A stretch of DNA of 64,000 bases, taken from NCBI RefSeq assembly GCF_004153445.1, contig NZ_SDQC01000002.1, forward strand, positions 434,001 through 498,000, written 5' to 3'. Both the position numbers and the translations under genes were made by a program. This DNA is from Allopusillimonas soli (GTDB lineage: Bacteria > Pseudomonadota > Gammaproteobacteria > Burkholderiales > Burkholderiaceae_B). The notes below the pieces were generated by a model that saw nothing but the letters and a program-made list of their open reading frames with translations, had not been told where the DNA came from and ran no database searches. Shown here in pieces: positions 1 through 64,000 of this stretch; position 1 is the stretch's first letter, and each line of letters begins with the position of its first letter.

Positions 1-95
1 AAGTATAGGCAGGCAGTGGCAGCGTATCAATGCATTTTCTGTGGAAATATTGTTTAATATTTTCAACAATTATCCGGCACACCAAAGAGGAAGGC

Positions 96-1022
96 ATGCC
101 TATAGACAAGAAAGAACATCCTTGGTCGCATATTTATTGGCTGTCCATTCTGCGAAGCACCGGCTCCTACACTGCCGCAGCCAAGCGCCTTGGAGTCAGC
201 AAGGCGGCGGTCAGCCTGCGTATCACTGAATTGGAGGAACGCGCGGGCATAGCCCTAGTGACGCGTACCACGCGCAGTGTGCATCTGACGGAAGCCGGGC
301 AGGCACTGGTCGCCAACACGCGTGCCGCATTCGATGTCATAGAACAGGGTTTCGATAGCGTCAAGGATCTAGCCCAGGCGCCTCGCGGCACTGTGCGGGT
401 AACCATGCCCGTGGCGCTGGGTAGGCAGAAAATACTGCCCCTGATCGCGCCGTTTCTGCGGGCGAACCCTCGTGTCCGGATAGAAATCGAGCTGTCGGAT
501 CATCTGAGTTCACTGGCCCAGGAGGGCTTCGATCTGGCCATACGGCACACGAGCACGGTGCCCGAGACACATGTGGCCTGGCTGCTGCGCCCCAGCGTCA
601 GCTACCTTTGCGCTGCACCTGGCTATCTGGCGCGGCACGGCACGCCTGGCCATCCCGACGACCTGTCCCGCCATAATTGTCTTTATTATCTGCGCACCAA
701 TGCAGCGCCGGCGTGGAGCTTCGCGCGTGGCCGGCGCCCACAGGCGCGGCACAGCGTCGCCGTAAAAGGGAATTTCAGTGCCAACAATAGCGAGGCGCTG
801 CGTCGGCTCGCATTGGACGGTGCTGGTATTGCACTGCTGCCCGATTTTTCCGCTCAGGAGGACATCGAATCAGGCCGGCTGATTCATGTGCTGCCCGCGT
901 GGAGGCCTGCCGGCGCATTCGGCGATGCCATCTATGCTATCCGGCCCTACAGCGCCTATGTGCCGCGACCGGTCAAGGCGCTGGTGGAGCATCTGCGCAG
1001 CCAACTGACCATGCCCGCATAG
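96..1022 (+). CDS. LysR-family transcriptional regulator
   Basis: A 308-residue LysR-type regulator. The N-terminal winged helix-turn-helix lies at about residues 10-70 (SYTAAAKRLGVSKAAVS, then an ELEERAG wing region). A LysR substrate-binding domain of periplasmic-binding-protein fold follows, from about residue 95. An in-frame start 66 bases upstream exists, but I chose the ATG at 96 because a GAGG Shine-Dalgarno at 87-90 sits 5 bases before it and the extra residues look non-coding. It is convergent with the glycerate kinase gene. It could control the adjacent hydroxyacid dehydrogenase/glycerate kinase pair, but no operator is visible and this is only inference. The family call is secure; the ligand is unknown. 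Confidence 0.9.
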   Translation: MPIDKKEHPWSHIYWLSILRSTGSYTAAAKRLGVSKAAVSLRITELEERAGIALVTRTTRSVHLTEAGQALVANTRAAFDVIEQGFDSVKDLAQAPRGTVRVTMPVALGRQKILPLIAPFLRANPRVRIEIELSDHLSSLAQEGFDLAIRHTSTVPETHVAWLLRPSVSYLCAAPGYLARHGTPGHPDDLSRHNCLYYLRTNAAPAWSFARGRRPQARHSVAVKGNFSANNSEALRRLALDGAGIALLPDFSAQEDIESGRLIHVLPAWRPAGAFGDAIYAIRPYSAYVPRPVKALVEHLRSQLTMPA

Positions 1023-1079
1023 GCCTGCCGGACAGCATGGCATGTGGGTGACCGGCCAGCTTGCTGTCCATGCATGTCG

Positions 1080-2219
1080 TCAGCTCCGCCTGCCGGCCAT
1101 CCAGGCAAGCATGCAGTCGCGTGCGCGCTGACGCAGGTAATGTGCCGCCTTGTCGCACGCCTGAGCCAGCGTCACCGGGCCCGGTGTCAGGCTGAATGCA
1201 GCACTGATACCTTCGTCATATACAGCCTCATAGCCCTGCCCCAGCGAGCCTGCTATGGCGAACACAGGGATGCCCTGCCGGCGTGCCAGCCGCGCTACGC
1301 CCACAGGCGTCTTGCCGCCTGCTGACTGTGCGTCCATGCGCCCTTCCCCGGTAAAAACCAGATCCATACCTCGCATCGCCTGCGCCAGGCCCAGCAGGTC
1401 GGCGATCAATTCCACACCAGGCCGAAAACGGGCATTGAAGCAGGCCTTTACGCCAAATCCCAGTCCCCCCGCTGCACCCATGCCTGGCGCATCCCGTTCG
1501 TCCACACCGAACTGTTGCGCACAGATATCGGCAAAATGCGACAAAGCCGCATCCAGTGTCGCTATGTCTTTGTCATCGGCGCCTTTTTGCGGGCCAAATA
1601 TCGCGGAAGCGCCACGTGGCCCACATAGCGGATTGTCCACATCCACGGCAATCTCAAACTGGACTTCTCGCAAGCACGGATCAATGCCCGATGCATCAAT
1701 GTGCGCCAGATCGGACAGTGCGGCCCCGCCAGGAGGCAGAGGCACGCCGGAAGCATCCACCAGCTTGACGCCCAAGGCCTGCAACAGGCCCGCGCCGGCA
1801 TCGTTGGTTGCACTGCCACCAAGACCCATCACGATGTGCCGTGCACCCGCCGCCACTGCGGCACCGATCAACTCGCCAACACCATGACTCGTGGCCAGCA
1901 GCGGCCTGCGTTCGTTTTCCGGAATGCGTTCCAACCCAGCCGCCTGCGCCATTTCAATGAAGGCTTTTCCCTCGCCCAACCAGGCCCAGGCGGCGTCGCA
2001 GGGCTGCCCATTTGCATCCTGCACTTGCGTCTGGCGTAATTGCCCGGAAGTCGCAGCCAGCACAGCGCCCAATGAACCTTCGCCTCCGTCAGCCATGGGC
2101 ACGCAACGAATCTGCGCATCCGGAGCCGCATCGCGCACGCCTGCGGCAATGGCATCGGCAACGCCTTGCGCACTCAGGCTTTCCTTGAAGGAATCGGGAG
2201 CAACCAATACTCGGATCAT
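1080..2219 (-). CDS. glxK: Glycerate 2-kinase (GlxK/GarK family)
   Basis: A 379-residue cytoplasmic kinase that phosphorylates D-glycerate, probably to 2-phosphoglycerate, feeding lower glycolysis. The N-terminus (VLVAPDSFKESLSA) and the glycine-rich stretches MADGGEGS, GLGGSATNDAGAGLLQALG and FTGEGRMDAQSAGGKTP are hallmarks of the glycerate kinase type 1 family, and the length is normal. The start at 2219 has an AGGA Shine-Dalgarno 9 bases upstream. It lies 92 bases downstream of a same-strand D-2-hydroxyacid dehydrogenase. Together they would reduce glyoxylate/tartronate-semialdehyde or hydroxypyruvate products to glycerate and then phosphorylate it. The 1- versus 2-kinase specificity is taken from the family. 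Confidence 0.93.
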   Translation of the reverse strand: MIRVLVAPDSFKESLSAQGVADAIAAGVRDAAPDAQIRCVPMADGGEGSLGAVLAATSGQLRQTQVQDANGQPCDAAWAWLGEGKAFIEMAQAAGLERIPENERRPLLATSHGVGELIGAAVAAGARHIVMGLGGSATNDAGAGLLQALGVKLVDASGVPLPPGGAALSDLAHIDASGIDPCLREVQFEIAVDVDNPLCGPRGASAIFGPQKGADDKDIATLDAALSHFADICAQQFGVDERDAPGMGAAGGLGFGVKACFNARFRPGVELIADLLGLAQAMRGMDLVFTGEGRMDAQSAGGKTPVGVARLARRQGIPVFAIAGSLGQGYEAVYDEGISAAFSLTPGPVTLAQACDKAAHYLRQRARDCMLAWMAGRRS

Positions 2220-2311
2220 GTGGTTCAGTCCTAAAATGCCGGCTACGGGCCGGAGCAGCGGTTGAATCAGTGGTGTACGGCCGTGGGCCGGGGGGCATGC
2301 GCGTGCAGCAA

Positions 2312-3295
2312 TCAGCCCGCGGCCAGGCCGGCGACCACATTGCGCGGCGCGCCAGCCTGAAAAGCCTCGATATTGTCGATGAGTTGGTCCGCCAGCGCCT
2401 GAATGGCCTGCTCACTGGCCCACGCAACGTGAGGCGTGAGAATAAAGTTGGGCAGATCGAGCAGTTTCATGAGCGGATGGTCGGCGGGCGGTGGCTCGGG
2501 CGAAGCAACATCGAAGCCGGCGCCTCCCAATCGGCCGCAGCGCAATGCTTCGCCCAGCGCCGCATCATCGACCAGCCCGCCACGGGCTGTATTGATCAGC
2601 AGAGGATGACGCGTCATGAGCCCGAATTCTCGCTTACCAATAAGACCTTTTGTCTGCTCGGTAAGGGGGCAGTGCAGTGTAATGATGTCGCTGTCCGACA
2701 TTACCGTATCGAAAGGGGTATACAGGCTTCCCTGTCTGCCTCCCCCCTTGCGCGCGGCAAATAGCACGCGCATGCCCAGGGCGCGCCCAATGGCCGCCAC
2801 CGCCTGGCCAAGTGCCCCTTCGCCGACGATGCCCAGTGTGGATCCGGCCAAGTCCTTGATTGGATAATCGAAATAACAGAACTGCCTCGCAGCCTGCCAG
2901 CGGCCGGCCTTGACTGAATCATGATAAGCCACGATGCTGCGCCGCAAGGCAAAAATGAGCGCAAAAGTATGCTCGGGCACCGTATGCGTGGCGTAGTTGC
3001 GGATGTTGGAAACCACTATCCCTTTTTCATTGCAGGCAGCCAGGTCTACGTTGTCGGTGCCGGTAGCTGCCAGCGCGATCATGCCAAGGCGGGCTGCTCC
3101 CTGAATGGCCTCGCGATCCAGCCTGACCTTGTTCGTGACGACAATATCGGCCTGCGCAATGCGCTCGCGCACCTCGCCGGCCTCCGTACGTCCATGGACA
3201 ATGAATTCATGCGCAAAGGATGGGGCCCGCAGAACGGTTTGCGCAGAGATGGTTTCCCTATCCAGGAATACGATTTGCAGAGGACTATCGGCCAT
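2312..3295 (-). CDS. D-2-hydroxyacid dehydrogenase (hydroxypyruvate/glycerate reductase-like)
   Basis: A 327-residue NAD(P)-dependent D-isomer-specific 2-hydroxyacid dehydrogenase. The Rossmann nucleotide-binding motif is GIVGEGALGQAVAAIG. The catalytic Arg-Glu-His set is visible as the Arg of NTARGGLVDD, the Glu of DVASPEPPP and the His of LTPHVAW. The start at 3295 has an AAGG Shine-Dalgarno about 6 bases upstream. It precedes the glycerate kinase gene on the same strand, which suggests that the substrate is hydroxypyruvate or glyoxylate and the product glycerate or glycolate. A related 2-ketoacid reductase role cannot be excluded from sequence alone. Confidence 0.9.
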   Translation of the reverse strand: MADSPLQIVFLDRETISAQTVLRAPSFAHEFIVHGRTEAGEVRERIAQADIVVTNKVRLDREAIQGAARLGMIALAATGTDNVDLAACNEKGIVVSNIRNYATHTVPEHTFALIFALRRSIVAYHDSVKAGRWQAARQFCYFDYPIKDLAGSTLGIVGEGALGQAVAAIGRALGMRVLFAARKGGGRQGSLYTPFDTVMSDSDIITLHCPLTEQTKGLIGKREFGLMTRHPLLINTARGGLVDDAALGEALRCGRLGGAGFDVASPEPPPADHPLMKLLDLPNFILTPHVAWASEQAIQALADQLIDNIEAFQAGAPRNVVAGLAAG

Positions 3296-3427
3296 GCTTT
3301 ACCTTGATGTGTCGTGCACGCGTCGTGCCCGGTATTATGAATTGCCTGCTGGTATCCGATATATTAACGGGATTCATCCTTGACTCAAGCGCATGCCATG
3401 CGCCATCTATACAGGACAACGCCTTTC

Positions 3428-5299
3428 ATGCCCAAGCAATACGCCGTCCAAGATTTCTTCCGCAATCCCGAGCGCGCTTTCTACCGATTATCCGACGACG
3501 GACGCTTGCTCGCGTTCATGGAGCCGGCTTCCATAGATGGCTGCATGCCGCGCATGAACATCTTCGTGCAATCTCTTTCAGGCAGCGAGCCCACCGGCGA
3601 GGCACGCCGTCTTACCGCTGAAACGGAGCGCGACATCTCCCAGTTTTTCTGGAAGGGCAGCGACACCATCATCTACCAGAAGGATTTCAATGGAGACGAA
3701 AATTTTCACGTTCTGGCTGTGGATGCCTTGAGCGGCACATTCACCGATCTCACCCCTTTTCCCGATGTACGCGCCGAGATCCTGGACGATCTGGAAGACG
3801 ACCCCGACCACCTTCTCATCAGCCACAATCGCCGCAACCCGGAAGTTTTCGATGTCTACCGCGTGAACGTGCGCAACGGCGAACTTGAACAAGTGGCCGA
3901 AAATCCGGGCAATATTATCGCCTGGCTCACCGATCATCAAGGGCTGGTGCGCATGGCACTTGCCAGCGATGGCCTGGATTCCATCGTGCTGTACCGCGAC
4001 GAAGAATCCCATCCGTTCCAGACCATTATTTCCACGGATTTCCGCAGCACGGTGGCCCCCCAGTTCTTCACCTTCGATGACAAAGCTATTTACGCGCTTA
4101 GCAACCGGGGGCGCGACTGCCTTGCCCTGGTCACCATAGATCCAGCCAAGCCGGACCACGAAGCGCTTGTCTTTGAGATCGAGGGTCACGACCTGGACGG
4201 GGCCGGTTACTCGCGCCTGCGAAAAGTGCTCACCCATGTGGTCTTCGCGACCGACAAGCCGGGCCACCATTTCTTCGACGACATCAGCGCGCAGCGCCAC
4301 GCGCGCATCCAGGACAAACTTCCCGGCTATGAAATTGCTCTGCAGAGTTCAACGCGCGACGAAAGCAAATTCGTCGTCGCCGCATACAGTGACCGCAGCC
4401 CAGGTAGCCGCTACATCTACGATGCCTCGATCGATACGCTGCACAAGCTTGGAGACATCAATCCGGCGCTGCCGGAAGACGAGATGGCGCATGTGCAGCC
4501 CATCCAGTACACCTCGCGCGACGGGCTTACCATCCATGGATACCTGACCCTGCCAAAGGGGTGCGATGCGCGCAAATTGCCGTGCATCGTCAACCCGCAT
4601 GGTGGTCCGTGGGCGCGCGATCACTGGGGATTCAATCCCGAGGCGCAATTTCTGGCCAATCGCGGTTATTGCGTTCTTCAAATGAATTTCCGAGGATCCA
4701 CGGGCTACGGAAGAGCGTTCTGGGAAAGCAGTTTTGGCCAATGGGGATTGGCCATGCAGGATGACATCACCGATGGCGTGCGCTGGCTGATCGACCAGGG
4801 TATTGCGGATCCGGCGCGTATCGGCATCTATGGCGGCAGCTATGGCGGCTATGCCACGCTTGCCGGCATTGTCTCCACGCCCGGTCTCTACGCGGCGGCT
4901 GTCGACTACGTGGGTGTGTCCAATTTGTTTACGTTCATGACAACCATTCCACCCTACTGGCGCCCTCTGCTCGTAAAGATGCATTGCATGGTGGGCGATC
5001 CCGAGAAAGATCGTGAACGGCTGACAGCCACGTCTCCCGCACTGAACGCCGAGCAAATTCGCACACCGCTGTTTATTGCGCAAGGCGCGCACGATCCACG
5101 CGTCAACAAAGCCGAAAGCGACCAGATGGTGGCGGCGCTTCGCTCGCGCGGGGTAGATGTAGAGTACATGGTCAAGGACAACGAAGGCCATGGCTTTCAC
5201 AACGATGAAAACAAATTCGAGTTCTATGAGCGCATGGAGGCTTTTCTGGCTCAACACCTCAAACCCCAGGAAGGCTCCGGCACGCCTGATGCCCTATGA
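3428..5299 (+). CDS. S9 family serine peptidase (prolyl oligopeptidase type)
   Basis: About 623 residues. The N-terminal two thirds is a seven-bladed beta-propeller-like region typical of S9 peptidases. The C-terminal alpha/beta-hydrolase domain contains the oxyanion segment NPHGGPWARD, the nucleophile elbow GGSYGGYA (Ser at about residue 471), a DPRVNKAES acid region and the catalytic His in EGHGFHN. It would hydrolyse oligopeptides or acyl-peptides, probably in the cytoplasm, since no signal peptide is seen. The frame stays open upstream to a TTG at 3380 and an ATG at 3398. I favour the ATG at 3428 because PKQYAVQDFF aligns with the usual family N-terminus, but the Shine-Dalgarno signal is weak for all three. 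It stands alone, followed by a glutathione S-transferase. Confidence 0.9.
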   Translation: MPKQYAVQDFFRNPERAFYRLSDDGRLLAFMEPASIDGCMPRMNIFVQSLSGSEPTGEARRLTAETERDISQFFWKGSDTIIYQKDFNGDENFHVLAVDALSGTFTDLTPFPDVRAEILDDLEDDPDHLLISHNRRNPEVFDVYRVNVRNGELEQVAENPGNIIAWLTDHQGLVRMALASDGLDSIVLYRDEESHPFQTIISTDFRSTVAPQFFTFDDKAIYALSNRGRDCLALVTIDPAKPDHEALVFEIEGHDLDGAGYSRLRKVLTHVVFATDKPGHHFFDDISAQRHARIQDKLPGYEIALQSSTRDESKFVVAAYSDRSPGSRYIYDASIDTLHKLGDINPALPEDEMAHVQPIQYTSRDGLTIHGYLTLPKGCDARKLPCIVNPHGGPWARDHWGFNPEAQFLANRGYCVLQMNFRGSTGYGRAFWESSFGQWGLAMQDDITDGVRWLIDQGIADPARIGIYGGSYGGYATLAGIVSTPGLYAAAVDYVGVSNLFTFMTTIPPYWRPLLVKMHCMVGDPEKDRERLTATSPALNAEQIRTPLFIAQGAHDPRVNKAESDQMVAALRSRGVDVEYMVKDNEGHGFHNDENKFEFYERMEAFLAQHLKPQEGSGTPDAL

Positions 5300-5378
5300 T
5301 CTCCGGCCATTTCTGATCAATTCCGCAGCGTCACGGGTAACCGTGATGGCCTGCTTTTCTTAATCAAGGAGCCACACC

Positions 5379-5987
5379 ATGAAACTTTATTATCTGCCTG
5401 GCGCATGCCCGCTGGCCACCCACATCGCGCTTGAATGGATAGGCGCGCCTTACGAGGCCGTCAAAGTCAGCCGCGAGGAAATCAAGCAAGCGCCCTATCT
5501 TGCCAAGAACCCCATGGGTGCTGTGCCCACGCTGGAAGATGGCGATTTCACACTGACGCAAAGCGCAGCGATACTCGAATACATTGCGGAACTGCACCCT
5601 GAAGCCCGATTGATGCCAGAGACTCCGCGAGAACGCGCTGAAACGCGCCGCTGGCTGGGTCTATGCAACGCCGACCTGCATCGCACCTTTGCCAACATCT
5701 TTGGCGCACAGGCTCTTGTGGATGACGAAACCGGCCGCGCACAGCTCATCAAGAACAGCGCCGCGAAGCTCGTCGCCACATTTGCCGTCGCTGACCGGCA
5801 GATGGAAGGCAAGACATGGATATCAGGCGAACGCTCTATTGCCGACCCTTATTTATATGTACTGATGAGGTGGGCCAAGGCCAAGGAGGTGGACATCAGC
5901 CATCTGAAAAACCTGGCTGCTTTTTTCGATCGAATGGAAGCGGACGCGGGCGTGCAGGCTGCGTTGAAAGCTCAAGGCCTGGCCTGA
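5379..5987 (+). CDS. Glutathione S-transferase
   Basis: A 202-residue protein of normal bacterial beta-class GST length. The N-terminal thioredoxin-fold domain begins MKLYYLPGACPLATHIAL, resembling GstA-type enzymes with a CPLA segment near residue 10. NPMGAVPTLEDG and LTQSAAILEYIAE give the cis-Pro and the glutathione gamma-glutamyl-binding Ser-Ala region. The helical C-terminal domain contains the SIADPYLYVLM N-capping segment. A strong AAGGAG Shine-Dalgarno lies 7 bases before the ATG. It probably conjugates glutathione to electrophiles or peroxides. It is convergent with the livF end of the liv operon. Confidence 0.93.
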   Translation: MKLYYLPGACPLATHIALEWIGAPYEAVKVSREEIKQAPYLAKNPMGAVPTLEDGDFTLTQSAAILEYIAELHPEARLMPETPRERAETRRWLGLCNADLHRTFANIFGAQALVDDETGRAQLIKNSAAKLVATFAVADRQMEGKTWISGERSIADPYLYVLMRWAKAKEVDISHLKNLAAFFDRMEADAGVQAALKAQGLA

Positions 5988-6084
5988 ACCCCATTCGCCG
6001 AGGACGGGCATGCGCCTGACTGTCGCACCGGCAATGCCACGAATCACATTGCCTGCGCCGCCTTGGCCGCGCCCGCGCCACCCT

Positions 6085-6102
6085 GAGGCTGCGCGCAGCC
6101 TC
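6085..6102. terminator. Perfect GC-rich palindrome between convergent GST and livF genes
   Basis: An 18-base perfect inverted repeat (GAGGCTGC-GC-GCAGCCTC) lies in the 120-base gap between two convergent genes, the usual place for a bidirectional transcription stop. There is no T-run on either side, so it is a weak factor-independent terminator at best and may only stall polymerase or protect 3' ends. Confidence 0.35.
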
Positions 6103-6106
6103 GGCA

Positions 6107-6808
6107 CTATCCGCCAAGATAGGCTTTTTTCACGTCTTCATTGACCAGCAGATTAACCCCACTGTCCGCAAGGACAACCTTGCCGGTTTCCAGCACATAA
6201 CCGCGATCCGCCACCTGAAGTGCCTTGCTGGCATTCTGCTCCACCAAGAATACCGTGACGCCCTCATCGCGTATGGTCCGGATGATGTCGAAAATCTGCG
6301 CGATGATCAATGGCGCCAGGCCAAGTGTCGGTTCATCCAGCAGCAGCAATTGTGGGCGAGTCATGAGCGCCCGTCCGATCGCAAGCATCTGCTGCTCACC
6401 GCCAGACATCGTGCCGGCGCGCTGATCCCTGCGCTCCTTCAAGCGGGGAAAAAGGTCGAATACATGCGACAGGCTGGTGGCCATCTCCTGCGAGTTCAGG
6501 AAGAAGCCGCCCATCTTGAGGTTTTCAGTGACAGTCAGATCCGAAAATACGCGGCGGCCTTCCGGTGAGATGGCAATACCTCGCCGCATAATCTCGTGGG
6601 TGGGACAGTGGGTGATATCCTGCTCAAGGAATGTGACCGAGCCGCTGCTGGCATGCGGCGTGCCGCACACTGTCATGAGCAGCGTTGTCTTGCCCGCGCC
6701 GTTGGCACCGATCAGGGTCACGATTTCGCCCCGATTGACTTCGACCGTCACGCCATCCAGCGCCTGGATCGCGCCATAGTGGGTGTGCACGTTTTCCAGC
6801 TTGAGCAC
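6107..6808 (-). CDS. livF: Branched-chain amino acid ABC transporter ATPase LivF
   Basis: A 233-residue ABC ATPase, the second nucleotide-binding subunit of a LIV-type importer. It has Walker A GANGAGKTTL, signature MSGGEQQML, Walker B LLLLDEPTLGLAP and the H-loop region replaced by VFLVEQN, as is typical of LivF. The start is a GTG at 6808 overlapping the livG stop by one base (TAGTG), indicating translational coupling. It is the last gene of livHMGF. The substrate may be leucine/isoleucine/valine or another HAAT-family ligand; the ATPase does not decide this. Confidence 0.94.
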   Translation of the reverse strand: MLKLENVHTHYGAIQALDGVTVEVNRGEIVTLIGANGAGKTTLLMTVCGTPHASSGSVTFLEQDITHCPTHEIMRRGIAISPEGRRVFSDLTVTENLKMGGFFLNSQEMATSLSHVFDLFPRLKERRDQRAGTMSGGEQQMLAIGRALMTRPQLLLLDEPTLGLAPLIIAQIFDIIRTIRDEGVTVFLVEQNASKALQVADRGYVLETGKVVLADSGVNLLVNEDVKKAYLGG

Positions 6809-7575
6809 TATTCTTCCCCCAAATAGGCTTTGATCACACGAGGGTCGCTGCGGATGTCGGCGGGCAGGCCCGTGGCTATGGGCTTGCCCTGCTCCATGAC
6901 CATGATGCGGTCGGAGACGCCCATCACCAGGCTCATGTCATGCTCGATGAGCAGCACGGCAACGCCGAACTCTTTACGCAATTGATCGATGAGCTGCTGC
7001 AACTCGTGTTTTTCTCGAGGATTCAAACCCGCAGCAGGTTCGTCCAGCATGAGAAGACGGGGCTGCGTGATCATGCAGCGCGCAATCTCAAGGCGCCGCT
7101 GATGCCCATAGGCGAGATTGCCTGCTTCGCGATTGGCATAATCGCGCAAGCCCATGAAATCCAGCCATTCAACGGCGCGCTTCAGGGCGTCTTTTTCCGA
7201 CTGACGGTAGCCTGCCGTCTTGAGCAGGCCCTTGAGCAGGTTGGTTTCCATGCTGGCATGCTGCGCCACAAGCAGGTTCTCGAGCACGGTGAGGTTCTTG
7301 AACAGGCGCACATTCTGGAATGTGCGCACCAGCCCGTGCAGCGCCACCTTGTGACTGGGCATGCCGGTAATATCCTTGCCGTCCATGGCAATACGGCCGG
7401 ACGCCGGCTTGTAGAAGCCGCCCACGCAATTGAAAACGGTTGTCTTGCCGGCGCCGTTCGGGCCGATGATTGCGAACACCTCGTCGCGATGGACGGAAAA
7501 AGCCACTTCGTCGACGGCCAGCAGGCCACCGAAGCGCATGCTCAGATCCGAGACCTCAAGTAATGTATTGCTCAT
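6808..7575 (-). CDS. livG: Branched-chain amino acid ABC transporter ATPase LivG
   Basis: A 255-residue ABC ATPase: Walker [12 protein letters not shown], a Q-loop in TFQNVRLF, signature [13 protein letters not shown], Walker [14 protein letters not shown] and H-loop [11 protein letters not shown]. The degenerate YGHQ signature and the AAGLNP segment are characteristic of LivG. I placed the start at 7575, where its ATG overlaps the livM stop in an ATGA, rather than at an upstream in-frame codon inside livM. It pairs with LivF to power the LivHM permease. Confidence 0.95.
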
Positions 7576-8800
7576 GTCTCGATTTCCACCTGGGGCCGTT
7601 TGACCGGTAGCAAGCCCTGGGGGCGCCACATCATCATCAGAACCATGACCAGGCCAAAGATCAGCATCCGGTACTCGGCGAACTCGCGTGCTATCTCGGG
7701 AACCACGGTGAGAACAATGGCGGCCAGGATGACCCCGACCTGCGATCCCATGCCGCCAAGCACCACAATGGACAGAATGAGCGCCGATTCAATGAAAGTG
7801 AAAGACTCCGGATTGACCAAGCCTTGCCGCGCCGCGAAGAATGCTCCGCCAAAACCGGCAAACATGGCGCCCATGGTAAAGGCTGAAAGCTTGATACGCG
7901 TGGGATTCAAGCCAAGGGATCGGCACGCGATCTCGTCCTCGCGCAAGGCTTCCCAGGCCCTGCCTATAGGCATGCGCACCAGGCGATTGGAAACAAAGAG
8001 TGTGACGAGTGCCATGCACAGCACCATGAGATACAAAAATACAATGATGTCGTGCGTGCTGTAATTCCAGCCCACCAGCTCATGGAAAGTGGTGACCCCT
8101 TCGGGAGCGCGCCGCATCATGGGAAAGCCAAACACGCTGGGCTTGGGAATGCCGGATATGCCATCCGGTCCACCGGTGAAGCTGTAGAGATTAATCAACA
8201 GCAGTCGAATGATTTCTCCGAATCCAAGCGTGACGATGGCGAGATAATCGCCCCGCAGTCGGAGCACTGGAAAGCCCAGCACGAACCCGAACAAGGCCGC
8301 CATGGCCCCCGCCAGGGGCAGCGCCTCCCAGAAGCCCCAACCCGCCCAGTGGTACAGCAAGGCGTAGGTATAGGCGCCCACGGCATAAAAACCCACAAAC
8401 CCCAGATCAAGCAGACCCGCAAAGCCGACGACAATATTCAGGCCCAGGCCCAGCATGACATAAATAAGAACCAATGTAGCCAGATCGACCTGCGCCCGAC
8501 CGGTAAAGACGGGCCAGATCACGGCAATAGCGATGAGCACAACGATGAGGCCGCGCCTTACCGAGTCAGGCAACGCGGGCAGCGCCTTGACCGTTTTCCG
8601 GCGTTTGAGCAGACGGGCCAGCATAGGGCGCAACGCCGCCTGGAACACGAATACGATCGCCATGCCCAGCAGGACGATTTGCCATTCCGGCTTCAGGTAG
8701 GTCTGCGCGCCCGCGCGTGCGATCTGCAGGCCGAATATGGGCGCAATGATAATGCCGGCCATAATGGCCGCAATGAATGCGTGCTTCAGATGACTGGTCA

Positions 8801-8801
<1 letters not shown>
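7572..8801 (-). CDS. livM: Branched-chain amino acid ABC transporter permease LivM
   Basis: A 409-residue integral inner-membrane permease. After an N-terminal pair of hydrophobic segments (about residues 8-60) and a basic RLLKRRK loop, eight or more transmembrane helices follow. The conserved LIV permease coupling loop appears as [20 protein letters not shown], with a later [15 protein letters not shown] segment. The start codon shares one base with the livH stop (TAATG). The longer N-terminus compared with LivH is usual for LivM. It forms the channel with LivH. Confidence 0.95.
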
Positions 8802-9730
<929 letters not shown>

Positions 9731-10001
9731 AAACGAATCAGGTTGTGCCTACCACTGTGCACACCCGTTGTGCAGGCATGTCAGGCTCACGGCGAGCCAG
9801 GGTTACCGGCTTGCGTATCGAGGGGCATGCGTATTCTGACGATGCGCTTGCTCTCTGTCACTTCGGATAACCCCTTACAAAGGGCGCTATTTTACCCGAC
9901 GTGCCGCACCGGCCTGAAGCCCGACCGCTATTGCCGGGACCGCCTGGCGGGCCAATTTGGCGTGGACATCGGAGCCCGTTTGGGGTTGCTTTCGTCCGGA
10001 A

Positions 10002-10832
10002 TCAGGAGAACTCCGCCGCCATGGCTGCCGCGCGGGCGCGGGCTGCGTCCATGGCCTCGCCTACGATACCGGCAAAATCCCTGGCCTGGAACACGTCCAG
10101 CGCTGCAGCAGTGGTGCCGCCCTTGGAAGTGACGCGCTCGCGCAGCGTGGCCAGGCTTTCATGGGAGAGCGAGGCAAGCTGTGTCGCGCCTGTGAGCGTG
10201 GCCAACGCCAGGCTGCGGGCCTGATCGTCGTCCAATCCATGCCGGATCCCACCCTGGATGAGCGCCTCGATGAAAAGAAAGACATAGGCTGGCCCACTGC
10301 CGGATAGCGCGGTGACGGCATCAATGCCGGCATCGTCATCAACCCAGACGACCTGGGCCACCGCACCCAGCATTTGCTGGGCCAGCCGGCGTTCGTCTTC
10401 ACTCACGCCATCGAGTGCCATGAGGCCGCAGGCGCCAGCCCCGATCAGGGCAGGCGTATTGGGCATGCACCGCACCAGCCTGCGCCAGGGCCGGTCGGGC
10501 TGCCCGAGCCAGCCTGACAGTGCGGCGCTGGATACGCCCGCAGCCACGCTGATAACCAGCGTGTCCTCGGCAAGGTGGGGCTTGCATGCCAGAGCGACTT
10601 CTTTCAGCCCCTGGGGCTTGACGGCCAGAATCCATACGCGCCGGGCGGACAGCTTGCTGTCCGCCTCCGGAGCCACCGCTACGCCCTGCCCCGCCCAGCG
10701 GTCGCGCACAGCCTGGTTGGGATCGATGACCAGCACATCGTGAGCGCCGCAGCGTTTCCCGATGAGGCCGGCCGCCAACGCGCTGGCCATGTTGCCACCG
10801 CCGATGAATGCGAGAGAAAGTTCTTTGTTCAT
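10002..10832 (-). CDS. proC: Pyrroline-5-carboxylate reductase
   Basis: A 276-residue enzyme that reduces pyrroline-5-carboxylate to proline with NAD(P)H, the last step of proline synthesis, in the cytoplasm. The N-terminal dinucleotide-binding motif is AFIGGGNMASALAAGL. The substrate and dimerisation helix is DAVTALSGSGPAYVFLFIEAL, with RCMPNTPALIGAG before it. I start at the ATG at 10832, which gives the family-length N-terminus; 23 in-frame upstream codons are ignored. It is divergent from ugpB across a 165-base promoter region. A single-gene unit. Confidence 0.96.
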   Translation of the reverse strand: MNKELSLAFIGGGNMASALAAGLIGKRCGAHDVLVIDPNQAVRDRWAGQGVAVAPEADSKLSARRVWILAVKPQGLKEVALACKPHLAEDTLVISVAAGVSSAALSGWLGQPDRPWRRLVRCMPNTPALIGAGACGLMALDGVSEDERRLAQQMLGAVAQVVWVDDDAGIDAVTALSGSGPAYVFLFIEALIQGGIRHGLDDDQARSLALATLTGATQLASLSHESLATLRERVTSKGGTTAAALDVFQARDFAGIVGEAMDAARARAAAMAAEFS

Positions 10833-10884
10833 AGTGCGCCATTGTACGTTTTTCGCGCTACCATCTCGCTTGAAAAGGTTTTCA

Positions 10885-10913
10885 TTGACCGTAGCAAGCA
10901 CTTTTCGTTACAG
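10885..10913 (+). promoter_or_regulatory. Possible sigma-70 promoter for ugpB
   Basis: TTGACC at 10885 and TTACAG at 10908 are separated by 17 bases and lie about 85 bases before the ugpB start. The -35 element is good and the -10 element is poor, which fits an activated promoter. It overlaps the start of the Pho-box-like repeat. Confidence 0.3.
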
Positions 10914-10928
10914 TCACGGCCTTGTCAC
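10911..10928 (+). promoter_or_regulatory. Pho-box-like direct repeat upstream of ugpB
   Basis: Two 7-base repeats, CAGTCAC and TTGTCAC, are separated by 4 bases, the spacing of a PhoB box (CTGTCAT-N4-CTGTCAY). It lies 70 bases upstream of ugpB, whose E. coli homologue belongs to the Pho regulon. The spacer is GC-rich rather than AT-rich, so the match is suggestive only. Confidence 0.4.
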
Positions 10929-10997
10929 AGTCAAGTAATAAACTCATAAAGTGTCCGGAATCAAAAATCCCGGGGCATCCACTCAAGGAGAAACGCA

Positions 10998-12305
10998 ATG
11001 AAAGCACGGCTACTCGCCCTCTCTCTGGTCAGCGCATGTGCCGCCATGGGCAGCGCCCACGCCGCTACCGATATCAATTTCTGGCATTCAATGCAGGGTG
11101 CATTGGGCGACCGCGTCAACGAGCTCGTTGACGCCTTCAACAAGAGCCAGTCCGATTACGTCGTCCATGCCGTATACAAAGGCTCATACGGCGAATCCAT
11201 GAATGCGGGCATCGCCGCGTTCCGCGCGGGCAACGCGCCGGATATTCTGCAGGTATTTGAGGTGGGTACCGCCACCATGATGTACGCCAAGGGCGCCATC
11301 AAGCCGGTGCAGGAAATGTCCGAAGAAGCGGGCGACCCCATCAATCCCGACGATTTCCTGGGTGCAGTGGCCAGCTATTACTCTTCTTCCGAGGGCAAGC
11401 TGGTTTCCATGCCGTTCAACAGTTCCACGCCCGTCTTCTACTACAACAAAGACCTGTTCAAGAAGGCCGGCCTGGATGCCGAGCACCCTCCAAAGACATG
11501 GAAGGAAGTCGGCGAGGCGGCCAAAAAGCTGCGTGCGGCCGGCGCAGAATGCGGCTACACCACTTCATGGCCGGCCTGGATTCAGCTTGAAACCTTTGCC
11601 GCCTGGCACAATATTCCCTACGCATCCAAGAACAACGGCTTTGGCGGCGTCGACGCCCGCCTGGAGCTCGACAATCCGGTGTTCGTCAAGCACATGAGCT
11701 TCCTGGCCAATATGTCCAAGGAAGGCACTTTTACATATGGCGGCCGCGGCGACGCGCCCAATGCCCTGTTCACATCGGGTAAATGCGGTATGTTCACCGG
11801 CTCCAGCGGCAATCGCGCCAACATCATCAAGACCGGTGGCTTCGAATTCGGCACGTCTACCCTGCCTTACTACGACGACGTCGAGGGCGCGCCGCAGAAC
11901 ACCATCATTGGCGGGGCATCGCTGTGGGTGTTCAGCAAGAAATCGCCGGAGGTCTACAAGGGCGTGACCAAGTTCTTCCACTTCATTTCCAATCCGGAAA
12001 ACGCGGCCAATTGGCATCAGAACACGGGCTATGTGCCTGTCACCAAGGCCGGCTACGATCTCACCAAGAAATCGGGCTTTTATGAAAAGAACCCCGGCAC
12101 CGAAATCGCGGTCCAGGAGCTCAATGCAACAACGACCGAGAATTCCCGCGGCATCCGCCTGGGCTATCTGCCACAGATCCGCGATATCGAGGACGGCGTC
12201 ATGGAGAGCATCTTTTCTGGCGAGGTTCAGCCCGAGGCTGGCCTGAAGGAAATGGACAAGCGCGGCAACGAGCTGCTGGCACGCTTTGAAAAGAGCGTGA
12301 AGTAA
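10998..12305 (+). CDS. ugpB: sn-Glycerol-3-phosphate ABC transporter substrate-binding protein UgpB
   Basis: A 435-residue periplasmic binding protein. A signal peptide (KARLLALSLVSACAAMGSAHA) ends at about residue 22, followed by TDINFWHSMQGALGDRVNEL, typical of UgpB. Later conserved segments include MPFNSSTPVFYYNKD and FTSGKCGMFTGSSGNRANI. A strong AAGGAG Shine-Dalgarno lies 6-7 bases before the ATG. It delivers glycerol-3-phosphate or glycerophosphodiesters to UgpAE. First gene of ugpBAEC, downstream of a Pho-box-like site. Confidence 0.95.
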   Translation: MKARLLALSLVSACAAMGSAHAATDINFWHSMQGALGDRVNELVDAFNKSQSDYVVHAVYKGSYGESMNAGIAAFRAGNAPDILQVFEVGTATMMYAKGAIKPVQEMSEEAGDPINPDDFLGAVASYYSSSEGKLVSMPFNSSTPVFYYNKDLFKKAGLDAEHPPKTWKEVGEAAKKLRAAGAECGYTTSWPAWIQLETFAAWHNIPYASKNNGFGGVDARLELDNPVFVKHMSFLANMSKEGTFTYGGRGDAPNALFTSGKCGMFTGSSGNRANIIKTGGFEFGTSTLPYYDDVEGAPQNTIIGGASLWVFSKKSPEVYKGVTKFFHFISNPENAANWHQNTGYVPVTKAGYDLTKKSGFYEKNPGTEIAVQELNATTTENSRGIRLGYLPQIRDIEDGVMESIFSGEVQPEAGLKEMDKRGNELLARFEKSVK

Positions 12306-12344
12306 GCCAGCTGTTTCCTCGATACTGTGTACTAAAATCGCCAC

Positions 12345-13226
12345 ATGGAAAAACGCGTCGTCTTCAATCACAAGACCTTGCCGTATCTGCTGCTGCTGCC
12401 GCAGTTGGCCATCACGGTCGTGTTTTTTTTCCTGCCGGCCGGCCAGGCCATGTGGCAATCGTTCCGCATGGAGGACCCCTTCGGGCTGTCATCGCAGTTT
12501 GTGGGGCTCTCCAATTTCATCGAGCTTTTCCAGTCCGACAGCTATATCGAGTCGTTCGAGACCACGGCGCTCTTTTCGATATTGGTTGCGGTGCTCGGAC
12601 TGGGCATCTCCCTGCTGCTGGCTGTCATGGCCGATCGCGTGATGAAAGGCGCCATGGTGTACAAGACGCTACTCATCTGGCCCTATGCCGTGGCGACCGC
12701 TGTGGCCGGCGTGCTGTGGCTGTTCCTGTTTTCGCCGTCGGTCGGCATCCTGGCCGTGCTCATGACGCAGCTTGGCATCAGCTGGAATCCCAGGCTGAAC
12801 GCTAACGACGCCATGGCGCTGGTTGTGCTGGCATCGGTATGGAAGCAGATTTCCTACAATTTCCTGTTTTTCCTTGCCGGGCTGCAGTCCATACCCCGCT
12901 CGCTCATCGAAGCGGCGTCCATCGACGGTGCCAGCCCTTTTCGGCGCTTCTGGACCATTGTTTTTCCGCTGCTCTCGCCCACCACCTTCTTCCTGCTTAT
13001 CATCAATGTCATCTACGCGTTCTTCGATACGTTTGCCATCATTGATATCATGACGCAGGGAGGCCCCGGCGACAGCACGTCCATTCTTGTCTACAAGGTA
13101 TACAACGCGGGCTTCAGGGGCCTGGATCTGGGGTCGTCCGCAGCCCAATCGGTCGTGCTCATGATTATCGTGGTAGCGCTGACAGTGGTGCAGTTTCGCT
13201 ATATCGATCGCAAGGTCAATTATTAG
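12345..13226 (+). CDS. ugpA: sn-Glycerol-3-phosphate ABC transporter permease UgpA
   Basis: A 293-residue inner-membrane permease with six predicted transmembrane helices, the first at about residues 9-30 ([21 protein letters not shown]). The coupling EAA loop is [26 protein letters not shown], as expected of an MalF-type subunit that docks on UgpC. It lies 39 bases after ugpB and ends 32 bases before ugpE on the same strand. The length is normal. Confidence 0.95.
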
Positions 13227-13258
13227 GCGTCCAGCCTCACATAACCGGTCAAGCCGCC

Positions 13259-14101
13259 ATGATAGAACGCCGCCCCGTCCTGGATATTGTCACCCATGTG
13301 ATCCTGATCATCGGGGTGGCCATCATTGCCTTCCCTATCTACGTGACCTTCGTCGCATCCACGCAGACCGCGCAGGAAGTCGCCCAGGCCCCCATGTCGC
13401 TGCTGCCCGGCAGCCATTTCCTGGAAAATTACTGGCGCGTTCTCACCGGGAACGCGGCCAACACGCCGCCCGTCGCGCGCATGATGTGGATAAGCACCGT
13501 TATGGCGCTTGTCATTGCCATAGGCAAGATTGTCATTTCCATGCTTTCCGCGTTTGCGGTGGTTTACTTCCGCTTCCGCTTCCGCATGTTCTTTTTCTGG
13601 ATGATCTTCGTCACGCTGATGCTGCCGGTGGAGGTGCGCATCGCGCCCACGTACAAGGTTGTCGCCGATCTGGGCATGCTCAACAGCTACGCGGGCCTGA
13701 CCCTGCCGCTGATCGCATCGGCAACGGCGACTTTCCTGTTCCGCCAGTTCTTCCTCACCGTACCTGACGAACTCATCGAGGCCGCACGCATCGATGGCGC
13801 CGGGCCCATGCGCTTCTTCTGGGACGTGCTGCTGCCGCTGTCTCGAACCAGCATCGCAGCCCTGTTCGTCATCCAGTTCATCTATGGCTGGAATCAATAT
13901 CTATGGCCGCTCATCATTACCACCCATGAAAACATGTACCCCGTGGTAATCGGCATCAAGCGCATGATTGCCGGCGGCGACAGCGTCACCGAGTGGAATC
14001 TGGTGATGGCAACCGCCCTGCTCGCCATGATCCCGCCTGTTGCCGTTGTGGTATTCATGCAGAAATGGTTCGTCAAGGGTCTGGTGGATGCCGAGAAATA
14101 A
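13259..14101 (+). CDS. ugpE: sn-Glycerol-3-phosphate ABC transporter permease UgpE
   Basis: A 280-residue inner-membrane permease with six transmembrane segments. The N-terminus [19 protein letters not shown] is UgpE-like. The EAA loop is [24 protein letters not shown], and the C-terminus ([19 protein letters not shown]) matches the MalG-type end. It pairs with UgpA. It is followed after 18 bases by ugpC. Confidence 0.95.
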
Positions 14102-14119
14102 TCGAATCTGGAACTACAC

Positions 14120-15205
14120 ATGGCAACCCTGAGCTTTCGCAACGTCACCAAAACCTATCCCAACGGTGTCGCCGTCATACACGGCATAGACATGGAAGTT
14201 GCCGATGGCGAATTCATCGTGATTGTCGGGCCCTCGGGCTGCGGCAAATCCACGCTCATGCGCATGGTGGCGGGCCTGGAAAGCATTACGGGCGGGGAAA
14301 TCGCCATCGGCGGCAAGGTGGTCAACGAGCTTGAGCCGGCCGAACGCGACATCGCCATGGTGTTCCAGAACTACGCCCTGTACCCCCACATGAGCGTCTA
14401 CCAGAACATGGCCTACGGATTGAAGATCCGCAAGCTGGGCAAGGCGCAGATCGACGAAAAGGTTCAGGATGCCGCGCGTATCCTTGAGCTCTCTCAGTTG
14501 CTGGATCGCCGGCCCGGCCAGTTGTCGGGCGGCCAGCGCCAGCGCGTGGCGATGGGGCGCGCCATTGTACGGGACCCCAAGGTATTTCTCTTCGACGAAC
14601 CGCTGTCCAACCTGGATGCCAAGCTACGCGTCCAGATGCGGCTGGAAATTCAGAAACTGCACAGGCGCCTGGGAACAACCAGCCTCTATGTGACGCACGA
14701 TCAGGTCGAGGCCATGACGCTGGCCCAGCGCATGGTGGTCATGAACAAGGGCATTCCCGAGCAGATCGGCACGCCGGTCGAAGTATTCGACAAGCCAGCG
14801 TCCATTTTCGTGGCGGGTTTCATCGGATCTCCGCCAATGAATCTTATTCCCGTCCAGGTTGATCATGACCTGAATGTACTGGATGGCGAAGGCGGCAGGC
14901 TGGACTTCGATCCGGGCGTAATTCCCCGTGCCATGGCCGGGCGCAAGGCAATATTAGGGATGCGCCCGGAGCATATTGTCCTGCATCGCCAGGGCGTGCC
15001 TGTCACGGTCGAAATGGTGGAGATCCTGGGCTCGGAACAGCTGATACACGGTCGCCACGGCCCCGCGCCGCTGGTCCTGCGTTGCCCCATCGGGCTGACG
15101 AGCGAGTACCCCCTGCAAATCGGCGAGGCGGTTCAGTTCGGCCCCGACCCCGCCCATCCCCTTCACTGGTTCGATCCGGACAGCGGCCGACGCATCGACG
15201 TCTAG
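14120..15205 (+). CDS. ugpC: sn-Glycerol-3-phosphate ABC transporter ATPase UgpC
   Basis: A 361-residue ABC ATPase of the MalK/UgpC type: Walker [13 protein letters not shown]-loop [11 protein letters not shown], signature [14 protein letters not shown], Walker [17 protein letters not shown] and H-loop [14 protein letters not shown]. The C-terminal third (from about residue 240) is the OB-fold regulatory domain, including ILGMRPEHI. It is the last gene of ugpBAEC. Transcription probably ends near the hairpin at 15267-15284, shared with the convergent livK gene. Confidence 0.95.
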
Positions 15206-15261
15206 GAAGCGTGCGGCATACCGCCCGGGTTGCTTGCATTCACCGGGATGCCGCATCAATC

Positions 15262-15284
15262 AAAAAGCGCCCCGCAAGGGGCGC
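15262..15284 (-). terminator. Rho-independent terminator of livK (possibly bidirectional with ugpC)
   Basis: A 7-bp perfect stem GCGCCCC/GGGGCGC with a GCAA tetraloop occupies 15267-15284. On the minus strand it is followed by a run of five T (the AAAAA at 15262-15266 on the plus strand), giving a textbook intrinsic terminator 48 bases after the livK stop. On the plus strand it may also slow transcription leaving ugpC. Confidence 0.8.
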
Positions 15285-15331
15285 CGAAGGCGTGAAATGC
15301 GGTGCCAAGCTGTGGCCCCGCAATCGCTAGA

Positions 15332-16456
15332 TTATTCGTACGCGGTCTTGCTGCCGTCCTTGTGCCAGGTGAAGACTTCAAACTTGAAGTCATTCAGGTC
15401 GCCCTGCTTGTTCCAGGAGATCTTGCCGATGGGCGTGGACACTGTATTTGCATGCAGCCATTTCGCAACGGCAATCGGATCGTCCTTGCCCACGCCCTTG
15501 ATGCCTTCGGCAATGGACTGCAGCGCCGAATAGGCTGTCAGCTGGAACGCGCCCGACGGGTTGCGGCCCTTGTCCTTGAACGCCTTGACAATATCCGCAT
15601 TGGCCGGATCCTTGGTGAAATCTGCCGGCAGCGTAACCAGCATGCCCTCCACCGCGGCGCCAGCGATAGCGTTGATGTCAGGATTGCCCACCCCTTCGGG
15701 GCCCATGAAGCGCGCCTTCAGACCCTGTTCCGCGCCCTGGCGCAGCAACAGGCCCATCTCGGGATGGTAGCCACCGTAGTAGACGAAGTCAGCATCGCTG
15801 GTCTTGAGCTTGGTGATGACGGCGGAGTAATCGCTGTCGCCGGCATTGATGCCTTCGAACATGACGATATCCACGCCGGCTTTCTTCAGCTCGTCCCGTA
15901 CAGCCGTGGCTATACCCTGACCATAGGACTGCTTGTCGTGCAGCACCGCGACTTTCTTGGGCTTGATCTTTTCAATGATGAACTTGGCGGCGGCGGGGCC
16001 CTGTTGGTCATCGCGGCCGATGGTTCGAAAAATCGTGTCGTAGTTCTTGCCGTCGGTCACAGCGGGCGAGGTCGCCGAAGGCGTGACCATCACGATGCCT
16101 TCGTTGTTGTAGATATTGGTGGCCGCAATGGTGGCGCCCGAGCAAACATGGCCTACCACGTAGTGAATATCGTCATTGACCACGCGGTTGGCAACCACAG
16201 GACCCTGCTTTGGCTCGCAGCCATCATCCATTTGGACGGCTTCGAGCTTTTGGCCCAGCACGCCGCCGGCTGCATTGATACGCTCGATCGCGGTATCGAC
16301 ACCTTCTTTCACCATTGCACCATATTGGGTAACCGGGCCCGTGAACGGCCCTGCAACGGCAATCTTCAGGGTGTCGGCGGCGAAGGCGCCGCCCGATGCG
16401 AGCATGCCCGCGGCCAAGCCGATGGCGGCTGCGGCGGGAGTAAATCGAAATTTCAT
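15332..16456 (-). CDS. livK: Branched-chain amino acid ABC transporter substrate-binding protein
   Basis: A 374-residue periplasmic receptor of the Leu/Ile/Val-binding (HAAT) family. The signal peptide runs to AGMLASGGAFA at about residue 26, then DTLKIAVAGPFTGPVTQYG. Conserved segments are LGQKLEAVQMDDGCEPKQGP (with the family disulfide Cys) and GHVCSGATIAATNIY (ligand alpha-amino/carboxylate contacts). I start at the ATG at 16456, which has an AGGAGG Shine-Dalgarno at 16461-16466, rather than 20 codons upstream. It is unlinked from livHMGF by about 5.5 kb but is the obvious candidate partner. Monocistronic with its own terminator. Confidence 0.93.
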   Translation of the reverse strand: MKFRFTPAAAAIGLAAGMLASGGAFAADTLKIAVAGPFTGPVTQYGAMVKEGVDTAIERINAAGGVLGQKLEAVQMDDGCEPKQGPVVANRVVNDDIHYVVGHVCSGATIAATNIYNNEGIVMVTPSATSPAVTDGKNYDTIFRTIGRDDQQGPAAAKFIIEKIKPKKVAVLHDKQSYGQGIATAVRDELKKAGVDIVMFEGINAGDSDYSAVITKLKTSDADFVYYGGYHPEMGLLLRQGAEQGLKARFMGPEGVGNPDINAIAGAAVEGMLVTLPADFTKDPANADIVKAFKDKGRNPSGAFQLTAYSALQSIAEGIKGVGKDDPIAVAKWLHANTVSTPIGKISWNKQGDLNDFKFEVFTWHKDGSKTAYE

Positions 16457-16537
16457 ATAGCCTCCTGAAAGTACGCAGCAAAGGATACACCGAAACATAT
16501 TGCAGTGACCGGTCATGATGCATCAGGGTTTACGCTG

Positions 16538-16571
16538 AAAAACGCCTGGCCCTCCAGAAGAAGCCAGGCGT
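16538..16571 (-). terminator. Intrinsic terminator downstream of dps
   Basis: A 9-bp perfect stem ACGCCTGGC/GCCAGGCGT (16542-16550 with 16563-16571) and a 12-base loop lies 60 bases after the dps stop. On the minus strand it is followed by TTTT. Good position and structure for an intrinsic terminator. Confidence 0.75.
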
Positions 16572-16630
16572 CAGGCCGGGCGCTGTCAGCCCCCGGCAAT
16601 GCGGCAGCCTGTCAGGGCTGCGGCAACAGG

Positions 16631-17155
16631 CTACTGCAACAGGCTGCGGAGCATCCAGGCATTTTTTTCATGGACATCCAGACGCTGGGTCAGCAGATCG
16701 ACCGTCGGCTGGTCATTGACTGTGTCCGCCTTCTTGAGAGCAGCCCGGGCAGTCTTGGCGACGGCTTCATTGCCTTTGACGAGAATCTGTATCATGGTCT
16801 CGGCATCGGGTACCGCGTCGGGTTCCGCGATGGAGGACAGCCGGGCGTATTCGGCATAAGTGCCCGGCGCATAGTGACCCAATGCGCGGATGCGCTCGGC
16901 AATGCTGTCCAGCGCTTCCCACTCTTCGGTGTACTGGGTCATGAACATGAGATGCAGGGTGTTGAACAGAGGCCCTGTGACATTCCAGTGGAAATTATGG
17001 GTGGTCAGGTACAGCGTATAGGAATCGGCCAGCATCTTGGACAGTTCAGCGGCAACCGTTGCCCTGTCTTTCTCCGAAATGCCGATGTCTATGGGCAGGC
17101 CCTTGCTGCTCATGGGTGCCACTTTGCTGCTGTCAAGTTTTCGTGCTTTTGCCAT
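16631..17155 (-). CDS. dps: Dps-family DNA-binding ferritin-like protein
   Basis: A 174-residue miniferritin that oxidises and stores iron and shields DNA under peroxide stress. The intersubunit ferroxidase residues appear in THNFHWNVTGPLFNTLH and in EEWEALDSIAERIRALG (His, Asp, Glu). The basic N-terminal tail (AKARKLDSSKVAP) could give DNA binding. It forms a dodecamer in the cytoplasm by family precedent. It lies 120 bases downstream of oxyR on the same strand; only a very degenerate OxyR-box-like pattern is seen in that gap. Confidence 0.93.
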   Translation of the reverse strand: MAKARKLDSSKVAPMSSKGLPIDIGISEKDRATVAAELSKMLADSYTLYLTTHNFHWNVTGPLFNTLHLMFMTQYTEEWEALDSIAERIRALGHYAPGTYAEYARLSSIAEPDAVPDAETMIQILVKGNEAVAKTARAALKKADTVNDQPTVDLLTQRLDVHEKNAWMLRSLLQ

Positions 17156-17275
17156 GCTTTTCTCCAGAACTCATGAAGAGGAAAGATCGGTTTGAGAATA
17201 CCATGTCCACAGGGTGTTGATGATCAGGCAGCCATGATTATTTCCAATGGAGGTCATAGCCATGGGCTTTCGGGC

Positions 17276-18232
17276 TCAGGCCATTTGCGCCTCGTGCTCG
17301 GCCACGGAATCCAGATAGTGCACACCCGGCAGCCCGCAATGACGTACGGCACGTATCAAGGCTTCGATAGCGGCCGGTCGCGGAAAGCTTTTGCGGCATA
17401 CAAGCACCACGCGGCGGTCTGGCACCGGTTTCTTGAAAGGGATATAGGTCAGCAGCTGGTTCTCCATGCCGGCCATGGACAGGGAGCTGGCTGGCAACAC
17501 CGTGACGCCCAGGCCCGCCGCAACCATGTGCCGGATGGTTTCCAGAGAGGAACCCTCGAAGGTGCGTTGTATCCCTTCGCTGGAAGCTGAAAATCGGGAC
17601 AACTCCGGACATACTTCGAGAACCTGGTCTCGAAAGCAATGCCCGGTACCCAGCAGCAGCATGGTTTCATCCTTGAGGCGCGTCGCGTCGATCTCTTTTT
17701 TCTCAGCCCAGGGATGATGTTTGGGCACAGCCACCACAAAGGGCTCGTCGTAGAGCGCATGAATCGCAAGCCCCGTTTCCGGCAACGGTAAGGCAACAAT
17801 CGCGCAATCGATTTCCCCCTGGCGCAGCAGTTCGAGCAGCCGATGCGTGAAGTTCTCCTGCAGCAGCAGGGGCATTTGCGGGGTGGCTTCGATCTGAGTG
17901 GGTACCAGCCGGGGCAACAGATAGGGCCCTATCGTGTGAATGACGCCGACGCGCAGGGGGCCTGCCAGCGGATCGTGGCCCTGGCGGGCGATTTCCCTCA
18001 GGTTGGCCCCCTCCTCCAGTACGCGCTGGGCCTGTGCAACCACTCGCAGTCCAATAGGCGTAATGCCCACCTCGGTGCCGCCACGCTCGAACAGAACCAC
18101 GCCCAGTTCGTCCTCAAGTTTGCGTATGGCGACAGACAGCGTCGGCTGGCTCACGAAGCAGGCCTCGGCGGCGCGGCCGAAATGGCGTTCACGGGCAACG
18201 GCAACAATGTATTTGAGTTCAGTGAGTGTCAT
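17276..18232 (-). CDS. oxyR: Hydrogen peroxide-sensing regulator OxyR
   Basis: A 318-residue LysR-type redox sensor. The winged HTH is at residues 1-60 (TELKYIVAVARERHFGRAAE, then CFVSQPTLSVAIRKLE). The sensing cysteines are at residues 199 and 208 (GHCFRDQVLEVCPE), exactly the E. coli OxyR numbering and spacing. This identifies it as OxyR rather than a generic LysR protein. It follows recG by 33 bases and precedes dps, so peroxide response, repair and iron sequestration are linked. It is expected to activate dps and antioxidant genes when Cys199-Cys208 forms a disulfide. Confidence 0.96.
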   Translation of the reverse strand: MTLTELKYIVAVARERHFGRAAEACFVSQPTLSVAIRKLEDELGVVLFERGGTEVGITPIGLRVVAQAQRVLEEGANLREIARQGHDPLAGPLRVGVIHTIGPYLLPRLVPTQIEATPQMPLLLQENFTHRLLELLRQGEIDCAIVALPLPETGLAIHALYDEPFVVAVPKHHPWAEKKEIDATRLKDETMLLLGTGHCFRDQVLEVCPELSRFSASSEGIQRTFEGSSLETIRHMVAAGLGVTVLPASSLSMAGMENQLLTYIPFKKPVPDRRVVLVCRKSFPRPAAIEALIRAVRHCGLPGVHYLDSVAEHEAQMA

Positions 18233-18265
18233 AGTTGTTCTCGCAATAATCGGGCTGCGCCAGCG

Positions 18266-20341
18266 CTAACTGCGCAGGAAGTCCTCCTTGCCCCGCATCC
18301 AGCGCCGCATGTGCGCCTCGGCATGATCTGGAAACGCTTTCCGCATCAATGCAACGGCTTCCCGGGCCTGAGCGGCAAGGCGTTCGTCGGTGTCCAGGCT
18401 GGCGAATCGCAACAACGCCTGTCCCGACTGCCGCACTCCTAAAAACTCGCCCGGCCCCCGCTGTTCGAGATCGCGACGGGCAATCTCGAAGCCATCCACC
18501 GTTTCGTACATGGCGCGCAGGCGTTGACGTGCAATGGCGCTCAAGGGCGCCTGGTACATCAGTACACATATAGACTGTGTGCTGCCCCGCCCTACCCGAC
18601 CCCGCAATTGATGCAGCTGCGCCAGACCAAACCGTTCGGCATGTTCAATAATCATCAGTGACGCATTGGGTACATCGACCCCCACCTCTATCACTGTGGT
18701 GGCAACCAGCAGATCGATCCGGCCATCGCGAAAGGCCTGCATGACTTCCTGCTTGGCTGCCGGCGCCATCTTTCCGTGGATGAGCGCAACACGAAGATCC
18801 GGAAGCGCTTCGGCAAGCCTGGCATGCGTGTCCACGGCGGTCTGCAGCTGCAGCGCCTCGCTTTCCTCAACCAGGGGGCATACCCAATAAGCCTGTCTGC
18901 CCTGCCTGACTTCGGCTGTGACGCTGTCCAGCACCTCCGCTCGCCGGCTGTCGGCAATAAGCTTGGTAATGATGGGACTGCGGCCCGGCGGCAGCGCGTC
19001 GATGGCCGAGACATCAAGATCGGCGAAAAACGTCATGGCCAGTGTGCGGGGTATGGGCGTGGCGCTCATGTTGAGCTGGTGAGGCAGTAACGTGCCCGCA
19101 GGCGCCTCGCCCTTGCGGCTGAGCTGAAGGCGTTGCCCTACGCCGAACCGGTGCTGCTCGTCGAGCACAACGAGGCCAAGACTGTGAAAATCCACCTTGT
19201 CCTGGATAAGCGCCTGCGTACCCACGATCAATTGAGCGCGACCCTCGGCAATGTCCTGCATGGCCTTCCTGCGCAGCTTGCCGGACAGCCCGCCGGTAAG
19301 CCAGGCAACGCATACACCCAAAGGCTCCAGCCAGGCCGACAACTTGTGCAAATGCTGCTCGGCCAGAATTTCAGTCGGTGCCATGATGGCCACCTGACTG
19401 CCTGCCGATATAGCCTGGGCCGCGGCAAAGGCCGCCACTACGGTTTTTCCGCTACCCACGTCTCCCTGCAGCAGACGATGCATGGGAAATGCCCGCCCAA
19501 GGTCGGCGGATATTTCGGCGACGACGCGCTCCTGGGCCTGTGTCAGCCGGAAAGGCAGGCTTGCGCGCAGACGTTCCAGGAGTTCGTCCCGCGCGACCAG
19601 AGGTCTTGCCTTTTGGGCGCGGCGGGCTGCGCGCGCCTGCGCGAGCGAAAGTTGCTGCGCTAGCAGTTCGTCAAACTTGATGCGCACCCAGGCCGGATGG
19701 CCGCGCTCGATGAGTTCGTCATAGGATACTCGCGCAGGCGGGTGATGCAGCACACGAATGGCCTGGTCAAAGGGAATGAGCCTGTATTTCCGCAGCACTT
19801 CTTCGGGCAGCGTATCGGAAAGATCCGCCGTCGCCAGCGCCTGCTCGACGGCCTTGCGCAGGCTGGCCTGCGACAGACCATCTGTGGTCGGATAGACCGG
19901 AGTCAGGGCGTCGGGCAAGGGCGTCGCGGCGCTGCCGACCTTGGGATGCACCATCTCTAGCCCATTGAAGCCGCTGCGCACCTCGCCACGCACGCGCAGC
20001 GGCTTGCCTGCGGCCAATTGCTTCTGCTGGCTTGGATAGAAATTCATCCAGCGCAATTGAAGCCGGCCCGTTTCGTCGCTCAGCACCGCATGCAGCTGCC
20101 TGCGCGGCCTGAACTGCACCTCGCTATGCAGAACGTCGCCTTGCACCTGAGCCGTCATACCGGGCGCAAGCGCCCCTATGGGAAGAATGCGGGTTTCATC
20201 TTCGTAGCGCAGTGGCAGATGTACGACGAAATCGGCCGGCTCCCGCAACCCGAGGCGTTCCAGCCGGCGCTGGAGCAGCGCCGCCGGCGTTTGAGAGACG
20301 GTGCGCGGCGTCCCGGTCTCTTCGGACATGGAAGCGGACAC
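18266..20341 (-). CDS. recG: ATP-dependent DNA helicase RecG
   Basis: A 691-residue branched-DNA helicase that reverses stalled forks and processes R-loops and Holliday junctions. The N-terminal wedge/OB domain (about residues 60-140) contains RVRGEVRSGFNGLEMVHPK. The motor has Walker A LLQGDVGSGKTVVA, the DEQH box LVVLDEQHRFGVGQR, motif III MSATPIPRTLAMT and the TRG region IALRQLRGRVGRG-like (HQLRGRVGRGS). It follows ridA by 14 bases and is followed by oxyR. The start may also be the ATG four codons downstream. Confidence 0.96.
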   Translation of the reverse strand: MSASMSEETGTPRTVSQTPAALLQRRLERLGLREPADFVVHLPLRYEDETRILPIGALAPGMTAQVQGDVLHSEVQFRPRRQLHAVLSDETGRLQLRWMNFYPSQQKQLAAGKPLRVRGEVRSGFNGLEMVHPKVGSAATPLPDALTPVYPTTDGLSQASLRKAVEQALATADLSDTLPEEVLRKYRLIPFDQAIRVLHHPPARVSYDELIERGHPAWVRIKFDELLAQQLSLAQARAARRAQKARPLVARDELLERLRASLPFRLTQAQERVVAEISADLGRAFPMHRLLQGDVGSGKTVVAAFAAAQAISAGSQVAIMAPTEILAEQHLHKLSAWLEPLGVCVAWLTGGLSGKLRRKAMQDIAEGRAQLIVGTQALIQDKVDFHSLGLVVLDEQHRFGVGQRLQLSRKGEAPAGTLLPHQLNMSATPIPRTLAMTFFADLDVSAIDALPPGRSPIITKLIADSRRAEVLDSVTAEVRQGRQAYWVCPLVEESEALQLQTAVDTHARLAEALPDLRVALIHGKMAPAAKQEVMQAFRDGRIDLLVATTVIEVGVDVPNASLMIIEHAERFGLAQLHQLRGRVGRGSTQSICVLMYQAPLSAIARQRLRAMYETVDGFEIARRDLEQRGPGEFLGVRQSGQALLRFASLDTDERLAAQAREAVALMRKAFPDHAEAHMRRWMRGKEDFLRS

Positions 20342-20355
20342 GGGGTCCAGCCCGT

Positions 20356-20742
20356 TCAGATGACGACGACCGCTTCCACTTCGAACTGGGCGCCCTTTGG
20401 CAGGCTTGCCACGCCCAGCGTGGAACGCGCGGGGAAAGGCTGGGGAATGATATCCGCCATGATCGCGTTGGCGCTGGCAAACTTGCTGAGGTCCGTGAGG
20501 AAAAGAGTAAGCTTGACGATGTTATCAAGCGTGCCGCCTGAAGCCTCGACCACAGCCTTCATATTGGCGAAAGCCTGGCGAACCTGCCCTTCAAAGTTCT
20601 CGGAGACCAGATCTCCGGTACCGGGCTCAAGGCCAATCTGGCCCGACAGATAGATGGTCTTGCCGCCGGTTACTGCGACTGCCTGGGAGTACGGGCCGAC
20701 CGCAGCTGGCGCGGCGTCGGTATGAATAATTTCTTTAGCCAT
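20356..20742 (-). CDS. ridA: RidA/YjgF reactive intermediate (enamine/imine) deaminase
   Basis: A 128-residue protein of the YER057c/YjgF/UK114 family. It hydrolyses 2-aminoacrylate and similar enamines made by PLP enzymes to ketoacids. The N-terminus (AKEIIHTDAAPAAVGPYSQAV), LSGQIGLEPGTG and the conserved Arg in FPARSTLGVASLP (the substrate carboxylate ligand) are present. It acts as a trimer in the cytoplasm by family precedent. I start at the ATG at 20742, three codons inside the longer frame. First gene of a ridA-recG-oxyR unit; its upstream region carries several palindromes. Confidence 0.94.
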   Translation of the reverse strand: MAKEIIHTDAAPAAVGPYSQAVAVTGGKTIYLSGQIGLEPGTGDLVSENFEGQVRQAFANMKAVVEASGGTLDNIVKLTLFLTDLSKFASANAIMADIIPQPFPARSTLGVASLPKGAQFEVEAVVVI

Positions 20743-20762
20743 GCAGAGCATCCTTTAGCCTG

Positions 20763-20804
20763 AATTTCAATAGAAACAACTATTGAAGTTTAAACTGCTA
20801 TAGC
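20763..20804. promoter_or_regulatory. Cluster of palindromes in the ridA upstream region
   Basis: An inverted repeat TTCAATAG-AAACAA-CTATTGAA (20766-20787, extendable with wobble pairs to 20763-20790) overlaps a 10-base palindrome AGTTTAAACT (20787-20796) and abuts GCTATAGC (20797-20804). It starts 21 bases before ridA in an AT-rich island. It could be an operator array or a 5'-leader hairpin of the ridA-recG-oxyR transcript. No regulator is known to me for this exact sequence. Confidence 0.45.
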
Positions 20805-20829
20805 TAAAGTTAAAAGCTCTTTATGCCGC

Positions 20830-20855
20830 AAGGGGCGGCGTACTGAAAGCCCCTT
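20830..20855 (-). terminator. Hairpin downstream of fpr
   Basis: A 7-bp stem AAGGGGC/GCCCCTT with a 12-base loop lies 44 bases past the fpr stop. There is no convincing T-run on the minus strand, so it is only a candidate terminator separating fpr from ridA. Confidence 0.35.
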
Positions 20856-20898
20856 CTTCGCGCGCCGCGGCAAACGCCAACTTACGTTCCGGGCGGCT

Positions 20899-21675
20899 TT
20901 ATTTGTCGACGAATGCTCGTTCCACGACATAATCACCCGGCTGCCCCACACCGGGCGACACCACGAAGCCCCGCTTATCCAGCATGCCACCCACATCCGC
21001 AAGCATGGCCGGGCTGCCGCAGAGCATGGCACGGTCGAGCCCGGGGTCTAGGGGCGGCAGACCGATATCCTGAAACAGGCGGCCTGTATCCACGACATGC
21101 GTGATGCGGCCTTGGTTGCGGAAAGGCTCACGCGTGACGGTTGGGTAGTAGATGAGTTGGTCGCGGACCAGTTCGCCGAAGTATTCGTTGGCGGGCAGCT
21201 CCTGCTGGATGTAGTCCGCATAGGCCAATTCGCTCTTGAAACGTACGCCGTGCAGCAGCACTACTTTCTCGAAACGCTCGTAGATGTCGGGATCCTTGAT
21301 GATGCTCATGAAGGGTGCCAGCCCGGTGCCGGTGGCGAAGAGGTAGAGATGCCGGCCCGGTTTCAGGTCGTCGACTACCAGCGTCCCGACCGGCTTGCGG
21401 CTGACCAGGATGGAGTCGCCCTCTTTGAGGTGCTGCAGGCGCGAGGTAAGCGGGCCGTTCTGCACTTTGATGCTGAGAAATTCGAGATTGTCTTCGTAGT
21501 TGGCGCTGGCAATGCTGTACGCCCGCATGAGCGGCTTGCCGTCGACTTCCAGGCCAAGCATGACGAAATGGCCGTTGTGAAAACGCAAAGCCGGATCGCG
21601 CGTGGTGGTAAAGGAAAACAAGGTGTCGTTCCAGTGACGGACACTAAGAACCTGCTCGGTATTGAAAGCTGCCAT
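20899..21675 (-). CDS. fpr: Ferredoxin/flavodoxin--NADP(+) reductase
   Basis: A 258-residue FAD enzyme that transfers electrons between NADPH and ferredoxin or flavodoxin, supporting Fe-S and radical-SAM chemistry and stress responses. FAD-binding MRAYSIASANYED and NADP-binding FATGTGLAPFMSI are visible, and the C-terminus ends YVVERAFVDK as in bacterial subclass I FPRs. The length equals the usual 258 when the ATG at 21675 is used instead of nine codons upstream. It is divergent from the iron importer fbpABC across a 303-base region with a Fur-like site. Confidence 0.95.
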   Translation of the reverse strand: MAAFNTEQVLSVRHWNDTLFSFTTTRDPALRFHNGHFVMLGLEVDGKPLMRAYSIASANYEDNLEFLSIKVQNGPLTSRLQHLKEGDSILVSRKPVGTLVVDDLKPGRHLYLFATGTGLAPFMSIIKDPDIYERFEKVVLLHGVRFKSELAYADYIQQELPANEYFGELVRDQLIYYPTVTREPFRNQGRITHVVDTGRLFQDIGLPPLDPGLDRAMLCGSPAMLADVGGMLDKRGFVVSPGVGQPGDYVVERAFVDK

Positions 21676-21978
21676 ATCCAGAAATGAAAAACGGCCCGGC
21701 ACAAGAAGAAACCCGCGGGCACCGGCCCTATTTTAGCCCACGGCAGCCGACACCCCCTTGCGGGGAATGATACGCGGCCAAGTGGCGAACACGAGAGCAG
21801 CCGGCGCGCCGCGGTTCAAGCTTACAAAAAGTTGAAAACATGCGCCGAGTCTGTTATCTTTCCGATATCTTACATGAGAATCATTATTGTTTAAAACCAG
21901 GCTTGCGGGCGAGTCAGCCCCGCCCTCTTGCTGTCATTTGTCCCCTTCCCCTGCAACACTGCGGAGTACGCTTCCCCC
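21676..21978. other. Intergenic region between divergent fpr and fbpA
   Basis: This 303-base gap holds no gene I can support. The part near fpr is GC-rich. The part from about 21820 to 21895 is AT-rich and contains the Fur-box-like sequence described separately, so it probably carries the fbpA promoter and possibly that of fpr. Confidence 0.6.
21870..21888 (+). promoter_or_regulatory. Fur-box-like operator upstream of fbpABC
   Basis: TTACATGAGAATCATTATT matches 13 of 19 positions of the classic Fur consensus GATAATGATAATCATTATC, with the right half (AATCATTAT) perfect. It lies about 90 bases before the fbpA start, in front of a ferric iron importer, where iron repression by Fur is expected. 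Confidence 0.65.
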
Positions 21979-23025
21979 ATGTTCACATCCGTCACGTCCA
22001 AGTCCCTGCGCATCGTCGCATTCTCGGGCGCGCTTGCGCTGTCCGCCTTCGCCGCACCCGCTCATGCGGCCGAAGTCAATCTCTACACCACGCGCGAGCC
22101 GGGCCTCATTCAGCCCCTGCTTGCACAATTCACCCAGGATACCGGTGTCAAGGTCAACACTGTCTTCGTCAAGGATGGCCTTATAGAGCGCGTAAAGGCC
22201 GAGGGAGACAAATCACCGGCCGACATCCTCATGACAGTCGACATCGGCAACCTGCTCGACCTGGTGCAGGCCGGCGTTACCCAACCGGTGGATTCGGCCA
22301 TCCTACAGGAAACCATTCCCGCCAACCTGCGCGGGGCCGACCATCACTGGTTCACCCTGTCGCTGCGTGACCGCGTTGCCTATGTCGCAAAAGACATAGA
22401 CCTGAACGCCATTACCTACGAGGACTTTGCCGACCCGAAATGGAAAGGCAAGGTGTGCATACGGTCGGGCCAGCATCCATACAACACCGCGCTCATCGCT
22501 GCCATGATCGCCCACGACGGCCTGAAAGCCACCGAAACCTGGCTTCGCGGCGTCAAGGCCAATCTGGGACGCCCCGCCGCAGGCGGCGACCGGGATGTGG
22601 CGCGTGACATACTGGGTGGCATTTGCGACATCGGCATCGCCAACGCCTATTATGTGGGGCGCATGAAAAATGCAGAGCCCGGCACCGATGCCCGCAAATG
22701 GGGCGATGCCATCAAGGTAGTGCGCCCCACCTTTGCCAACGAGAAAAGCAAAGGCACTCATGTCAATATTTCCGGCGCCGCGGTTGCCAAGCATTCTCCC
22801 AATCGCGACAACGCCATCAAGCTGCTCGAATACCTTGTATCCGACAAGGCCCAAAGCATGTATGCCAATGCCAACTACGAATATCCCATCAAGCAGGGCG
22901 TCGAGCTCGACCCCGTTGTAGCAAGCTTCGGCGAACTCGTAATCGACCCGTTGCCGCTTACTGAAATCGCAAAACATCGCAAGGAAGCCAGCGAGCTGGT
23001 AGATAAAGTTGGCTTCAACAATTAA
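21979..23025 (+). CDS. fbpA: Ferric iron ABC transporter periplasmic binding protein
   Basis: A 348-residue iron-binding protein of the FbpA/FutA/SfuA type. A signal peptide ends at APAHA (about residue 30). The mature protein begins AEVNLYTTREPGLIQPLL. The adjacent Tyr pair that binds Fe(III) is in IANAYYVGRM, and SGQHPYN plus NISGAAVAKHSPN are conserved in the family. I chose the ATG at 21979, which gives a normal signal peptide; 17 codons lie upstream in frame. It hands Fe(III) to FbpB. First gene of fbpABC and probably Fur-repressed. Confidence 0.93.
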   Translation: MFTSVTSKSLRIVAFSGALALSAFAAPAHAAEVNLYTTREPGLIQPLLAQFTQDTGVKVNTVFVKDGLIERVKAEGDKSPADILMTVDIGNLLDLVQAGVTQPVDSAILQETIPANLRGADHHWFTLSLRDRVAYVAKDIDLNAITYEDFADPKWKGKVCIRSGQHPYNTALIAAMIAHDGLKATETWLRGVKANLGRPAAGGDRDVARDILGGICDIGIANAYYVGRMKNAEPGTDARKWGDAIKVVRPTFANEKSKGTHVNISGAAVAKHSPNRDNAIKLLEYLVSDKAQSMYANANYEYPIKQGVELDPVVASFGELVIDPLPLTEIAKHRKEASELVDKVGFNN

Positions 23026-24679
23026 GCCGCAGCATCACCCAGGGTGGCCTCTGGCCGCCCTTTTCATTGCTGCCTGTGTCCTGGCGCCCGTCGTGGCGCT
23101 CGGATGGTTTGCCATGCACGGCGAAGCCGGCCATTGGGCCCATCTGCTCGAGTTCGTTCTTCCGACAGCGCTGCGTAATACCGTGCTTCTGCTGCTAGGC
23201 GTGGGCATCCTGGCTGCCTGCCTGGGTGTCGGCAGCGCCTGGCTGGTTACCGCCTACGATTTTCCCTTGCGGGCCATGCTGTCTTGGGCGCTGCTGCTGC
23301 CACTGGCCGTACCTACCTATATCGTGGCGTTCGCCTATCTTGACATTCTGCATCCACTCGGCCCCATACAGACACTGGTGCGTGACCTCCTCGGATACGA
23401 TAGCCCACGCCAGTTTCGCCTGCCCGATTTGCGTTCCCTGCCTGGCGCTATTTTCCTGCTTGGGTTTGTCCTTTACCCCTACGTATACCTGAGCACACGC
23501 ATCATGTTCTCCACGCAGTCCGCCAGCCTGCTCGAGGCCGCACGCACGCTTGGCGCCACCGGTCGCAGCACTTTTTTCCGCGTGGCGCTGCCCATGGCGC
23601 GGCCAGCCATCGCGGTCGGCGTCAGTCTTGCCCTGCTCGAAACACTCAACGACATTGGCGCATCCGAGTTTCTCGGTGTACAGACACTCACCGTATCCGT
23701 CTATACCACCTGGATTACACGCAATGATCTTGCAGGCGCCGCCCAGATTGCCCTGGCCATGCTGGTCATCGTAGCGGCGCTGGTCATGCTGGAGCGGCAC
23801 GGGCGGCGGCGCCAACGCTATGCCGACACCCAGCGCACCCGCAATATCCGGCCCCTGGGACTTCGCGGCGGCGCAGGCGTCCTTGCCTGCCTGCTGGGCA
23901 GCCTGCCTGTCATCATCGGATTCATCGCCCCTGCCCTGTATCTGCTCGACGCGACCCTAACGCGCCTGCATCAGGTCGGAGGCGTGTCAGAGCAGTTGCT
24001 ACGCAGCGCTGGAAATACCTTGTACGTCGCATTGGCAGCAACCCTGCTTACTGTGATCTGTGGCCTCATTGTGGCCTGGGCCGCACGCATCACAAGACAG
24101 GCCCGGGCGAGCAAAGGCTGGTTGGTGCGTACCGGGGCGCGCATCGCCACCAGTGGCTATGCACTGCCCGGGACCGTCCTGGCCATTGGGCTGCTCATGC
24201 CATTCATATTCGTGGATCGTCTCATTGCCCATCTTTGGACCATGCTGGGGCATGCGGATCCGGGACTGGTGCTCATGGGCAGCAGTGCGGCGCTTGTCGT
24301 GGCCTATGCCATCCGCTTCCTGGCTATCTCCATCGGCAGTGTCGAAGCCGGCCTCGCCCGCATCCCCCCCTCCATGGAGCAGGCCGCCCGCCTGCTAGGC
24401 GAGCGCCCCGCGGGCGTGTTGCGGCGCATTCATCTGCCGCTGCTCCGGCCAGCGCTGGGCGCATGTGCCCTGCTGATATTCGTCGATGCCATGAAAGAGC
24501 TGTCTGCAACGCTGTTATTGCGTCCAGTCAATTTCGATACGCTTGCAACCTGGCTATATGCCGAAGCCGCGCGCGGCACCTACGAGGAAGGCGCGATTGC
24601 CGCACTGGCCATTGTCATTGCGGGGCTGCTGCCTGTAATCATCCTGGCGCGCACGCAGTTGCGTGTCACACGCAGATAG
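23009..24679 (+). CDS. fbpB: Ferric iron ABC transporter permease (fused two-domain)
   Basis: A 556-residue inner-membrane permease with two tandem six-helix domains, as usual for FbpB/SfuB. EAA coupling loops occur in both halves: SLLEAARTLGATGRSTFFRVALP and SMEQAARLLGERPAGVLRRIHLP. The likely start is the TTG at 23009, which overlaps the end of fbpA by 17 bases and places the first hydrophobic segment (WPLAALFIAACVLAPVVALGWF) at about residues 13-34. The next ATG would lie at the end of that helix. It moves Fe(III) using FbpC. Confidence 0.92.
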   Translation: MASTIKPQHHPGWPLAALFIAACVLAPVVALGWFAMHGEAGHWAHLLEFVLPTALRNTVLLLLGVGILAACLGVGSAWLVTAYDFPLRAMLSWALLLPLAVPTYIVAFAYLDILHPLGPIQTLVRDLLGYDSPRQFRLPDLRSLPGAIFLLGFVLYPYVYLSTRIMFSTQSASLLEAARTLGATGRSTFFRVALPMARPAIAVGVSLALLETLNDIGASEFLGVQTLTVSVYTTWITRNDLAGAAQIALAMLVIVAALVMLERHGRRRQRYADTQRTRNIRPLGLRGGAGVLACLLGSLPVIIGFIAPALYLLDATLTRLHQVGGVSEQLLRSAGNTLYVALAATLLTVICGLIVAWAARITRQARASKGWLVRTGARIATSGYALPGTVLAIGLLMPFIFVDRLIAHLWTMLGHADPGLVLMGSSAALVVAYAIRFLAISIGSVEAGLARIPPSMEQAARLLGERPAGVLRRIHLPLLRPALGACALLIFVDAMKELSATLLLRPVNFDTLATWLYAEAARGTYEEGAIAALAIVIAGLLPVIILARTQLRVTRR

Positions 24680-24724
24680 CCCGACGCCATCAAGCACAAC
24701 CCAACTCTGTCATACCGCCACGCC

Positions 24725-25513
24725 ATGCCAGCATTGCTTCATCTGAACGATATTTCGCTTGCCTATGAAACCGAGCAAGGCCTGCAGCCAGCCGTGAGCG
24801 GTCTGACCCTCGGTATCGACAAAGGATGCATCGCCTGTCTCCTGGGCGCCTCCGGTTGCGGCAAGACCAGTGTGCTGCGCGCTATTGCAGGATTTGAGCC
24901 GCTGCGCTCCGGCAGCATTACGCTGGAAGGAGCCGTACTGTCCAGCGTGGGCCAGGGCGTGCCTCCCGAGCAGCGCCGAGTCGGCATGATGTTCCAGGAT
25001 TACGCACTATTTCCCCATCTCACGGTAGAGGGCAATATCGCCTTTGGTCTGCGCCGCTGGGACAAAACAAAGCGTCGCGGCCGTGTGTCTGATCTGCTGG
25101 CGCTAATCGGCCTCGACGGCATGGCGCAACGCTATCCTCACGAGCTTTCGGGTGGCCAGCAACAGCGCGTGGCGCTCGCGCGCGCACTCGCGCCGGAGCC
25201 CGAGCTACTGCTGCTCGACGAGCCCTTCTCGAATCTCGATATAGACACGCGCGAGCACCTGGCTTTCGAGCTACGAGACATCCTCAAGACTACAGGGCAT
25301 ACCGCTATTCTTGTGACGCACAACCAGGCTGAGGCATTCGCCATCGCTGACCGCATCGGCGTCATGCGCGATGGCGGAATAGTCCAGTGGGATACGCCCT
25401 ATGCATTGCATCACCATCCCATCGACGACTTCGTGGCCGGCTTCATACGTCGCGAAGCCCTCATGGCGCAACGCGCGCAGGCTTATCTGCGGGGCATGCA
25501 GGAACAGGCTTAG
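24725..25513 (+). CDS. fbpC: Ferric iron ABC transporter ATPase
   Basis: A 262-residue ABC ATPase. Walker A GASGCGKTSVL, Q-loop MFQDYALFPHL, signature LSGGQQQRVALARA, Walker B LLLLDEPFSNLDID and H-loop ILVTHNQAEAFAIA are complete. It is about 90 residues shorter than the usual ~350-residue FbpC and lacks the C-terminal regulatory domain. Last gene of fbpABC, 45 bases after fbpB. Its TAG stop overlaps the stop of the convergent ntrC gene. Confidence 0.92.
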   Translation: MPALLHLNDISLAYETEQGLQPAVSGLTLGIDKGCIACLLGASGCGKTSVLRAIAGFEPLRSGSITLEGAVLSSVGQGVPPEQRRVGMMFQDYALFPHLTVEGNIAFGLRRWDKTKRRGRVSDLLALIGLDGMAQRYPHELSGGQQQRVALARALAPEPELLLLDEPFSNLDIDTREHLAFELRDILKTTGHTAILVTHNQAEAFAIADRIGVMRDGGIVQWDTPYALHHHPIDDFVAGFIRREALMAQRAQAYLRGMQEQA

Positions 25514-27111
25514 TCCAGGCCCAATTCCTTGCACTTGCGCGTCAGGGTATTGCGCCCTATGCCCAGGCGCTGCGCCGCCTCCATGCGGCGTCCGCGGCTG
25601 TAGCCCAGTGCTGTAGCAAGCAATATCCGCTCGAACTCGCGCGTGAGGGTTGCCATGATGGCAGGTTCCTGACGCGCGAGACGCGTCAAGGCTTCCTGTT
25701 CCAGCAGATTCAACCAGGCATGCTCAGCCGCGCTTTCCAAGGGCGCTGCCGGCAAGCCTGCATCGCCCGGTCCATGCGCGACACCGCCCTCGCCCAGGCC
25801 CCCATGGTGAGCACTTGCTGCCGTTGCCGGCGCATGTTGCGGTGGTGCACGAAGCAGTTCTGGCGGCAGATCCTTGGCCTCGATGTACTGGCCGGATGAC
25901 ATAACCGTCAGCCATTGGCAGAAGTTTTCCAGCTGCCTGATGTTGCCCGGATAATCGAACGCCTGCATCGCCCGCAAGGCATCGGGCGTAAGGTGACGCA
26001 CAGGCACGCCGAGGTCCTGGGCGCTGTTGCGCATGAAAAGGCCGATCAGCGCGGGAATATCCTCTTTGCGTTCGCGCAAAGGCGGCAGCCGCAGCCTGAT
26101 GACGTTCAACCGGTGAAAAAGGTCTTCCCGAAACCGGCCTTCAGCCACACGCTGCTCGAGCGGCTGATGCGTGGCGGCCACGATGCGCACATCGGCATGC
26201 ACGGCCTGGGATCCACCGACCCGGTAAAAGCTGCCTTCGGCCAGCACGCGCAACAGGCGCGTTTGCAGGTCGAAAGGCATGTCACCAATTTCATCAAGAA
26301 AGAGCGTGCCGCCGCGGGCCTCCTCGAAACGTCCGCGTCGCTGTTGGGTGGCTCCGGTAAATGCGCCCCGCTCGTGGCCGAACAGTTCGGCCTCAAGCAA
26401 GTCCTTGGGGATGGCGGCCGCGTTCAGCGCAATGAAGGGGCCTTCGGCGCGATTGCTGTGCGTATGCAGCGAACGGGCAATCAATTCCTTGCCGGTACCT
26501 GACTCGCCGGTAATCAGCACGGTGACGCTGGATGAAGCCAGGCGACCAATGGCTCGGAACACCTCCTGCATGGCGGGCGCAGATGATTGCATCATGATGC
26601 GGCCCACGCCGCTGCGCTGTGAGGCATGCGCTGCCCCTTCCAGCCCTGCCGGCAGCGCTACGCCGGGCTGCCCAGGCTCTTGCCCCCCCGCCGAAGACGG
26701 CGTACCCGCATCGGCGGGGCCGCCCTGCGTCCGTGCTCCAGTATCCGGGCTACTGGAACGCAACGCGCGCTGGATCAGTGCGACGGCTGCATTCAGATCG
26801 AAGGGCTTGGGCAGATAGTCAAAAGCGCCTTTCTGAAACGCCGCGACAGTGCTGTTCAGATCAGTAAAAGCGGTCATGACGATGACAGGCAAACCAGGAT
26901 AATCCTGCTTGATGCGGTGCAAAAGGCTCAGGCCGTCCTGTCCGGGCATCCGGATATCCGTTACAAGCACCGACGGCGTCTCGTGCTCTAGGGCCGTCAT
27001 CATTTCGGCAGCCGAAGCAAAACCCTGCACCGCCAGGTCGGCCCGGGCAAGCGCCTTTTCCAGTACCCAGCGGATACTCTGGTCGTCATCGACGATCCAT
27101 ACTGGTTTCAT
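25510..27111 (-). CDS. ntrC: Nitrogen response regulator NtrC (NR I)
   Basis: A 533-residue sigma-54 activator. The receiver domain is residues 1-118 with phosphoacceptor Asp52 (VTDIRMPG). The AAA+ domain begins about residue 172 with Walker A TGESGTGKE (near 201-209), GAFTGA at 249-254 (sigma-54 contact) and Walker B TLFLDEIGDM. A Fis-type HTH ends the protein (RRMEAAQRLGIGRNTLTRK). It is about 60 residues longer than E. coli NtrC owing to Ala/Gly/Pro-rich linkers at about 119-170 and 419-460. Its ATG overlaps the ntrB stop. It should activate glnA from the sites at 29.76 kb. Confidence 0.96.
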   Translation of the reverse strand: MKPVWIVDDDQSIRWVLEKALARADLAVQGFASAAEMMTALEHETPSVLVTDIRMPGQDGLSLLHRIKQDYPGLPVIVMTAFTDLNSTVAAFQKGAFDYLPKPFDLNAAVALIQRALRSSSPDTGARTQGGPADAGTPSSAGGQEPGQPGVALPAGLEGAAHASQRSGVGRIMMQSSAPAMQEVFRAIGRLASSSVTVLITGESGTGKELIARSLHTHSNRAEGPFIALNAAAIPKDLLEAELFGHERGAFTGATQQRRGRFEEARGGTLFLDEIGDMPFDLQTRLLRVLAEGSFYRVGGSQAVHADVRIVAATHQPLEQRVAEGRFREDLFHRLNVIRLRLPPLRERKEDIPALIGLFMRNSAQDLGVPVRHLTPDALRAMQAFDYPGNIRQLENFCQWLTVMSSGQYIEAKDLPPELLRAPPQHAPATAASAHHGGLGEGGVAHGPGDAGLPAAPLESAAEHAWLNLLEQEALTRLARQEPAIMATLTREFERILLATALGYSRGRRMEAAQRLGIGRNTLTRKCKELGLD

Positions 27112-28178
27112 GATGGATGCTCCATGGGCAGAATCATGCGAAACTCGGTACAGTCAGGATGCGATACGAGCTCAATCATGCCGCCATGCTGTTGGGCGAA
27201 CTCCTGCGCCAGACTCAAGCCTAAACCTGTGCCATGGGGCCGCCCTGTGACCAGGGGATGAAAAATTCGCTCACGCAGCTCGGGCGGCACGCCAGGCCCG
27301 TTGTCGACGACTGAAACAATCAGGCCCAAACGAGCCTGGTGAGTGCCGAGCAGCAGTTGGCGCCCCACACGAGTGCGCAGAATGATACGCGGTGGCGCCG
27401 ACATGGCGGCCACGTCCCGAGGCGCCGACTCGCTGAGCGCCTGGGCCGCATTGCGCGCCATGTTCAGCAGCGCCTGAAGCAGGCGCTCGAAATCACCGCA
27501 CAGATCGGGCACGGAAGCATCGTAGTCGCGCAACACGTCAATGTCCGGAAACTCGGCGCTGACCAGCTTATGGACGCGGTCGCATGCTTGATGGATGTTG
27601 AACTTACGCTTTTGCAGCGAGTCGCCCTGCGGAGAAATCAACCGGTCGACCAGGCTGGCCAGCCTGTCCGCCTCCGCCATGATCACACCGGTGTACTCGC
27701 GCAGCGCGTCGCTGTACAGCTCACTGTCAAGCAATTGCGCTGCACCCCGTATGCCACCTAGCGGGTTCTTTATTTCATGCGCCAGATTGCGCAGCGATTC
27801 GCGCTGTGCGGCCAGTTCCTCGCCCAATTGCCGATGCCGATCCAGGAGCAGATGATGCTCCATGGGTCGGGCCTCCAGCAGGGCCGCCCATGGCTGGCCC
27901 TGCAACGGCACTATTGCCAGGCTGATCATGTGAGGGCCCGAGGTGCCCGCCATGACCAAATCCTGGCGCAGTGTGCCGAAACGCCCCTTCAGCGCTTCCG
28001 GCAGACGAGCCTGCAACGCTTCGTCCGCACCGAGCAACTGCTGTACATTTTGGCCGCGCAACTGGCGTCGCGACTGGCCGAACAGCTCTTCAGCGGCCAC
28101 ATTGGCGTGTTCGATGGCGCCCTGCCCGTCAAGGAACAGAACGGCCGTCGAAAGCAGATCGCAGCTGGTTACATCCAT
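27108..28178 (-). CDS. ntrB: Nitrogen sensor histidine kinase/phosphatase NtrB (NR II)
   Basis: A 356-residue cytosolic kinase that phosphorylates NtrC and is controlled by PII. The N-terminal PAS-like domain (about residues 5-110) begins DVTSCDLLSTAVLFLDGQGAIE. The H-box is NLAHEIKNPLGGIRGAAQLL, the N-box LLNMARNAAQAL and the G2 motif GRPHGTGLGLSLAQEFA. I prefer the ATG at 28178 over in-frame codons at 28196 or 28223 because it gives the usual N-terminus. It lies 44 bases after glnA and overlaps ntrC by an ATGA. No transmembrane helix. Confidence 0.95.
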   Translation of the reverse strand: MDVTSCDLLSTAVLFLDGQGAIEHANVAAEELFGQSRRQLRGQNVQQLLGADEALQARLPEALKGRFGTLRQDLVMAGTSGPHMISLAIVPLQGQPWAALLEARPMEHHLLLDRHRQLGEELAAQRESLRNLAHEIKNPLGGIRGAAQLLDSELYSDALREYTGVIMAEADRLASLVDRLISPQGDSLQKRKFNIHQACDRVHKLVSAEFPDIDVLRDYDASVPDLCGDFERLLQALLNMARNAAQALSESAPRDVAAMSAPPRIILRTRVGRQLLLGTHQARLGLIVSVVDNGPGVPPELRERIFHPLVTGRPHGTGLGLSLAQEFAQQHGGMIELVSHPDCTEFRMILPMEHPS

Positions 28179-28222
28179 GGCCCGCCCCGCAAGCATACAG
28201 GCGGCTTCGGGCCGCCCGCCCA

Positions 28223-29635
28223 CTACAGGCTGTAGTACATGTCAAATTCAACAGGATGGGTGGTCATGCGCAGGCGCGTGATTTCCGCCATCTTGAGATC
28301 GATATAGGCATCCAGCATGTCGTCGCTAAACACGCCGCCGCGCGTCAGAAATTCACGATCCTGATCGAGGGCTGCGACCGCTTCCTCGAGCGATGCGCAT
28401 ACTGTCGGGATCTTAGCGTCTTCCTCAGGCGGCAGATCGTACAGATTCTTGTCCGCAGGGTCGCCCGGATGAATCTTGTTCTGCACGCCATCCAGGCCCG
28501 CCATCATCAGGGCGGAGAAAGCCAGATAAGGGTTGGCCAGCGGATCGGGGAAACGGGCTTCGACGCGGCGCCCTTTGGGGCTGCCCACATAAGGAATGCG
28601 TATGGAGGCGGAGCGATTGCGCGCCGAATAGGCCAGCTTGACCGGCGCCTCGAAGTGGGGCACAAGACGCTTGTAGGAGTTTGTACCGGGGTTTGTCAGG
28701 GCGTTGAGCGCACGGGCATGCTTGATGATGCCGCCGATGTAGTACAGGGCGAATTCACTCAGGCCCGCATAGCCATTACCGGCAAAAAGGTTTTGCCCAT
28801 CCTTCCAGATGGATTGGTGCACGTGCATGCCCGAACCGTTGTCGCCGACAATGGGCTTGGGCATGAAGGTGGCTGTCTTGCCGTATACATGGGCCACATT
28901 GCGCACCGTGTACTTCAAGACCTGGTTCCAATCGGCGCGCTGGACCAGCGTGCCGAAACGGGTGCCGATTTCAAGCTGGCCCGGTGCGGCCACTTCGTGG
29001 TGATGGATTTCGACCGGCACGCCCTGCTGTTCCAGCAGCAGGCACATTTCGGAGCGCAGATCATGGAAGGAATCGATGGGCGAGACCGGTACGTAGCCGC
29101 CCTTGGTGCCCGGGCGATGCCCCAGATTACCGCCCTCGAGATCAAGGCCACGGGACCACGGGCCCTCCTCGGATTTGATCTTGACGAAACACCCCGACAT
29201 TCCGTCGTCCCAGGCGACGCCGTCAAAGACAAAAAACTCGGGCTCGGGGCCAAAATAGGCCGTATCGCCCAATCCACTGGATTTCAGATACGCTTCGGCG
29301 CGCTTGGCCAGGGATCGCGGATCGCGGCTGTAGCCCTTGAGATCGGAAGGATCGACCACGTCGCAGGTAAGATTCAGCGTGGCTTCTTCGCGGAAGGGAT
29401 CGAGGCGGGCCGAGTCCGGATCGGCAATCAGCAGCATGTCCGATGCTTCGATGCCCTTCCATCCGGAGATCGACGACCCGTCGAACGCAACGCCGCTTTC
29501 CAGCTTTTCCTCGTCTACTGTATGCGCCGGCACAGTCAGGTGATGCTCTTTGCCGAGCGTGTCGGTAAAGCGAAAATCGACAAAAGCGATCTCGCGCTCG
29601 GTGATCAACTTGACTACTTCTTCTGGGGTGGACAT
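28223..29635 (-). CDS. glnA: Glutamine synthetase, type I
   Basis: A 470-residue cytoplasmic dodecameric enzyme that makes glutamine from glutamate, ammonia and [58 protein letters not shown] and [25 protein letters not shown] are the expected active-site stretches (each only partly needed). The adenylylation tyrosine is in [10 protein letters not shown], so it is a GSI-beta form regulated by GlnE. The start at 29635 has an AGGAG Shine-Dalgarno. First gene of glnA-ntrB-ntrC, behind a sigma-54 promoter and NtrC sites. Confidence 0.98.
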
Positions 29636-29685
29636 ATACGCTCCTGGACCAAGAGGTCGATAAATTGAGGGACATGCATAGCTAC

Positions 29686-29700
29686 GCAAACATCGTGCCA
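29686..29700 (-). promoter_or_regulatory. Sigma-54 promoter of glnA
   Basis: Read on the minus strand, TGGCACG-ATGT-TTGC is a perfect match to the sigma-54 -24/-12 consensus (TGGCACG-N4-TTGC). The expected transcription start is near 29674, giving a leader of about 40 bases before glnA. Its position between the NtrC-type sites and glnA is exactly that of NtrC-activated glnA promoters. Confidence 0.9.
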
Positions 29701-29757
29701 CTTTTGACGCAAGAGGACGCCATGCCAGCCACCAGGCTCTGCTTTCCGAATCCCCTG

Positions 29758-29798
29758 TTTGGTGCATTATGCACTTGTTTGGTGCATATTGTAGTGCA
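29758..29798 (-). promoter_or_regulatory. NtrC enhancer cluster upstream of glnA
   Basis: TGCACTTGTTTGGTGCA at 29770-29786 closely resembles E. coli glnA NtrC site 2. A second overlapping half-site pair forms the palindrome GTGCATTATGCAC (29762-29774), and a weaker TGCAT-N6-GTGCA follows at 29783-29798. The cluster centres about 100 bases upstream of the predicted start, a typical enhancer distance. Overlapping sites would allow cooperative NtrC oligomers. Confidence 0.8.
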
Positions 29799-29866
29799 GG
29801 GATGAAGCTGCCCAGGTGGCTGTCCGCTAGCCGCGTGATAGCTGCGGCTGCCCGGCTGAGGCGGCC

Positions 29867-31078
29867 TCAAGGCAGAAACTCGGCCAATAAGTCGTTCAGG
29901 AAACGCCAGCCAAAGTCAGTCGCTCGCAGTGCCACGGGATCGGGGTCCAGAAGACCGAGCGCCGTTGCCCGTTCCATGGCACCGGCCACCGCAAGCAAGG
30001 GCTGCCCGGTCCTTTCCATGTAATAGGTGCGTGGAACGCCTGCCTTGAGACGCAGTGCATTGAGCATGAACTCGAACCCCAACTCCCGCCAGGGAATTTC
30101 CTTCTGTTCGGCAATATGGCTGCCATCGCGCCGCATAGCCTTCTCCATCCAGGATCGCGGATTGCGCAGGCGCGCCTGGCGAAGGATGCGGTCGTGAAAC
30201 GACAGCTTGCCATGGGCGCCTGGGCCAATTCCCAGATAATCTCCGAACTCCCAGTAATTCACATTGTGCCGGCACTGCTGGCCGGGCTGGGCGTAGGCTG
30301 AGATTTCGTATCGTTTCCAGCCGCCCGTATCCAGCCTTCCGGCAATATCCTCCTGCATGGCCGCGCTGAGATCGTCGTCAGGCAACTGCGGCGGATATTT
30401 GGCGAAAACCGTGTTGGGCTCCAGCGTCAGATGATAAACAGATAGATGGTCTGTGCCGAAAGACATGGCCTGGTCGAGGTCGTCCATACATCCCTGCAGC
30501 GTCTGGCCTGGCAATGCAAACATCAGGTCCAGATTCACCCGCCCCACAGCCGTTTGCGCCGACTCGATCGCGGCACGCGCTTGCCGGCCATCGTGAATGC
30601 GCCCCAAGGCCTTCAGGGCAACATCATCAAAGCTTTGAATGCCCAGGGAAATGCGATTCACGCCGCTAGCGGCATAACTGGCGTAACGGCCTGCCTCGAG
30701 CGTGCCAGGATTGGCCTCGAGGGTGATCTCGGCATCGGGAAGCAGGTTGAGGTAGGCTCGCAACAAGGCAAGCAGGCGATCTATGGCGCGCTCGGACAAC
30801 AAACTCGGTGTGCCGCCACCGATGAACACCGAAATGACCTGCCTGCCCCATATCTGGGGCAGGGCCTGCTCCAGATCGGCGGCAAGCGCGTCCAGGTAAG
30901 TGTCCTCGGGAATATCGCCCGCCAGCTCGTGCGAATTGAAATCACAGTATGGGCACTTGCGCACACACCAGGGCACATGCACATAGACCGACAGCGGCGG
31001 CAGGCTGGACAAGATGGTGCGCCCACGGGGATCCAGCGATACAACGCCCGGCTTGCGGCCTTCTGAAGTGGCATCCAT
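29867..31078 (-). CDS. hemW: Radical SAM heme chaperone HemW
   Basis: A 403-residue protein of the HemN-like/HemW family. The radical-SAM cluster motif is CVRKCPYC (CxxxCxxC) in YVHVPWCVRKCPYCDFNSH, followed by the SAM-binding SVFIGGGTPSLLS. HemW proteins bind and deliver heme rather than acting as coproporphyrinogen dehydrogenase, but annotation as HemN is a common alternative. I start at the ATG at 31078, because the 63 upstream in-frame codons lie inside rdgB and look non-coding. It follows rdgB after 5 bases, presumably as one transcript. Confidence 0.92.
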   Translation of the reverse strand: MDATSEGRKPGVVSLDPRGRTILSSLPPLSVYVHVPWCVRKCPYCDFNSHELAGDIPEDTYLDALAADLEQALPQIWGRQVISVFIGGGTPSLLSERAIDRLLALLRAYLNLLPDAEITLEANPGTLEAGRYASYAASGVNRISLGIQSFDDVALKALGRIHDGRQARAAIESAQTAVGRVNLDLMFALPGQTLQGCMDDLDQAMSFGTDHLSVYHLTLEPNTVFAKYPPQLPDDDLSAAMQEDIAGRLDTGGWKRYEISAYAQPGQQCRHNVNYWEFGDYLGIGPGAHGKLSFHDRILRQARLRNPRSWMEKAMRRDGSHIAEQKEIPWRELGFEFMLNALRLKAGVPRTYYMERTGQPLLAVAGAMERATALGLLDPDPVALRATDFGWRFLNDLLAEFLP

Positions 31079-31083
31079 GATCG

Positions 31084-31689
31084 CTAGACGCGTAACGCTT
31101 GTAGCTGCGTCAGCAGCAAACGCAGCGCCTTGGCGCGATGGCTCACCGAATTTTTCTCTTCGGGCGCCAGTTCGGCGGCACTGCAGCCCAGATCGGGCAG
31201 ATAGAAGAGCGGGTCGTAGCCAAAGCCATTGCCGCCGCGAGGGCTTGACAGGATTTCTCCCCGCCACCGTCCTTCCGCAATGATGGGCGTTGGGTCATCC
31301 GGCGACTGCACGTAAACCAGCAATGCCACATAGCTGGCGGCGCGGTCGGGCTGTCCGGCCATGAGATCGGCCAGCTTGCGGTTGTTGGCCGCATCGGATT
31401 TCCCGCCGCCATCGAGGGCAGCAAAGCGTGCGGAATAAACACCCGGAGCGCCGTCCAATGCGTCAACGCACAGCCCCGAGTCGTCGGCGAGCGCCGGCAG
31501 CCCTGTATGGCGGCTGGCATGCCGAGCCTTGGCCAGCGCATTTTCGACAAATGTCGCATGGGGCTCCTCAGCCTCTGTCACGCCCAACTCGCCCTGGGCG
31601 ACCATGGTCATGCCGGCCTGGGCCAGAATGGCGGAAAATTCCCGCAGCTTGCCAGCGTTATTGGACGCCAACACAACGCGATCAGTCAT
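31084..31689 (-). CDS. rdgB: dITP/XTP pyrophosphatase (RdgB/HAM1)
   Basis: A 201-residue nucleotide-pool sanitation enzyme that hydrolyses dITP, ITP and XTP to monophosphates. The N-terminal VVLASNNAGKLREFSAIL, GLPALADDSGLCVDALDG and the C-terminal FGYDPLFYLPDLG ... KNSVSHRAKAL motifs are all present. The ATG at 31689 gives the family N-terminus; a longer frame exists eight codons upstream. It lies 32 bases downstream of a same-strand LysR gene and 5 bases before hemW. Confidence 0.96.
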   Translation of the reverse strand: MTDRVVLASNNAGKLREFSAILAQAGMTMVAQGELGVTEAEEPHATFVENALAKARHASRHTGLPALADDSGLCVDALDGAPGVYSARFAALDGGGKSDAANNRKLADLMAGQPDRAASYVALLVYVQSPDDPTPIIAEGRWRGEILSSPRGGNGFGYDPLFYLPDLGCSAAELAPEEKNSVSHRAKALRLLLTQLQALRV

Positions 31690-31721
31690 GCAATGAATAC
31701 TCCGTAATTTCAATGACGCGC

Positions 31722-32678
31722 TCAGACGTCCATATCGGTGATGCGCTCGGCGCTTTCGGGTGGTGGCGCGTCTGCACCCTGGCCGGCGCCGTCTCGCACC
31801 AGCAGGGAAACCAGATCCTTGGCGAACACGGGCAGCCTGTCAAATTGACGTACGCAGATGTGCAGACGCCGCAGGGACCAGGCATCATTCAACCCCATAA
31901 CAGCCAACGGCAACCCCTGCACGTAACGCCTTGCGGCCGTTTCAGGAATAACCCCGATACCGACGTGGGAAGCGATCATGCGACAGGCCGCTTCGAAATT
32001 GCTGACCTCGACTCGGAAACGCAGGACGCGTCCCAGATCGTCAGCCGCCTGCATCAGGAAGGAATGAATGGCGCTGGCCTCGGACAAGCCGACATAGTCC
32101 CAGCCCAGCGTATCGTCGAAATCGACGGTGTTGTGAACGGCCAAGGGGTGATCTTCGTGGGTGACCAGAACCAGCCTGTCGGTGCGGTAAGGCAGAAATT
32201 CGATATTTTCTCCGCCTGAGGCCTGGGCAGTAATGCCGATATCCGCCGTACCATCCGCAACCGCCTTGACCACCAGATAGCTGAGCCGCTCACGCAGTTC
32301 AACGTTGACGTCGGGATGCTCCCCCAGGTAGCGCGCCAGGACCGTCGGCATGAATTCGTTCATGGCTGTGGTATTTGCATAGACCCTGATCCGCCCCTTG
32401 ACACCACTGGCGTATTCGCGGATGTCGCCGCGCAAGTGCTCCAGCTGGCGCAGGATGATGCGCGCATGGCGCACAAAGGCTTCACCTGACGGCGTCAGCG
32501 TCACCCCCTGGCTGTTGCGATACAGCAGCGTTGTACCAAGATGCTGTTCAAGGTTCTTGACGCGATTGCTCGCGGCGGGCAACGACAGAAACGACCGCTC
32601 CGCGCCTTTGGTCATGCTCTGGGCGCCAGCGACATTGACCATCAGCTGCATGTCGATAAGGTCGAAATGCGTGGCCAT
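31722..32678 (-). CDS. LysR-family transcriptional regulator
   Basis: A 318-residue LysR regulator. HTH residues are at about 15-65 (GAERSFLSLPAASNRVKNLEQHLG), then a ligand-binding domain from about residue 90. It is divergent from an acyl-CoA dehydrogenase/MmgE gene pair, the classic arrangement for a LysR protein controlling its neighbours; the 114-base shared promoter region contains TGCTTAAGCA. Its ligand may be an acyl-CoA or organic acid (inference). It reads into rdgB with a 32-base gap, so it could feed transcription of rdgB-hemW. Confidence 0.9.
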   Translation of the reverse strand: MATHFDLIDMQLMVNVAGAQSMTKGAERSFLSLPAASNRVKNLEQHLGTTLLYRNSQGVTLTPSGEAFVRHARIILRQLEHLRGDIREYASGVKGRIRVYANTTAMNEFMPTVLARYLGEHPDVNVELRERLSYLVVKAVADGTADIGITAQASGGENIEFLPYRTDRLVLVTHEDHPLAVHNTVDFDDTLGWDYVGLSEASAIHSFLMQAADDLGRVLRFRVEVSNFEAACRMIASHVGIGVIPETAARRYVQGLPLAVMGLNDAWSLRRLHICVRQFDRLPVFAKDLVSLLVRDGAGQGADAPPPESAERITDMDV

Positions 32679-32708
32679 TTTATATTCTCTTCATGAATTG
32701 CAAACCCC

Positions 32709-32718
32709 TGCTTAAGCA
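32709..32718. promoter_or_regulatory. Palindrome in the LysR/acyl-CoA dehydrogenase divergent promoter
   Basis: TGCTTAAGCA is a perfect 10-base palindrome in the middle of the 114-base divergent region, with repeated GCAA elements around it (32699-32735). It is a plausible LysR recognition site but shorter than a standard T-N11-A motif. Confidence 0.3.
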
Positions 32719-32792
32719 AGCAATAATTGGCAAGCGACGGCGGTTGAGGCACAGTAACAAGCTTCCATTGTAATAAAACCGAATATCCAGAC

Positions 32793-33953
32793 ATGCCGAA
32801 CGATCCGCACGACTTCCAGGACATCCGCGACGCCATCCGCGACCTCTGCGCGCAATTTCCTCCCGAGTATTTCCGTAAAATAGACGAGGAACGCGGCTAT
32901 CCGGAAGAATTCGTCAATACGCTCACGGAAGCCGGCTGGTTGGCCGCACTGATCCCGGAGGAATACGGCGGCTCGGGCCTGAGCTTGACGGCGGCCTCGG
33001 TGATCATGGAGGAAATCAACCGCAACGGCGGCAACTCCGGCGTCTGTCACGGTCAGATGTATAACATGGGCACGCTGTTGCGGCACGGCTCGCAGGAGCA
33101 GAAACAGCGCTACCTGCCCCGCATTGCCAGCGGCGAACTGCGCTTGCAGTCCATGGGCGTCACCGAGCCCACGACCGGCACGGACACTACCAAGATCAAG
33201 ACGACCGCCGTACGCAAGGGCGACAGGTACGTCATCAACGGCCAGAAGGTTTGGATTTCCCGCATCCAACATTCGGACCTGATGATATTGCTCGCGCGTA
33301 CCACGCCCCTGGATCAGGTGAAGAAGAAATCCCAAGGCATGTCGATTTTCATTGTCGATCTGCACCAGGCCATCGGTAACGGCCTGGATGTCCGCCCTAT
33401 TCCGAACATGGTGAATCACGAGACCAACGAGCTGTTCTTCGAGAACCTGGAAATCCCTGCCGAGAATCTCATCGGCGAGGAAGGCATGGGGTTCAAGTAC
33501 ATCCTGGATGGCTTGAACGCCGAACGCACCTTGATCGCCGCGGAGTGCATAGGCGATGGCCATTGGTTCATCGACAAGGTGTCCGCCTATGTGAAGGAGC
33601 GCGTTGTCTTCGGACGGGCCATAGGCCAGAACCAAGGTGTACAGTTTCCGATTGCCCGCGCTCATATCAATGTCGAGGCGGCAAGCCTGATGCGCTTTGA
33701 AGCCTGCCGGCTTTTCGATGCCCATCAGCCCTGCGGCGCCCAGGCCAACATGGCCAAGCTGCTTGCGGCCGACGCCTCCTGGGAGGCCGCCAACGCCTGC
33801 CTGCAGTTCCACGGCGGGTTCGGTTTTGCCAACGAATATGACGTAGAAAGAAAATTCAGGGAAACCCGTCTATACCAGGTTGCTCCCATCTCGACCAACC
33901 TCATCCTGTCCTACGTTGCCGAGCATATTCTGGGTCTGCCGCGCTCGTTCTGA
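32793..33953 (+). CDS. Acyl-CoA dehydrogenase family protein
   Basis: A 386-residue flavoprotein of the acyl-CoA dehydrogenase fold. The N-terminal helical domain runs to about residue 115. The middle beta domain has MGVTEPTTGTDTTKIKTTA and KVWISRIQHSD (FAD contacts). The C-terminal helical domain has ERVVFGRAIGQNQGVQF and LQFHGGFGFANEYDVERKFRE. The segment after RLYQ reads VAPISTN instead of the usual YEGTS, so the standard catalytic Glu (MCAD 376) is absent; Glu244 (LNAERTL) aligns with the helix-G base of isovaleryl/long-chain enzymes. It pairs with the MmgE/PrpD gene 45 bases downstream. Substrate unknown. Confidence 0.9.
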   Translation: MPNDPHDFQDIRDAIRDLCAQFPPEYFRKIDEERGYPEEFVNTLTEAGWLAALIPEEYGGSGLSLTAASVIMEEINRNGGNSGVCHGQMYNMGTLLRHGSQEQKQRYLPRIASGELRLQSMGVTEPTTGTDTTKIKTTAVRKGDRYVINGQKVWISRIQHSDLMILLARTTPLDQVKKKSQGMSIFIVDLHQAIGNGLDVRPIPNMVNHETNELFFENLEIPAENLIGEEGMGFKYILDGLNAERTLIAAECIGDGHWFIDKVSAYVKERVVFGRAIGQNQGVQFPIARAHINVEAASLMRFEACRLFDAHQPCGAQANMAKLLAADASWEAANACLQFHGGFGFANEYDVERKFRETRLYQVAPISTNLILSYVAEHILGLPRSF

Positions 33954-33998
33954 GCACTGCGGCCCCGCTTTCAAACCATAGCGAGTCTCAAGATCACC

Positions 33999-35351
33999 AT
34001 GACCCATCCAAGCGCAGAACTTGCCGGCTTTGCCGCCGGCCTGACGTACGAGGATATCCCCGCGCATGTGGCGCGGCGCACCGAAGACCTGCTGCTCGAC
34101 ACGCTGGCCTCCGAACTGGCGGGATCCAGTGCCCGGCCAGTGCAGAGCATGGCCAAGCTGGCCGACACCATGGGGCCCGCCAGCGGGCCGTCCGAAAACC
34201 TGGTCACGCGCAAGACCACCAGCCCCCTGTTTGCGGCGCTGGTCAATGCCGCCGCTGCACATATGGTGGAACAGGACGATGTGCACAATGGCTCGGTTTT
34301 TCACCCGGCTGCCGTGGTGTTTCCCCCTGCCATCGCCACTGCGCAGGCGCTGGGCCGCTCCGGCAAGGAGTTGATCACCGCCTGTGTGGCCGGCTACGAA
34401 GTCGGGATACGCGTGGGCGAGTTCCTGGGCCGCTCGCACTACAAGGTGTTTCACACCACAGGCACGGCCGGCGCATTGGCGTCGGCTGCCGCGGTGGGCC
34501 GCCTGCTGGGCTTGGACGAAGAACAGATGCTCAATGCCTTTGGCTCTGCAGGCACCCAGGCAGCGGGCTTGTGGGAGTTCTTGCGCGACGCGGCGGATTC
34601 CAAGCAATTGCATACCGGCAAGGCTGCTGTCAACGGCATGATCGCCGCCTACCTGGCACAAGACGGCTTCACCGGAGCGCGGCATATTCTGGAAGGCCCA
34701 CAGGGCATGGCCGCAGGCATGTCTACCGATGCCGATGTGCGCAAGCTCACGGATGGGCTGGGTACGCGCTGGACGGTGGTTGAATCTTCGTTCAAATTCC
34801 ATGCATCGTGCCGCCACACGCATCCGGCGGCGGACGCCCTACTCAAACTGGTTCTGTCACGCGATCTCAAGGCGCAGGACATCGCCTCGGTAACCGCACA
34901 TGTCCATCAAGGAGCCATCGATGTGCTGGGTCCGGTAGTCAATCCGACTTCGGTGCATCAATCCAAATTCTCGATGGGAACAGTGCTGGCCATGATCGCG
35001 CTGCATCGGCGCGCCGGGCTGCCTGAGTTCGACGCCGCCCTGGGCGATGCGCAGGTCGAGGCATTTCGGGACCGAGTCAGCATGGTATTGGACGACGAAG
35101 TGGATACTGCCTATCCAAACCGCTGGATAGGCAAGGTCACCGTACGCACGACGGATGGCCAGGAATACTTCGAGCGAGTCGATGAGCCCAAGGGCGATCC
35201 GGGTAATACGCTGTCACGCGAGGAAATCGAAACCAAGGCCTATGCCCTGGGAACATATCGCAACGCGGCAACGCATGAAGAGGTCGAGGCGCTGATACAG
35301 CGGGTATGGGCGCTGGCCGACGCGTCGTTGGTCGGCCCCTTTATCCAGTAA
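33999..35351 (+). CDS. MmgE/PrpD family protein
   Basis: A 450-residue protein of the MmgE/PrpD superfamily, whose characterised members dehydrate 2-methylcitrate, isomerise cis-aconitate or act in itaconate metabolism. Family features are the N-terminal LLLDTLASELAGS helix, MVEQDDVHNGSVFHPAAVVFPPAIA, GYEVGIRVGEFL, FHTTGTAGALASAAAVGRLLG and SSFKFHASCRHTHPAADA. It probably forms one operon with the preceding acyl-CoA dehydrogenase and may process an unsaturated or branched dicarboxylic acyl intermediate. The exact reaction cannot be read from the sequence; no prpB/prpC homologue is nearby. Confidence 0.88.
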   Translation: MTHPSAELAGFAAGLTYEDIPAHVARRTEDLLLDTLASELAGSSARPVQSMAKLADTMGPASGPSENLVTRKTTSPLFAALVNAAAAHMVEQDDVHNGSVFHPAAVVFPPAIATAQALGRSGKELITACVAGYEVGIRVGEFLGRSHYKVFHTTGTAGALASAAAVGRLLGLDEEQMLNAFGSAGTQAAGLWEFLRDAADSKQLHTGKAAVNGMIAAYLAQDGFTGARHILEGPQGMAAGMSTDADVRKLTDGLGTRWTVVESSFKFHASCRHTHPAADALLKLVLSRDLKAQDIASVTAHVHQGAIDVLGPVVNPTSVHQSKFSMGTVLAMIALHRRAGLPEFDAALGDAQVEAFRDRVSMVLDDEVDTAYPNRWIGKVTVRTTDGQEYFERVDEPKGDPGNTLSREEIETKAYALGTYRNAATHEEVEALIQRVWALADASLVGPFIQ

Positions 35352-35363
35352 TCTGCGCTTTCG

Positions 35364-36122
35364 TTAATCGTCCTCAGCCAGTGCGTCGCGCTGCAGCGCG
35401 ATGAGAGACTGAATACCCTGCTGGGCAAGATCCAGCAGGGTATTCAAATCGGGCCGGCCAAATGTCTGTCCTTCGGCAGTTCCCTGCACTTCCACGAAAT
35501 GGCCGGCCCCGGTCATGACGATGTTCATGTCCGCGCCGCAGCGCGAATCTTCGACGTAATCCAGATCCATCACCGGCATGCCTTCGTACAGCCCCACTGA
35601 CACGGCGGCGACATGATCTTGTATCGGGTTGGCCGCAAGCACGCCCTCGCCCACCAGGCGACGCACGGCCAACGCTGCCGCAAGCCAGGCGCCGGTAATG
35701 CTGGCGCAGCGCGTGCCGCCATCGGCCTGAATGACGTCGCAATCCAGATGCAGCGTGCGCTCACCGAGCGCCTGCAGATCGAACACCGCCCGCAGGCTGC
35801 GGCCAATGAGACGCTGGATTTCTTGTGTACGCCCGCTTTGCTTGCCGCGAGCCGCCTCTCGGTCGGAGCGCGTATGTGTGGAGCGCGGCAACATGCCGTA
35901 CTCGGCGGTAACCCAGCCCTGCCCTTTTCCTTTCAGGAACGGGGGCACTCTATCCAGTACGCTGGCATTACAGAGCACATGGGTATTGCCCGCTCGCATC
36001 AAGACCGAGCCTTCGGCGTAGCGGATATAGCCCGTTTCAATGGATACCTCGCGCAATTGTGCCGGCAGGCGACCAGAAGGGCGGGAGAATGATGAAATGG
36101 AATTGGAACTGGATGCGGACAA
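35364..36122 (-). CDS. rph: Ribonuclease PH
   Basis: A 252-residue phosphorolytic 3'-5' exoribonuclease that trims tRNA 3' ends. The core begins at [28 protein letters not shown], with [26 protein letters not shown] (phosphate/RNA-binding Arg residues) and [22 protein letters not shown] roughly 12-residue Ser-rich N-terminal extension precedes the usual start, and an internal start is possible only further in. It is divergent from yicC, as in many proteobacteria. It is convergent with the MmgE gene 12 bases away. Confidence 0.96.
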
Positions 36123-36247
36123 ACGGCTACCTCATGTTGGCGGGATGAATGACACGCCATTTTCGCATGCCGTGCGCGCTGGCGCCTGCGCACCCGCGCG
36201 GCAGCCACCGCATACAATAGTGTTTTAACGACCAATCACATACGCCA

Positions 36248-37201
36248 ATGATACGCAGCATGACCGCTTTCGGGAGCGCCCGGGCAGAATCCCAACATGG
36301 CAGCGTCGCGGTGGAATTCCGCAGCGTGAACAGCCGTTTTCTCGACGTCGGCTTCCGGCTGCCCGAAGACCTGCGCATGGCCGAGGGGCTTATCCGGGAG
36401 CAATTGGGCCAGTATGTGAAACGCGGCAAAATCGAGGTACGCATCAATTACACACGGCCGGATGCACGCGCAACGCCGGCGCTGGACCCGGAGGTCTTGA
36501 CGCATACGGCGCGGGCGCTGGCGCTGGCGCGCGAACATATCCCTGACGCGGCGCCGCCCAGCCTGACGGAATTGCTGGCGGCCTCGCGCGGCGCCGACAG
36601 CACCGGGGGCTTTGATCCGGACATCTGGCTGCCTTTGTGCGAACAGGCCACGGTGGCAGCTCTGCGGGAGCTGCAGGCCGCGCGGGAACGCGAAGGCCAG
36701 CGCCTGGCCGACATGATGCTCGGCTGCGCCAGTACCGTAGCCGGCATCGTGGACGAAGTCTCACAAGCGCTGCCGGGCATACTCGCTGAACAGCAGCGCA
36801 AGATTGCGGATCGTCTGCGCGACGCCCTGCTTGCAGCCAGCCCCGACGGCTTTGCCCAGATCAGCGGCGAGGAACTGTCGGCGCGCATCGCCCAGGAAGC
36901 TTCGCTGTTCAGCCTGCGCATCGATGTCGCCGAAGAGCTATCCCGCCTGCAATCGCATATTGCCGAGCTGCGCCATCTTCTGGCGCCCGTACCACCAGAT
37001 AAAGGCGAAGGGCAAATAGGCAAGCAGGGCGGCACCCGCAGCGGCAGCGCGGGCAAACGGCTGGACTTTCTCTTCCAGGAAATGAACCGGGAAGCCAACA
37101 CATTGGGCTCCAAGGCCGGCGCACTGCTCATGACACGTGCCGCCATAGACCTGAAACTGCAAATAGAACAGATGCGCGAACAGGCTCAGAACATCGAATA
37201 A
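36248..37201 (+). CDS. yicC: YicC-family endoribonuclease
   Basis: A 317-residue protein of the YicC/YloC family. The N-terminal domain starts MIRSMTAFGSARAESQHGSVAVEFRSVNSRFLDV. The DUF1732 C-terminal domain ends GKRLDFLFQEMNREANTLGSKA and LKLQIEQMREQAQNIE, both highly conserved. E. coli YicC is an endoribonuclease affecting small RNA turnover. It is about 30 residues longer than the E. coli protein, with a Gly-rich insertion before the C-terminal motif. Its stop overlaps the next gene's start (TAATG), so the two are translationally coupled. Confidence 0.93.
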   Translation: MIRSMTAFGSARAESQHGSVAVEFRSVNSRFLDVGFRLPEDLRMAEGLIREQLGQYVKRGKIEVRINYTRPDARATPALDPEVLTHTARALALAREHIPDAAPPSLTELLAASRGADSTGGFDPDIWLPLCEQATVAALRELQAAREREGQRLADMMLGCASTVAGIVDEVSQALPGILAEQQRKIADRLRDALLAASPDGFAQISGEELSARIAQEASLFSLRIDVAEELSRLQSHIAELRHLLAPVPPDKGEGQIGKQGGTRSGSAGKRLDFLFQEMNREANTLGSKAGALLMTRAAIDLKLQIEQMREQAQNIE

Positions 37202-37776
37202 TGCATCCCACCGCCCTTTTCATCCTGGGACATGCCGGCGTCGGCAAATCTCATCTCACCAGCCGCTTCGTGTGCCAGCAGCGCATGCAACAGCGCGCCT
37301 GGTGCGTGCTGGACAAGGACGTGGTCAGCGAGTGCTGGTCGGGCCCATTGTTGCAAGCGTTGGGCTTTGATCCCCATGATCGCGACAGCCCCGCGTTCAA
37401 GGCCCACGTGCGCGACCTGGGCTATCAAAGCACATTGCGCATCGCGCGCGACCAGCTTGAACTGGGACTGGATGTCATCCTGCCCGGCCCCTGGAACCGC
37501 GAGCTGGCAAGCGGTGCGCTTTTCGAATCCCGCGCCCTCGGCCTGCCGCCGCCCACGCAATTACGTCACGTGTGGATGGAGCTGCCGGCGCCGGTGCGCC
37601 GCCAGCGCATCATATTGCGCGGCGACCCCCGCGATCAATGGAAGCTGGCACATTGGGACGACTACATTGCGGCATTGCGCCAGCCGGATGCGGTTGTCCA
37701 GGGGACAATTCCGGTACTGGACGCAAGCCTGCCCCTGGATGCGCAATTGGCCATGCTGCAGGCGCTGGTGGCGTAG
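37201..37776 (+). CDS. P-loop ATPase/kinase-like protein of unknown function
   Basis: A 191-residue protein with an N-terminal Walker A (FILGHAGVGKSHLTSRF, about residues 7-23) and an Asp-containing LDKDVVSECW segment. PGPWNRELAS and RRQRIILRGDPRDQWKL look like the lid and base-binding regions of small-molecule or zeta-toxin-like P-loop kinases. It lacks the guanylate kinase signature, although gmk often occupies the place after yicC in related bacteria. No membrane segment or signal. It is coupled to yicC by a one-base stop/start overlap. I cannot name its substrate. Confidence 0.75.
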   Translation: MHPTALFILGHAGVGKSHLTSRFVCQQRMQQRAWCVLDKDVVSECWSGPLLQALGFDPHDRDSPAFKAHVRDLGYQSTLRIARDQLELGLDVILPGPWNRELASGALFESRALGLPPPTQLRHVWMELPAPVRRQRIILRGDPRDQWKLAHWDDYIAALRQPDAVVQGTIPVLDASLPLDAQLAMLQALVA

Positions 37777-37840
37777 GCGATGGCGATGGCGATGGCGCCC
37801 TGAGCCTGTGCAAATGCGCAGGCCGCAATCGCCGGGCGGA

Positions 37841-39031
37841 TCAGTCGGATCCCGTGCTGCGCGGCAAATCGCGGCGCGCCCTGCTTCGGCCTTTGCCTTG
37901 CGGCGCCGTGGGCCAGGCTGGCTGGGCTATCTGCGGGCCGCTTCGCGGGATGATATTGTCGCCGCCAACCTTGACAATGTCCGGCGCTTCTTCGTGCGTC
38001 CATTCGCGCCAGATCGCGACCAGCAACGCCATCAGAACCGGGCCAACGAACAGGCCGACCAGTCCCATGGTCTGCACGCCCCCCACCAAGCCGAAGAAGG
38101 TCGGTAGAAACGGCAGTTTGACGGGCCCGCCAACCAGCCGAGGACGCAGTGTCTTGTCGACCACGAAGAGTTCGAGCGTGCCCCAGCAGAATAGGCCAAG
38201 GCCTGCCATGGCGTGCCCCGAGCCCACCAGATAGAGGGACACAACGGTGAAAGACAAAGGTGCACCGCCTGGGACCAGCGCCATGAACCCAGTGATGACA
38301 CCGAGCAGCACTGGCGAAGGCACCCCGGCGACGGCATACGCAATGCCCAGCACCACCCCCTCGCCCAGCGCGATGAGCCCCATACCGGTGACTGTGGAGT
38401 TGATGGTGGCGGGCACCACACGCGAAAACCGCTGCCAGCGGCCCGGCAGTATGTGCTCCCCCACCCGGTCAAGTTGAACGAGAAAGCGCGCGCCGTCTTT
38501 GTAGATGAAGAACAGCGTGATCAACATGAATATGACTGTCAGCAGCAGATGAAAAATATCGCCTGTGGCGGACAGGAGCATGCGATAGATATTGCCGAGG
38601 TGCTCGCCGCTGACAATTTCAACGAACTCGCCCAGGGCATGGGGTTCGCCAAGATAGGTGGCCCAGTATTTGGCCAGATGATCGCCAACGAGAGGCAAGG
38701 CGGGGATCCAGGGTGGCGTGGGCATGCCCTCCCGGTTGGCGGTGAGCGCCCAGCCGATGAAGCCACTTGCCTCCCGGATGGCGTAGGTCAGTGCCAGCGA
38801 CAGAGGAACCACCAGCACAGCGATGACAATGAGCAGCGCGCAGGTGGCTGCCCAGGTATCGGAGCCTGCGCAGCGGCGCAGCAATCGCTGGTAGAGAGGC
38901 CAGCTGGCCAGGCAAATGATCAGCGCCGCCAGGACGGGAACAAGAAAGCCTCGCAGGAAATACAGCCCAACCAGCACCACCAACACGAGCAGCCAGCGAG
39001 CGATCAGGTTGGCAGGCAAGACGGGGTGCAT
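37841..39031 (-). CDS. AI-2E family (PerM-type) membrane transporter
   Basis: A 396-residue inner-membrane protein of the AI-2 exporter/PerM superfamily with about eight transmembrane helices. An N-terminal pair is RWLLVLVVLVGLYFLRG and VLAALIICLASWPLYQRLL. The large soluble loop at about 110-190 is followed by GMGLIALGEGVVLGIAYAVAGVP and the family signature PVLLGVITGFMALVPGGAP. The ATG at 39031 is used because 26 upstream codons are polar and non-family. Members are linked to autoinducer-2 export, Na+/H+ antiport or envelope stress; which applies here is not evident. It is convergent with the P-loop gene. Confidence 0.88.
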   Translation of the reverse strand: MHPVLPANLIARWLLVLVVLVGLYFLRGFLVPVLAALIICLASWPLYQRLLRRCAGSDTWAATCALLIVIAVLVVPLSLALTYAIREASGFIGWALTANREGMPTPPWIPALPLVGDHLAKYWATYLGEPHALGEFVEIVSGEHLGNIYRMLLSATGDIFHLLLTVIFMLITLFFIYKDGARFLVQLDRVGEHILPGRWQRFSRVVPATINSTVTGMGLIALGEGVVLGIAYAVAGVPSPVLLGVITGFMALVPGGAPLSFTVVSLYLVGSGHAMAGLGLFCWGTLELFVVDKTLRPRLVGGPVKLPFLPTFFGLVGGVQTMGLVGLFVGPVLMALLVAIWREWTHEEAPDIVKVGGDNIIPRSGPQIAQPAWPTAPQGKGRSRARRDLPRSTGSD

Positions 39032-39148
39032 ATAAGGTTTCCGTATGGGACGAAATGAAACGGCTGATGTATCGCCGAAAAAACGACGATAGCACGGATT
39101 GCCGCTCATTATGAGCGTGTCCTTACCGGAATATCACCCATTGGCGGT

Positions 39149-40651
39149 TCATGCCGGCGCAGGCTGGGCAGAGGCATTCTCCCATCCGCCGCCCAGCGCC
39201 CGGATGAGGGCAACCGCTGCCTGCGCCCGCTCGCCGTTCAGGGCCACTGCCGCACGCTTTTGCTGCAATACCGCGCGATCGGCATCAATCACATCGAGAT
39301 AGCCGGCATCGCCCGCGCGGTACTGAACGCGTGACAACTGTGCAGCCCGCTCGGCGGATGCCACCGCCTCATCCTGAACACCCGCCTGTTCCCCCAGAAT
39401 ACGCAGGCCCGACAAACCATCCTCCACTTCGCGAAAAGCAGTCAACACGGCCTGGCGATAGCGGGCCACATCCTCCTCGTAGCGCGCCTTTGCCTGGGCA
39501 AGACGGGCATCCCGCTGCCCGCCATCGAAAATGGGCAGGGACAATACCGTGCCAACCAGCGGCCCCAGAATGAAGCTGCGGCTGCTCCATTGCAGCAGAT
39601 CGCCGATCTGGGAGGATTCGTAGCCGAAGGCGCCGGTCAGCGTCAGACGGGGAAAGAAAGCCGCCTTGGCCACGCCCACACGTGCGTTGGCCGCCGCCAT
39701 GGCGCGCTCCGCCGCGGCGATGTCCGGCCGGCGTTCAAGCAGCGACGACGGCAGGCCCGCCGGAATGCTCAGCGTCACGCGATCCAGAGGAGCTGGCGCT
39801 GCCGCGAAGGACGCGGGGGGGCGGCCAAGCAGGATGGCGAGCGCATGCTCGGCGGCGGCTCGGCGCCGCTCAACCGCCAGAGACTGGGACTGCGCCGACG
39901 CGTACTCGGTGCGCGCGCGTGCCAGATCCAGCTCGCTGATCGCGCCGGCATCGAAACGCCGCTGCACCAGGTCCAGTGTCTGGCGTCGCAGCGCTACCGT
40001 ATCGCGAAACAGCGCAGCCTCGGCATCAAGACGACGTATCAGAAAATGCGCCTGGGCCACATCGGCCTGCAACGCCAGGCGCACAGACTGAAACAAGGCC
40101 GCACTCTGCTGCGCATCGGCAGTTGCGGCATCGACCGCCGCCGACACGCGCCCAAACAAATCCGCCTCATAGGAAACGGTAGTCTGCGCACGCCACAGCG
40201 TGGAAGGCGGATTATGGGCGTCTTCATCCAGCCCTTGCGAGGCGTTGGACGCTCGCTGGCGGGTCGGACCAAAGCCCGCGTCCACAGTGGGATAACGCGC
40301 AGACTCCACATCACGCTGCATGGCGCGGGCCTGTGCCAGCCTCGCGGCGGCGGCCTTCAAATTCTGGTTGGCGGACATGGCCTGTTCTTCCAGCCTGTTC
40401 AGCGCCTCGTCGCCAAAGACCAGCCACCACTGCCCCCGCGACATGGCTTCCGCCGGCTGCGCCGCCTTCCAGCGCCGCGCGGCTTCCGGAGACAACGACG
40501 CCTCCTTGAAAGCCGCCGGCACGTCGACAGCCGGGCGCTTGTATTCAGGCGTCACTGCGCAGCCGGCAAGCACCAGCATCAGCAAGCCCGATGTCAATAG
40601 CAATCGGCTCACCCGCATCCGCAGCAACGCCGGGTAATAAAGCTTCGTCAT
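39149..40651 (-). CDS. RND efflux outer membrane lipoprotein (OprM/NodT family)
   Basis: A 500-residue outer membrane channel. A lipoprotein signal peptide has lipobox LAGC with Cys31, preceded by hydrophobic LLLTSGLLMLVLAG. Two tandem TolC-like OEP repeats follow: ANQNLKAAAARLAQARA in the first half, and RRPDIAAAERAMAAANARVGVAKAAFFPRL plus YRAGDAGYLDVIDADRAVL in the second. Its ATG overlaps the stop of the RND pump gene by four bases. It forms the exit duct of the tripartite pump encoded by the three genes. A start 11 codons downstream is also possible. Confidence 0.94.
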   Translation of the reverse strand: MTKLYYPALLRMRVSRLLLTSGLLMLVLAGCAVTPEYKRPAVDVPAAFKEASLSPEAARRWKAAQPAEAMSRGQWWLVFGDEALNRLEEQAMSANQNLKAAAARLAQARAMQRDVESARYPTVDAGFGPTRQRASNASQGLDEDAHNPPSTLWRAQTTVSYEADLFGRVSAAVDAATADAQQSAALFQSVRLALQADVAQAHFLIRRLDAEAALFRDTVALRRQTLDLVQRRFDAGAISELDLARARTEYASAQSQSLAVERRRAAAEHALAILLGRPPASFAAAPAPLDRVTLSIPAGLPSSLLERRPDIAAAERAMAAANARVGVAKAAFFPRLTLTGAFGYESSQIGDLLQWSSRSFILGPLVGTVLSLPIFDGGQRDARLAQAKARYEEDVARYRQAVLTAFREVEDGLSGLRILGEQAGVQDEAVASAERAAQLSRVQYRAGDAGYLDVIDADRAVLQQKRAAVALNGERAQAAVALIRALGGGWENASAQPAPA

Positions 40652-43600
40652 GAAAAATCCTGTATTTGAGAAGTATGTGCCGATCCACCTGTTGGAGGCT
40701 CATCGCCCCGTACGCTGCCCTGCGATGACCGGCGCACCATGCGCTGCGCGAGCGTGCGAAGCAGAACGTAGAACACGGGTGTGAGGAAAAGCCCGAATAG
40801 CGTCACGCCCAGCATGCCGAAGAAAACCGCCACCCCCATGTCGTGGCGCATTTCGGAGCCTGCCCCGCTGGACAGCACCAATGGCACCACGCCGGCAATG
40901 AAGGCGATGGATGTCATAAGGATGGGGCGCAAGCGCAATCGGCTCGCCTCGATGGCCGCCGCGACGATGGAACGCCCTTCCCGCTCCAGCTCACGTGCGA
41001 ACTCGACGATGAGAATGGCGTTCTTGCAAGCCAGTCCCACCAGCACCATCAAACCGATCTGGGTGAATATATTGTTGTCGCCGCGCGTCAGCCACACGCC
41101 GCCAAGCGCTGCCAATATACCCATGGGCACGATCAGAATAACGGCCAGGGGTAGAGTCAGACTCTCGTAAAGGGCCGCGAGCACGAGGAATACCAAGAGC
41201 ACGCTAATGGGAAAAACCCAGATGCCCGCATTGCCGGCCAGAATCTGCTGGTAGGTGAGATCGGTCCACTCGAACTTGATGCCGCGCGGCAGCACCTTCT
41301 GGGCGATGCGCTCGGCGGCCGCCTGTGCCTGGTCTGAGGAATAGCCTGGCGCCGGCCCGCTGTTGATGTCGGCGGCTGTAAAGCCGTTGTAGCGCACGAC
41401 CATTTCGGGTCCGAACCCGGGCGAAACATGCACCAGCGAGGAAAGCGGCACCATATCGCCGTCGCGATTGCGCGTCTTGAGCTGCAGGATATCCTCTGGT
41501 TGTGCGCGATACGGCGCATCGGCTTGCGCGCGAACCTGGTACACGCGTCCGAAGCGATTGAAATCATTCACATAAAGCGAGCCCAGATATATCTGCATGG
41601 TCTCGAATACATTGTTGATGGGTACGCCCAATTGCTTCGCTTTGACACGATCAAGGTCGACGTCCAACTGTGGAACGTTGATCTGATAGCTTGAGAAGGC
41701 CTGGCCCAGTTCGGGCGCCTTGGCCGCCTCGGCCAGGAATGCCTTGGTCACGGCGTCTAGTTGCTCATAGCCGAGCGCACCGCGATCCTCGAGCTGCAGC
41801 TTGAATCCGCCCACCGTGCCCAAGCCCATGACGGGAGGCGGCGGAAACACCGCAATATAGGCTCCCTTGATCTGCGCATAACGGGCATTGAGCGCGGCGG
41901 CTATCTGGCTGGCAGACAGTTCGGGCTTATCGCGGGTGTCAAAGTCATCCAGCGTGACAAAGACAATGCCTGCACTCGAGCTATTGGTAAAGCCGTTGAT
42001 CGACAGGCCAGGAAAGGACACTGCGCTTTCCACGCCAGGCTGCTCCAGCGCTATCTGCCCCATTTCACGTATAACCTGCTCTGTCCGGTCCAGCGACGCG
42101 CCGCTGGGCAATTGCGCAAAGCTGATCAGGTACTGCTTGTCCTGGGCAGGCACGAAACCGCCCGGCACGATCCATGCAACGCCTGCCGTCATGGCAAGCA
42201 GGACGATATAGACGCCCATGGAGGATGCTTTGCGGCGGATAACGCCCGCAACGCCAGTACCGTATCTGTCGGAAGCTCTGCCAAAAAAGCGGTTGAAGCG
42301 CCTGAAGAAGCCACCCAGCACGCGATTCATGACACGGGTCAGCCAATCGGGCCTGGCATCATGGCCTTTAAGCAGCAACGCCGCCAGAGCGGGCGAAAGC
42401 GTCAGTGAATTGAAGGCCGAAATAACCGTGGAAATGGAAATGGTGACGGCGAACTGTTTGAAGAACTGACCGCTCAGGCCGGTCATGAAGGCCAGCGGCA
42501 CGAAAACCGCCACCAGGGTAAGCGCGATGGCAATAATCGGCCCGCTGACTTCACGCATGGCGCGGTAGCTCGCTTCGCGCGGGCTGTGTCCGGCCTCTAT
42601 GTTGCGCTCGACGTTTTCTACCACCACGATGGCGTCATCGACGACAATGCCTATGGCCAGCACCAGGCCAAACAGCGACAATGCATTGATGGTGTAACCG
42701 AAAAGCAGCATCAGCGAGAAGGTGCCGACAATGGAAACAGGCACGGCCAACAGTGGAATGATGGACGCGCGCCATGTCTGCAGGAACACGATAACGACGA
42801 TGACGACCAATAAAATGGCCTCCAGCAGCGTTTCGATCACGGCCTTGATACTGGAGCGCACAAACTGCGTTGGATCATAAACAATGCGGCTCTCCACAGA
42901 AGGCGGAAAATCCGCGGACAGCTCCTTCATGACCGCACGCACCTGATCGGACACCGCCAGCGCGTTCGCGCCAGGCGACTGCATGATGCCCATGGCCACC
43001 GCCGGCTGGTTATCGAGCAGGGAACGTAGGCCGTATTCCGATGCCGCTAGTTCAACGCGCGCCACATCGCCAAGACGTGTCACTCCACCGTCGGGCGATG
43101 TCTTCAGAATAATGTCGGAAAACTCCTGCGCGGAATGCAGCCGTCCGCGCGCGTTGACGGAAAACTGCATGGCCACATCGGGAGCGTTGGGCGAGGCACC
43201 GATGACGCCGGCCGCCACCTGCACATTCTGTTCACGAATCGCGGCTACGGCATCGCTGGCCGTCAAGCCGCGCTGCGCCATTTTGGCTGGATCCAGCCAC
43301 ACGCGCATGGCATAGTCTCCCGCCCCCCACAACTGCACCTCGCCGACGCCGGGAATGCGCGCCAGCCTGTCCTTGACATTGAGCACCGCGTAGTTGCGCA
43401 GATAGGTCGCATCGTAACGGTCGTCAGGCGATACAAGATGCACCACCATGGTCAGTGTTGGCGAGGTCTTTACCGTGGTCACGCCCAGACGCTGCACATC
43501 CTCCGGCAAACGAGGCAATGCCTGCGCCACCCGGTTCTGCACCAGCTGCTGCGCTTTGTCCGGATCCATGCCGAGGCGGAAATTCACCGTAATGACAAGA

Positions 43601-43866
43601 TTGCCGTCGCTATTCGCCTGCGACTGCATGTACAGCATGTTCTCGACGCCGTTGATGGCTTCTTCCAGGGGAGCCGCCACAGTCTCGGCAATTACTTTGG
43701 GATTTGCTCCCGGATACTGCGCGCGCACGACGACCGACGGCGGCACCACCTCCGGATACTCGGAGATAGGCAGCTGGAACACGGCCAGCAAGCCAGCCAG
43801 CAGAATGACGACGGACAGAACCCCGGCAAAGATGGGCCTGTCGATAAAAAATCTGGAGATATTCAT
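40648..43866 (-). CDS. RND multidrug efflux pump inner-membrane subunit (HAE-1 family)
   Basis: A 1072-residue proton-driven efflux pump of AcrB/MexF type. The N-terminus MNISRFFIDRPIFAGVLSVV and the TM4 proton-relay Asp pair in GIVVDDAIVVVENVERNIE are diagnostic. FPISVLLVFLVLAALYESLTLP and GLACKNAILIVEFARELE mark the second half. It takes up drugs, solvents or dyes in the periplasmic domain. It is 12 bases after the fusion-protein gene and overlaps the outer-membrane gene. The closest general resemblance is to MexF/BepE-like pumps; the substrates are unknown. Confidence 0.95.
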   Translation of the reverse strand: MNISRFFIDRPIFAGVLSVVILLAGLLAVFQLPISEYPEVVPPSVVVRAQYPGANPKVIAETVAAPLEEAINGVENMLYMQSQANSDGNLVITVNFRLGMDPDKAQQLVQNRVAQALPRLPEDVQRLGVTTVKTSPTLTMVVHLVSPDDRYDATYLRNYAVLNVKDRLARIPGVGEVQLWGAGDYAMRVWLDPAKMAQRGLTASDAVAAIREQNVQVAAGVIGASPNAPDVAMQFSVNARGRLHSAQEFSDIILKTSPDGGVTRLGDVARVELAASEYGLRSLLDNQPAVAMGIMQSPGANALAVSDQVRAVMKELSADFPPSVESRIVYDPTQFVRSSIKAVIETLLEAILLVVIVVIVFLQTWRASIIPLLAVPVSIVGTFSLMLLFGYTINALSLFGLVLAIGIVVDDAIVVVENVERNIEAGHSPREASYRAMREVSGPIIAIALTLVAVFVPLAFMTGLSGQFFKQFAVTISISTVISAFNSLTLSPALAALLLKGHDARPDWLTRVMNRVLGGFFRRFNRFFGRASDRYGTGVAGVIRRKASSMGVYIVLLAMTAGVAWIVPGGFVPAQDKQYLISFAQLPSGASLDRTEQVIREMGQIALEQPGVESAVSFPGLSINGFTNSSSAGIVFVTLDDFDTRDKPELSASQIAAALNARYAQIKGAYIAVFPPPPVMGLGTVGGFKLQLEDRGALGYEQLDAVTKAFLAEAAKAPELGQAFSSYQINVPQLDVDLDRVKAKQLGVPINNVFETMQIYLGSLYVNDFNRFGRVYQVRAQADAPYRAQPEDILQLKTRNRDGDMVPLSSLVHVSPGFGPEMVVRYNGFTAADINSGPAPGYSSDQAQAAAERIAQKVLPRGIKFEWTDLTYQQILAGNAGIWVFPISVLLVFLVLAALYESLTLPLAVILIVPMGILAALGGVWLTRGDNNIFTQIGLMVLVGLACKNAILIVEFARELEREGRSIVAAAIEASRLRLRPILMTSIAFIAGVVPLVLSSGAGSEMRHDMGVAVFFGMLGVTLFGLFLTPVFYVLLRTLAQRMVRRSSQGSVRGDEPPTGGSAHTSQIQDFS

Positions 43867-43878
43867 GGATGTCCAAAA

Positions 43879-45126
43879 TCAGGAGGAAGACACGGCCTGC
43901 TCGGCGCGCGCCTGCGGGGGAAGCGGGCTGCCGTCTGCCATCACCAGATGGGACTGCACCGGATCGCCCGGCCTCACGCGCTGCAGGCCATTGACGACGA
44001 TGCGCTCGCCCGCATCCAGGCCCGCCAGGATGATGCGCGCGCCGTCCTGGCTCGCACCCAGCGTCACACGCCGATAAGCGGTTTTTCCATCCTTTCCGAC
44101 GACCAGGACAAAACGCCTGTCCTGATCGGTTCCGATGGCCTTTTCATTGATCAGCACGGCCGGGCGCGGCTCACCACTGCCAAGGCGTATGCGGGCGTAT
44201 AAGCCCGGCAGCAGCGCACCGTCGGCGTTGTCGAATACCGCCCGCACCCGTATCGTCCCCGAGGCGGGATCAAGCCGATTGTCGACAAACGCGACGTACC
44301 CTTTTCGGGGATAGCCATCGCCGTCCCCCAACCCCATATACACGGGCAGATTGGACACGGACGCCTTCATCGCGCGGCCGGCCCGCGGCACTGCGCCTTG
44401 CGCTGCACCACCCATATTGCGGGCGCGGCTCAGAAACTGCAGATAGCTTTGCTCGTCGACTTCGAATGAAGCGTACATCCGGTCCACCGATACCAGTGTG
44501 GTCAGCACAGGCGCTGCGGATCCCGCTTGCACCACATTGCCTTCGGTCACCTCGGCGCGTGAGATGCGCCCTGAAATGGGCGCGCGCACCTGTGTGTGCA
44601 GCAGATCCAGTTGCGCAGCCTGCAGTGCCGCCTTGGCTGCCTCCTCTTCGGCAATGGCCATTTTTGCGGCATTTCGCTTCTGCTCGACATCGCGCCGGGC
44701 AATGGCATTGCCCTGCAGTAAACGCTTGCCGCGCTTGAGTTCGGATGCGGTATAGGCGGCACTGGCCTTGGCGCCCGCAAGCCTCGCGCTGGCCTGATCC
44801 ACCGCCGCCTGGTAGGGGCGAGGATCAATGGTGAAAAGCACGTCGCCTTCGTGCACCAGGCTACCATCCTCGAAATGCACACGCGTAATCGTGCCGGATA
44901 CCAGCGGACGGATCCGGACCTGGTCCACCGCCTCCAGGCGGCCCGAGTAAGCATGCCAGTCGATAACAGGACGGCTCTGCACCACGGCAACGTCGACAGT
45001 GGCCGCCTGGGGCGCGGGCGCAGCCAGGGCCTTGCCGCCGTCATGCGCGCGATACACAATAGTCGCGGCGACCGCCGTCAGCGCAAAGACAACAGGCAGG
45101 GTGTAGCGTTTATGCAGCCATAGCAT
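43879..45126 (-). CDS. RND efflux periplasmic adaptor (membrane fusion protein)
   Basis: A 415-residue adaptor of the AcrA/MexE type. There is an N-terminal membrane anchor (TLPVVFALTAVAATIVYRA). The lipoyl half motifs are IRPLVSGTITRVHFEDGSLVHEGD and VRAPISGRISRAEVTEGNVVQAG, flanking a helical hairpin with Ala/Lys-rich heptads. No lipobox is seen, so it is probably anchored by its N-terminal helix. I start at the ATG at 45126; 21 upstream codons run into the regulatory region. It is the first gene of the efflux operon and divergent from a LysR gene. Confidence 0.93.
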   Translation of the reverse strand: MLWLHKRYTLPVVFALTAVAATIVYRAHDGGKALAAPAPQAATVDVAVVQSRPVIDWHAYSGRLEAVDQVRIRPLVSGTITRVHFEDGSLVHEGDVLFTIDPRPYQAAVDQASARLAGAKASAAYTASELKRGKRLLQGNAIARRDVEQKRNAAKMAIAEEEAAKAALQAAQLDLLHTQVRAPISGRISRAEVTEGNVVQAGSAAPVLTTLVSVDRMYASFEVDEQSYLQFLSRARNMGGAAQGAVPRAGRAMKASVSNLPVYMGLGDGDGYPRKGYVAFVDNRLDPASGTIRVRAVFDNADGALLPGLYARIRLGSGEPRPAVLINEKAIGTDQDRRFVLVVGKDGKTAYRRVTLGASQDGARIILAGLDAGERIVVNGLQRVRPGDPVQSHLVMADGSPLPPQARAEQAVSSS

Positions 45127-45282
45127 AAGCAAATCCTTTAATGGGGAAATATCAAGCGGCAATGCGCGCAGACAGATCTGCTTGCACATTACGAATCGGA
45201 AATAGCTGTTCGCAGCCAGGAAGTGCAGGTATTATTCTTTTTTTGATAAATCTGATAAATACTAATTTTTCGAGAACACTAT

Positions 45283-45299
45283 TTGTTCAGCTTGAACAA
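45283..45299. promoter_or_regulatory. Perfect inverted repeat between LysR gene and efflux operon
   Basis: TTGTTCA-GCT-TGAACAA is a perfect 7+7 inverted repeat ending 12 bases before the LysR ATG, next to a tandem GATAAATCT/GATAAATAC repeat at 45245-45261. The spot between a LysR regulator and a divergent RND operon makes it a strong operator candidate, probably for LysR autoregulation. Confidence 0.55.
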
Positions 45300-45311
45300 T
45301 TTGGAGAAACC

Positions 45312-46334
45312 ATGGATCGCTTCCAGGCCATGCAAGTCTTTACCCGGGTTGTCGAGGCCAACAGCTTCACACTGGCGGCCGACAGCCTGGGCCTGCCCCG
45401 CTCCACCGTCACGACCACCATCCAGAACCTGGAGCGCAACCTCCAAGTACGTCTGCTAAACCGCACCACGCGCCGGCTGAGCCTCACCCCGGACGGTGCG
45501 TCGTACTATGAGCGCTGCGTGCGCATTCTGGCCGATGTAGAAGAGGCCGAGGCCTCTTTTCGAGATGTCACCCGCGGGCCGCAGGGCCGCCTGCGCATCG
45601 ATGTTCCCTCCTCCATGGGGCGATTGATTCTTGTGCCCGCGCTGTGCGAATTTCACAACAAGTATCCGGACATCGAACTCGCCCTGGGCATGGGAGACCG
45701 GCCGGTGAATCTGGTACAAGAGGCGGTCGACTGTGTGATTCGGGTCGGCGAGCTCGAAGACTCTTCGCTGGTAGCCAAGCGCATCGGCACCTTCGAAATG
45801 GTGAATTGCGCCGCCCCCGCTTATATAGAGCGATGGGGTGAGCCCTCCAGCATCGCTGATCTGGCCAATCACCGCGCCGTGCATTATTTCTCCTCTCGCA
45901 CAGGCCGCATCATCGACTGGTCTTTCCTGGTCAACGGCAAGGAAGTGAGCGTCCCGCTCAAAGGCAGCATTTCAGTGAACGAAAGCGAGGCTTATGTCAC
46001 TTGCGGGCTAAAGGGCTTTGGCCTGATACAGCCGTCGCGCTACATGGTTGCGCGCTATCTCGCGTCCGGCGAATTGAAGGAAGTGCTCGCCGACCAACAG
46101 ACGCCGTCCCTCCCTATTTCCGTCGTCTATCAGCACAACAGGCATCTTTCGCCCAAAGTAAGAGTATTTGTCGATTGGGTGGCCGAACTGTTTCAGCGCT
46201 GTCCGCTTCTTAGTGGTCAGCGTTGCAGCGACTTCGACAGCGAATGCAACTTTGCCGGCCAAGGCAAGCACGACATGCACGACACGCTCAGCAAGGTGCT
46301 GCGCCGCGAGCCCATGGAGGAAGGCGTGTACTGA
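45312..46334 (+). CDS. LysR-family regulator, divergent from RND efflux operon
   Basis: A 340-residue LysR regulator starting DRFQAMQVFTRVVEANSFTLAADSLGLPRSTVTTTIQNLE, so the HTH is at residues 1-60. The effector domain follows from about residue 90. The ATG at 45312 has a GGAG Shine-Dalgarno; a longer frame upstream crosses the promoter region and is rejected. The C-terminal tail of about 40 residues (after VDWVAELFQRC) is longer than usual. Divergent placement suggests control of the efflux genes. It could alternatively act on the downstream MFS gene, 65 bases away. Confidence 0.9.
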   Translation: MDRFQAMQVFTRVVEANSFTLAADSLGLPRSTVTTTIQNLERNLQVRLLNRTTRRLSLTPDGASYYERCVRILADVEEAEASFRDVTRGPQGRLRIDVPSSMGRLILVPALCEFHNKYPDIELALGMGDRPVNLVQEAVDCVIRVGELEDSSLVAKRIGTFEMVNCAAPAYIERWGEPSSIADLANHRAVHYFSSRTGRIIDWSFLVNGKEVSVPLKGSISVNESEAYVTCGLKGFGLIQPSRYMVARYLASGELKEVLADQQTPSLPISVVYQHNRHLSPKVRVFVDWVAELFQRCPLLSGQRCSDFDSECNFAGQGKHDMHDTLSKVLRREPMEEGVY

Positions 46335-46399
46335 AAAATCAAGAGAACGCGTGGGCGACCTAGCCCACAAATGCTTCGATTTGATGTTCAATACACGCC

Positions 46400-47719
46400 A
46401 TGACCTCCCGCACAGCGTTTTCGCCCACTCCCGAATCCCCCTACGCCTGGGCCAGGCTTTTCGTATCCCTTCTGCTGATGACGATAGGCGGCTCGGGCAT
46501 GTATTCGCTTACCGTCGTCCTGCCGCAGATTCAGGCGGATTTCGATATTAGCCGTTCGCAAGCATCCCTTCCCTATACATTGACCATGGTGGGCTTTGGG
46601 CTGGGCGGCATTGTCATGGGCAAGCTTTCAGACAGGATGGGCGTCATGGCACCCATTCTGATTGGCGCAGCCGGTCTCGGCGGCGGATACATCCTGGCGG
46701 GCGCAGCCGGCGGCCTTTGGGGGTTCATTCTCTGGCACAGCCTTTTCATCGGCCTGCTGGGCACCGCTGCCACCTTCACGCCGCTGGTGGCCGACACCTC
46801 CCTCTGGTTCACGCGTCGGCGCGGCATTGCACTGGGCATCTGCATGAGCGGCAATTATGTCGCAGGCGCGATCTGGCCGCCCATCATCCAGCACTATATT
46901 GATACAGTAGGATGGCGCGCCACCTATCAAGGCATAGGCGTATTCTGCCTGGTGAGCATACTGGCCCTGGTGTGGATATACCGTCGCCGTCCGCCATCAG
47001 TCAATGCAGAGATTAAGCCCGGCGACGACACGCACTCCACGCAGCCGCAGGCGCCACTACATCCCAGCCAGCTGCCACGCCATCTCGAAGAGGCGAAGCG
47101 CTCCAACCCTGAGCGCCCGCTGGGCTTCACCCCTGCGGCGTTGACCATGCTGCTGAGCATTGCGGGTGTCGCCTGTTGCGTGGCCATGTCCATGCCCCAG
47201 GTGCACATCGTGGCCTATTGCGGCGACCTGGGCTTCGGCGCGGCGCGCGGCGCGGAAATGCTGTCGCTCATGCTGGGCCTGGGTATCGCCAGCCGGCTTG
47301 CCTCTGGCTGGATTTCCGACCATATCGGCGGATTGCGCACCTTGATGCTGGGCTCGCTGCTGCAATGCGTTGCATTGTGCATGTTCCTCTTTACGAAGGG
47401 CCTGGTTTCGCTGTACGTGGTGTCGGCCTTGTTCGGCCTGTTTCAGGGAGGTATCGTACCGGCCTATGCCTTGGTGGTGCGGGAATATTTTGCCCCCAAA
47501 GATGCCGGCACACGCACCGGCATCGTACTCATGGCCACGCTCTTCGGCATGGCACTGGGAGGCTGGCTGTCAGGCGCCATATATGATCTGAGCGGCGGCT
47601 ATCGCGCGGCATTCGTCAACGGCATAGCCTGGAACCTGCTCAACGGCAGCATTGTCGCCTACCTGATTTTTCGCGCCCGTCGCGGCCTTCTGCCGGTCGC
47701 AGGACCGGCCGCCGCCTGA
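46400..47719 (+). CDS. MFS transporter
   Basis: A 439-residue major facilitator with 12 predicted transmembrane helices and a central hydrophilic loop (about residues 200-245) rich in Pro/His/Arg. Motif A is seen as GKLSDRMGVMAP after TM2 and its counterpart as SGWISDHIGGLRT in the second half. It has the overall look of oxalate/formate- or monocarboxylate-type MFS proteins of beta-proteobacteria, but the substrate is not readable. It follows the LysR gene by 65 bases on the same strand. Confidence 0.88.
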   Translation: MTSRTAFSPTPESPYAWARLFVSLLLMTIGGSGMYSLTVVLPQIQADFDISRSQASLPYTLTMVGFGLGGIVMGKLSDRMGVMAPILIGAAGLGGGYILAGAAGGLWGFILWHSLFIGLLGTAATFTPLVADTSLWFTRRRGIALGICMSGNYVAGAIWPPIIQHYIDTVGWRATYQGIGVFCLVSILALVWIYRRRPPSVNAEIKPGDDTHSTQPQAPLHPSQLPRHLEEAKRSNPERPLGFTPAALTMLLSIAGVACCVAMSMPQVHIVAYCGDLGFGAARGAEMLSLMLGLGIASRLASGWISDHIGGLRTLMLGSLLQCVALCMFLFTKGLVSLYVVSALFGLFQGGIVPAYALVVREYFAPKDAGTRTGIVLMATLFGMALGGWLSGAIYDLSGGYRAAFVNGIAWNLLNGSIVAYLIFRARRGLLPVAGPAAA

Positions 47720-47944
47720 TGCGACATATATGGCCTCGCCTCTTCCACGCGGAACAGCATGCCGACAGGACGACGTTTTCCCGTTCTGGAAGAAAACACT
47801 GAATGCACATCCAGTAAATCTGCTTTTGCACCATGGTTTTTTACAAAATACCTAAAATTTTTCTGAGGACAACGGTGTAACTACCTAATATAAAGGCATA
47901 TTTCTGATATCATCTCACCATCCCAGCCTTGCCCAGCCGCTGCC
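47720..47944. other. AT-rich intergenic region upstream of the endopeptidase gene
   Basis: A 225-base gap with no supported gene. Its last 120 bases are markedly AT-rich for this genome (runs of T and A near 47835-47865, TAATATAAAG near 47886), so it probably carries the promoter of the pbpG-like gene. I could not fix the -35 and -10 elements with confidence. Confidence 0.4.
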
Positions 47945-49042
47945 ATGCCCGCTTTCCTGACCCGCACTTCGCGCCGCTTGCTCCTACTGGCTCTTGCGCC
48001 CATCTGCGCTGGCCTCGCGCTGACCGACTACGATCCCGCCACGGCGCAGTCCGTCGTCGTCAAGACAGTCGTTCATCACGGTGTGCAAAACAGCCAGGAG
48101 ATGACGCGCCCTCTGGCCGACACCAGCCCCGCTCCCAAGGCCCAGCCCATTGCGCTGGCACCCTCGCATATTGTCCACAGGCAGAATCTGAAACCGGTTG
48201 GCTATGCCCCGCTCGACGGCGGGCCGGCAAGCGTGCCCGGCGCCCGCGAAGACAGCGCGGAGTCCAGCGTCGAAGCGCTCACCGGCAAGGCCGTACTGCG
48301 TTCTGAAGTCGCCTATGTGCAAGACATCGGCAGCGATGCCATCCTGTATGACAAAAACGGCGATGAAGTCCGCCCTATCGCATCCATTTCCAAGCTCATG
48401 ACGGCGCTGGTCGTCACTGATGCCCGCCAACCCATGGACGAGATCATCCAGGTCACCGATGCCGATGTTGACCGGTTGCGTTACTCGCGCTCTCGGCTGC
48501 GCGTCGGCACCGAGCTAAGCCGTGCCGATCTGCTGCATCTCGCGCTCATGTCTTCCGAAAACCGTGCGGCCCATGCCCTAGGGCGCAATTATCCCGGTGG
48601 GCTTCCAGCCTTTGTGCGCGCCATGAACGACAAGGCGCGGGCGCTGGGCATGCGCAATACACATTTTGTCGAGCCCACAGGCCTGTCCAGCGAGAACGTG
48701 TCGTCGCCACGCGATCTCGTCAAGCTTCTGCAGGCCGTCAGCAAGCAGCCCATTATCCATCGCTATACCACCGACGATCATTACGAAGTGACGATCGCAG
48801 GTGGACGCAGAATCGCCTACAACAATACCAACCGCCTGGTGCGCAACGATAACTGGAATATCAAGATTTCCAAGACCGGGTTTATCAATGAAGCTGGCGA
48901 ATGCCTGGTCATGCTGACTCGGATCGAGGGCCGCGATCTCGCCATCGTACTTCTCAACTCCTCTGGCCGTTATTCGCGCATTGGCGATGCCGTCCGTCTG
49001 CGCAAAGTAGTCGAAAACGCCAGCAGCATCGCAATGCTGTAG
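47945..49042 (+). CDS. pbpG: D-alanyl-D-alanine endopeptidase (PBP7/PbpG-like, S11 family)
   Basis: A 365-residue periplasmic serine peptidase that cleaves D-Ala-mDAP crosslinks. A hydrophobic N-terminal signal (RRLLLLALAPICAGLAL) is followed by a Pro/Ala-rich spacer to about residue 115. The three penicillin-binding motifs are SISK (Ser147-Lys150), SSEN and KTG (ISKTGFINEAG). The absence of the C-terminal amphipathic anchor suggests a soluble PBP7 type rather than DacA. It is followed by the NRDE gene after 12 bases. Confidence 0.92.
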   Translation: MPAFLTRTSRRLLLLALAPICAGLALTDYDPATAQSVVVKTVVHHGVQNSQEMTRPLADTSPAPKAQPIALAPSHIVHRQNLKPVGYAPLDGGPASVPGAREDSAESSVEALTGKAVLRSEVAYVQDIGSDAILYDKNGDEVRPIASISKLMTALVVTDARQPMDEIIQVTDADVDRLRYSRSRLRVGTELSRADLLHLALMSSENRAAHALGRNYPGGLPAFVRAMNDKARALGMRNTHFVEPTGLSSENVSSPRDLVKLLQAVSKQPIIHRYTTDDHYEVTIAGGRRIAYNNTNRLVRNDNWNIKISKTGFINEAGECLVMLTRIEGRDLAIVLLNSSGRYSRIGDAVRLRKVVENASSIAML

Positions 49043-49054
49043 GTTCTTGCAGCC

Positions 49055-49849
49055 ATGTGTATTGCCTACCTGGCCATTGCGGCCCACCCGCAATGGCCTT
49101 TGCTCATTGCCGCAAACCGCGATGAATTCCATGCACGCCCCAGTCTTCCAGCCGCGCCCTGGCCAGATCGGCCTGACATCATAAGCGGCATAGACCTGAC
49201 AGGCGGCGGCACATGGCTGGGTGTCACGCGCCGCGGCCGCTATGCACTCATCACCAACTACCGGGACCCGGGCAATGTCCAGCTTGACGCGCCCTCGCGC
49301 GGCATGCTCGTCAGCACCTATCTAGAATCGGACCAGGATCCACGCAGCTATGCGGACGAGGTACAGCGTACCGGCGACGCCTACAATGGGTTCAATCTGA
49401 TTGTGGGCGATATAGGCACGGCCTGCTACGCGGGCAATCGAAACGGGCAGAACCAGGCGCAGATATTGCAGGCGGGCCGATACGTGCTGTCCAATCATTT
49501 GCTGGACACGCCCTGGCCCAAATCGACACGGTTGCGCCAGGCCCTGCAATCCTGGCCTGGCGACGGCCTGGCTCAATCCTTGACGCCGCTTTTCACCGCC
49601 TTGCGCGACACGACGCCGGCGGATGACCAGGATCTACCCCAAACCGGCCTTTCCCTGGAGCGCGAGCGCCTGCTCAGCAGCCCCTTCATCATCAGCCCGG
49701 ACTACGGCACGCGGTGCTCGACCATTTTCGCCATTCACGCCAGTGGGCGCGCCATATTCAGCGAATTGAGCTACGGACCCGATGGCGTGCCAGCCGACCG
49801 GCATGATTGGCCTTACATCTTGGATGCGCCTGCTCCGGTCCTGCCTTGA
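49055..49849 (+). CDS. NRDE family protein (TANGO2-like)
   Basis: A 264-residue protein beginning MCIAYLAIAAHPQWPLLIAANRDEF, with the namesake NRDE motif at about residues 22-25, and GGTWLGVTRRGRYALITNYR, NHLLDTPWPKSTRLR and YGTRCSTIF, all typical of the TANGO2 family. The N-terminal Cys2 could act as an Ntn-hydrolase-type nucleophile after Met removal (family hypothesis). Eukaryotic and some bacterial members are implicated in heme trafficking, but the biochemical role is unsettled. It lies just after the endopeptidase gene and may share its promoter. Confidence 0.9.
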   Translation: MCIAYLAIAAHPQWPLLIAANRDEFHARPSLPAAPWPDRPDIISGIDLTGGGTWLGVTRRGRYALITNYRDPGNVQLDAPSRGMLVSTYLESDQDPRSYADEVQRTGDAYNGFNLIVGDIGTACYAGNRNGQNQAQILQAGRYVLSNHLLDTPWPKSTRLRQALQSWPGDGLAQSLTPLFTALRDTTPADDQDLPQTGLSLERERLLSSPFIISPDYGTRCSTIFAIHASGRAIFSELSYGPDGVPADRHDWPYILDAPAPVLP

Positions 49850-49906
49850 CGTCTTCCGGCACGCCTCGTGCTGGCAGCATTGCCGATTCAAGCCATGGAG
49901 AACACA

Positions 49907-50377
49907 ATGCATATCAAACACAAGAATACATACTCACGATTGCCGGGTCTGGCCCTAAGCCTGGCAGTGCTGTTTGCCATGGGCGCCTGGACTCAGGCAG
50001 AAGCGCAGCTGCCACCCGCCCATAAGTCGGGTGACGTGGAATATGTCAGTGGAGGTATCGGGCACGATGAATCCACGGCTTTCAAACAAGCCAAACACGA
50101 TTACCCGTTGGCATTGACCTTTGCTGTGCACAGCGACGGCAGCGCATCTTCGCCCTATGCATCGGATGTCCAGGTCGTCATTCGCAATGATCAGGACCAG
50201 GACATTCTGAATGCAACCACCGAAGGGCCTTATCTGCTGGTCCGATTGAAGCCGGGACATTATCGGATATCCGCAACCTATGAAGGCAAGACGCTATCGC
50301 GCGATGTCGATGTCGGGCAGAACGGCACAACCGATATCAAGCTGATGTGGAAACGCCCCGCCAGCGGGCCCGACTGA
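49907..50377 (+). CDS. Small exported protein with carboxypeptidase-regulatory-like fold
   Basis: 156 residues. A signal peptide (LPGLALSLAVLFAMGAWTQAEAQ) ends at about residue 31. The mature part has SGGIGHDESTAFKQAKHDYPLALTF, DVQVVIRNDQDQDILNATTEGPYLLVRLKPGHYRISATYEGKT (short stretches relevant here), a beta-sandwich pattern like CarboxypepD_reg/PEGA domains. I chose the ATG at 49907 because GGAG lies 6 bases upstream; codons at 49868 and 49895 are also in frame. It is probably a periplasmic protein of unknown function. It is convergent with the esterase gene, 3 bases away. Confidence 0.8.
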   Translation: MHIKHKNTYSRLPGLALSLAVLFAMGAWTQAEAQLPPAHKSGDVEYVSGGIGHDESTAFKQAKHDYPLALTFAVHSDGSASSPYASDVQVVIRNDQDQDILNATTEGPYLLVRLKPGHYRISATYEGKTLSRDVDVGQNGTTDIKLMWKRPASGPD

Positions 50378-50380
50378 CAC

Positions 50381-51154
50381 TCAGTGCAGTTGATGATTGG
50401 TGCCGTTGCGTGATTGTGCCTCGTTGCGCAAGTCGCTTTCCAGGGCACTGAGCGCCTCTTCCCAACTGCGTAAAGGCACGCATGTCTGCAGCCGCACGAT
50501 CGCCTGTCGTATCAGAGCATCGTGCAATTCATGTCCTATGCCCGACGCAACGTCTAGCGTGGCGTCGGCCTGTAGTTCACCCAGGCGCGCCAGGGTGGAC
50601 TCGACCTCATCGACAGAAACCTGCTGGTCGTTTGCGCCATGGAAAAAATGCAAAACAGTGGCGGGGGGCACAGCGGCTGGGCGGCGCGCATACAGACCCG
50701 AAAAAGCAAGGATGCGGCCTGCCAGGTCGGGTTCGGCATGCGCGGCTTCAAGCGCCATGGAGGCTCCTTGCGAGAAGCCGGCCAGCGCAGTCTGCTGTCC
50801 TGTAATCCCATACTGCTGCTGTAGGCGCCGCACCATGGCGGCAAGCCGGGATACAGCCTGATTCATGCGCCGGGCCCGGTGTTCCGCCTCTTGCGCAGCC
50901 GTTCGCATCTGGCCTGATGTCAAGGGATCAATCCAGAAATATCCGCTCATGCCGGCCCGTTCAGCGCTTTCGAAGGCATAGGGGATGACGACAACGGCTG
51001 ATGGAAATGCCTGCTTGATGGCGTCCGACAGCGCAAACAATTGATCCGGTTGTGCCGACTCGCCGTGCAGCAGTACAAAAAGCAATTGCGGGCGAGCAGT
51101 GCGCGGAACAAACACATAGGGTGGCGGCGAGGCGGGCTGTACTGCCGTTACCAT
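50381..51154 (-). CDS. Alpha/beta-hydrolase, phospholipase/carboxylesterase (YpfH-like)
   Basis: A 257-residue serine esterase. The oxyanion segment LLFVLLHGESAQPDQLFAL, the nucleophile elbow LAGFSQGASMAL and the Asp/His region FFHGANDQQVSVDEVES ... GIGHELHDALI give a complete triad. It resembles E. coli YpfH and the phospholipase/carboxylesterase family. Cytoplasmic; no signal peptide. It is divergent from the LexA-controlled imuA operon, with about 105 bases between its start and the LexA box. The natural substrate is unknown. Confidence 0.88.
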   Translation of the reverse strand: MVTAVQPASPPPYVFVPRTARPQLLFVLLHGESAQPDQLFALSDAIKQAFPSAVVVIPYAFESAERAGMSGYFWIDPLTSGQMRTAAQEAEHRARRMNQAVSRLAAMVRRLQQQYGITGQQTALAGFSQGASMALEAAHAEPDLAGRILAFSGLYARRPAAVPPATVLHFFHGANDQQVSVDEVESTLARLGELQADATLDVASGIGHELHDALIRQAIVRLQTCVPLRSWEEALSALESDLRNEAQSRNGTNHQLH

Positions 51155-51259
51155 GGAAAGTGGCCTCCGGCTGAATGCTGGACGGATTCAATCATAAGAA
51201 AATTGTACGTCATATCCCTCATGACGGGCGGCCTCCCATTTTCCGCCAAAGGCTTTATA

Positions 51260-51275
51260 CTGTTTATATAGACAG
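51260..51275 (+). promoter_or_regulatory. LexA (SOS) box upstream of imuA
   Basis: CTGTTTATATAGACAG has the CTG-N10-CAG frame of the proteobacterial LexA box, with an AT-rich core. It lies 39 bases before the imuA ATG, so LexA bound here would cover the promoter. This fits the known SOS control of imuA-imuB-dnaE2 cassettes. Confidence 0.9.
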
Positions 51276-51314
51276 TATTTTGATCTTGGATACAAAACTC
51301 ACGCCAAAACGCTT

Positions 51315-52118
51315 ATGGCCATCGCGTCTTCTTTTCCGCTGCGCCACCCAGAGCGTGTCCATCCCGCTTTATGGCGCGGCACGCAACTGGCTCGCCCGCA
51401 AGGCGCTGTCGTCAGCACAGGGTTCCATGTGCTTGATCGTCAGCTTCCGGGTCAGGGCTGGCCGCTGTCCAGCCTCATCGAGCTCATGCCCAGCCAACCC
51501 GGCATTGGCGAACTGCAACTGCTGCGCCCCGCGCTGGCACGGCTTGACGCGCGCAGTATTCTGCTTATCGGGCCACCCTATTCTCCCCATTATCACTGCT
51601 GGCGCAACTGGGGCCTGGAAAAGCACCGTCTGATCTGGATCAACCCACAAACCCAAATGGATGTGTTATGGGCTGCAGAGCAGGCGCTCCGGCACCATGC
51701 CTGTGCGGCATTGCTATGCTGGGCTGAGGCGGCACGGCTCCCCTCGCTGCGCAGGCTGCACTGGGCGGCCGCACAGAACGACGCCCTGTTTGTCATGCTG
51801 CGTCCTCCATGTGCTGCCAATCAGGCCAGTCCTGCCTCGCTTCGTCTGAGCCTAAGCCCTGCCGCCCAGGGAATGAAGGTCCATATCCTGAAACGCAGAG
51901 GGCCGGCCTGCAACGCATCCATATCCATTCCCTTCTATCTTTCCCAGGAGACCGAACCCACGGCTTCGGCGCCAGCCGTCGGCCACCTCTACGCCATCCC
52001 GGCCGCAGGCGGCACCACTCACAAACATCGACTGCCTGACCGGGGCGGCTTCTCCACGGTCAGGCACACTGCTGCGCATCATGTCACTCTGGATCAGCCT
52101 GTATCTGCCAACGCATAG
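51315..52118 (+). CDS. imuA: Translesion synthesis-associated protein ImuA
   Basis: A 267-residue RecA/SulA-like protein of damage-induced mutagenesis cassettes. HPALWRGTQLARPQGAVVSTGFHVLDRQLPGQGWP is typical of ImuA; SLIELMPSQPGIGELQLLRPAL occupies the position of the RecA ATP-binding region but without a Walker A motif. It is thought to interact with RecA and the mutasome. It is the first gene after a LexA box. The 3' end overlaps imuB by 38 bases. The length is normal. Confidence 0.92.
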   Translation: MAIASSFPLRHPERVHPALWRGTQLARPQGAVVSTGFHVLDRQLPGQGWPLSSLIELMPSQPGIGELQLLRPALARLDARSILLIGPPYSPHYHCWRNWGLEKHRLIWINPQTQMDVLWAAEQALRHHACAALLCWAEAARLPSLRRLHWAAAQNDALFVMLRPPCAANQASPASLRLSLSPAAQGMKVHILKRRGPACNASISIPFYLSQETEPTASAPAVGHLYAIPAAGGTTHKHRLPDRGGFSTVRHTAAHHVTLDQPVSANA

Positions 52119-53568
52119 CCTGGATGCCTGCTTTCCTTCGCGGCAACCCGAGTTGACCGCCGCTGTACTACGCAGGGAGCGCGTGCTGACTTGCACGCCC
52201 GCCGCGGCCAGCCACGGCGTCATGCCCGGCATGAGCGCCGGTTCCGCCCGTAGCCTGCTGCCCGAAATCAGGCTCGCCTCGGAAAATATCGCTGCAGAAC
52301 AGCGCTGTCTGCGGGAAATAGCAATGGGCATGCTTCAATACTCGCCCCATATCACATGTCAGTATGAACACGCCGTCCTGCTGGAAGTTCAAGCCAGCCT
52401 CAGCCTATTCAAGGGCCCGCGTGCACTGTGCCGACGCATAGGCGCCACACTGCGCAATATGGGCGTACACGCCTGCCTGGGCATGGCGCCCAGCGCGCTG
52501 GGCGCATGGATTCTGTCCCGACAGACTCGAGGCCGCCGACGTTTGCTGCAGGCTAGCATGCTGGCGGCAAGACTGGACCGGCTACCGGTCGGCATGCTGC
52601 CCGAAGCATTGCCCCATACAGACTGGCTCAACGGCATAGGATGCTTGTCTTTGGCCCAGTTGCGCGCGTTGCCCCGCAAGGGACTGCAGCAGCGCAGCGC
52701 TCCCGCGCTCATGCAGCAGGCCGATGCCGCCTATGGTTTTGCGGACCGCTGCCATACCTGGTTCGAAGCGCCTTTGGCGTTCAAGCAGCATCACGATCTG
52801 CTTGAACATCTGGAGCATGGTACCGCCATCCTGGCTGTTGCAGCACGTCTGATCGAACAGCTATGTGGCTGGCTGCATGCGCACCAATGCGCCGTGAACA
52901 GTCTGAGCCTGACACTGGCCCACGAAAAAGGCCGGCATGCCCGCCCGCCAACGCAATTGGACCTGCGGCTGTCCGACCACGCCTGGCAAGCAGCTGATTT
53001 CCTGCGTGTCCTGCGGGAAAGATTGCAGCATCTGACGCTTCCCGCGCCTGTCATTCGCGTCAGCCTATCAGCTTCGGACACGCTATCCAGGCCCGGCGCC
53101 AGCAGCAGCCTTTTTCCCGAGCCAGGCCAATGGCTACACGAGGAACATCGTCTGCTGGATTTGCTTTGCGCTCGATTGGGCGAAGATCGTGTGCGCTGCT
53201 GCCGCCCCGCCGCCGACTACAGTCCGGAACAGGCCAATCAATGGTATCCCGTGTACGACGACGCAGCGCAAGGCCCTTCCAGTTCGCCCGGCATCCAGCC
53301 CCCTGTACTGTCGGATCATGCCCGGCCTTTCTGGCTGCTGGATTCGCCCCAGGCGCTGCCCACCCGAAACAACCAACCGGTATACCAAGGCCGCGCACTG
53401 CGCCTGACGCTAGGCCCGGAACGCCTGGAAAGCAACTGGTGGCTCGCCAATCCCATCAAACGAGACTATTTCATGGCCCGGGACGATCAAGGCGCGCGCT
53501 ATTGGATATACCGCCAGCGTGAAGGCATGCAGGCGGGCAGATGGTTTCTGCATGGCCTGTTTGCCTAG
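52081..53568 (+). CDS. imuB: Y-family polymerase-like protein ImuB
   Basis: A 495-residue member of the DNA polymerase Y family used as a mutasome scaffold. The N-terminal SLWISLYLPTHSLDA replaces the usual catalytic D-x-D, and LLEVQASLSLFKG lacks the catalytic D-E pair, so like other ImuB proteins it is probably inactive as a polymerase. A QLDLR segment (around residue 300) resembles a beta-clamp-binding motif. Its start at 52081 lies inside imuA, and the stop overlaps the Shine-Dalgarno of dnaE2, arguing for tight coupling. Confidence 0.93.
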   Translation: MSLWISLYLPTHSLDACFPSRQPELTAAVLRRERVLTCTPAAASHGVMPGMSAGSARSLLPEIRLASENIAAEQRCLREIAMGMLQYSPHITCQYEHAVLLEVQASLSLFKGPRALCRRIGATLRNMGVHACLGMAPSALGAWILSRQTRGRRRLLQASMLAARLDRLPVGMLPEALPHTDWLNGIGCLSLAQLRALPRKGLQQRSAPALMQQADAAYGFADRCHTWFEAPLAFKQHHDLLEHLEHGTAILAVAARLIEQLCGWLHAHQCAVNSLSLTLAHEKGRHARPPTQLDLRLSDHAWQAADFLRVLRERLQHLTLPAPVIRVSLSASDTLSRPGASSSLFPEPGQWLHEEHRLLDLLCARLGEDRVRCCRPAADYSPEQANQWYPVYDDAAQGPSSSPGIQPPVLSDHARPFWLLDSPQALPTRNNQPVYQGRALRLTLGPERLESNWWLANPIKRDYFMARDDQGARYWIYRQREGMQAGRWFLHGLFA

Positions 53569-53572
53569 GAGG
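53567..53572 (+). promoter_or_regulatory. dnaE2: Consensus ribosome binding site that fixes the dnaE2 TTG start
   Basis: AGGAGG overlaps the imuB stop codon (TAG at 53566-53568) and sits five bases before a TTG codon at 53578. This identifies TTG as the dnaE2 start and suggests coupled translation with imuB. Confidence 0.85.
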
Positions 53573-53577
53573 AAATA

Positions 53578-56500
53578 TTGAAAGCCTCGTTTAAAGCCGA
53601 CTACGCCGAACTCGACTGCCTGTCGAGTTTTTCCTTCCTGCGCGGTGCTTCGCATCCTGCGCAACTGGTTCAGCGCGCAGCCAGTCTGGGCTATCAGGCC
53701 CTGGCGCTCTGCGATGAATGCTCGCTGGCGGGCGTAGTACGCGCGCACATCGAAGCAAAGGATCTTGAGACGAAAGGCGTGCGGATCAAGCTGATCATCG
53801 GCAGTCGCTTCAACATCGACGGCATGCACCTTATTGTGTTGGCTTGCAACAAGAAAGGCTATGGCGATCTATCCGAGCTGATTACGCTGGCGCGCAGGCG
53901 CAGCACCAAAGGAAGCTACAGCCTGTCGCTGGACGACATAGCCCGGCCGCCGCCCGATCACGCACATCTTCGAGGCCTGCCAGACTGCCTGGTCATATTG
54001 CGCCCGGCCTATAACGAAGATGCCGCCACACTGTGCGTACAACTGCAGCGCCTGCAATCCATCTTCCCCGGACGTCTGTGGCTGGGTCTGGCGCTGCATC
54101 ACAGGCATGCCGACGCCAATCATCGTGCAACGCTCATGCGGGCTGGCGAACGAGCCGGCATCCGCATCGTGGCACTAGGGCAGGTCGAGATGCACCTGCG
54201 TTCCTTGCAGCCACTGCATCATGTTCTGACCGCCGTGCGCCTGAAACAGACAGTGAGCCAGTGCGGATATGCACTGCAGTCTAATGCCGAGCGTTATCTG
54301 CGCAGCCGGTTTCGACTCGCCATGATGTATCCCGTCGACGCCTTGCGGGAAACTTTGGCGATCAGTGAGCGCTGCGTATTCCGGCTGAACGATATCCGCT
54401 ATTCCTATCCGCGAGAAATCGTACCCGACGGCATGACGCCGGAAGCCTACCTGCGCCGGGAAACTTTTGCGGGCGCAATGCGCCGCTATCCGAGCGGCCT
54501 GAGCGCCAAACTCAAAAAGCAGCTTGAAGATGAGCTGGACCTGATTGTCAAACTGGAATACGAGCCCTACTTCCTGACGGTTTACGAGATTGTCAATTTT
54601 GCCCGCAGTCGCAACATACTGTGCCAGGGCCGCGGCTCGGCAGCCAATTCGGCAGTCTGTTACTGCCTTCATATTACTGAAGTCGATCCTAACGACAGCA
54701 ACGTCCTGTTTGCCCGCTTCATCAGCCTGGAACGCAAAGAGCCGCCGGATATCGATGTGGATTTTGAACATCAGCGCCGGGAAGAAGTCATCCAGCACAT
54801 TTACGGACACTATGGACGAGACCGTGCCGCGCTCACGGCCGTCGTAAGCACCTATCGCATACGCAGTGTCCTGCGCGACACCGGCAAGGCGCTCGGGCTG
54901 GATTCCGACATGGTGGATCGGGTTACCAAATCTTTTCACTATCGCGATGGCAGCCAGAGCCTACAGCAGCGCCTCGCCGAGGAAGGCTTGGATCCCGACG
55001 GGCACATCATACACATGTGGGCCAGCCTTGCCAGAAGTCTGTCGGAATTTCCCCGGCATCTGTCGCAACATCCGGGCGGTTTTGTCATCGCGGACGAAAA
55101 GCTGTGCCGCCTGGTGCCCATAGAAAACGCCGCTATGCCAAATCGTAGCGTCGTGCAGTGGAACAAGGACGATCTGGATGCCATGGGCATGCTGAAAGTG
55201 GATGTGCTGGCCCTGGGTATGCTCTCGGCCCTGCACCGCTGCCTGGACATGGTTGCGCTGCGCCGCGGGCAGCCGTTTCGAATACAGGACATCCAGCGCA
55301 ACGATGCCGCCACGTTCGCAATGATACAGCGCGCCGATACTGTAGGCGTATTTCAGATCGAATCACGTGCCCAGATGAGCATGCTGCCGCGCCTTCGACC
55401 AAGGGAATTCTACGATCTGGTCATCCAGGTGGCCATTGTACGGCCCGGCCCCATCCAGGGCGGAATGGTTCAGCCCTATCTGGAAGAGCGAGACAGACTG
55501 CGCGAAGAGGAAGCGAAAGGCAAGAGTGGCGCCACGTCCACGCAAGCCGATGAGAAGCCGAGTGAAGCCCAGGCAAGAATGCGACTGGTTCCCGCGCTGG
55601 ACAAGATTCTGAAACGCACACTGGGGGTACCGATATTTCAGGAACAAGCCATGCAAATCGCCATGGATGTCGCGGGCTTCAGCGCGGACGAAGCCGACGC
55701 GCTGCGCCGTTCCATGGCCGCATGGCAACGTCCGGGGAAGGTGCAAGATTTTCGCAACCAATTGATCCAGGGGCTTGCCGCGGCGGGCTGCGAAGATGGG
55801 TTTGCCGAAGGCCTTTACAGTCAGCTCCAGGGCTTCGCCGATTATGGCTTTCCTGAAAGCCACGCTGCCAGCTTTGCCCACCTGACCTATATCAGCGCCT
55901 GGCTCAAGCGTCACGAACCTGCGGCCTTTCTAGCAGCCTTGCTCAACTCACAGCCCATGGGTTTTTACCAGCCCGCCCAACTGGTTCAGGATGCCAGGCG
56001 TCATGGTGTACAGGTACTGCCTGTGGATGTCATGGTCAGTGATTCGGACTGCACGCTGGAATGGCCTGCGTGCAAGGCAAACACGCCAATCTGTGCCGAC
56101 GGGCACGAAGGCGTGCACACCCCGCCCTCTCCCGCTGTGCGTCTGGGGCTCAATTGCATCAAAAGCCTGTCCAAGGAGACCGCACTGCGCATCGAACAGG
56201 CTCGTCGCCAGCAGGCCTTCTCCGGCGTCCACGATCTTGCCCTGCGCGCCGGCCTGAACCGCCATGCGCTTGATGCCCTGGCCGCTGCCAATGCCCTGCA
56301 GACGCTGGCCGGGCACAGACGCCAAGCCCGCTGGCAGGCCGCAAGCCCCATGCTAGCGGGCCTGCTGCGCGCGGCACCGATTCAGGACGGCAATCAACCT
56401 GTGCTTCCAATCCCCACGGAAGCGCAGGAAATCAATGCCGACTACCAGACGCTGAGGCTGACGCTAGGCCGCCATCCTCTTGCTCTGCTTCGCGAACAGC

Positions 56501-56838
56501 TGCAAAGGCGCCGCTTCATGACGGCGGAAATACTGAATCGCGATTATCCCGATAGGCGCCTTGCCCGGGCCTGCGGCATCGTGACGGCGCGGCAGCGGCC
56601 TGGAACCGCAAAAGGCGTTGTCTTCGTGACGCTGGAAGACGAAACCGGCCATGTCAATGTTATCGTCCATGAACACCTCGCTGCCCGGCAACGCCGTGAG
56701 CTGGCGACGTCACGATTGATGGGCGTCTATGGGATATGGCAGAGCCGGCATGGCACCCCTAACCTGGTCGCTACACGATTGACGGACCTGACGCCGCTGC
56801 TGCGGGACCTGCCCACGCGCAGCCGGGATTTTCATTGA
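53578..56838 (+). CDS. dnaE2: Error-prone DNA polymerase III alpha DnaE2 (ImuC)
   Basis: A 1086-residue C-family polymerase. The PHP domain opens YAELDCLSSFSFLRGASHPAQLVQRA, a DnaE2-type sequence. The palm has the catalytic PDIDVDFE motif at about residue 400, and GRGSAANSAVCYCLHIT precedes it. The fingers and thumb regions continue to a helix-hairpin-helix, and the C-terminal OB domain has RACGIVTARQRPG ... VFVTLEDETGHVNVIV. It carries out translesion, mutagenic synthesis with ImuA and ImuB. The start is TTG with a perfect AGGAGG. Last gene of the SOS cassette. Confidence 0.96.
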   Translation: MKASFKADYAELDCLSSFSFLRGASHPAQLVQRAASLGYQALALCDECSLAGVVRAHIEAKDLETKGVRIKLIIGSRFNIDGMHLIVLACNKKGYGDLSELITLARRRSTKGSYSLSLDDIARPPPDHAHLRGLPDCLVILRPAYNEDAATLCVQLQRLQSIFPGRLWLGLALHHRHADANHRATLMRAGERAGIRIVALGQVEMHLRSLQPLHHVLTAVRLKQTVSQCGYALQSNAERYLRSRFRLAMMYPVDALRETLAISERCVFRLNDIRYSYPREIVPDGMTPEAYLRRETFAGAMRRYPSGLSAKLKKQLEDELDLIVKLEYEPYFLTVYEIVNFARSRNILCQGRGSAANSAVCYCLHITEVDPNDSNVLFARFISLERKEPPDIDVDFEHQRREEVIQHIYGHYGRDRAALTAVVSTYRIRSVLRDTGKALGLDSDMVDRVTKSFHYRDGSQSLQQRLAEEGLDPDGHIIHMWASLARSLSEFPRHLSQHPGGFVIADEKLCRLVPIENAAMPNRSVVQWNKDDLDAMGMLKVDVLALGMLSALHRCLDMVALRRGQPFRIQDIQRNDAATFAMIQRADTVGVFQIESRAQMSMLPRLRPREFYDLVIQVAIVRPGPIQGGMVQPYLEERDRLREEEAKGKSGATSTQADEKPSEAQARMRLVPALDKILKRTLGVPIFQEQAMQIAMDVAGFSADEADALRRSMAAWQRPGKVQDFRNQLIQGLAAAGCEDGFAEGLYSQLQGFADYGFPESHAASFAHLTYISAWLKRHEPAAFLAALLNSQPMGFYQPAQLVQDARRHGVQVLPVDVMVSDSDCTLEWPACKANTPICADGHEGVHTPPSPAVRLGLNCIKSLSKETALRIEQARRQQAFSGVHDLALRAGLNRHALDALAAANALQTLAGHRRQARWQAASPMLAGLLRAAPIQDGNQPVLPIPTEAQEINADYQTLRLTLGRHPLALLREQLQRRRFMTAEILNRDYPDRRLARACGIVTARQRPGTAKGVVFVTLEDETGHVNVIVHEHLAARQRRELATSRLMGVYGIWQSRHGTPNLVATRLTDLTPLLRDLPTRSRDFH

Positions 56839-56942
56839 ACGGACGCCCGGCCGTCTCGCAGATAGGTATACGTACATGCCGGCAGGCCGCCATCATGGCC
56901 CGCTTCCTTTAAAATACAGGCTTCTTCACAAAGGACGTCATC

Positions 56943-57401
56943 ATGGGCACTTCGCTCACGCAGCAAATCTCCGAGGCCGTTAAGGACGCCATGCGCGCCC
57001 GCGATACCGCTCGTCTAGGCACTCTGCGCTTCCTGCAAGCCGCCATCAAGCAGAAAGAGGTGGACAGCAGGCAAACGCTCAGCGATACGGAAGTCACCGC
57101 CATTATCGAGAAACAGGTCAAGCAGCGACGCGAATCCATCGCCGCCTTCCAGCAGGCCGGTCGCACGGAAACCGCGGCTCAGGAACAGGCAGAATTGGCT
57201 GTGCTGCAGGAATTCCTGCCGCAAGCAGCCACCGCTGAAGAAGTTGAGGCCGCTATCACAGTCGCCATCGATCAGGTCAAGGCTCAAGGATTGAGCGGCG
57301 GCCCCGCAATGGGAAAAATCATGGGGCTGCTCAAGGCCGGGCTGGCCGGCCGAGCCGACATGGCCGCTGTATCCGCACAGGTCAAGGCCAGGCTGATGTA
57401 G
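56943..57401 (+). CDS. yqeY: GatB/YqeY domain protein
   Basis: A 152-residue alpha-helical protein of the YqeY family, related to the tail domain of GatB. Conserved residues occur in MRARDTARLGTLRFLQAAIKQKEVD and LQEFLPQAATAEEVEAAI, with MGKIMGLLKAGLAGRADMAAVSAQVKARL at the end. An AAGGA Shine-Dalgarno precedes the ATG. Its role is uncertain (possible tRNA-linked function). In many bacteria it sits between rpsU and dnaG; here neither is adjacent. It is followed by an intrinsic terminator. Confidence 0.94.
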   Translation: MGTSLTQQISEAVKDAMRARDTARLGTLRFLQAAIKQKEVDSRQTLSDTEVTAIIEKQVKQRRESIAAFQQAGRTETAAQEQAELAVLQEFLPQAATAEEVEAAITVAIDQVKAQGLSGGPAMGKIMGLLKAGLAGRADMAAVSAQVKARLM

Positions 57402-57403
57402 CC

Positions 57404-57429
57404 AACGGCCGTCTTCAAACGGCCGTTTT
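57404..57429 (+). terminator. Intrinsic terminator after yqeY
   Basis: A 9-bp perfect stem AACGGCCGT/ACGGCCGTT (57404-57412 with 57419-57427) with a six-base loop and a short T stretch (TTTT at 57426-57429) lies right after the yqeY stop. The sequence is nearly symmetrical, so it may also serve the convergent lipoprotein gene. Confidence 0.75.
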
Positions 57430-57435
57430 CCCCAT

Positions 57436-57843
57436 TCACTTGCGCATGTACGATGTGCAAAGCGACATATCCATCAACACCGATTGACGCATGGCCTCCA
57501 GGGCTTCCTGGTTCCAGGGGCCGCGGCCCCAAACCTGCTGCGTGACTTCGGTGTGGCTGGGATCCAGGGCCTTGAGCTCCGTGCGGGCCACTTCCATGTC
57601 TCCCAGTGGCCCGCGTACCGAAACCACGCCGGTCTGCAAGGCCGGATTCACTTGTGCGTAAACATCGTAGGCCTTGTGGCCGCGCAAGCATTCATCCGCC
57701 TGGTTTTGCGCACGCAAATAGACTGTCTGGTAACTACGCGGCACGGTATAGGTAATGCTGGGCGAATCATCGTCCGACTCTATGCCCGCACATGCGGCCA
57801 GCACCATGGGCACCGCCGCCATCGCGAAAACAAGCGCTTTCAC
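57436..57843 (-). CDS. Small predicted lipoprotein
   Basis: A 135-residue predicted lipoprotein. The signal peptide KALVFAMAAVPMVLAACAG has lipobox LAAC with Cys at about residue 18; no Asp follows at +2 (Ala), so outer-membrane sorting is expected. Two further Cys residues (DECLRG and MSLCTSY) could form a disulfide in the periplasm. The start is GTG with a GGGAGG Shine-Dalgarno 4-5 bases upstream. No named domain is recognised. It is convergent with yqeY. Confidence 0.85.
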   Translation of the reverse strand: MKALVFAMAAVPMVLAACAGIESDDDSPSITYTVPRSYQTVYLRAQNQADECLRGHKAYDVYAQVNPALQTGVVSVRGPLGDMEVARTELKALDPSHTEVTQQVWGRGPWNQEALEAMRQSVLMDMSLCTSYMRK

Positions 57844-57923
57844 CGCTGCCTCCCGCTTTCATGTCCATTGAACGGCCCGCAGGGCTCCCGGCGGGAGCGC
57901 AACAGACCCTTCAGTGAAAGTTA

Positions 57924-59036
57924 TCACGCCGTGGCGCGATATGGCATATTTTTTTCTTCGGGCGCCAAGCAGGCATCGATGGAGGACAAGGCGGGATAGT
58001 CGGTGTAGCCTTTGACTCCACCGGTGTAGAAGGTGGCAGGATCCCAGTCGTTCAAAGGCGCGCCTTCTTTCAGCCGCTGAACCAGGTCGGGATTGGCGAT
58101 GAATGCCTTGCCGTATGCCACGGCATCGGCCATGCCGCTGGCCAGAATACGCTGGCCGCTATCGGCATCAAAGCCCTCGTTGGCAATGATGCTGCCCCCA
58201 AACAGGCGCTTGAGCTGAGGGAGCAGGCTGTCCTGGCCCAATGCCTCGCGCAGGCATATGAATGCGATGCGGCGCTCACCGAGCGCCTGGGCAACATGGG
58301 AAAACAGCGCCGAGGGATTGGAATCGTGCATGGCATGTGCGCCACCGCCAGGCGAAAGATGCACGCCAACACGACCGGCCCCCCACACGCCCACGCAGGC
58401 GTCCACGACTTTAAGCAAAAAACGGGCCCGGTTTCCCACCGAGCCACCATACTCATCGTCCCGCTTGTTGCTGCCGTCATGAAGAAATTGATCCAGCAGG
58501 TAGCCATTGCCGCCATGCACCTCGACACCATCAAAGCCCGCTTCCCGAGCCTTGCGGGCTGCTTCGGCAAAATCGGCCACGATGCGGTTGATCTCCTCCG
58601 CATGCAGGGCACGCGGCACCACATAGGGGCGCTTGGGCCTGAGCAGGCTGACATTGCCTTCGCAGGCTATGGCGCTGGGCGCCACAGGGATTTCGCCGTT
58701 GAGGAACTCGGGGTCGGATACCCGCCCGACATGCCACAGCTGCAGTATTATCTTGCCGCCCTTTTCATGAACGGAACGTGTAATGCGCTGCCAACCCTCG
58801 ACCTGCGCGCGGCACCATATGCCCGGCGTGTGTGGATAGCCCACACCCTGGGGAGAAATGGATGTGGCTTCAGAAATGATGAGGCCGGCTGTAGCCCGCT
58901 GGCAGTAGTAATGCCGCATCATGTCGTTGGGAACGCGACCTTCCGACGCCCGATTGCGCGTCAGGGGTGCCATTACAATCCTGTTGTCGAGTGCCAAGGC
59001 ACCCAATTTGATGGGATCAAACAAATTTGTTGTCAT
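57924..59036 (-). CDS. nemA: Old Yellow Enzyme family alkene reductase
   Basis: A 370-residue FMN-dependent ene reductase of the NemA/OYE type. MAPLTRNRAS, QLWHVGRVSD (the His of substrate binding), GFDGVEVHGGNGYLLDQFLHDGSNKRDDEYGGSVGNRARF (partly, catalytic/FMN region) and VAYGKAFIANPDLVQRL are standard. It reduces activated alkenes such as N-ethylmaleimide, nitro compounds or enones using NADPH. The ATG at 59036 is chosen over one 16 codons upstream. A palindrome GGACAAATTGTCC lies 60 bases upstream. Confidence 0.93.
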   Translation of the reverse strand: MTTNLFDPIKLGALALDNRIVMAPLTRNRASEGRVPNDMMRHYYCQRATAGLIISEATSISPQGVGYPHTPGIWCRAQVEGWQRITRSVHEKGGKIILQLWHVGRVSDPEFLNGEIPVAPSAIACEGNVSLLRPKRPYVVPRALHAEEINRIVADFAEAARKAREAGFDGVEVHGGNGYLLDQFLHDGSNKRDDEYGGSVGNRARFLLKVVDACVGVWGAGRVGVHLSPGGGAHAMHDSNPSALFSHVAQALGERRIAFICLREALGQDSLLPQLKRLFGGSIIANEGFDADSGQRILASGMADAVAYGKAFIANPDLVQRLKEGAPLNDWDPATFYTGGVKGYTDYPALSSIDACLAPEEKNMPYRATA

Positions 59037-59095
59037 TGAATCTACAGCCGTTCTGCAGGTCAGCCAAGATGCAAGACTGGCCAAATTTCACAATA

Positions 59096-59108
59096 GGACA
59101 AATTGTCC
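59096..59108. promoter_or_regulatory. Palindromic candidate operator upstream of nemA
   Basis: GGACAA-A-TTGTCC is a perfect 6+1+6 inverted repeat 60 bases upstream of the nemA start and 90 bases before ktrA, between divergent genes. Repressor-controlled ene reductases (E. coli NemR, TetR family) have palindromic operators here, but the sequence differs and no TetR gene is adjacent. Confidence 0.4.
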
Positions 59109-59197
59109 ATAAGGGTTTTTACCAGAATTCAGGCCCTAATGCCAATCGGCTATCGTAGTCAATTCAAGCGCATAACTCAAACGGGAAGGAAAATTGC

Positions 59198-59851
59198 ATG
59201 GCACAGTTCGCTGTTATCGGTCTTGGCCGCTTCGGTGCAGCCGCATCGCTCGAACTGATGAAACTGGGGCATTCGGTGCTCGCCGTCGACACCAGCGGCA
59301 AGCTCGTGGACAAATACGCCGACCATCTCACCCGTGCTGTCATTGCCGATGTCACAGACAGAGCCGCGCTGGAAGAGCTCGGCCTGGACAACTATGACGT
59401 GGTGCTGGTGGCCATCGGTGAGGATGTGCAGGCCAGCCTGGTATGCACAGTGCATTTGAAATCGCTGGGCATCAAGACAATCTGGGTAAAGGCTTCGTCA
59501 CATGCTCAGCATCTCATCCTGAGCAAGCTGGGCGTCGACCGCATTATCCATCCCGAAGAGGAAATGGGCATACGTGTGGCCCAGGTACTGAGCTATCCCA
59601 TGGTGAATGATTATATTTCCATCGGCAACGGCGAATTCGTGGTGGAGATCGATGTCAGCGAGAAGCTGGACGGTGTTGCCCTGGACAGCGTCCTTAAGGA
59701 AGTGGACGGCGCCATTCATGTCCTGGTCCTCAAGCGCAAGACCGAGGTCACGCCCCACCCTCCCCGCGACACGGCATTGCAGGCCAATGATGTGCTGGTT
59801 CTGCTTGGGCAACTATCCGCACTGAAGAATATCGCGCCCAAGCTGGCCTGA
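59198..59851 (+). CDS. ktrA: Potassium uptake RCK subunit (KtrA/TrkA family)
   Basis: A 217-residue cytoplasmic gating subunit. The RCK N domain has the nucleotide-binding GLGRFGAAASLELM and acidic AVDTSGKLVDKYAD (residues 7-45), and the RCK C domain starts at about 135. A single RCK unit of this length is KtrA rather than the double-unit TrkA. ATP/ADP binding opens the partner channel. An AAGGAAAA Shine-Dalgarno precedes the ATG. It lies four bases before the membrane subunit gene. Confidence 0.92.
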   Translation: MAQFAVIGLGRFGAAASLELMKLGHSVLAVDTSGKLVDKYADHLTRAVIADVTDRAALEELGLDNYDVVLVAIGEDVQASLVCTVHLKSLGIKTIWVKASSHAQHLILSKLGVDRIIHPEEEMGIRVAQVLSYPMVNDYISIGNGEFVVEIDVSEKLDGVALDSVLKEVDGAIHVLVLKRKTEVTPHPPRDTALQANDVLVLLGQLSALKNIAPKLA

Positions 59852-59855
59852 AACG

Positions 59856-61223
59856 ATGCGCAATTGGCTTCCCATTCATGGCTATCAGTCCTATATGCGT
59901 ATGCGGCGCACCGGCCTGCTGCGCGCCAGCCCGCCCAAGATATTGGCCCTGGGCTTCTTTGCCCTGATCGCCCTGGGTACATTGCTTCTTTACCTGCCCA
60001 TATCGGCGCGCCATCCGCTCGATCTGCTTTCCGCATTCTTCATGGCCTCTTCAGCCGTTACGATCACGGGTCTGGCGGTGGTCGATCCGGCCATCGATCT
60101 GACCCAATTCGGCCAGATCGTCCTGATTTCGCTGGTACAGCTGGGGGGGCTGGGCTATGTCACATTTGCCGTTGTGTCGGCCATTACGCTGGGCAAGCGC
60201 ATGAGCCTGCGCCACCAGGCGCTTGCCCTGGAGGCATTCAACCAGACCAGCGTGTCCAAGCTGCGCCAGACGGCATTCTCTGTCCTGCGCATCTCATTGG
60301 TTATCGAGATAATTGCCGCCGCCATCCTGGCGCTCTGGTGGGCCCGGGAATATCCATGGCCAACCGCAATATACCGTGGCATCTTTCACGCCATCGCAGC
60401 TTTCAATAATTCGGGCTTTTCCCTGTTTCCAAACAGCTTGGCCCAGTTTGTGAGTGACCCCGTCACCGTGCTCACCATCACCTTCGCCATCATGCTGGGC
60501 GGCCTGGGCTTCACCGTGATCAGCGATATCTGGCGCAAGCGCCGCTGGTCGCGCCTGCAGCCCTATACCCGCATCATGGTGCTTGGCACCGTCATTCTGA
60601 ACCTGGTTGGCTTTACCGCCATCTGGATACTGGAGTATGGCAATGCCAATACGCTTGGCGGATTGACCTGGGACGGACAGGCGCTGGCCGCCTGGATGCA
60701 AACGATCACGACACGCACGGCAGGTTTCAGCACCATTGATGTCAATCGGATGCACGACAGTTCAGCCCTGATCATGATGCTGCTGATGTTCATAGGCGGC
60801 GGCTCGCTTAGCCTGTCCAGCGGGATCAAGCTGGGTACCTTCATCGTGCTGCTGGCGGCGGCGCGATCCTATATATTCCAGCGCGCAGAAGTGGTGCTGC
60901 TCAAGCGCGCAATAGCACCCCAGACCGTCCAAAAGGCGCTGGCGCTCCTGCTGGTGTCGGCGGGGCTGGTCTTTGCAGGCACACTGATTATGACCATCTT
61001 CGAGAAGGCTCACTTCGTGGATATTCTGTTCGAGGTGATCGCCGCCGTCAGCACTACCGGCCTGAGCCGCGGCATCACACCTTCACTGTCCGGACCCAGC
61101 CAGCTGTTATTGGTCGCATTGATGTTTGCAGGCCGTATAGGCCCGCTGACCTTGGTATACAGCATCGCTACGCAGCAGCGCAGCCGTGTCCGGTATCCGG
61201 AAGCGGACTTCCAGGTCGGCTGA
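59856..61223 (+). CDS. ktrB: Potassium uptake membrane subunit (KtrB/TrkH family)
   Basis: A 455-residue inner-membrane K+ transporter with four M1-P-M2 repeats. The four selectivity glycines appear as ITGLAV, NNSGFSL, TRTAGFST and STTGLSRG, all intact. The first 25 residues are basic and cytoplasmic. With KtrA it gives Na+- or H+-dependent potassium uptake in osmotic adjustment. It is convergent with bioD, 31 bases away. Confidence 0.93.
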   Translation: MRNWLPIHGYQSYMRMRRTGLLRASPPKILALGFFALIALGTLLLYLPISARHPLDLLSAFFMASSAVTITGLAVVDPAIDLTQFGQIVLISLVQLGGLGYVTFAVVSAITLGKRMSLRHQALALEAFNQTSVSKLRQTAFSVLRISLVIEIIAAAILALWWAREYPWPTAIYRGIFHAIAAFNNSGFSLFPNSLAQFVSDPVTVLTITFAIMLGGLGFTVISDIWRKRRWSRLQPYTRIMVLGTVILNLVGFTAIWILEYGNANTLGGLTWDGQALAAWMQTITTRTAGFSTIDVNRMHDSSALIMMLLMFIGGGSLSLSSGIKLGTFIVLLAAARSYIFQRAEVVLLKRAIAPQTVQKALALLLVSAGLVFAGTLIMTIFEKAHFVDILFEVIAAVSTTGLSRGITPSLSGPSQLLLVALMFAGRIGPLTLVYSIATQQRSRVRYPEADFQVG

Positions 61224-61254
61224 CGCTAACGCCACAAGCCCCGTATTACAAACC

Positions 61255-61944
61255 TCAGGACGCAAGCAGCCCGTCCAGGCCTGGAATGGTGCTTGCCGCC
61301 TTGTCGACCGATGAGGCATCGACCCGCGCCATGGGCGCAAGCTGTGCAATCACGCGCGTCGCGCCGAAGCGTTCGATGGCTTCGCAATTGCCTGCGGATG
61401 GTGGGCCATTCAGAATCACACCCAACACCGGTACGCCGCAACTGCGCAATGCCCGCAAGCTGAGCAGCGTATGATTGATCGTGCCCAGCGTGCTGCGCGC
61501 AACCAGCACCACCGGCAAGGCGAGGTGGACTGCGAGGTCTATCATCATGGTGTGCTCGTCAATCGGCACATATAGGCCGCCAGCCCCTTCCACCACCAGT
61601 GGCATCCTCGTGACCGGGAGGCGCACACGCCTAGCATCCAGAATCACGTCCTCGAGCCTGGCTGCTGCCCACGGCGCCAGCGCGGCCTGGAGCAGACAAG
61701 CCGGCGCATGGACGCACTGTCCGCCCTCCCCGGCTGCGCCACCTCCTGGCAATGGCAAGCCCAGCAGCGAGGCAACGGTTTCAGTGTCACCGGAGGCACT
61801 GGCCAGGCCGGTCTGAAACGGCTTCCAGTAATCGGCACCCCAGGCCCGCGCCAGAATGGCCGATACGACCGTCTTGCCGACATCGGTGTCGGTGCCGGTG
61901 ACAAACACACCACGAGTTGCTTGTTTCAATACAGTAGCGCTCAT
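61255..61944 (-). CDS. bioD: Dethiobiotin synthase
   Basis: A 229-residue ATP-dependent carboxylase that closes the ureido ring of dethiobiotin from 7,8-diaminopelargonate and CO2. The P-loop GVFVTGTDTDVGKTVVSA is at residues 12-29, with YWKPFQTG (substrate Lys) and VVEGAGGLYVPI following. Its ATG overlaps the stop of the bioH-bioC fusion by four bases. Third gene of the visible biotin operon; bioA and bioB are not in the window. Confidence 0.95.
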   Translation of the reverse strand: MSATVLKQATRGVFVTGTDTDVGKTVVSAILARAWGADYWKPFQTGLASASGDTETVASLLGLPLPGGGAAGEGGQCVHAPACLLQAALAPWAAARLEDVILDARRVRLPVTRMPLVVEGAGGLYVPIDEHTMMIDLAVHLALPVVLVARSTLGTINHTLLSLRALRSCGVPVLGVILNGPPSAGNCEAIERFGATRVIAQLAPMARVDASSVDKAASTIPGLDGLLAS

Positions 61945-63377
61945 ACCTTGCTCCAGATTCCAAAGCCAATCCGATAACTGACACGGGCTCCCATCCGGTC
62001 AAACTGAGTACACACCTGTCGCAGCTGGGCACTGCTCAAGGGCCGACTGCCGGCTGCGGGCATTGTCGCGCCCACATGCCTGAGACCGCGTAAAAAAGCC
62101 AGTGCCGACCCGTGCTCCTGCACCATAACCGTTTCCACGATCTGGTTTTCGATGCCCGGCGTCAGGGCCTGGATGTCCTCGAGGCCAGGAAAGGCCGGTG
62201 TCGAAGCCGCCAGCCCCAAACGCGCATGCGCGTCGCGCCACTCCGCAAATGTGCCCCTCAAAGGCAAGGCAAAAGCGAGATGTCCGCCGGGCGTGAGCAT
62301 ACCGCCCAGGCGGCCAAGCCCGGCCCGGACGTCATCGAACCACTGTATCGCCATACTGGAGCAGATCAGGTCGTAGTCGCCTGGTTCCGCGTCAGGCTCC
62401 TGGTCCTGAAACGCCTGCGGATGCTCCCCATCCAGTATCCGAAAGCGCACTGTGCCATTCAGCGCGACGCGCTGGCTCGCCGCCCGGGTCATGGGCGGCG
62501 CAATATCGGTAATCGTCCAATCCGCCTTCCCGAAAACCCCGCCCAGAGCCCGGGTCAGCAGACCGGTGCCGCATCCCACTTCCAGAATGCGCGGATGTGG
62601 AGGAAGACGCAGCGCCGCAATATACTGCGCCAGGCGGCCCGCCACCTCGCGCTGCAAGCGCGCATGGGCATCATAGGACCCTGCCGCGGCGGCAAAGCGG
62701 CCGGAAATCGTGCGTTTCCTGTCGACCTTATCTGGCAGCCCTCGCAGAAACTCGCGGATGCGCAAGGCACACCATTGCGCATCTGACCGCGGCAGCAGAT
62801 GGCCTCCATCCACATGCCAGCGCAGGAGTGCGGGCTCGAAGGCTGCACGTGTCATAGACGGCGGCACCACTTCGTCATCCTCGCTCGCCAGCGCCAGAAG
62901 CGGCCGGCCCAGGCTGCCCAGATCGGCGCGCCGATCTTCATTCAATAGACGTAATAAATCCCGGCGCAGCGTATCCGCATTAGGTTTCCGCATGGCCGGG
63001 CCGGCGGCGCAACGCTGCCTGAATGTATCGACCACTTCGGCCGGATGCGTCTCCATGCGCCGTATCATCCGCTGAATAAGCCTCGGTGCGACGCCTTCCG
63101 GAAAAGACTGCGATGCACTGAAGCGAGGAAACCCATTGATGCTGATCCAGGCAACAGCTTGCTCAGGCGCCAGGCCCAGCGCGTGCATGAACCCAAAGGA
63201 ATGGCCTATGCATACCAGCGGCCCCTCCGGTAAATCAGGTTGCGGTGCATGGCCGTCAAAATAGCCCAGATCCAGCATCGCCTGGGGCCAGTCGGACAAG
63301 GCATCGCACAGCGGTTGCCAGAAAGCGGAATCAAATCCCCATCCGTGCACAAAGAGCAATGTGGGGCGCGCCATCAT
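61941..63377 (-). CDS. bioC: Fused pimeloyl-ACP methyl ester esterase-like/malonyl-ACP O-methyltransferase BioC
   Basis: A 478-residue two-domain protein. Residues 1-210 are an alpha/beta-hydrolase: oxyanion HGWGFDSAFW, nucleophile Ser60 in GHSFGF, acid Asp168 or 167 in ASEDDEVV, and His193 in DGGHLLPRSD. Residues 215-478 are BioC: KRTISGRFAAAAGSYDAHARLQREVA, SAM motif ILEVGCGTGLLTRAL, and DLICSSMAIQWFDD. BioC methylates malonyl-ACP to start pimelate synthesis; the esterase would remove the methyl group at the end. The start uses the ATGATG at 63377, overlapping the bioF stop. The hydrolase has GHSFG rather than the GWSLG of E. coli BioH, so BioG- or other esterase ancestry is possible. Confidence 0.92.
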   Translation of the reverse strand: MMARPTLLFVHGWGFDSAFWQPLCDALSDWPQAMLDLGYFDGHAPQPDLPEGPLVCIGHSFGFMHALGLAPEQAVAWISINGFPRFSASQSFPEGVAPRLIQRMIRRMETHPAEVVDTFRQRCAAGPAMRKPNADTLRRDLLRLLNEDRRADLGSLGRPLLALASEDDEVVPPSMTRAAFEPALLRWHVDGGHLLPRSDAQWCALRIREFLRGLPDKVDRKRTISGRFAAAAGSYDAHARLQREVAGRLAQYIAALRLPPHPRILEVGCGTGLLTRALGGVFGKADWTITDIAPPMTRAASQRVALNGTVRFRILDGEHPQAFQDQEPDAEPGDYDLICSSMAIQWFDDVRAGLGRLGGMLTPGGHLAFALPLRGTFAEWRDAHARLGLAASTPAFPGLEDIQALTPGIENQIVETVMVQEHGSALAFLRGLRHVGATMPAAGSRPLSSAQLRQVCTQFDRMGARVSYRIGFGIWSKV

Positions 63378-64000
63378 GGGAGCGGCGCGATTTTGCACAA
63401 CAGCGCTTCGCGCAGCGCATCGACAAGAAACTGGACATCCTCTCGGCTGTGGGCTGCACTCAAGGCAATGCGCAGGCGGCAGCCTCCCTTCGGAACAGTA
63501 GGCGGCCGTATGGCAGAGACAAGCACGCCTGCCTGCGCGAGATGTGCGCTCAATGCCAAAGCGCGCTGCTCGTCACCCACGAAGACAGGCACGATCTGCG
63601 AGGCCGATGCGCTGGTTTCAAGCCCCATGTCATGGAGGGCGTCACGCAGCATTCGCCCATGGCCGGCAAGCCGGCTGCGCTCGGCATCCATCCGCGGGAT
63701 CAGATCCAGAGCGGCGTCGATAGCCCCCAGTATGGCTGGTGGCAAGGCCGTGGTGTAGATGAACCCCGAGCAGCGGCTGACAAGGTAATCGCATAACGCC
63801 CGCGATCCCGCCACATAGGCGCCGAATCCACCCAGTGCCTTGCTGAAGGTGCCCATCGCAAGATCGACTCCCCCCGGCGCCAAACCCGACAGGCCCATAC
63901 CTCGGGGGCCCATGACGCCTGTTGCATGGGCCTCATCCAGGTAAAGAAAAGCGTTGTACTTGGAAGCCAGATCAGCCAGGCGCTGCACATCGCTGCAATC
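63374..64000 (-). CDS. bioF: 8-Amino-7-oxononanoate synthase (C-terminal part; runs off the window)
   Basis: The last 208 residues of BioF, a PLP enzyme that condenses pimeloyl-ACP with L-alanine. The frame is open to the window edge at 64000, so the start lies outside. YLDEAHATGVMGPRGMG contains the PLP-contact Asp and His, and the Schiff-base Lys is in MGTFSKALGG. The end RPPTVPKGGCRLRIALSAAHSREDV is standard. Its stop overlaps the next gene, so it is translationally coupled to the fusion gene. Confidence 0.94.
   Translation of the reverse strand, partial: DCSDVQRLADLASKYNAFLYLDEAHATGVMGPRGMGLSGLAPGGVDLAMGTFSKALGGFGAYVAGSRALCDYLVSRCSGFIYTTALPPAILGAIDAALDLIPRMDAERSRLAGHGRMLRDALHDMGLETSASASQIVPVFVGDEQRALALSAHLAQAGVLVSAIRPPTVPKGGCRLRIALSAAHSREDVQFLVDALREALLCKIAPLP

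Follow-up and report, generated by a model that had tools for sequence, protein, structure and literature searches.

The window, by which we mean the whole 64,000-nucleotide stretch of Allopusillimonas soli DNA analyzed here, contains a minus-strand gene (bioHC, 61941..63377) in which a short BioH-like alpha/beta-hydrolase is fused to the methyltransferase BioC. The product is very probably a bifunctional biotin-biosynthesis protein, whose N-terminal half is predicted to act as a BioH-type serine esterase on pimeloyl-ACP methyl ester and whose C-terminal half is predicted to act as BioC. A preliminary description had proposed a natural fusion of this kind in an Alcaligenaceae bioF-bioHC-bioD operon, and the open reading frame, the profile matches, the neighboring genes, and the relatives all agree with that proposal.

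Reading frame and operon of bioHC

Translation from 63377 to 61941 on the minus strand yielded 478 codons and a stop, with neither an internal stop nor a frameshift. The start is the ATG at 63377 or the neighboring ATG at 63374. The NCBIfam profiles of BioH (TIGR01738, residues 5-179) and BioC (TIGR02072, residues 227-476) matched the same chain, confirming the single 478-residue polypeptide, hydrolase first and BioC second, that had been described. The hydrolase domain comprises residues 1-214 (62736..63377, minus strand), as supported by TIGR01738, the ranking of PDB sequences, and an AF2 model; it is followed by a linker of about residues 215-223 (62709..62735, minus strand) and by the BioC malonyl-ACP O-methyltransferase domain of about residues 224-478 (61944..62708, minus strand). 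In the codon listing, from which the linker was placed, no in-frame ATG, GTG, or TTG was present between hydrolase residue 206 and BioC residue 240, and BioC thus has no plausible start of its own at the junction. The protein carries a BioH-type esterase and BioC on a single polypeptide and belongs to the BioHC type.

The genes on both sides of bioHC lie on the same strand. The 3′ part of bioF (63374..64000, minus strand; TIGR00858) runs past the end of the window, the complete gene being present in locus L099, and bioD (61255..61944, minus strand; TIGR00347, above cut-off) encodes dethiobiotin synthase. ATGA overlaps of 4 bases were found at both ends of bioHC, between the bioF stop and the first ATG of bioHC and between the bioHC stop and the bioD start. 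An ORF named bioA from reading its sequence lies divergent from bioF just outside the window, and a simple consensus search of the bioA-bioF gap gave no match to a BirA operator. The gene bioB is located on a separate contig and scored above its cut-off. The sole other match to the bioHC protein in the genome was a methyltransferase with 28% identity; bioHC is the only bioC-like gene of such strength in this genome, in which bioA, bioF, bioD, and bioB are present. On the other side of bioD, and convergent with it, two plus-strand ORFs (59198-61223) read as TrkA-/TrkH-like potassium uptake proteins, and a plus-strand ORF of 1086 amino acids (53578-56838) resembles, from its sequence, an error-prone DNA polymerase III alpha subunit of the DnaE2 type.

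The BioC half

The C-terminal half matched TIGR02072 over profile positions 1-243 of 244 with an E-value of 7.6e-44 and 147.8-150.3 bits. These scores, as well as those of the relatives (138.8-150.5 bits), missed the equivalog cut-off of 184.95 bits; despite this, TIGR02072 was the best family for this half. The SAM motif reads ILEVGCGTGLL. In a Foldseek search with the whole model, the top six matches were Acinetobacter BioC structures (8x8j/8x8i), which represent the best structural match to the C-terminal half but are of a stand-alone protein. The full-length profile match and the closest solved structure both identify this half as BioC.

The hydrolase half is closest to BioH

The catalytic triad of the hydrolase half consists of Ser60, Asp168, and His193. 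It was invariant across 60 homologues and aligned with S82/D207/H235 of E. coli BioH in 18/18 canonical and 39/39 short sequences. The preliminary description had named the same serine and histidine and had left the acid as Asp167 or Asp168; the invariance of Asp168 in the 60 homologues eliminates Asp167.

The family search that had been suggested for this half was run for BioH and BioG. The isolated half matched BioH TIGR01738 (E 1.5e-13) with 51 bits, below the equivalog cut-off of 206.95 bits, and BioG PF04301 matched neither the window protein nor any of the 60 homologues. Among these homologues, 56/60 matched TIGR01738 and 57/60 matched Abhydrolase_6. Abhydrolase_6 is the Pfam family assigned to BioH, and Abhydrolase_5 is that assigned to BioK (PMC3494674); Abhydrolase_5 was absent from the Pfam matches of the 60 homologues, in a comparison that lacked a BioK sequence as a control. 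When the PDB was searched with the 60-member profile, four BioH sequences occupied ranks 1-4 (E 2.9e-19 to 2.5e-17), with aryl esterases behind them. The AF2 model of the hydrolase half (pLDDT 96.4) showed a complete fold, and in the structural ranking BioH again occupied ranks 1-4, with Z values of 25.0-24.5 (best, 4nmw) against 23.9 for the next match; with a Z margin over aryl esterases of about 1, the structural ranking by itself is near a tie. The names BioK, BioJ, BioV, BtsA, and Cellvibrio BioHC were absent among the structural matches listed, which does not amount to their exclusion.

The nucleophile elbow is GHSxG in the hydrolase half versus GWSLG in BioH, a difference that had been noted correctly, and identity to E. 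coli BioH is low. The further suggestion of a separate esterase family did not hold up, because BioH was nearest in every test made: the profile, the AlphaFold model, the order of matches, and the operon position agree. The half is better called a member of a short BioH-like subfamily, within a direct comparison that covered BioH and BioG.

A short BioH-like clade lacking a BioH cap segment

The short hydrolases, of about 210 residues, were placed on one side of a branch comprising 39 rows with an SH-aLRT of 99. Besides Alcaligenaceae, they occur in many Alphaproteobacteria and in some further proteobacteria; in almost every locus surveyed, bioF and bioC flank the gene, including the loci of Alcaligenaceae, Novosphingobium, Magnetospirillum, Telmatospirillum, Acetobacteraceae, and Magnetococcales. 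In other Burkholderiales families, the same bioF-bioC slot is occupied by canonical BioH of about 250 residues. BioH of the canonical type (E. coli b3412; PDB 1m33 and 4etw) resembles the window hydrolase in fold, triad, and this operon place, and is its nearest match by profile and structure, whereas the window hydrolase is about 40 residues shorter and differs at the elbow.

In the short clade the triad is kept, and a cap segment of E. coli BioH is missing, so that the cap is shortened. The pattern of cap arginines 138, 142, 155, and 159 of E. coli BioH, which we take to be the ACP contacts in 4etw, was not found in the alignment of the short clade. The Arg142 position is mostly Asp or Glu, a reversal of charge, the Arg155 and Arg159 positions fall in a gap, and the Arg138 position is mostly A or G; positions 138 and 159 vary among canonical BioH as well. 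With mostly acidic residues at the Arg142 position and the Arg155 and Arg159 positions lost, the short clade is predicted to bind ACP in a mode other than that of E. coli BioH.

Fusion states among relatives

Fusion states were scored from stop-to-stop frames. This survey, which the preliminary description had called for, showed that among 64 family genomes with the cluster, the esterase and BioC were fused in 8 and separate in 53, and the esterase was absent there in 3. Allopusillimonas ginsengisoli, Pusillimonas sp. TS35, Castellaniella defragrans, C. denitrificans, and Castellaniella sp. UBA6218 carry both in a single ORF, with linkers that vary in length and sequence. The linker of C. defragrans is a long Ala-Ser/Ala-Pro repeat.

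BioC was fused to BioD in 49/64 of the family genomes with the cluster, most Achromobacter among them. Outside the family, this fusion was found in Asaia bogorensis and Gluconacetobacter azotocaptans, with a separate short esterase upstream. The esterase, BioC, and BioD were encoded in a single ORF in Pusillimonas sp. TS35 (L002:1342-3636; 764 codons, stop to stop) and in Achromobacter sp. MYb9 and UMC46, and the BioH, BioC, and BioD profiles all fell on a single chain in 2/2 triple ORFs scanned. The H+C tree required at least 2 changes for the esterase-BioC fusion and at least 6 for the BioC-BioD fusion, counts that are provisional, since this tree came from a quick search and several of the rows of interest sit on long branches.

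In the nearest relatives of MYb9 and UMC46, the bioC ATG follows the esterase stop after a short gap and in the same frame; the stretch from that stop to the ATG is missing in frame in MYb9 and UMC46, which shows a route by which such fusions originate. On balance, we favor the view that the bioH-bioC-bioD block of Alcaligenaceae fuses recurrently, with at least 2 origins of a trifunctional esterase-methyltransferase-dethiobiotin synthase (Pusillimonas TS35; Achromobacter MYb9 and UMC46) built on the short BioH clade. The triple ORF is read directly from the sequences; its three functions and an ACP recognition unlike that of E. coli BioH are predicted. In two genomes from the same genus as the window (G001 and G004), the esterase and BioC are encoded by separate genes that share a frame and are divided by a single stop. 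Both genomes lie outside the fused clade in the tree, a placement that reflects either transfer of the genes or low resolution of the tree. In G007, two stops separate the esterase from bioC.

Alternative explanations

The joining of two genes by an assembly or sequencing error would be conceivable in a group in which several relatives have adjacent same-frame genes with only one or two stops between them. The fused frame, however, recurs in independent assemblies of the five related species named above, with different linkers, and the junction of the window gene has no separate start codon. The same fusion in independent assemblies shows that the window fusion is not an artifact, and the check for a frameshift or assembly error that had been advised thus excludes one; the probability left to this explanation is negligible. 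A relic or purely structural esterase half, with demethylation by another esterase of the genome, would agree with the similar scores of other hydrolases of the window genome on the BioH profile. It would also agree with three genomes of a Castellaniella group (G165, G164, and G160), in which bioC follows bioF, the esterase half is gone, and no good match to a replacement esterase was found elsewhere in these genomes. The retention of BioC without the esterase half in these three genomes indicates that the esterase can be dispensed with or its activity provided from elsewhere. Against a relic stand the triad invariant in 60 homologues, the complete fold of the model, and the purifying selection on both halves in fused relatives, where dN/dS was 0.23 for the esterase and 0.32 for BioC in the Castellaniella fused pair, and 0.15, 0.17, and 0.07 for the esterase, BioC, and BioD, respectively, in MYb9/UMC46; these values describe the relatives rather than the window gene. 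We regard a relic as quite improbable.

Somewhat less improbable, but still unlikely, is that the esterase half derives from another family (BioG, BioK, BioJ, BioV, or BtsA type) that was joined to bioC independently of BioH. The low identity to E. coli BioH, the shorter chain, the GHSxG elbow, and the lost arginine positions would fit such an origin, but the family matches of the homologues, with BioG absent from all 60, and the lead of four BioH sequences both in the profile search of the PDB and in structural alignment, where the Z margin over aryl esterases is narrow, argue for a BioH-type esterase.

Proposed function

With a BioH-type esterase fused to BioC, the BioC half would methylate the free carboxyl of malonyl-ACP, and this cap would let two cycles of the fatty-acid synthase extend malonyl-ACP to the methyl ester of pimeloyl-ACP. 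The esterase half, through Ser60-Asp168-His193, would then remove the methyl group, and pimeloyl-ACP would pass to BioF, encoded next door. The order of BioC capping, two fatty-acid cycles, and esterase uncapping is that of the described pathway (PMC3494674, PMC9894557). The two halves would behave as independent domains connected by a linker of variable length, and the fusion may have arisen when the bioH stop and the bioC start were lost in frame, as seen in Achromobacter. Its effect is probably to fix stoichiometry, holding esterase and BioC at 1:1 where separate genes rely on translational coupling. Channeling between the halves is unlikely because the fatty-acid cycle stands between the two steps.

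How premature demethylation is avoided when opposing activities are joined had been raised as a puzzle of this protein. The question was already discussed for BioGC (PMC3494674). We suggest that demethylation at the wrong stage is probably avoided through a chain-length preference of the esterase together with fast extension, rather than through separation of the enzymes.

Comparison with known fusions

That BioG-BioC fusions are known in Bacteroidetes, as had been stated, is borne out by BioGC of Bacteroides fragilis, which was shown to stand in for bioH as well as bioC in E. coli and joins an esterase to a methyltransferase through a flexible linker (PMC3494674); its esterase differs from that of the window in being BioG (PF04301), of another family in the same clan. 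To call a BioH-like fusion to BioC in an Alcaligenaceae-type operon unusual was an overstatement, as BioHC fusions have been named for Cellvibrio japonicus (CJA_0428) and Saccharophagus degradans (Sde_3137), in which a BioH esterase and BioC likewise form a single gene within a bio operon (PMC9894557). By their description, those proteins carry reported BioH orthologues and have total lengths of 502 and 558 amino acids, whereas the window protein has a short hydrolase of about 214 amino acids and an Alcaligenaceae setting. BioHC and BioGC fusions are therefore already known as a kind, and the short BioH-like clade and the Alcaligenaceae setting are new. The double and triple fusions involving BioD are new as far as the open-access literature searched shows, in which no description of BioCD, BioHCD, or trifunctional biotin fusions was found.

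These results allow the esterase step of biotin synthesis to be re-read for Alcaligenaceae and many Alphaproteobacteria, the operonic short hydrolase of the window itself scoring far under the BioH cut-off. Close relatives in which separate, double, and triple forms occur naturally, together with the esterase-less BioC of some Castellaniella-group genomes, constitute ready test material that bears on whether esterase:methyltransferase stoichiometry matters and on the timing of demethylation.
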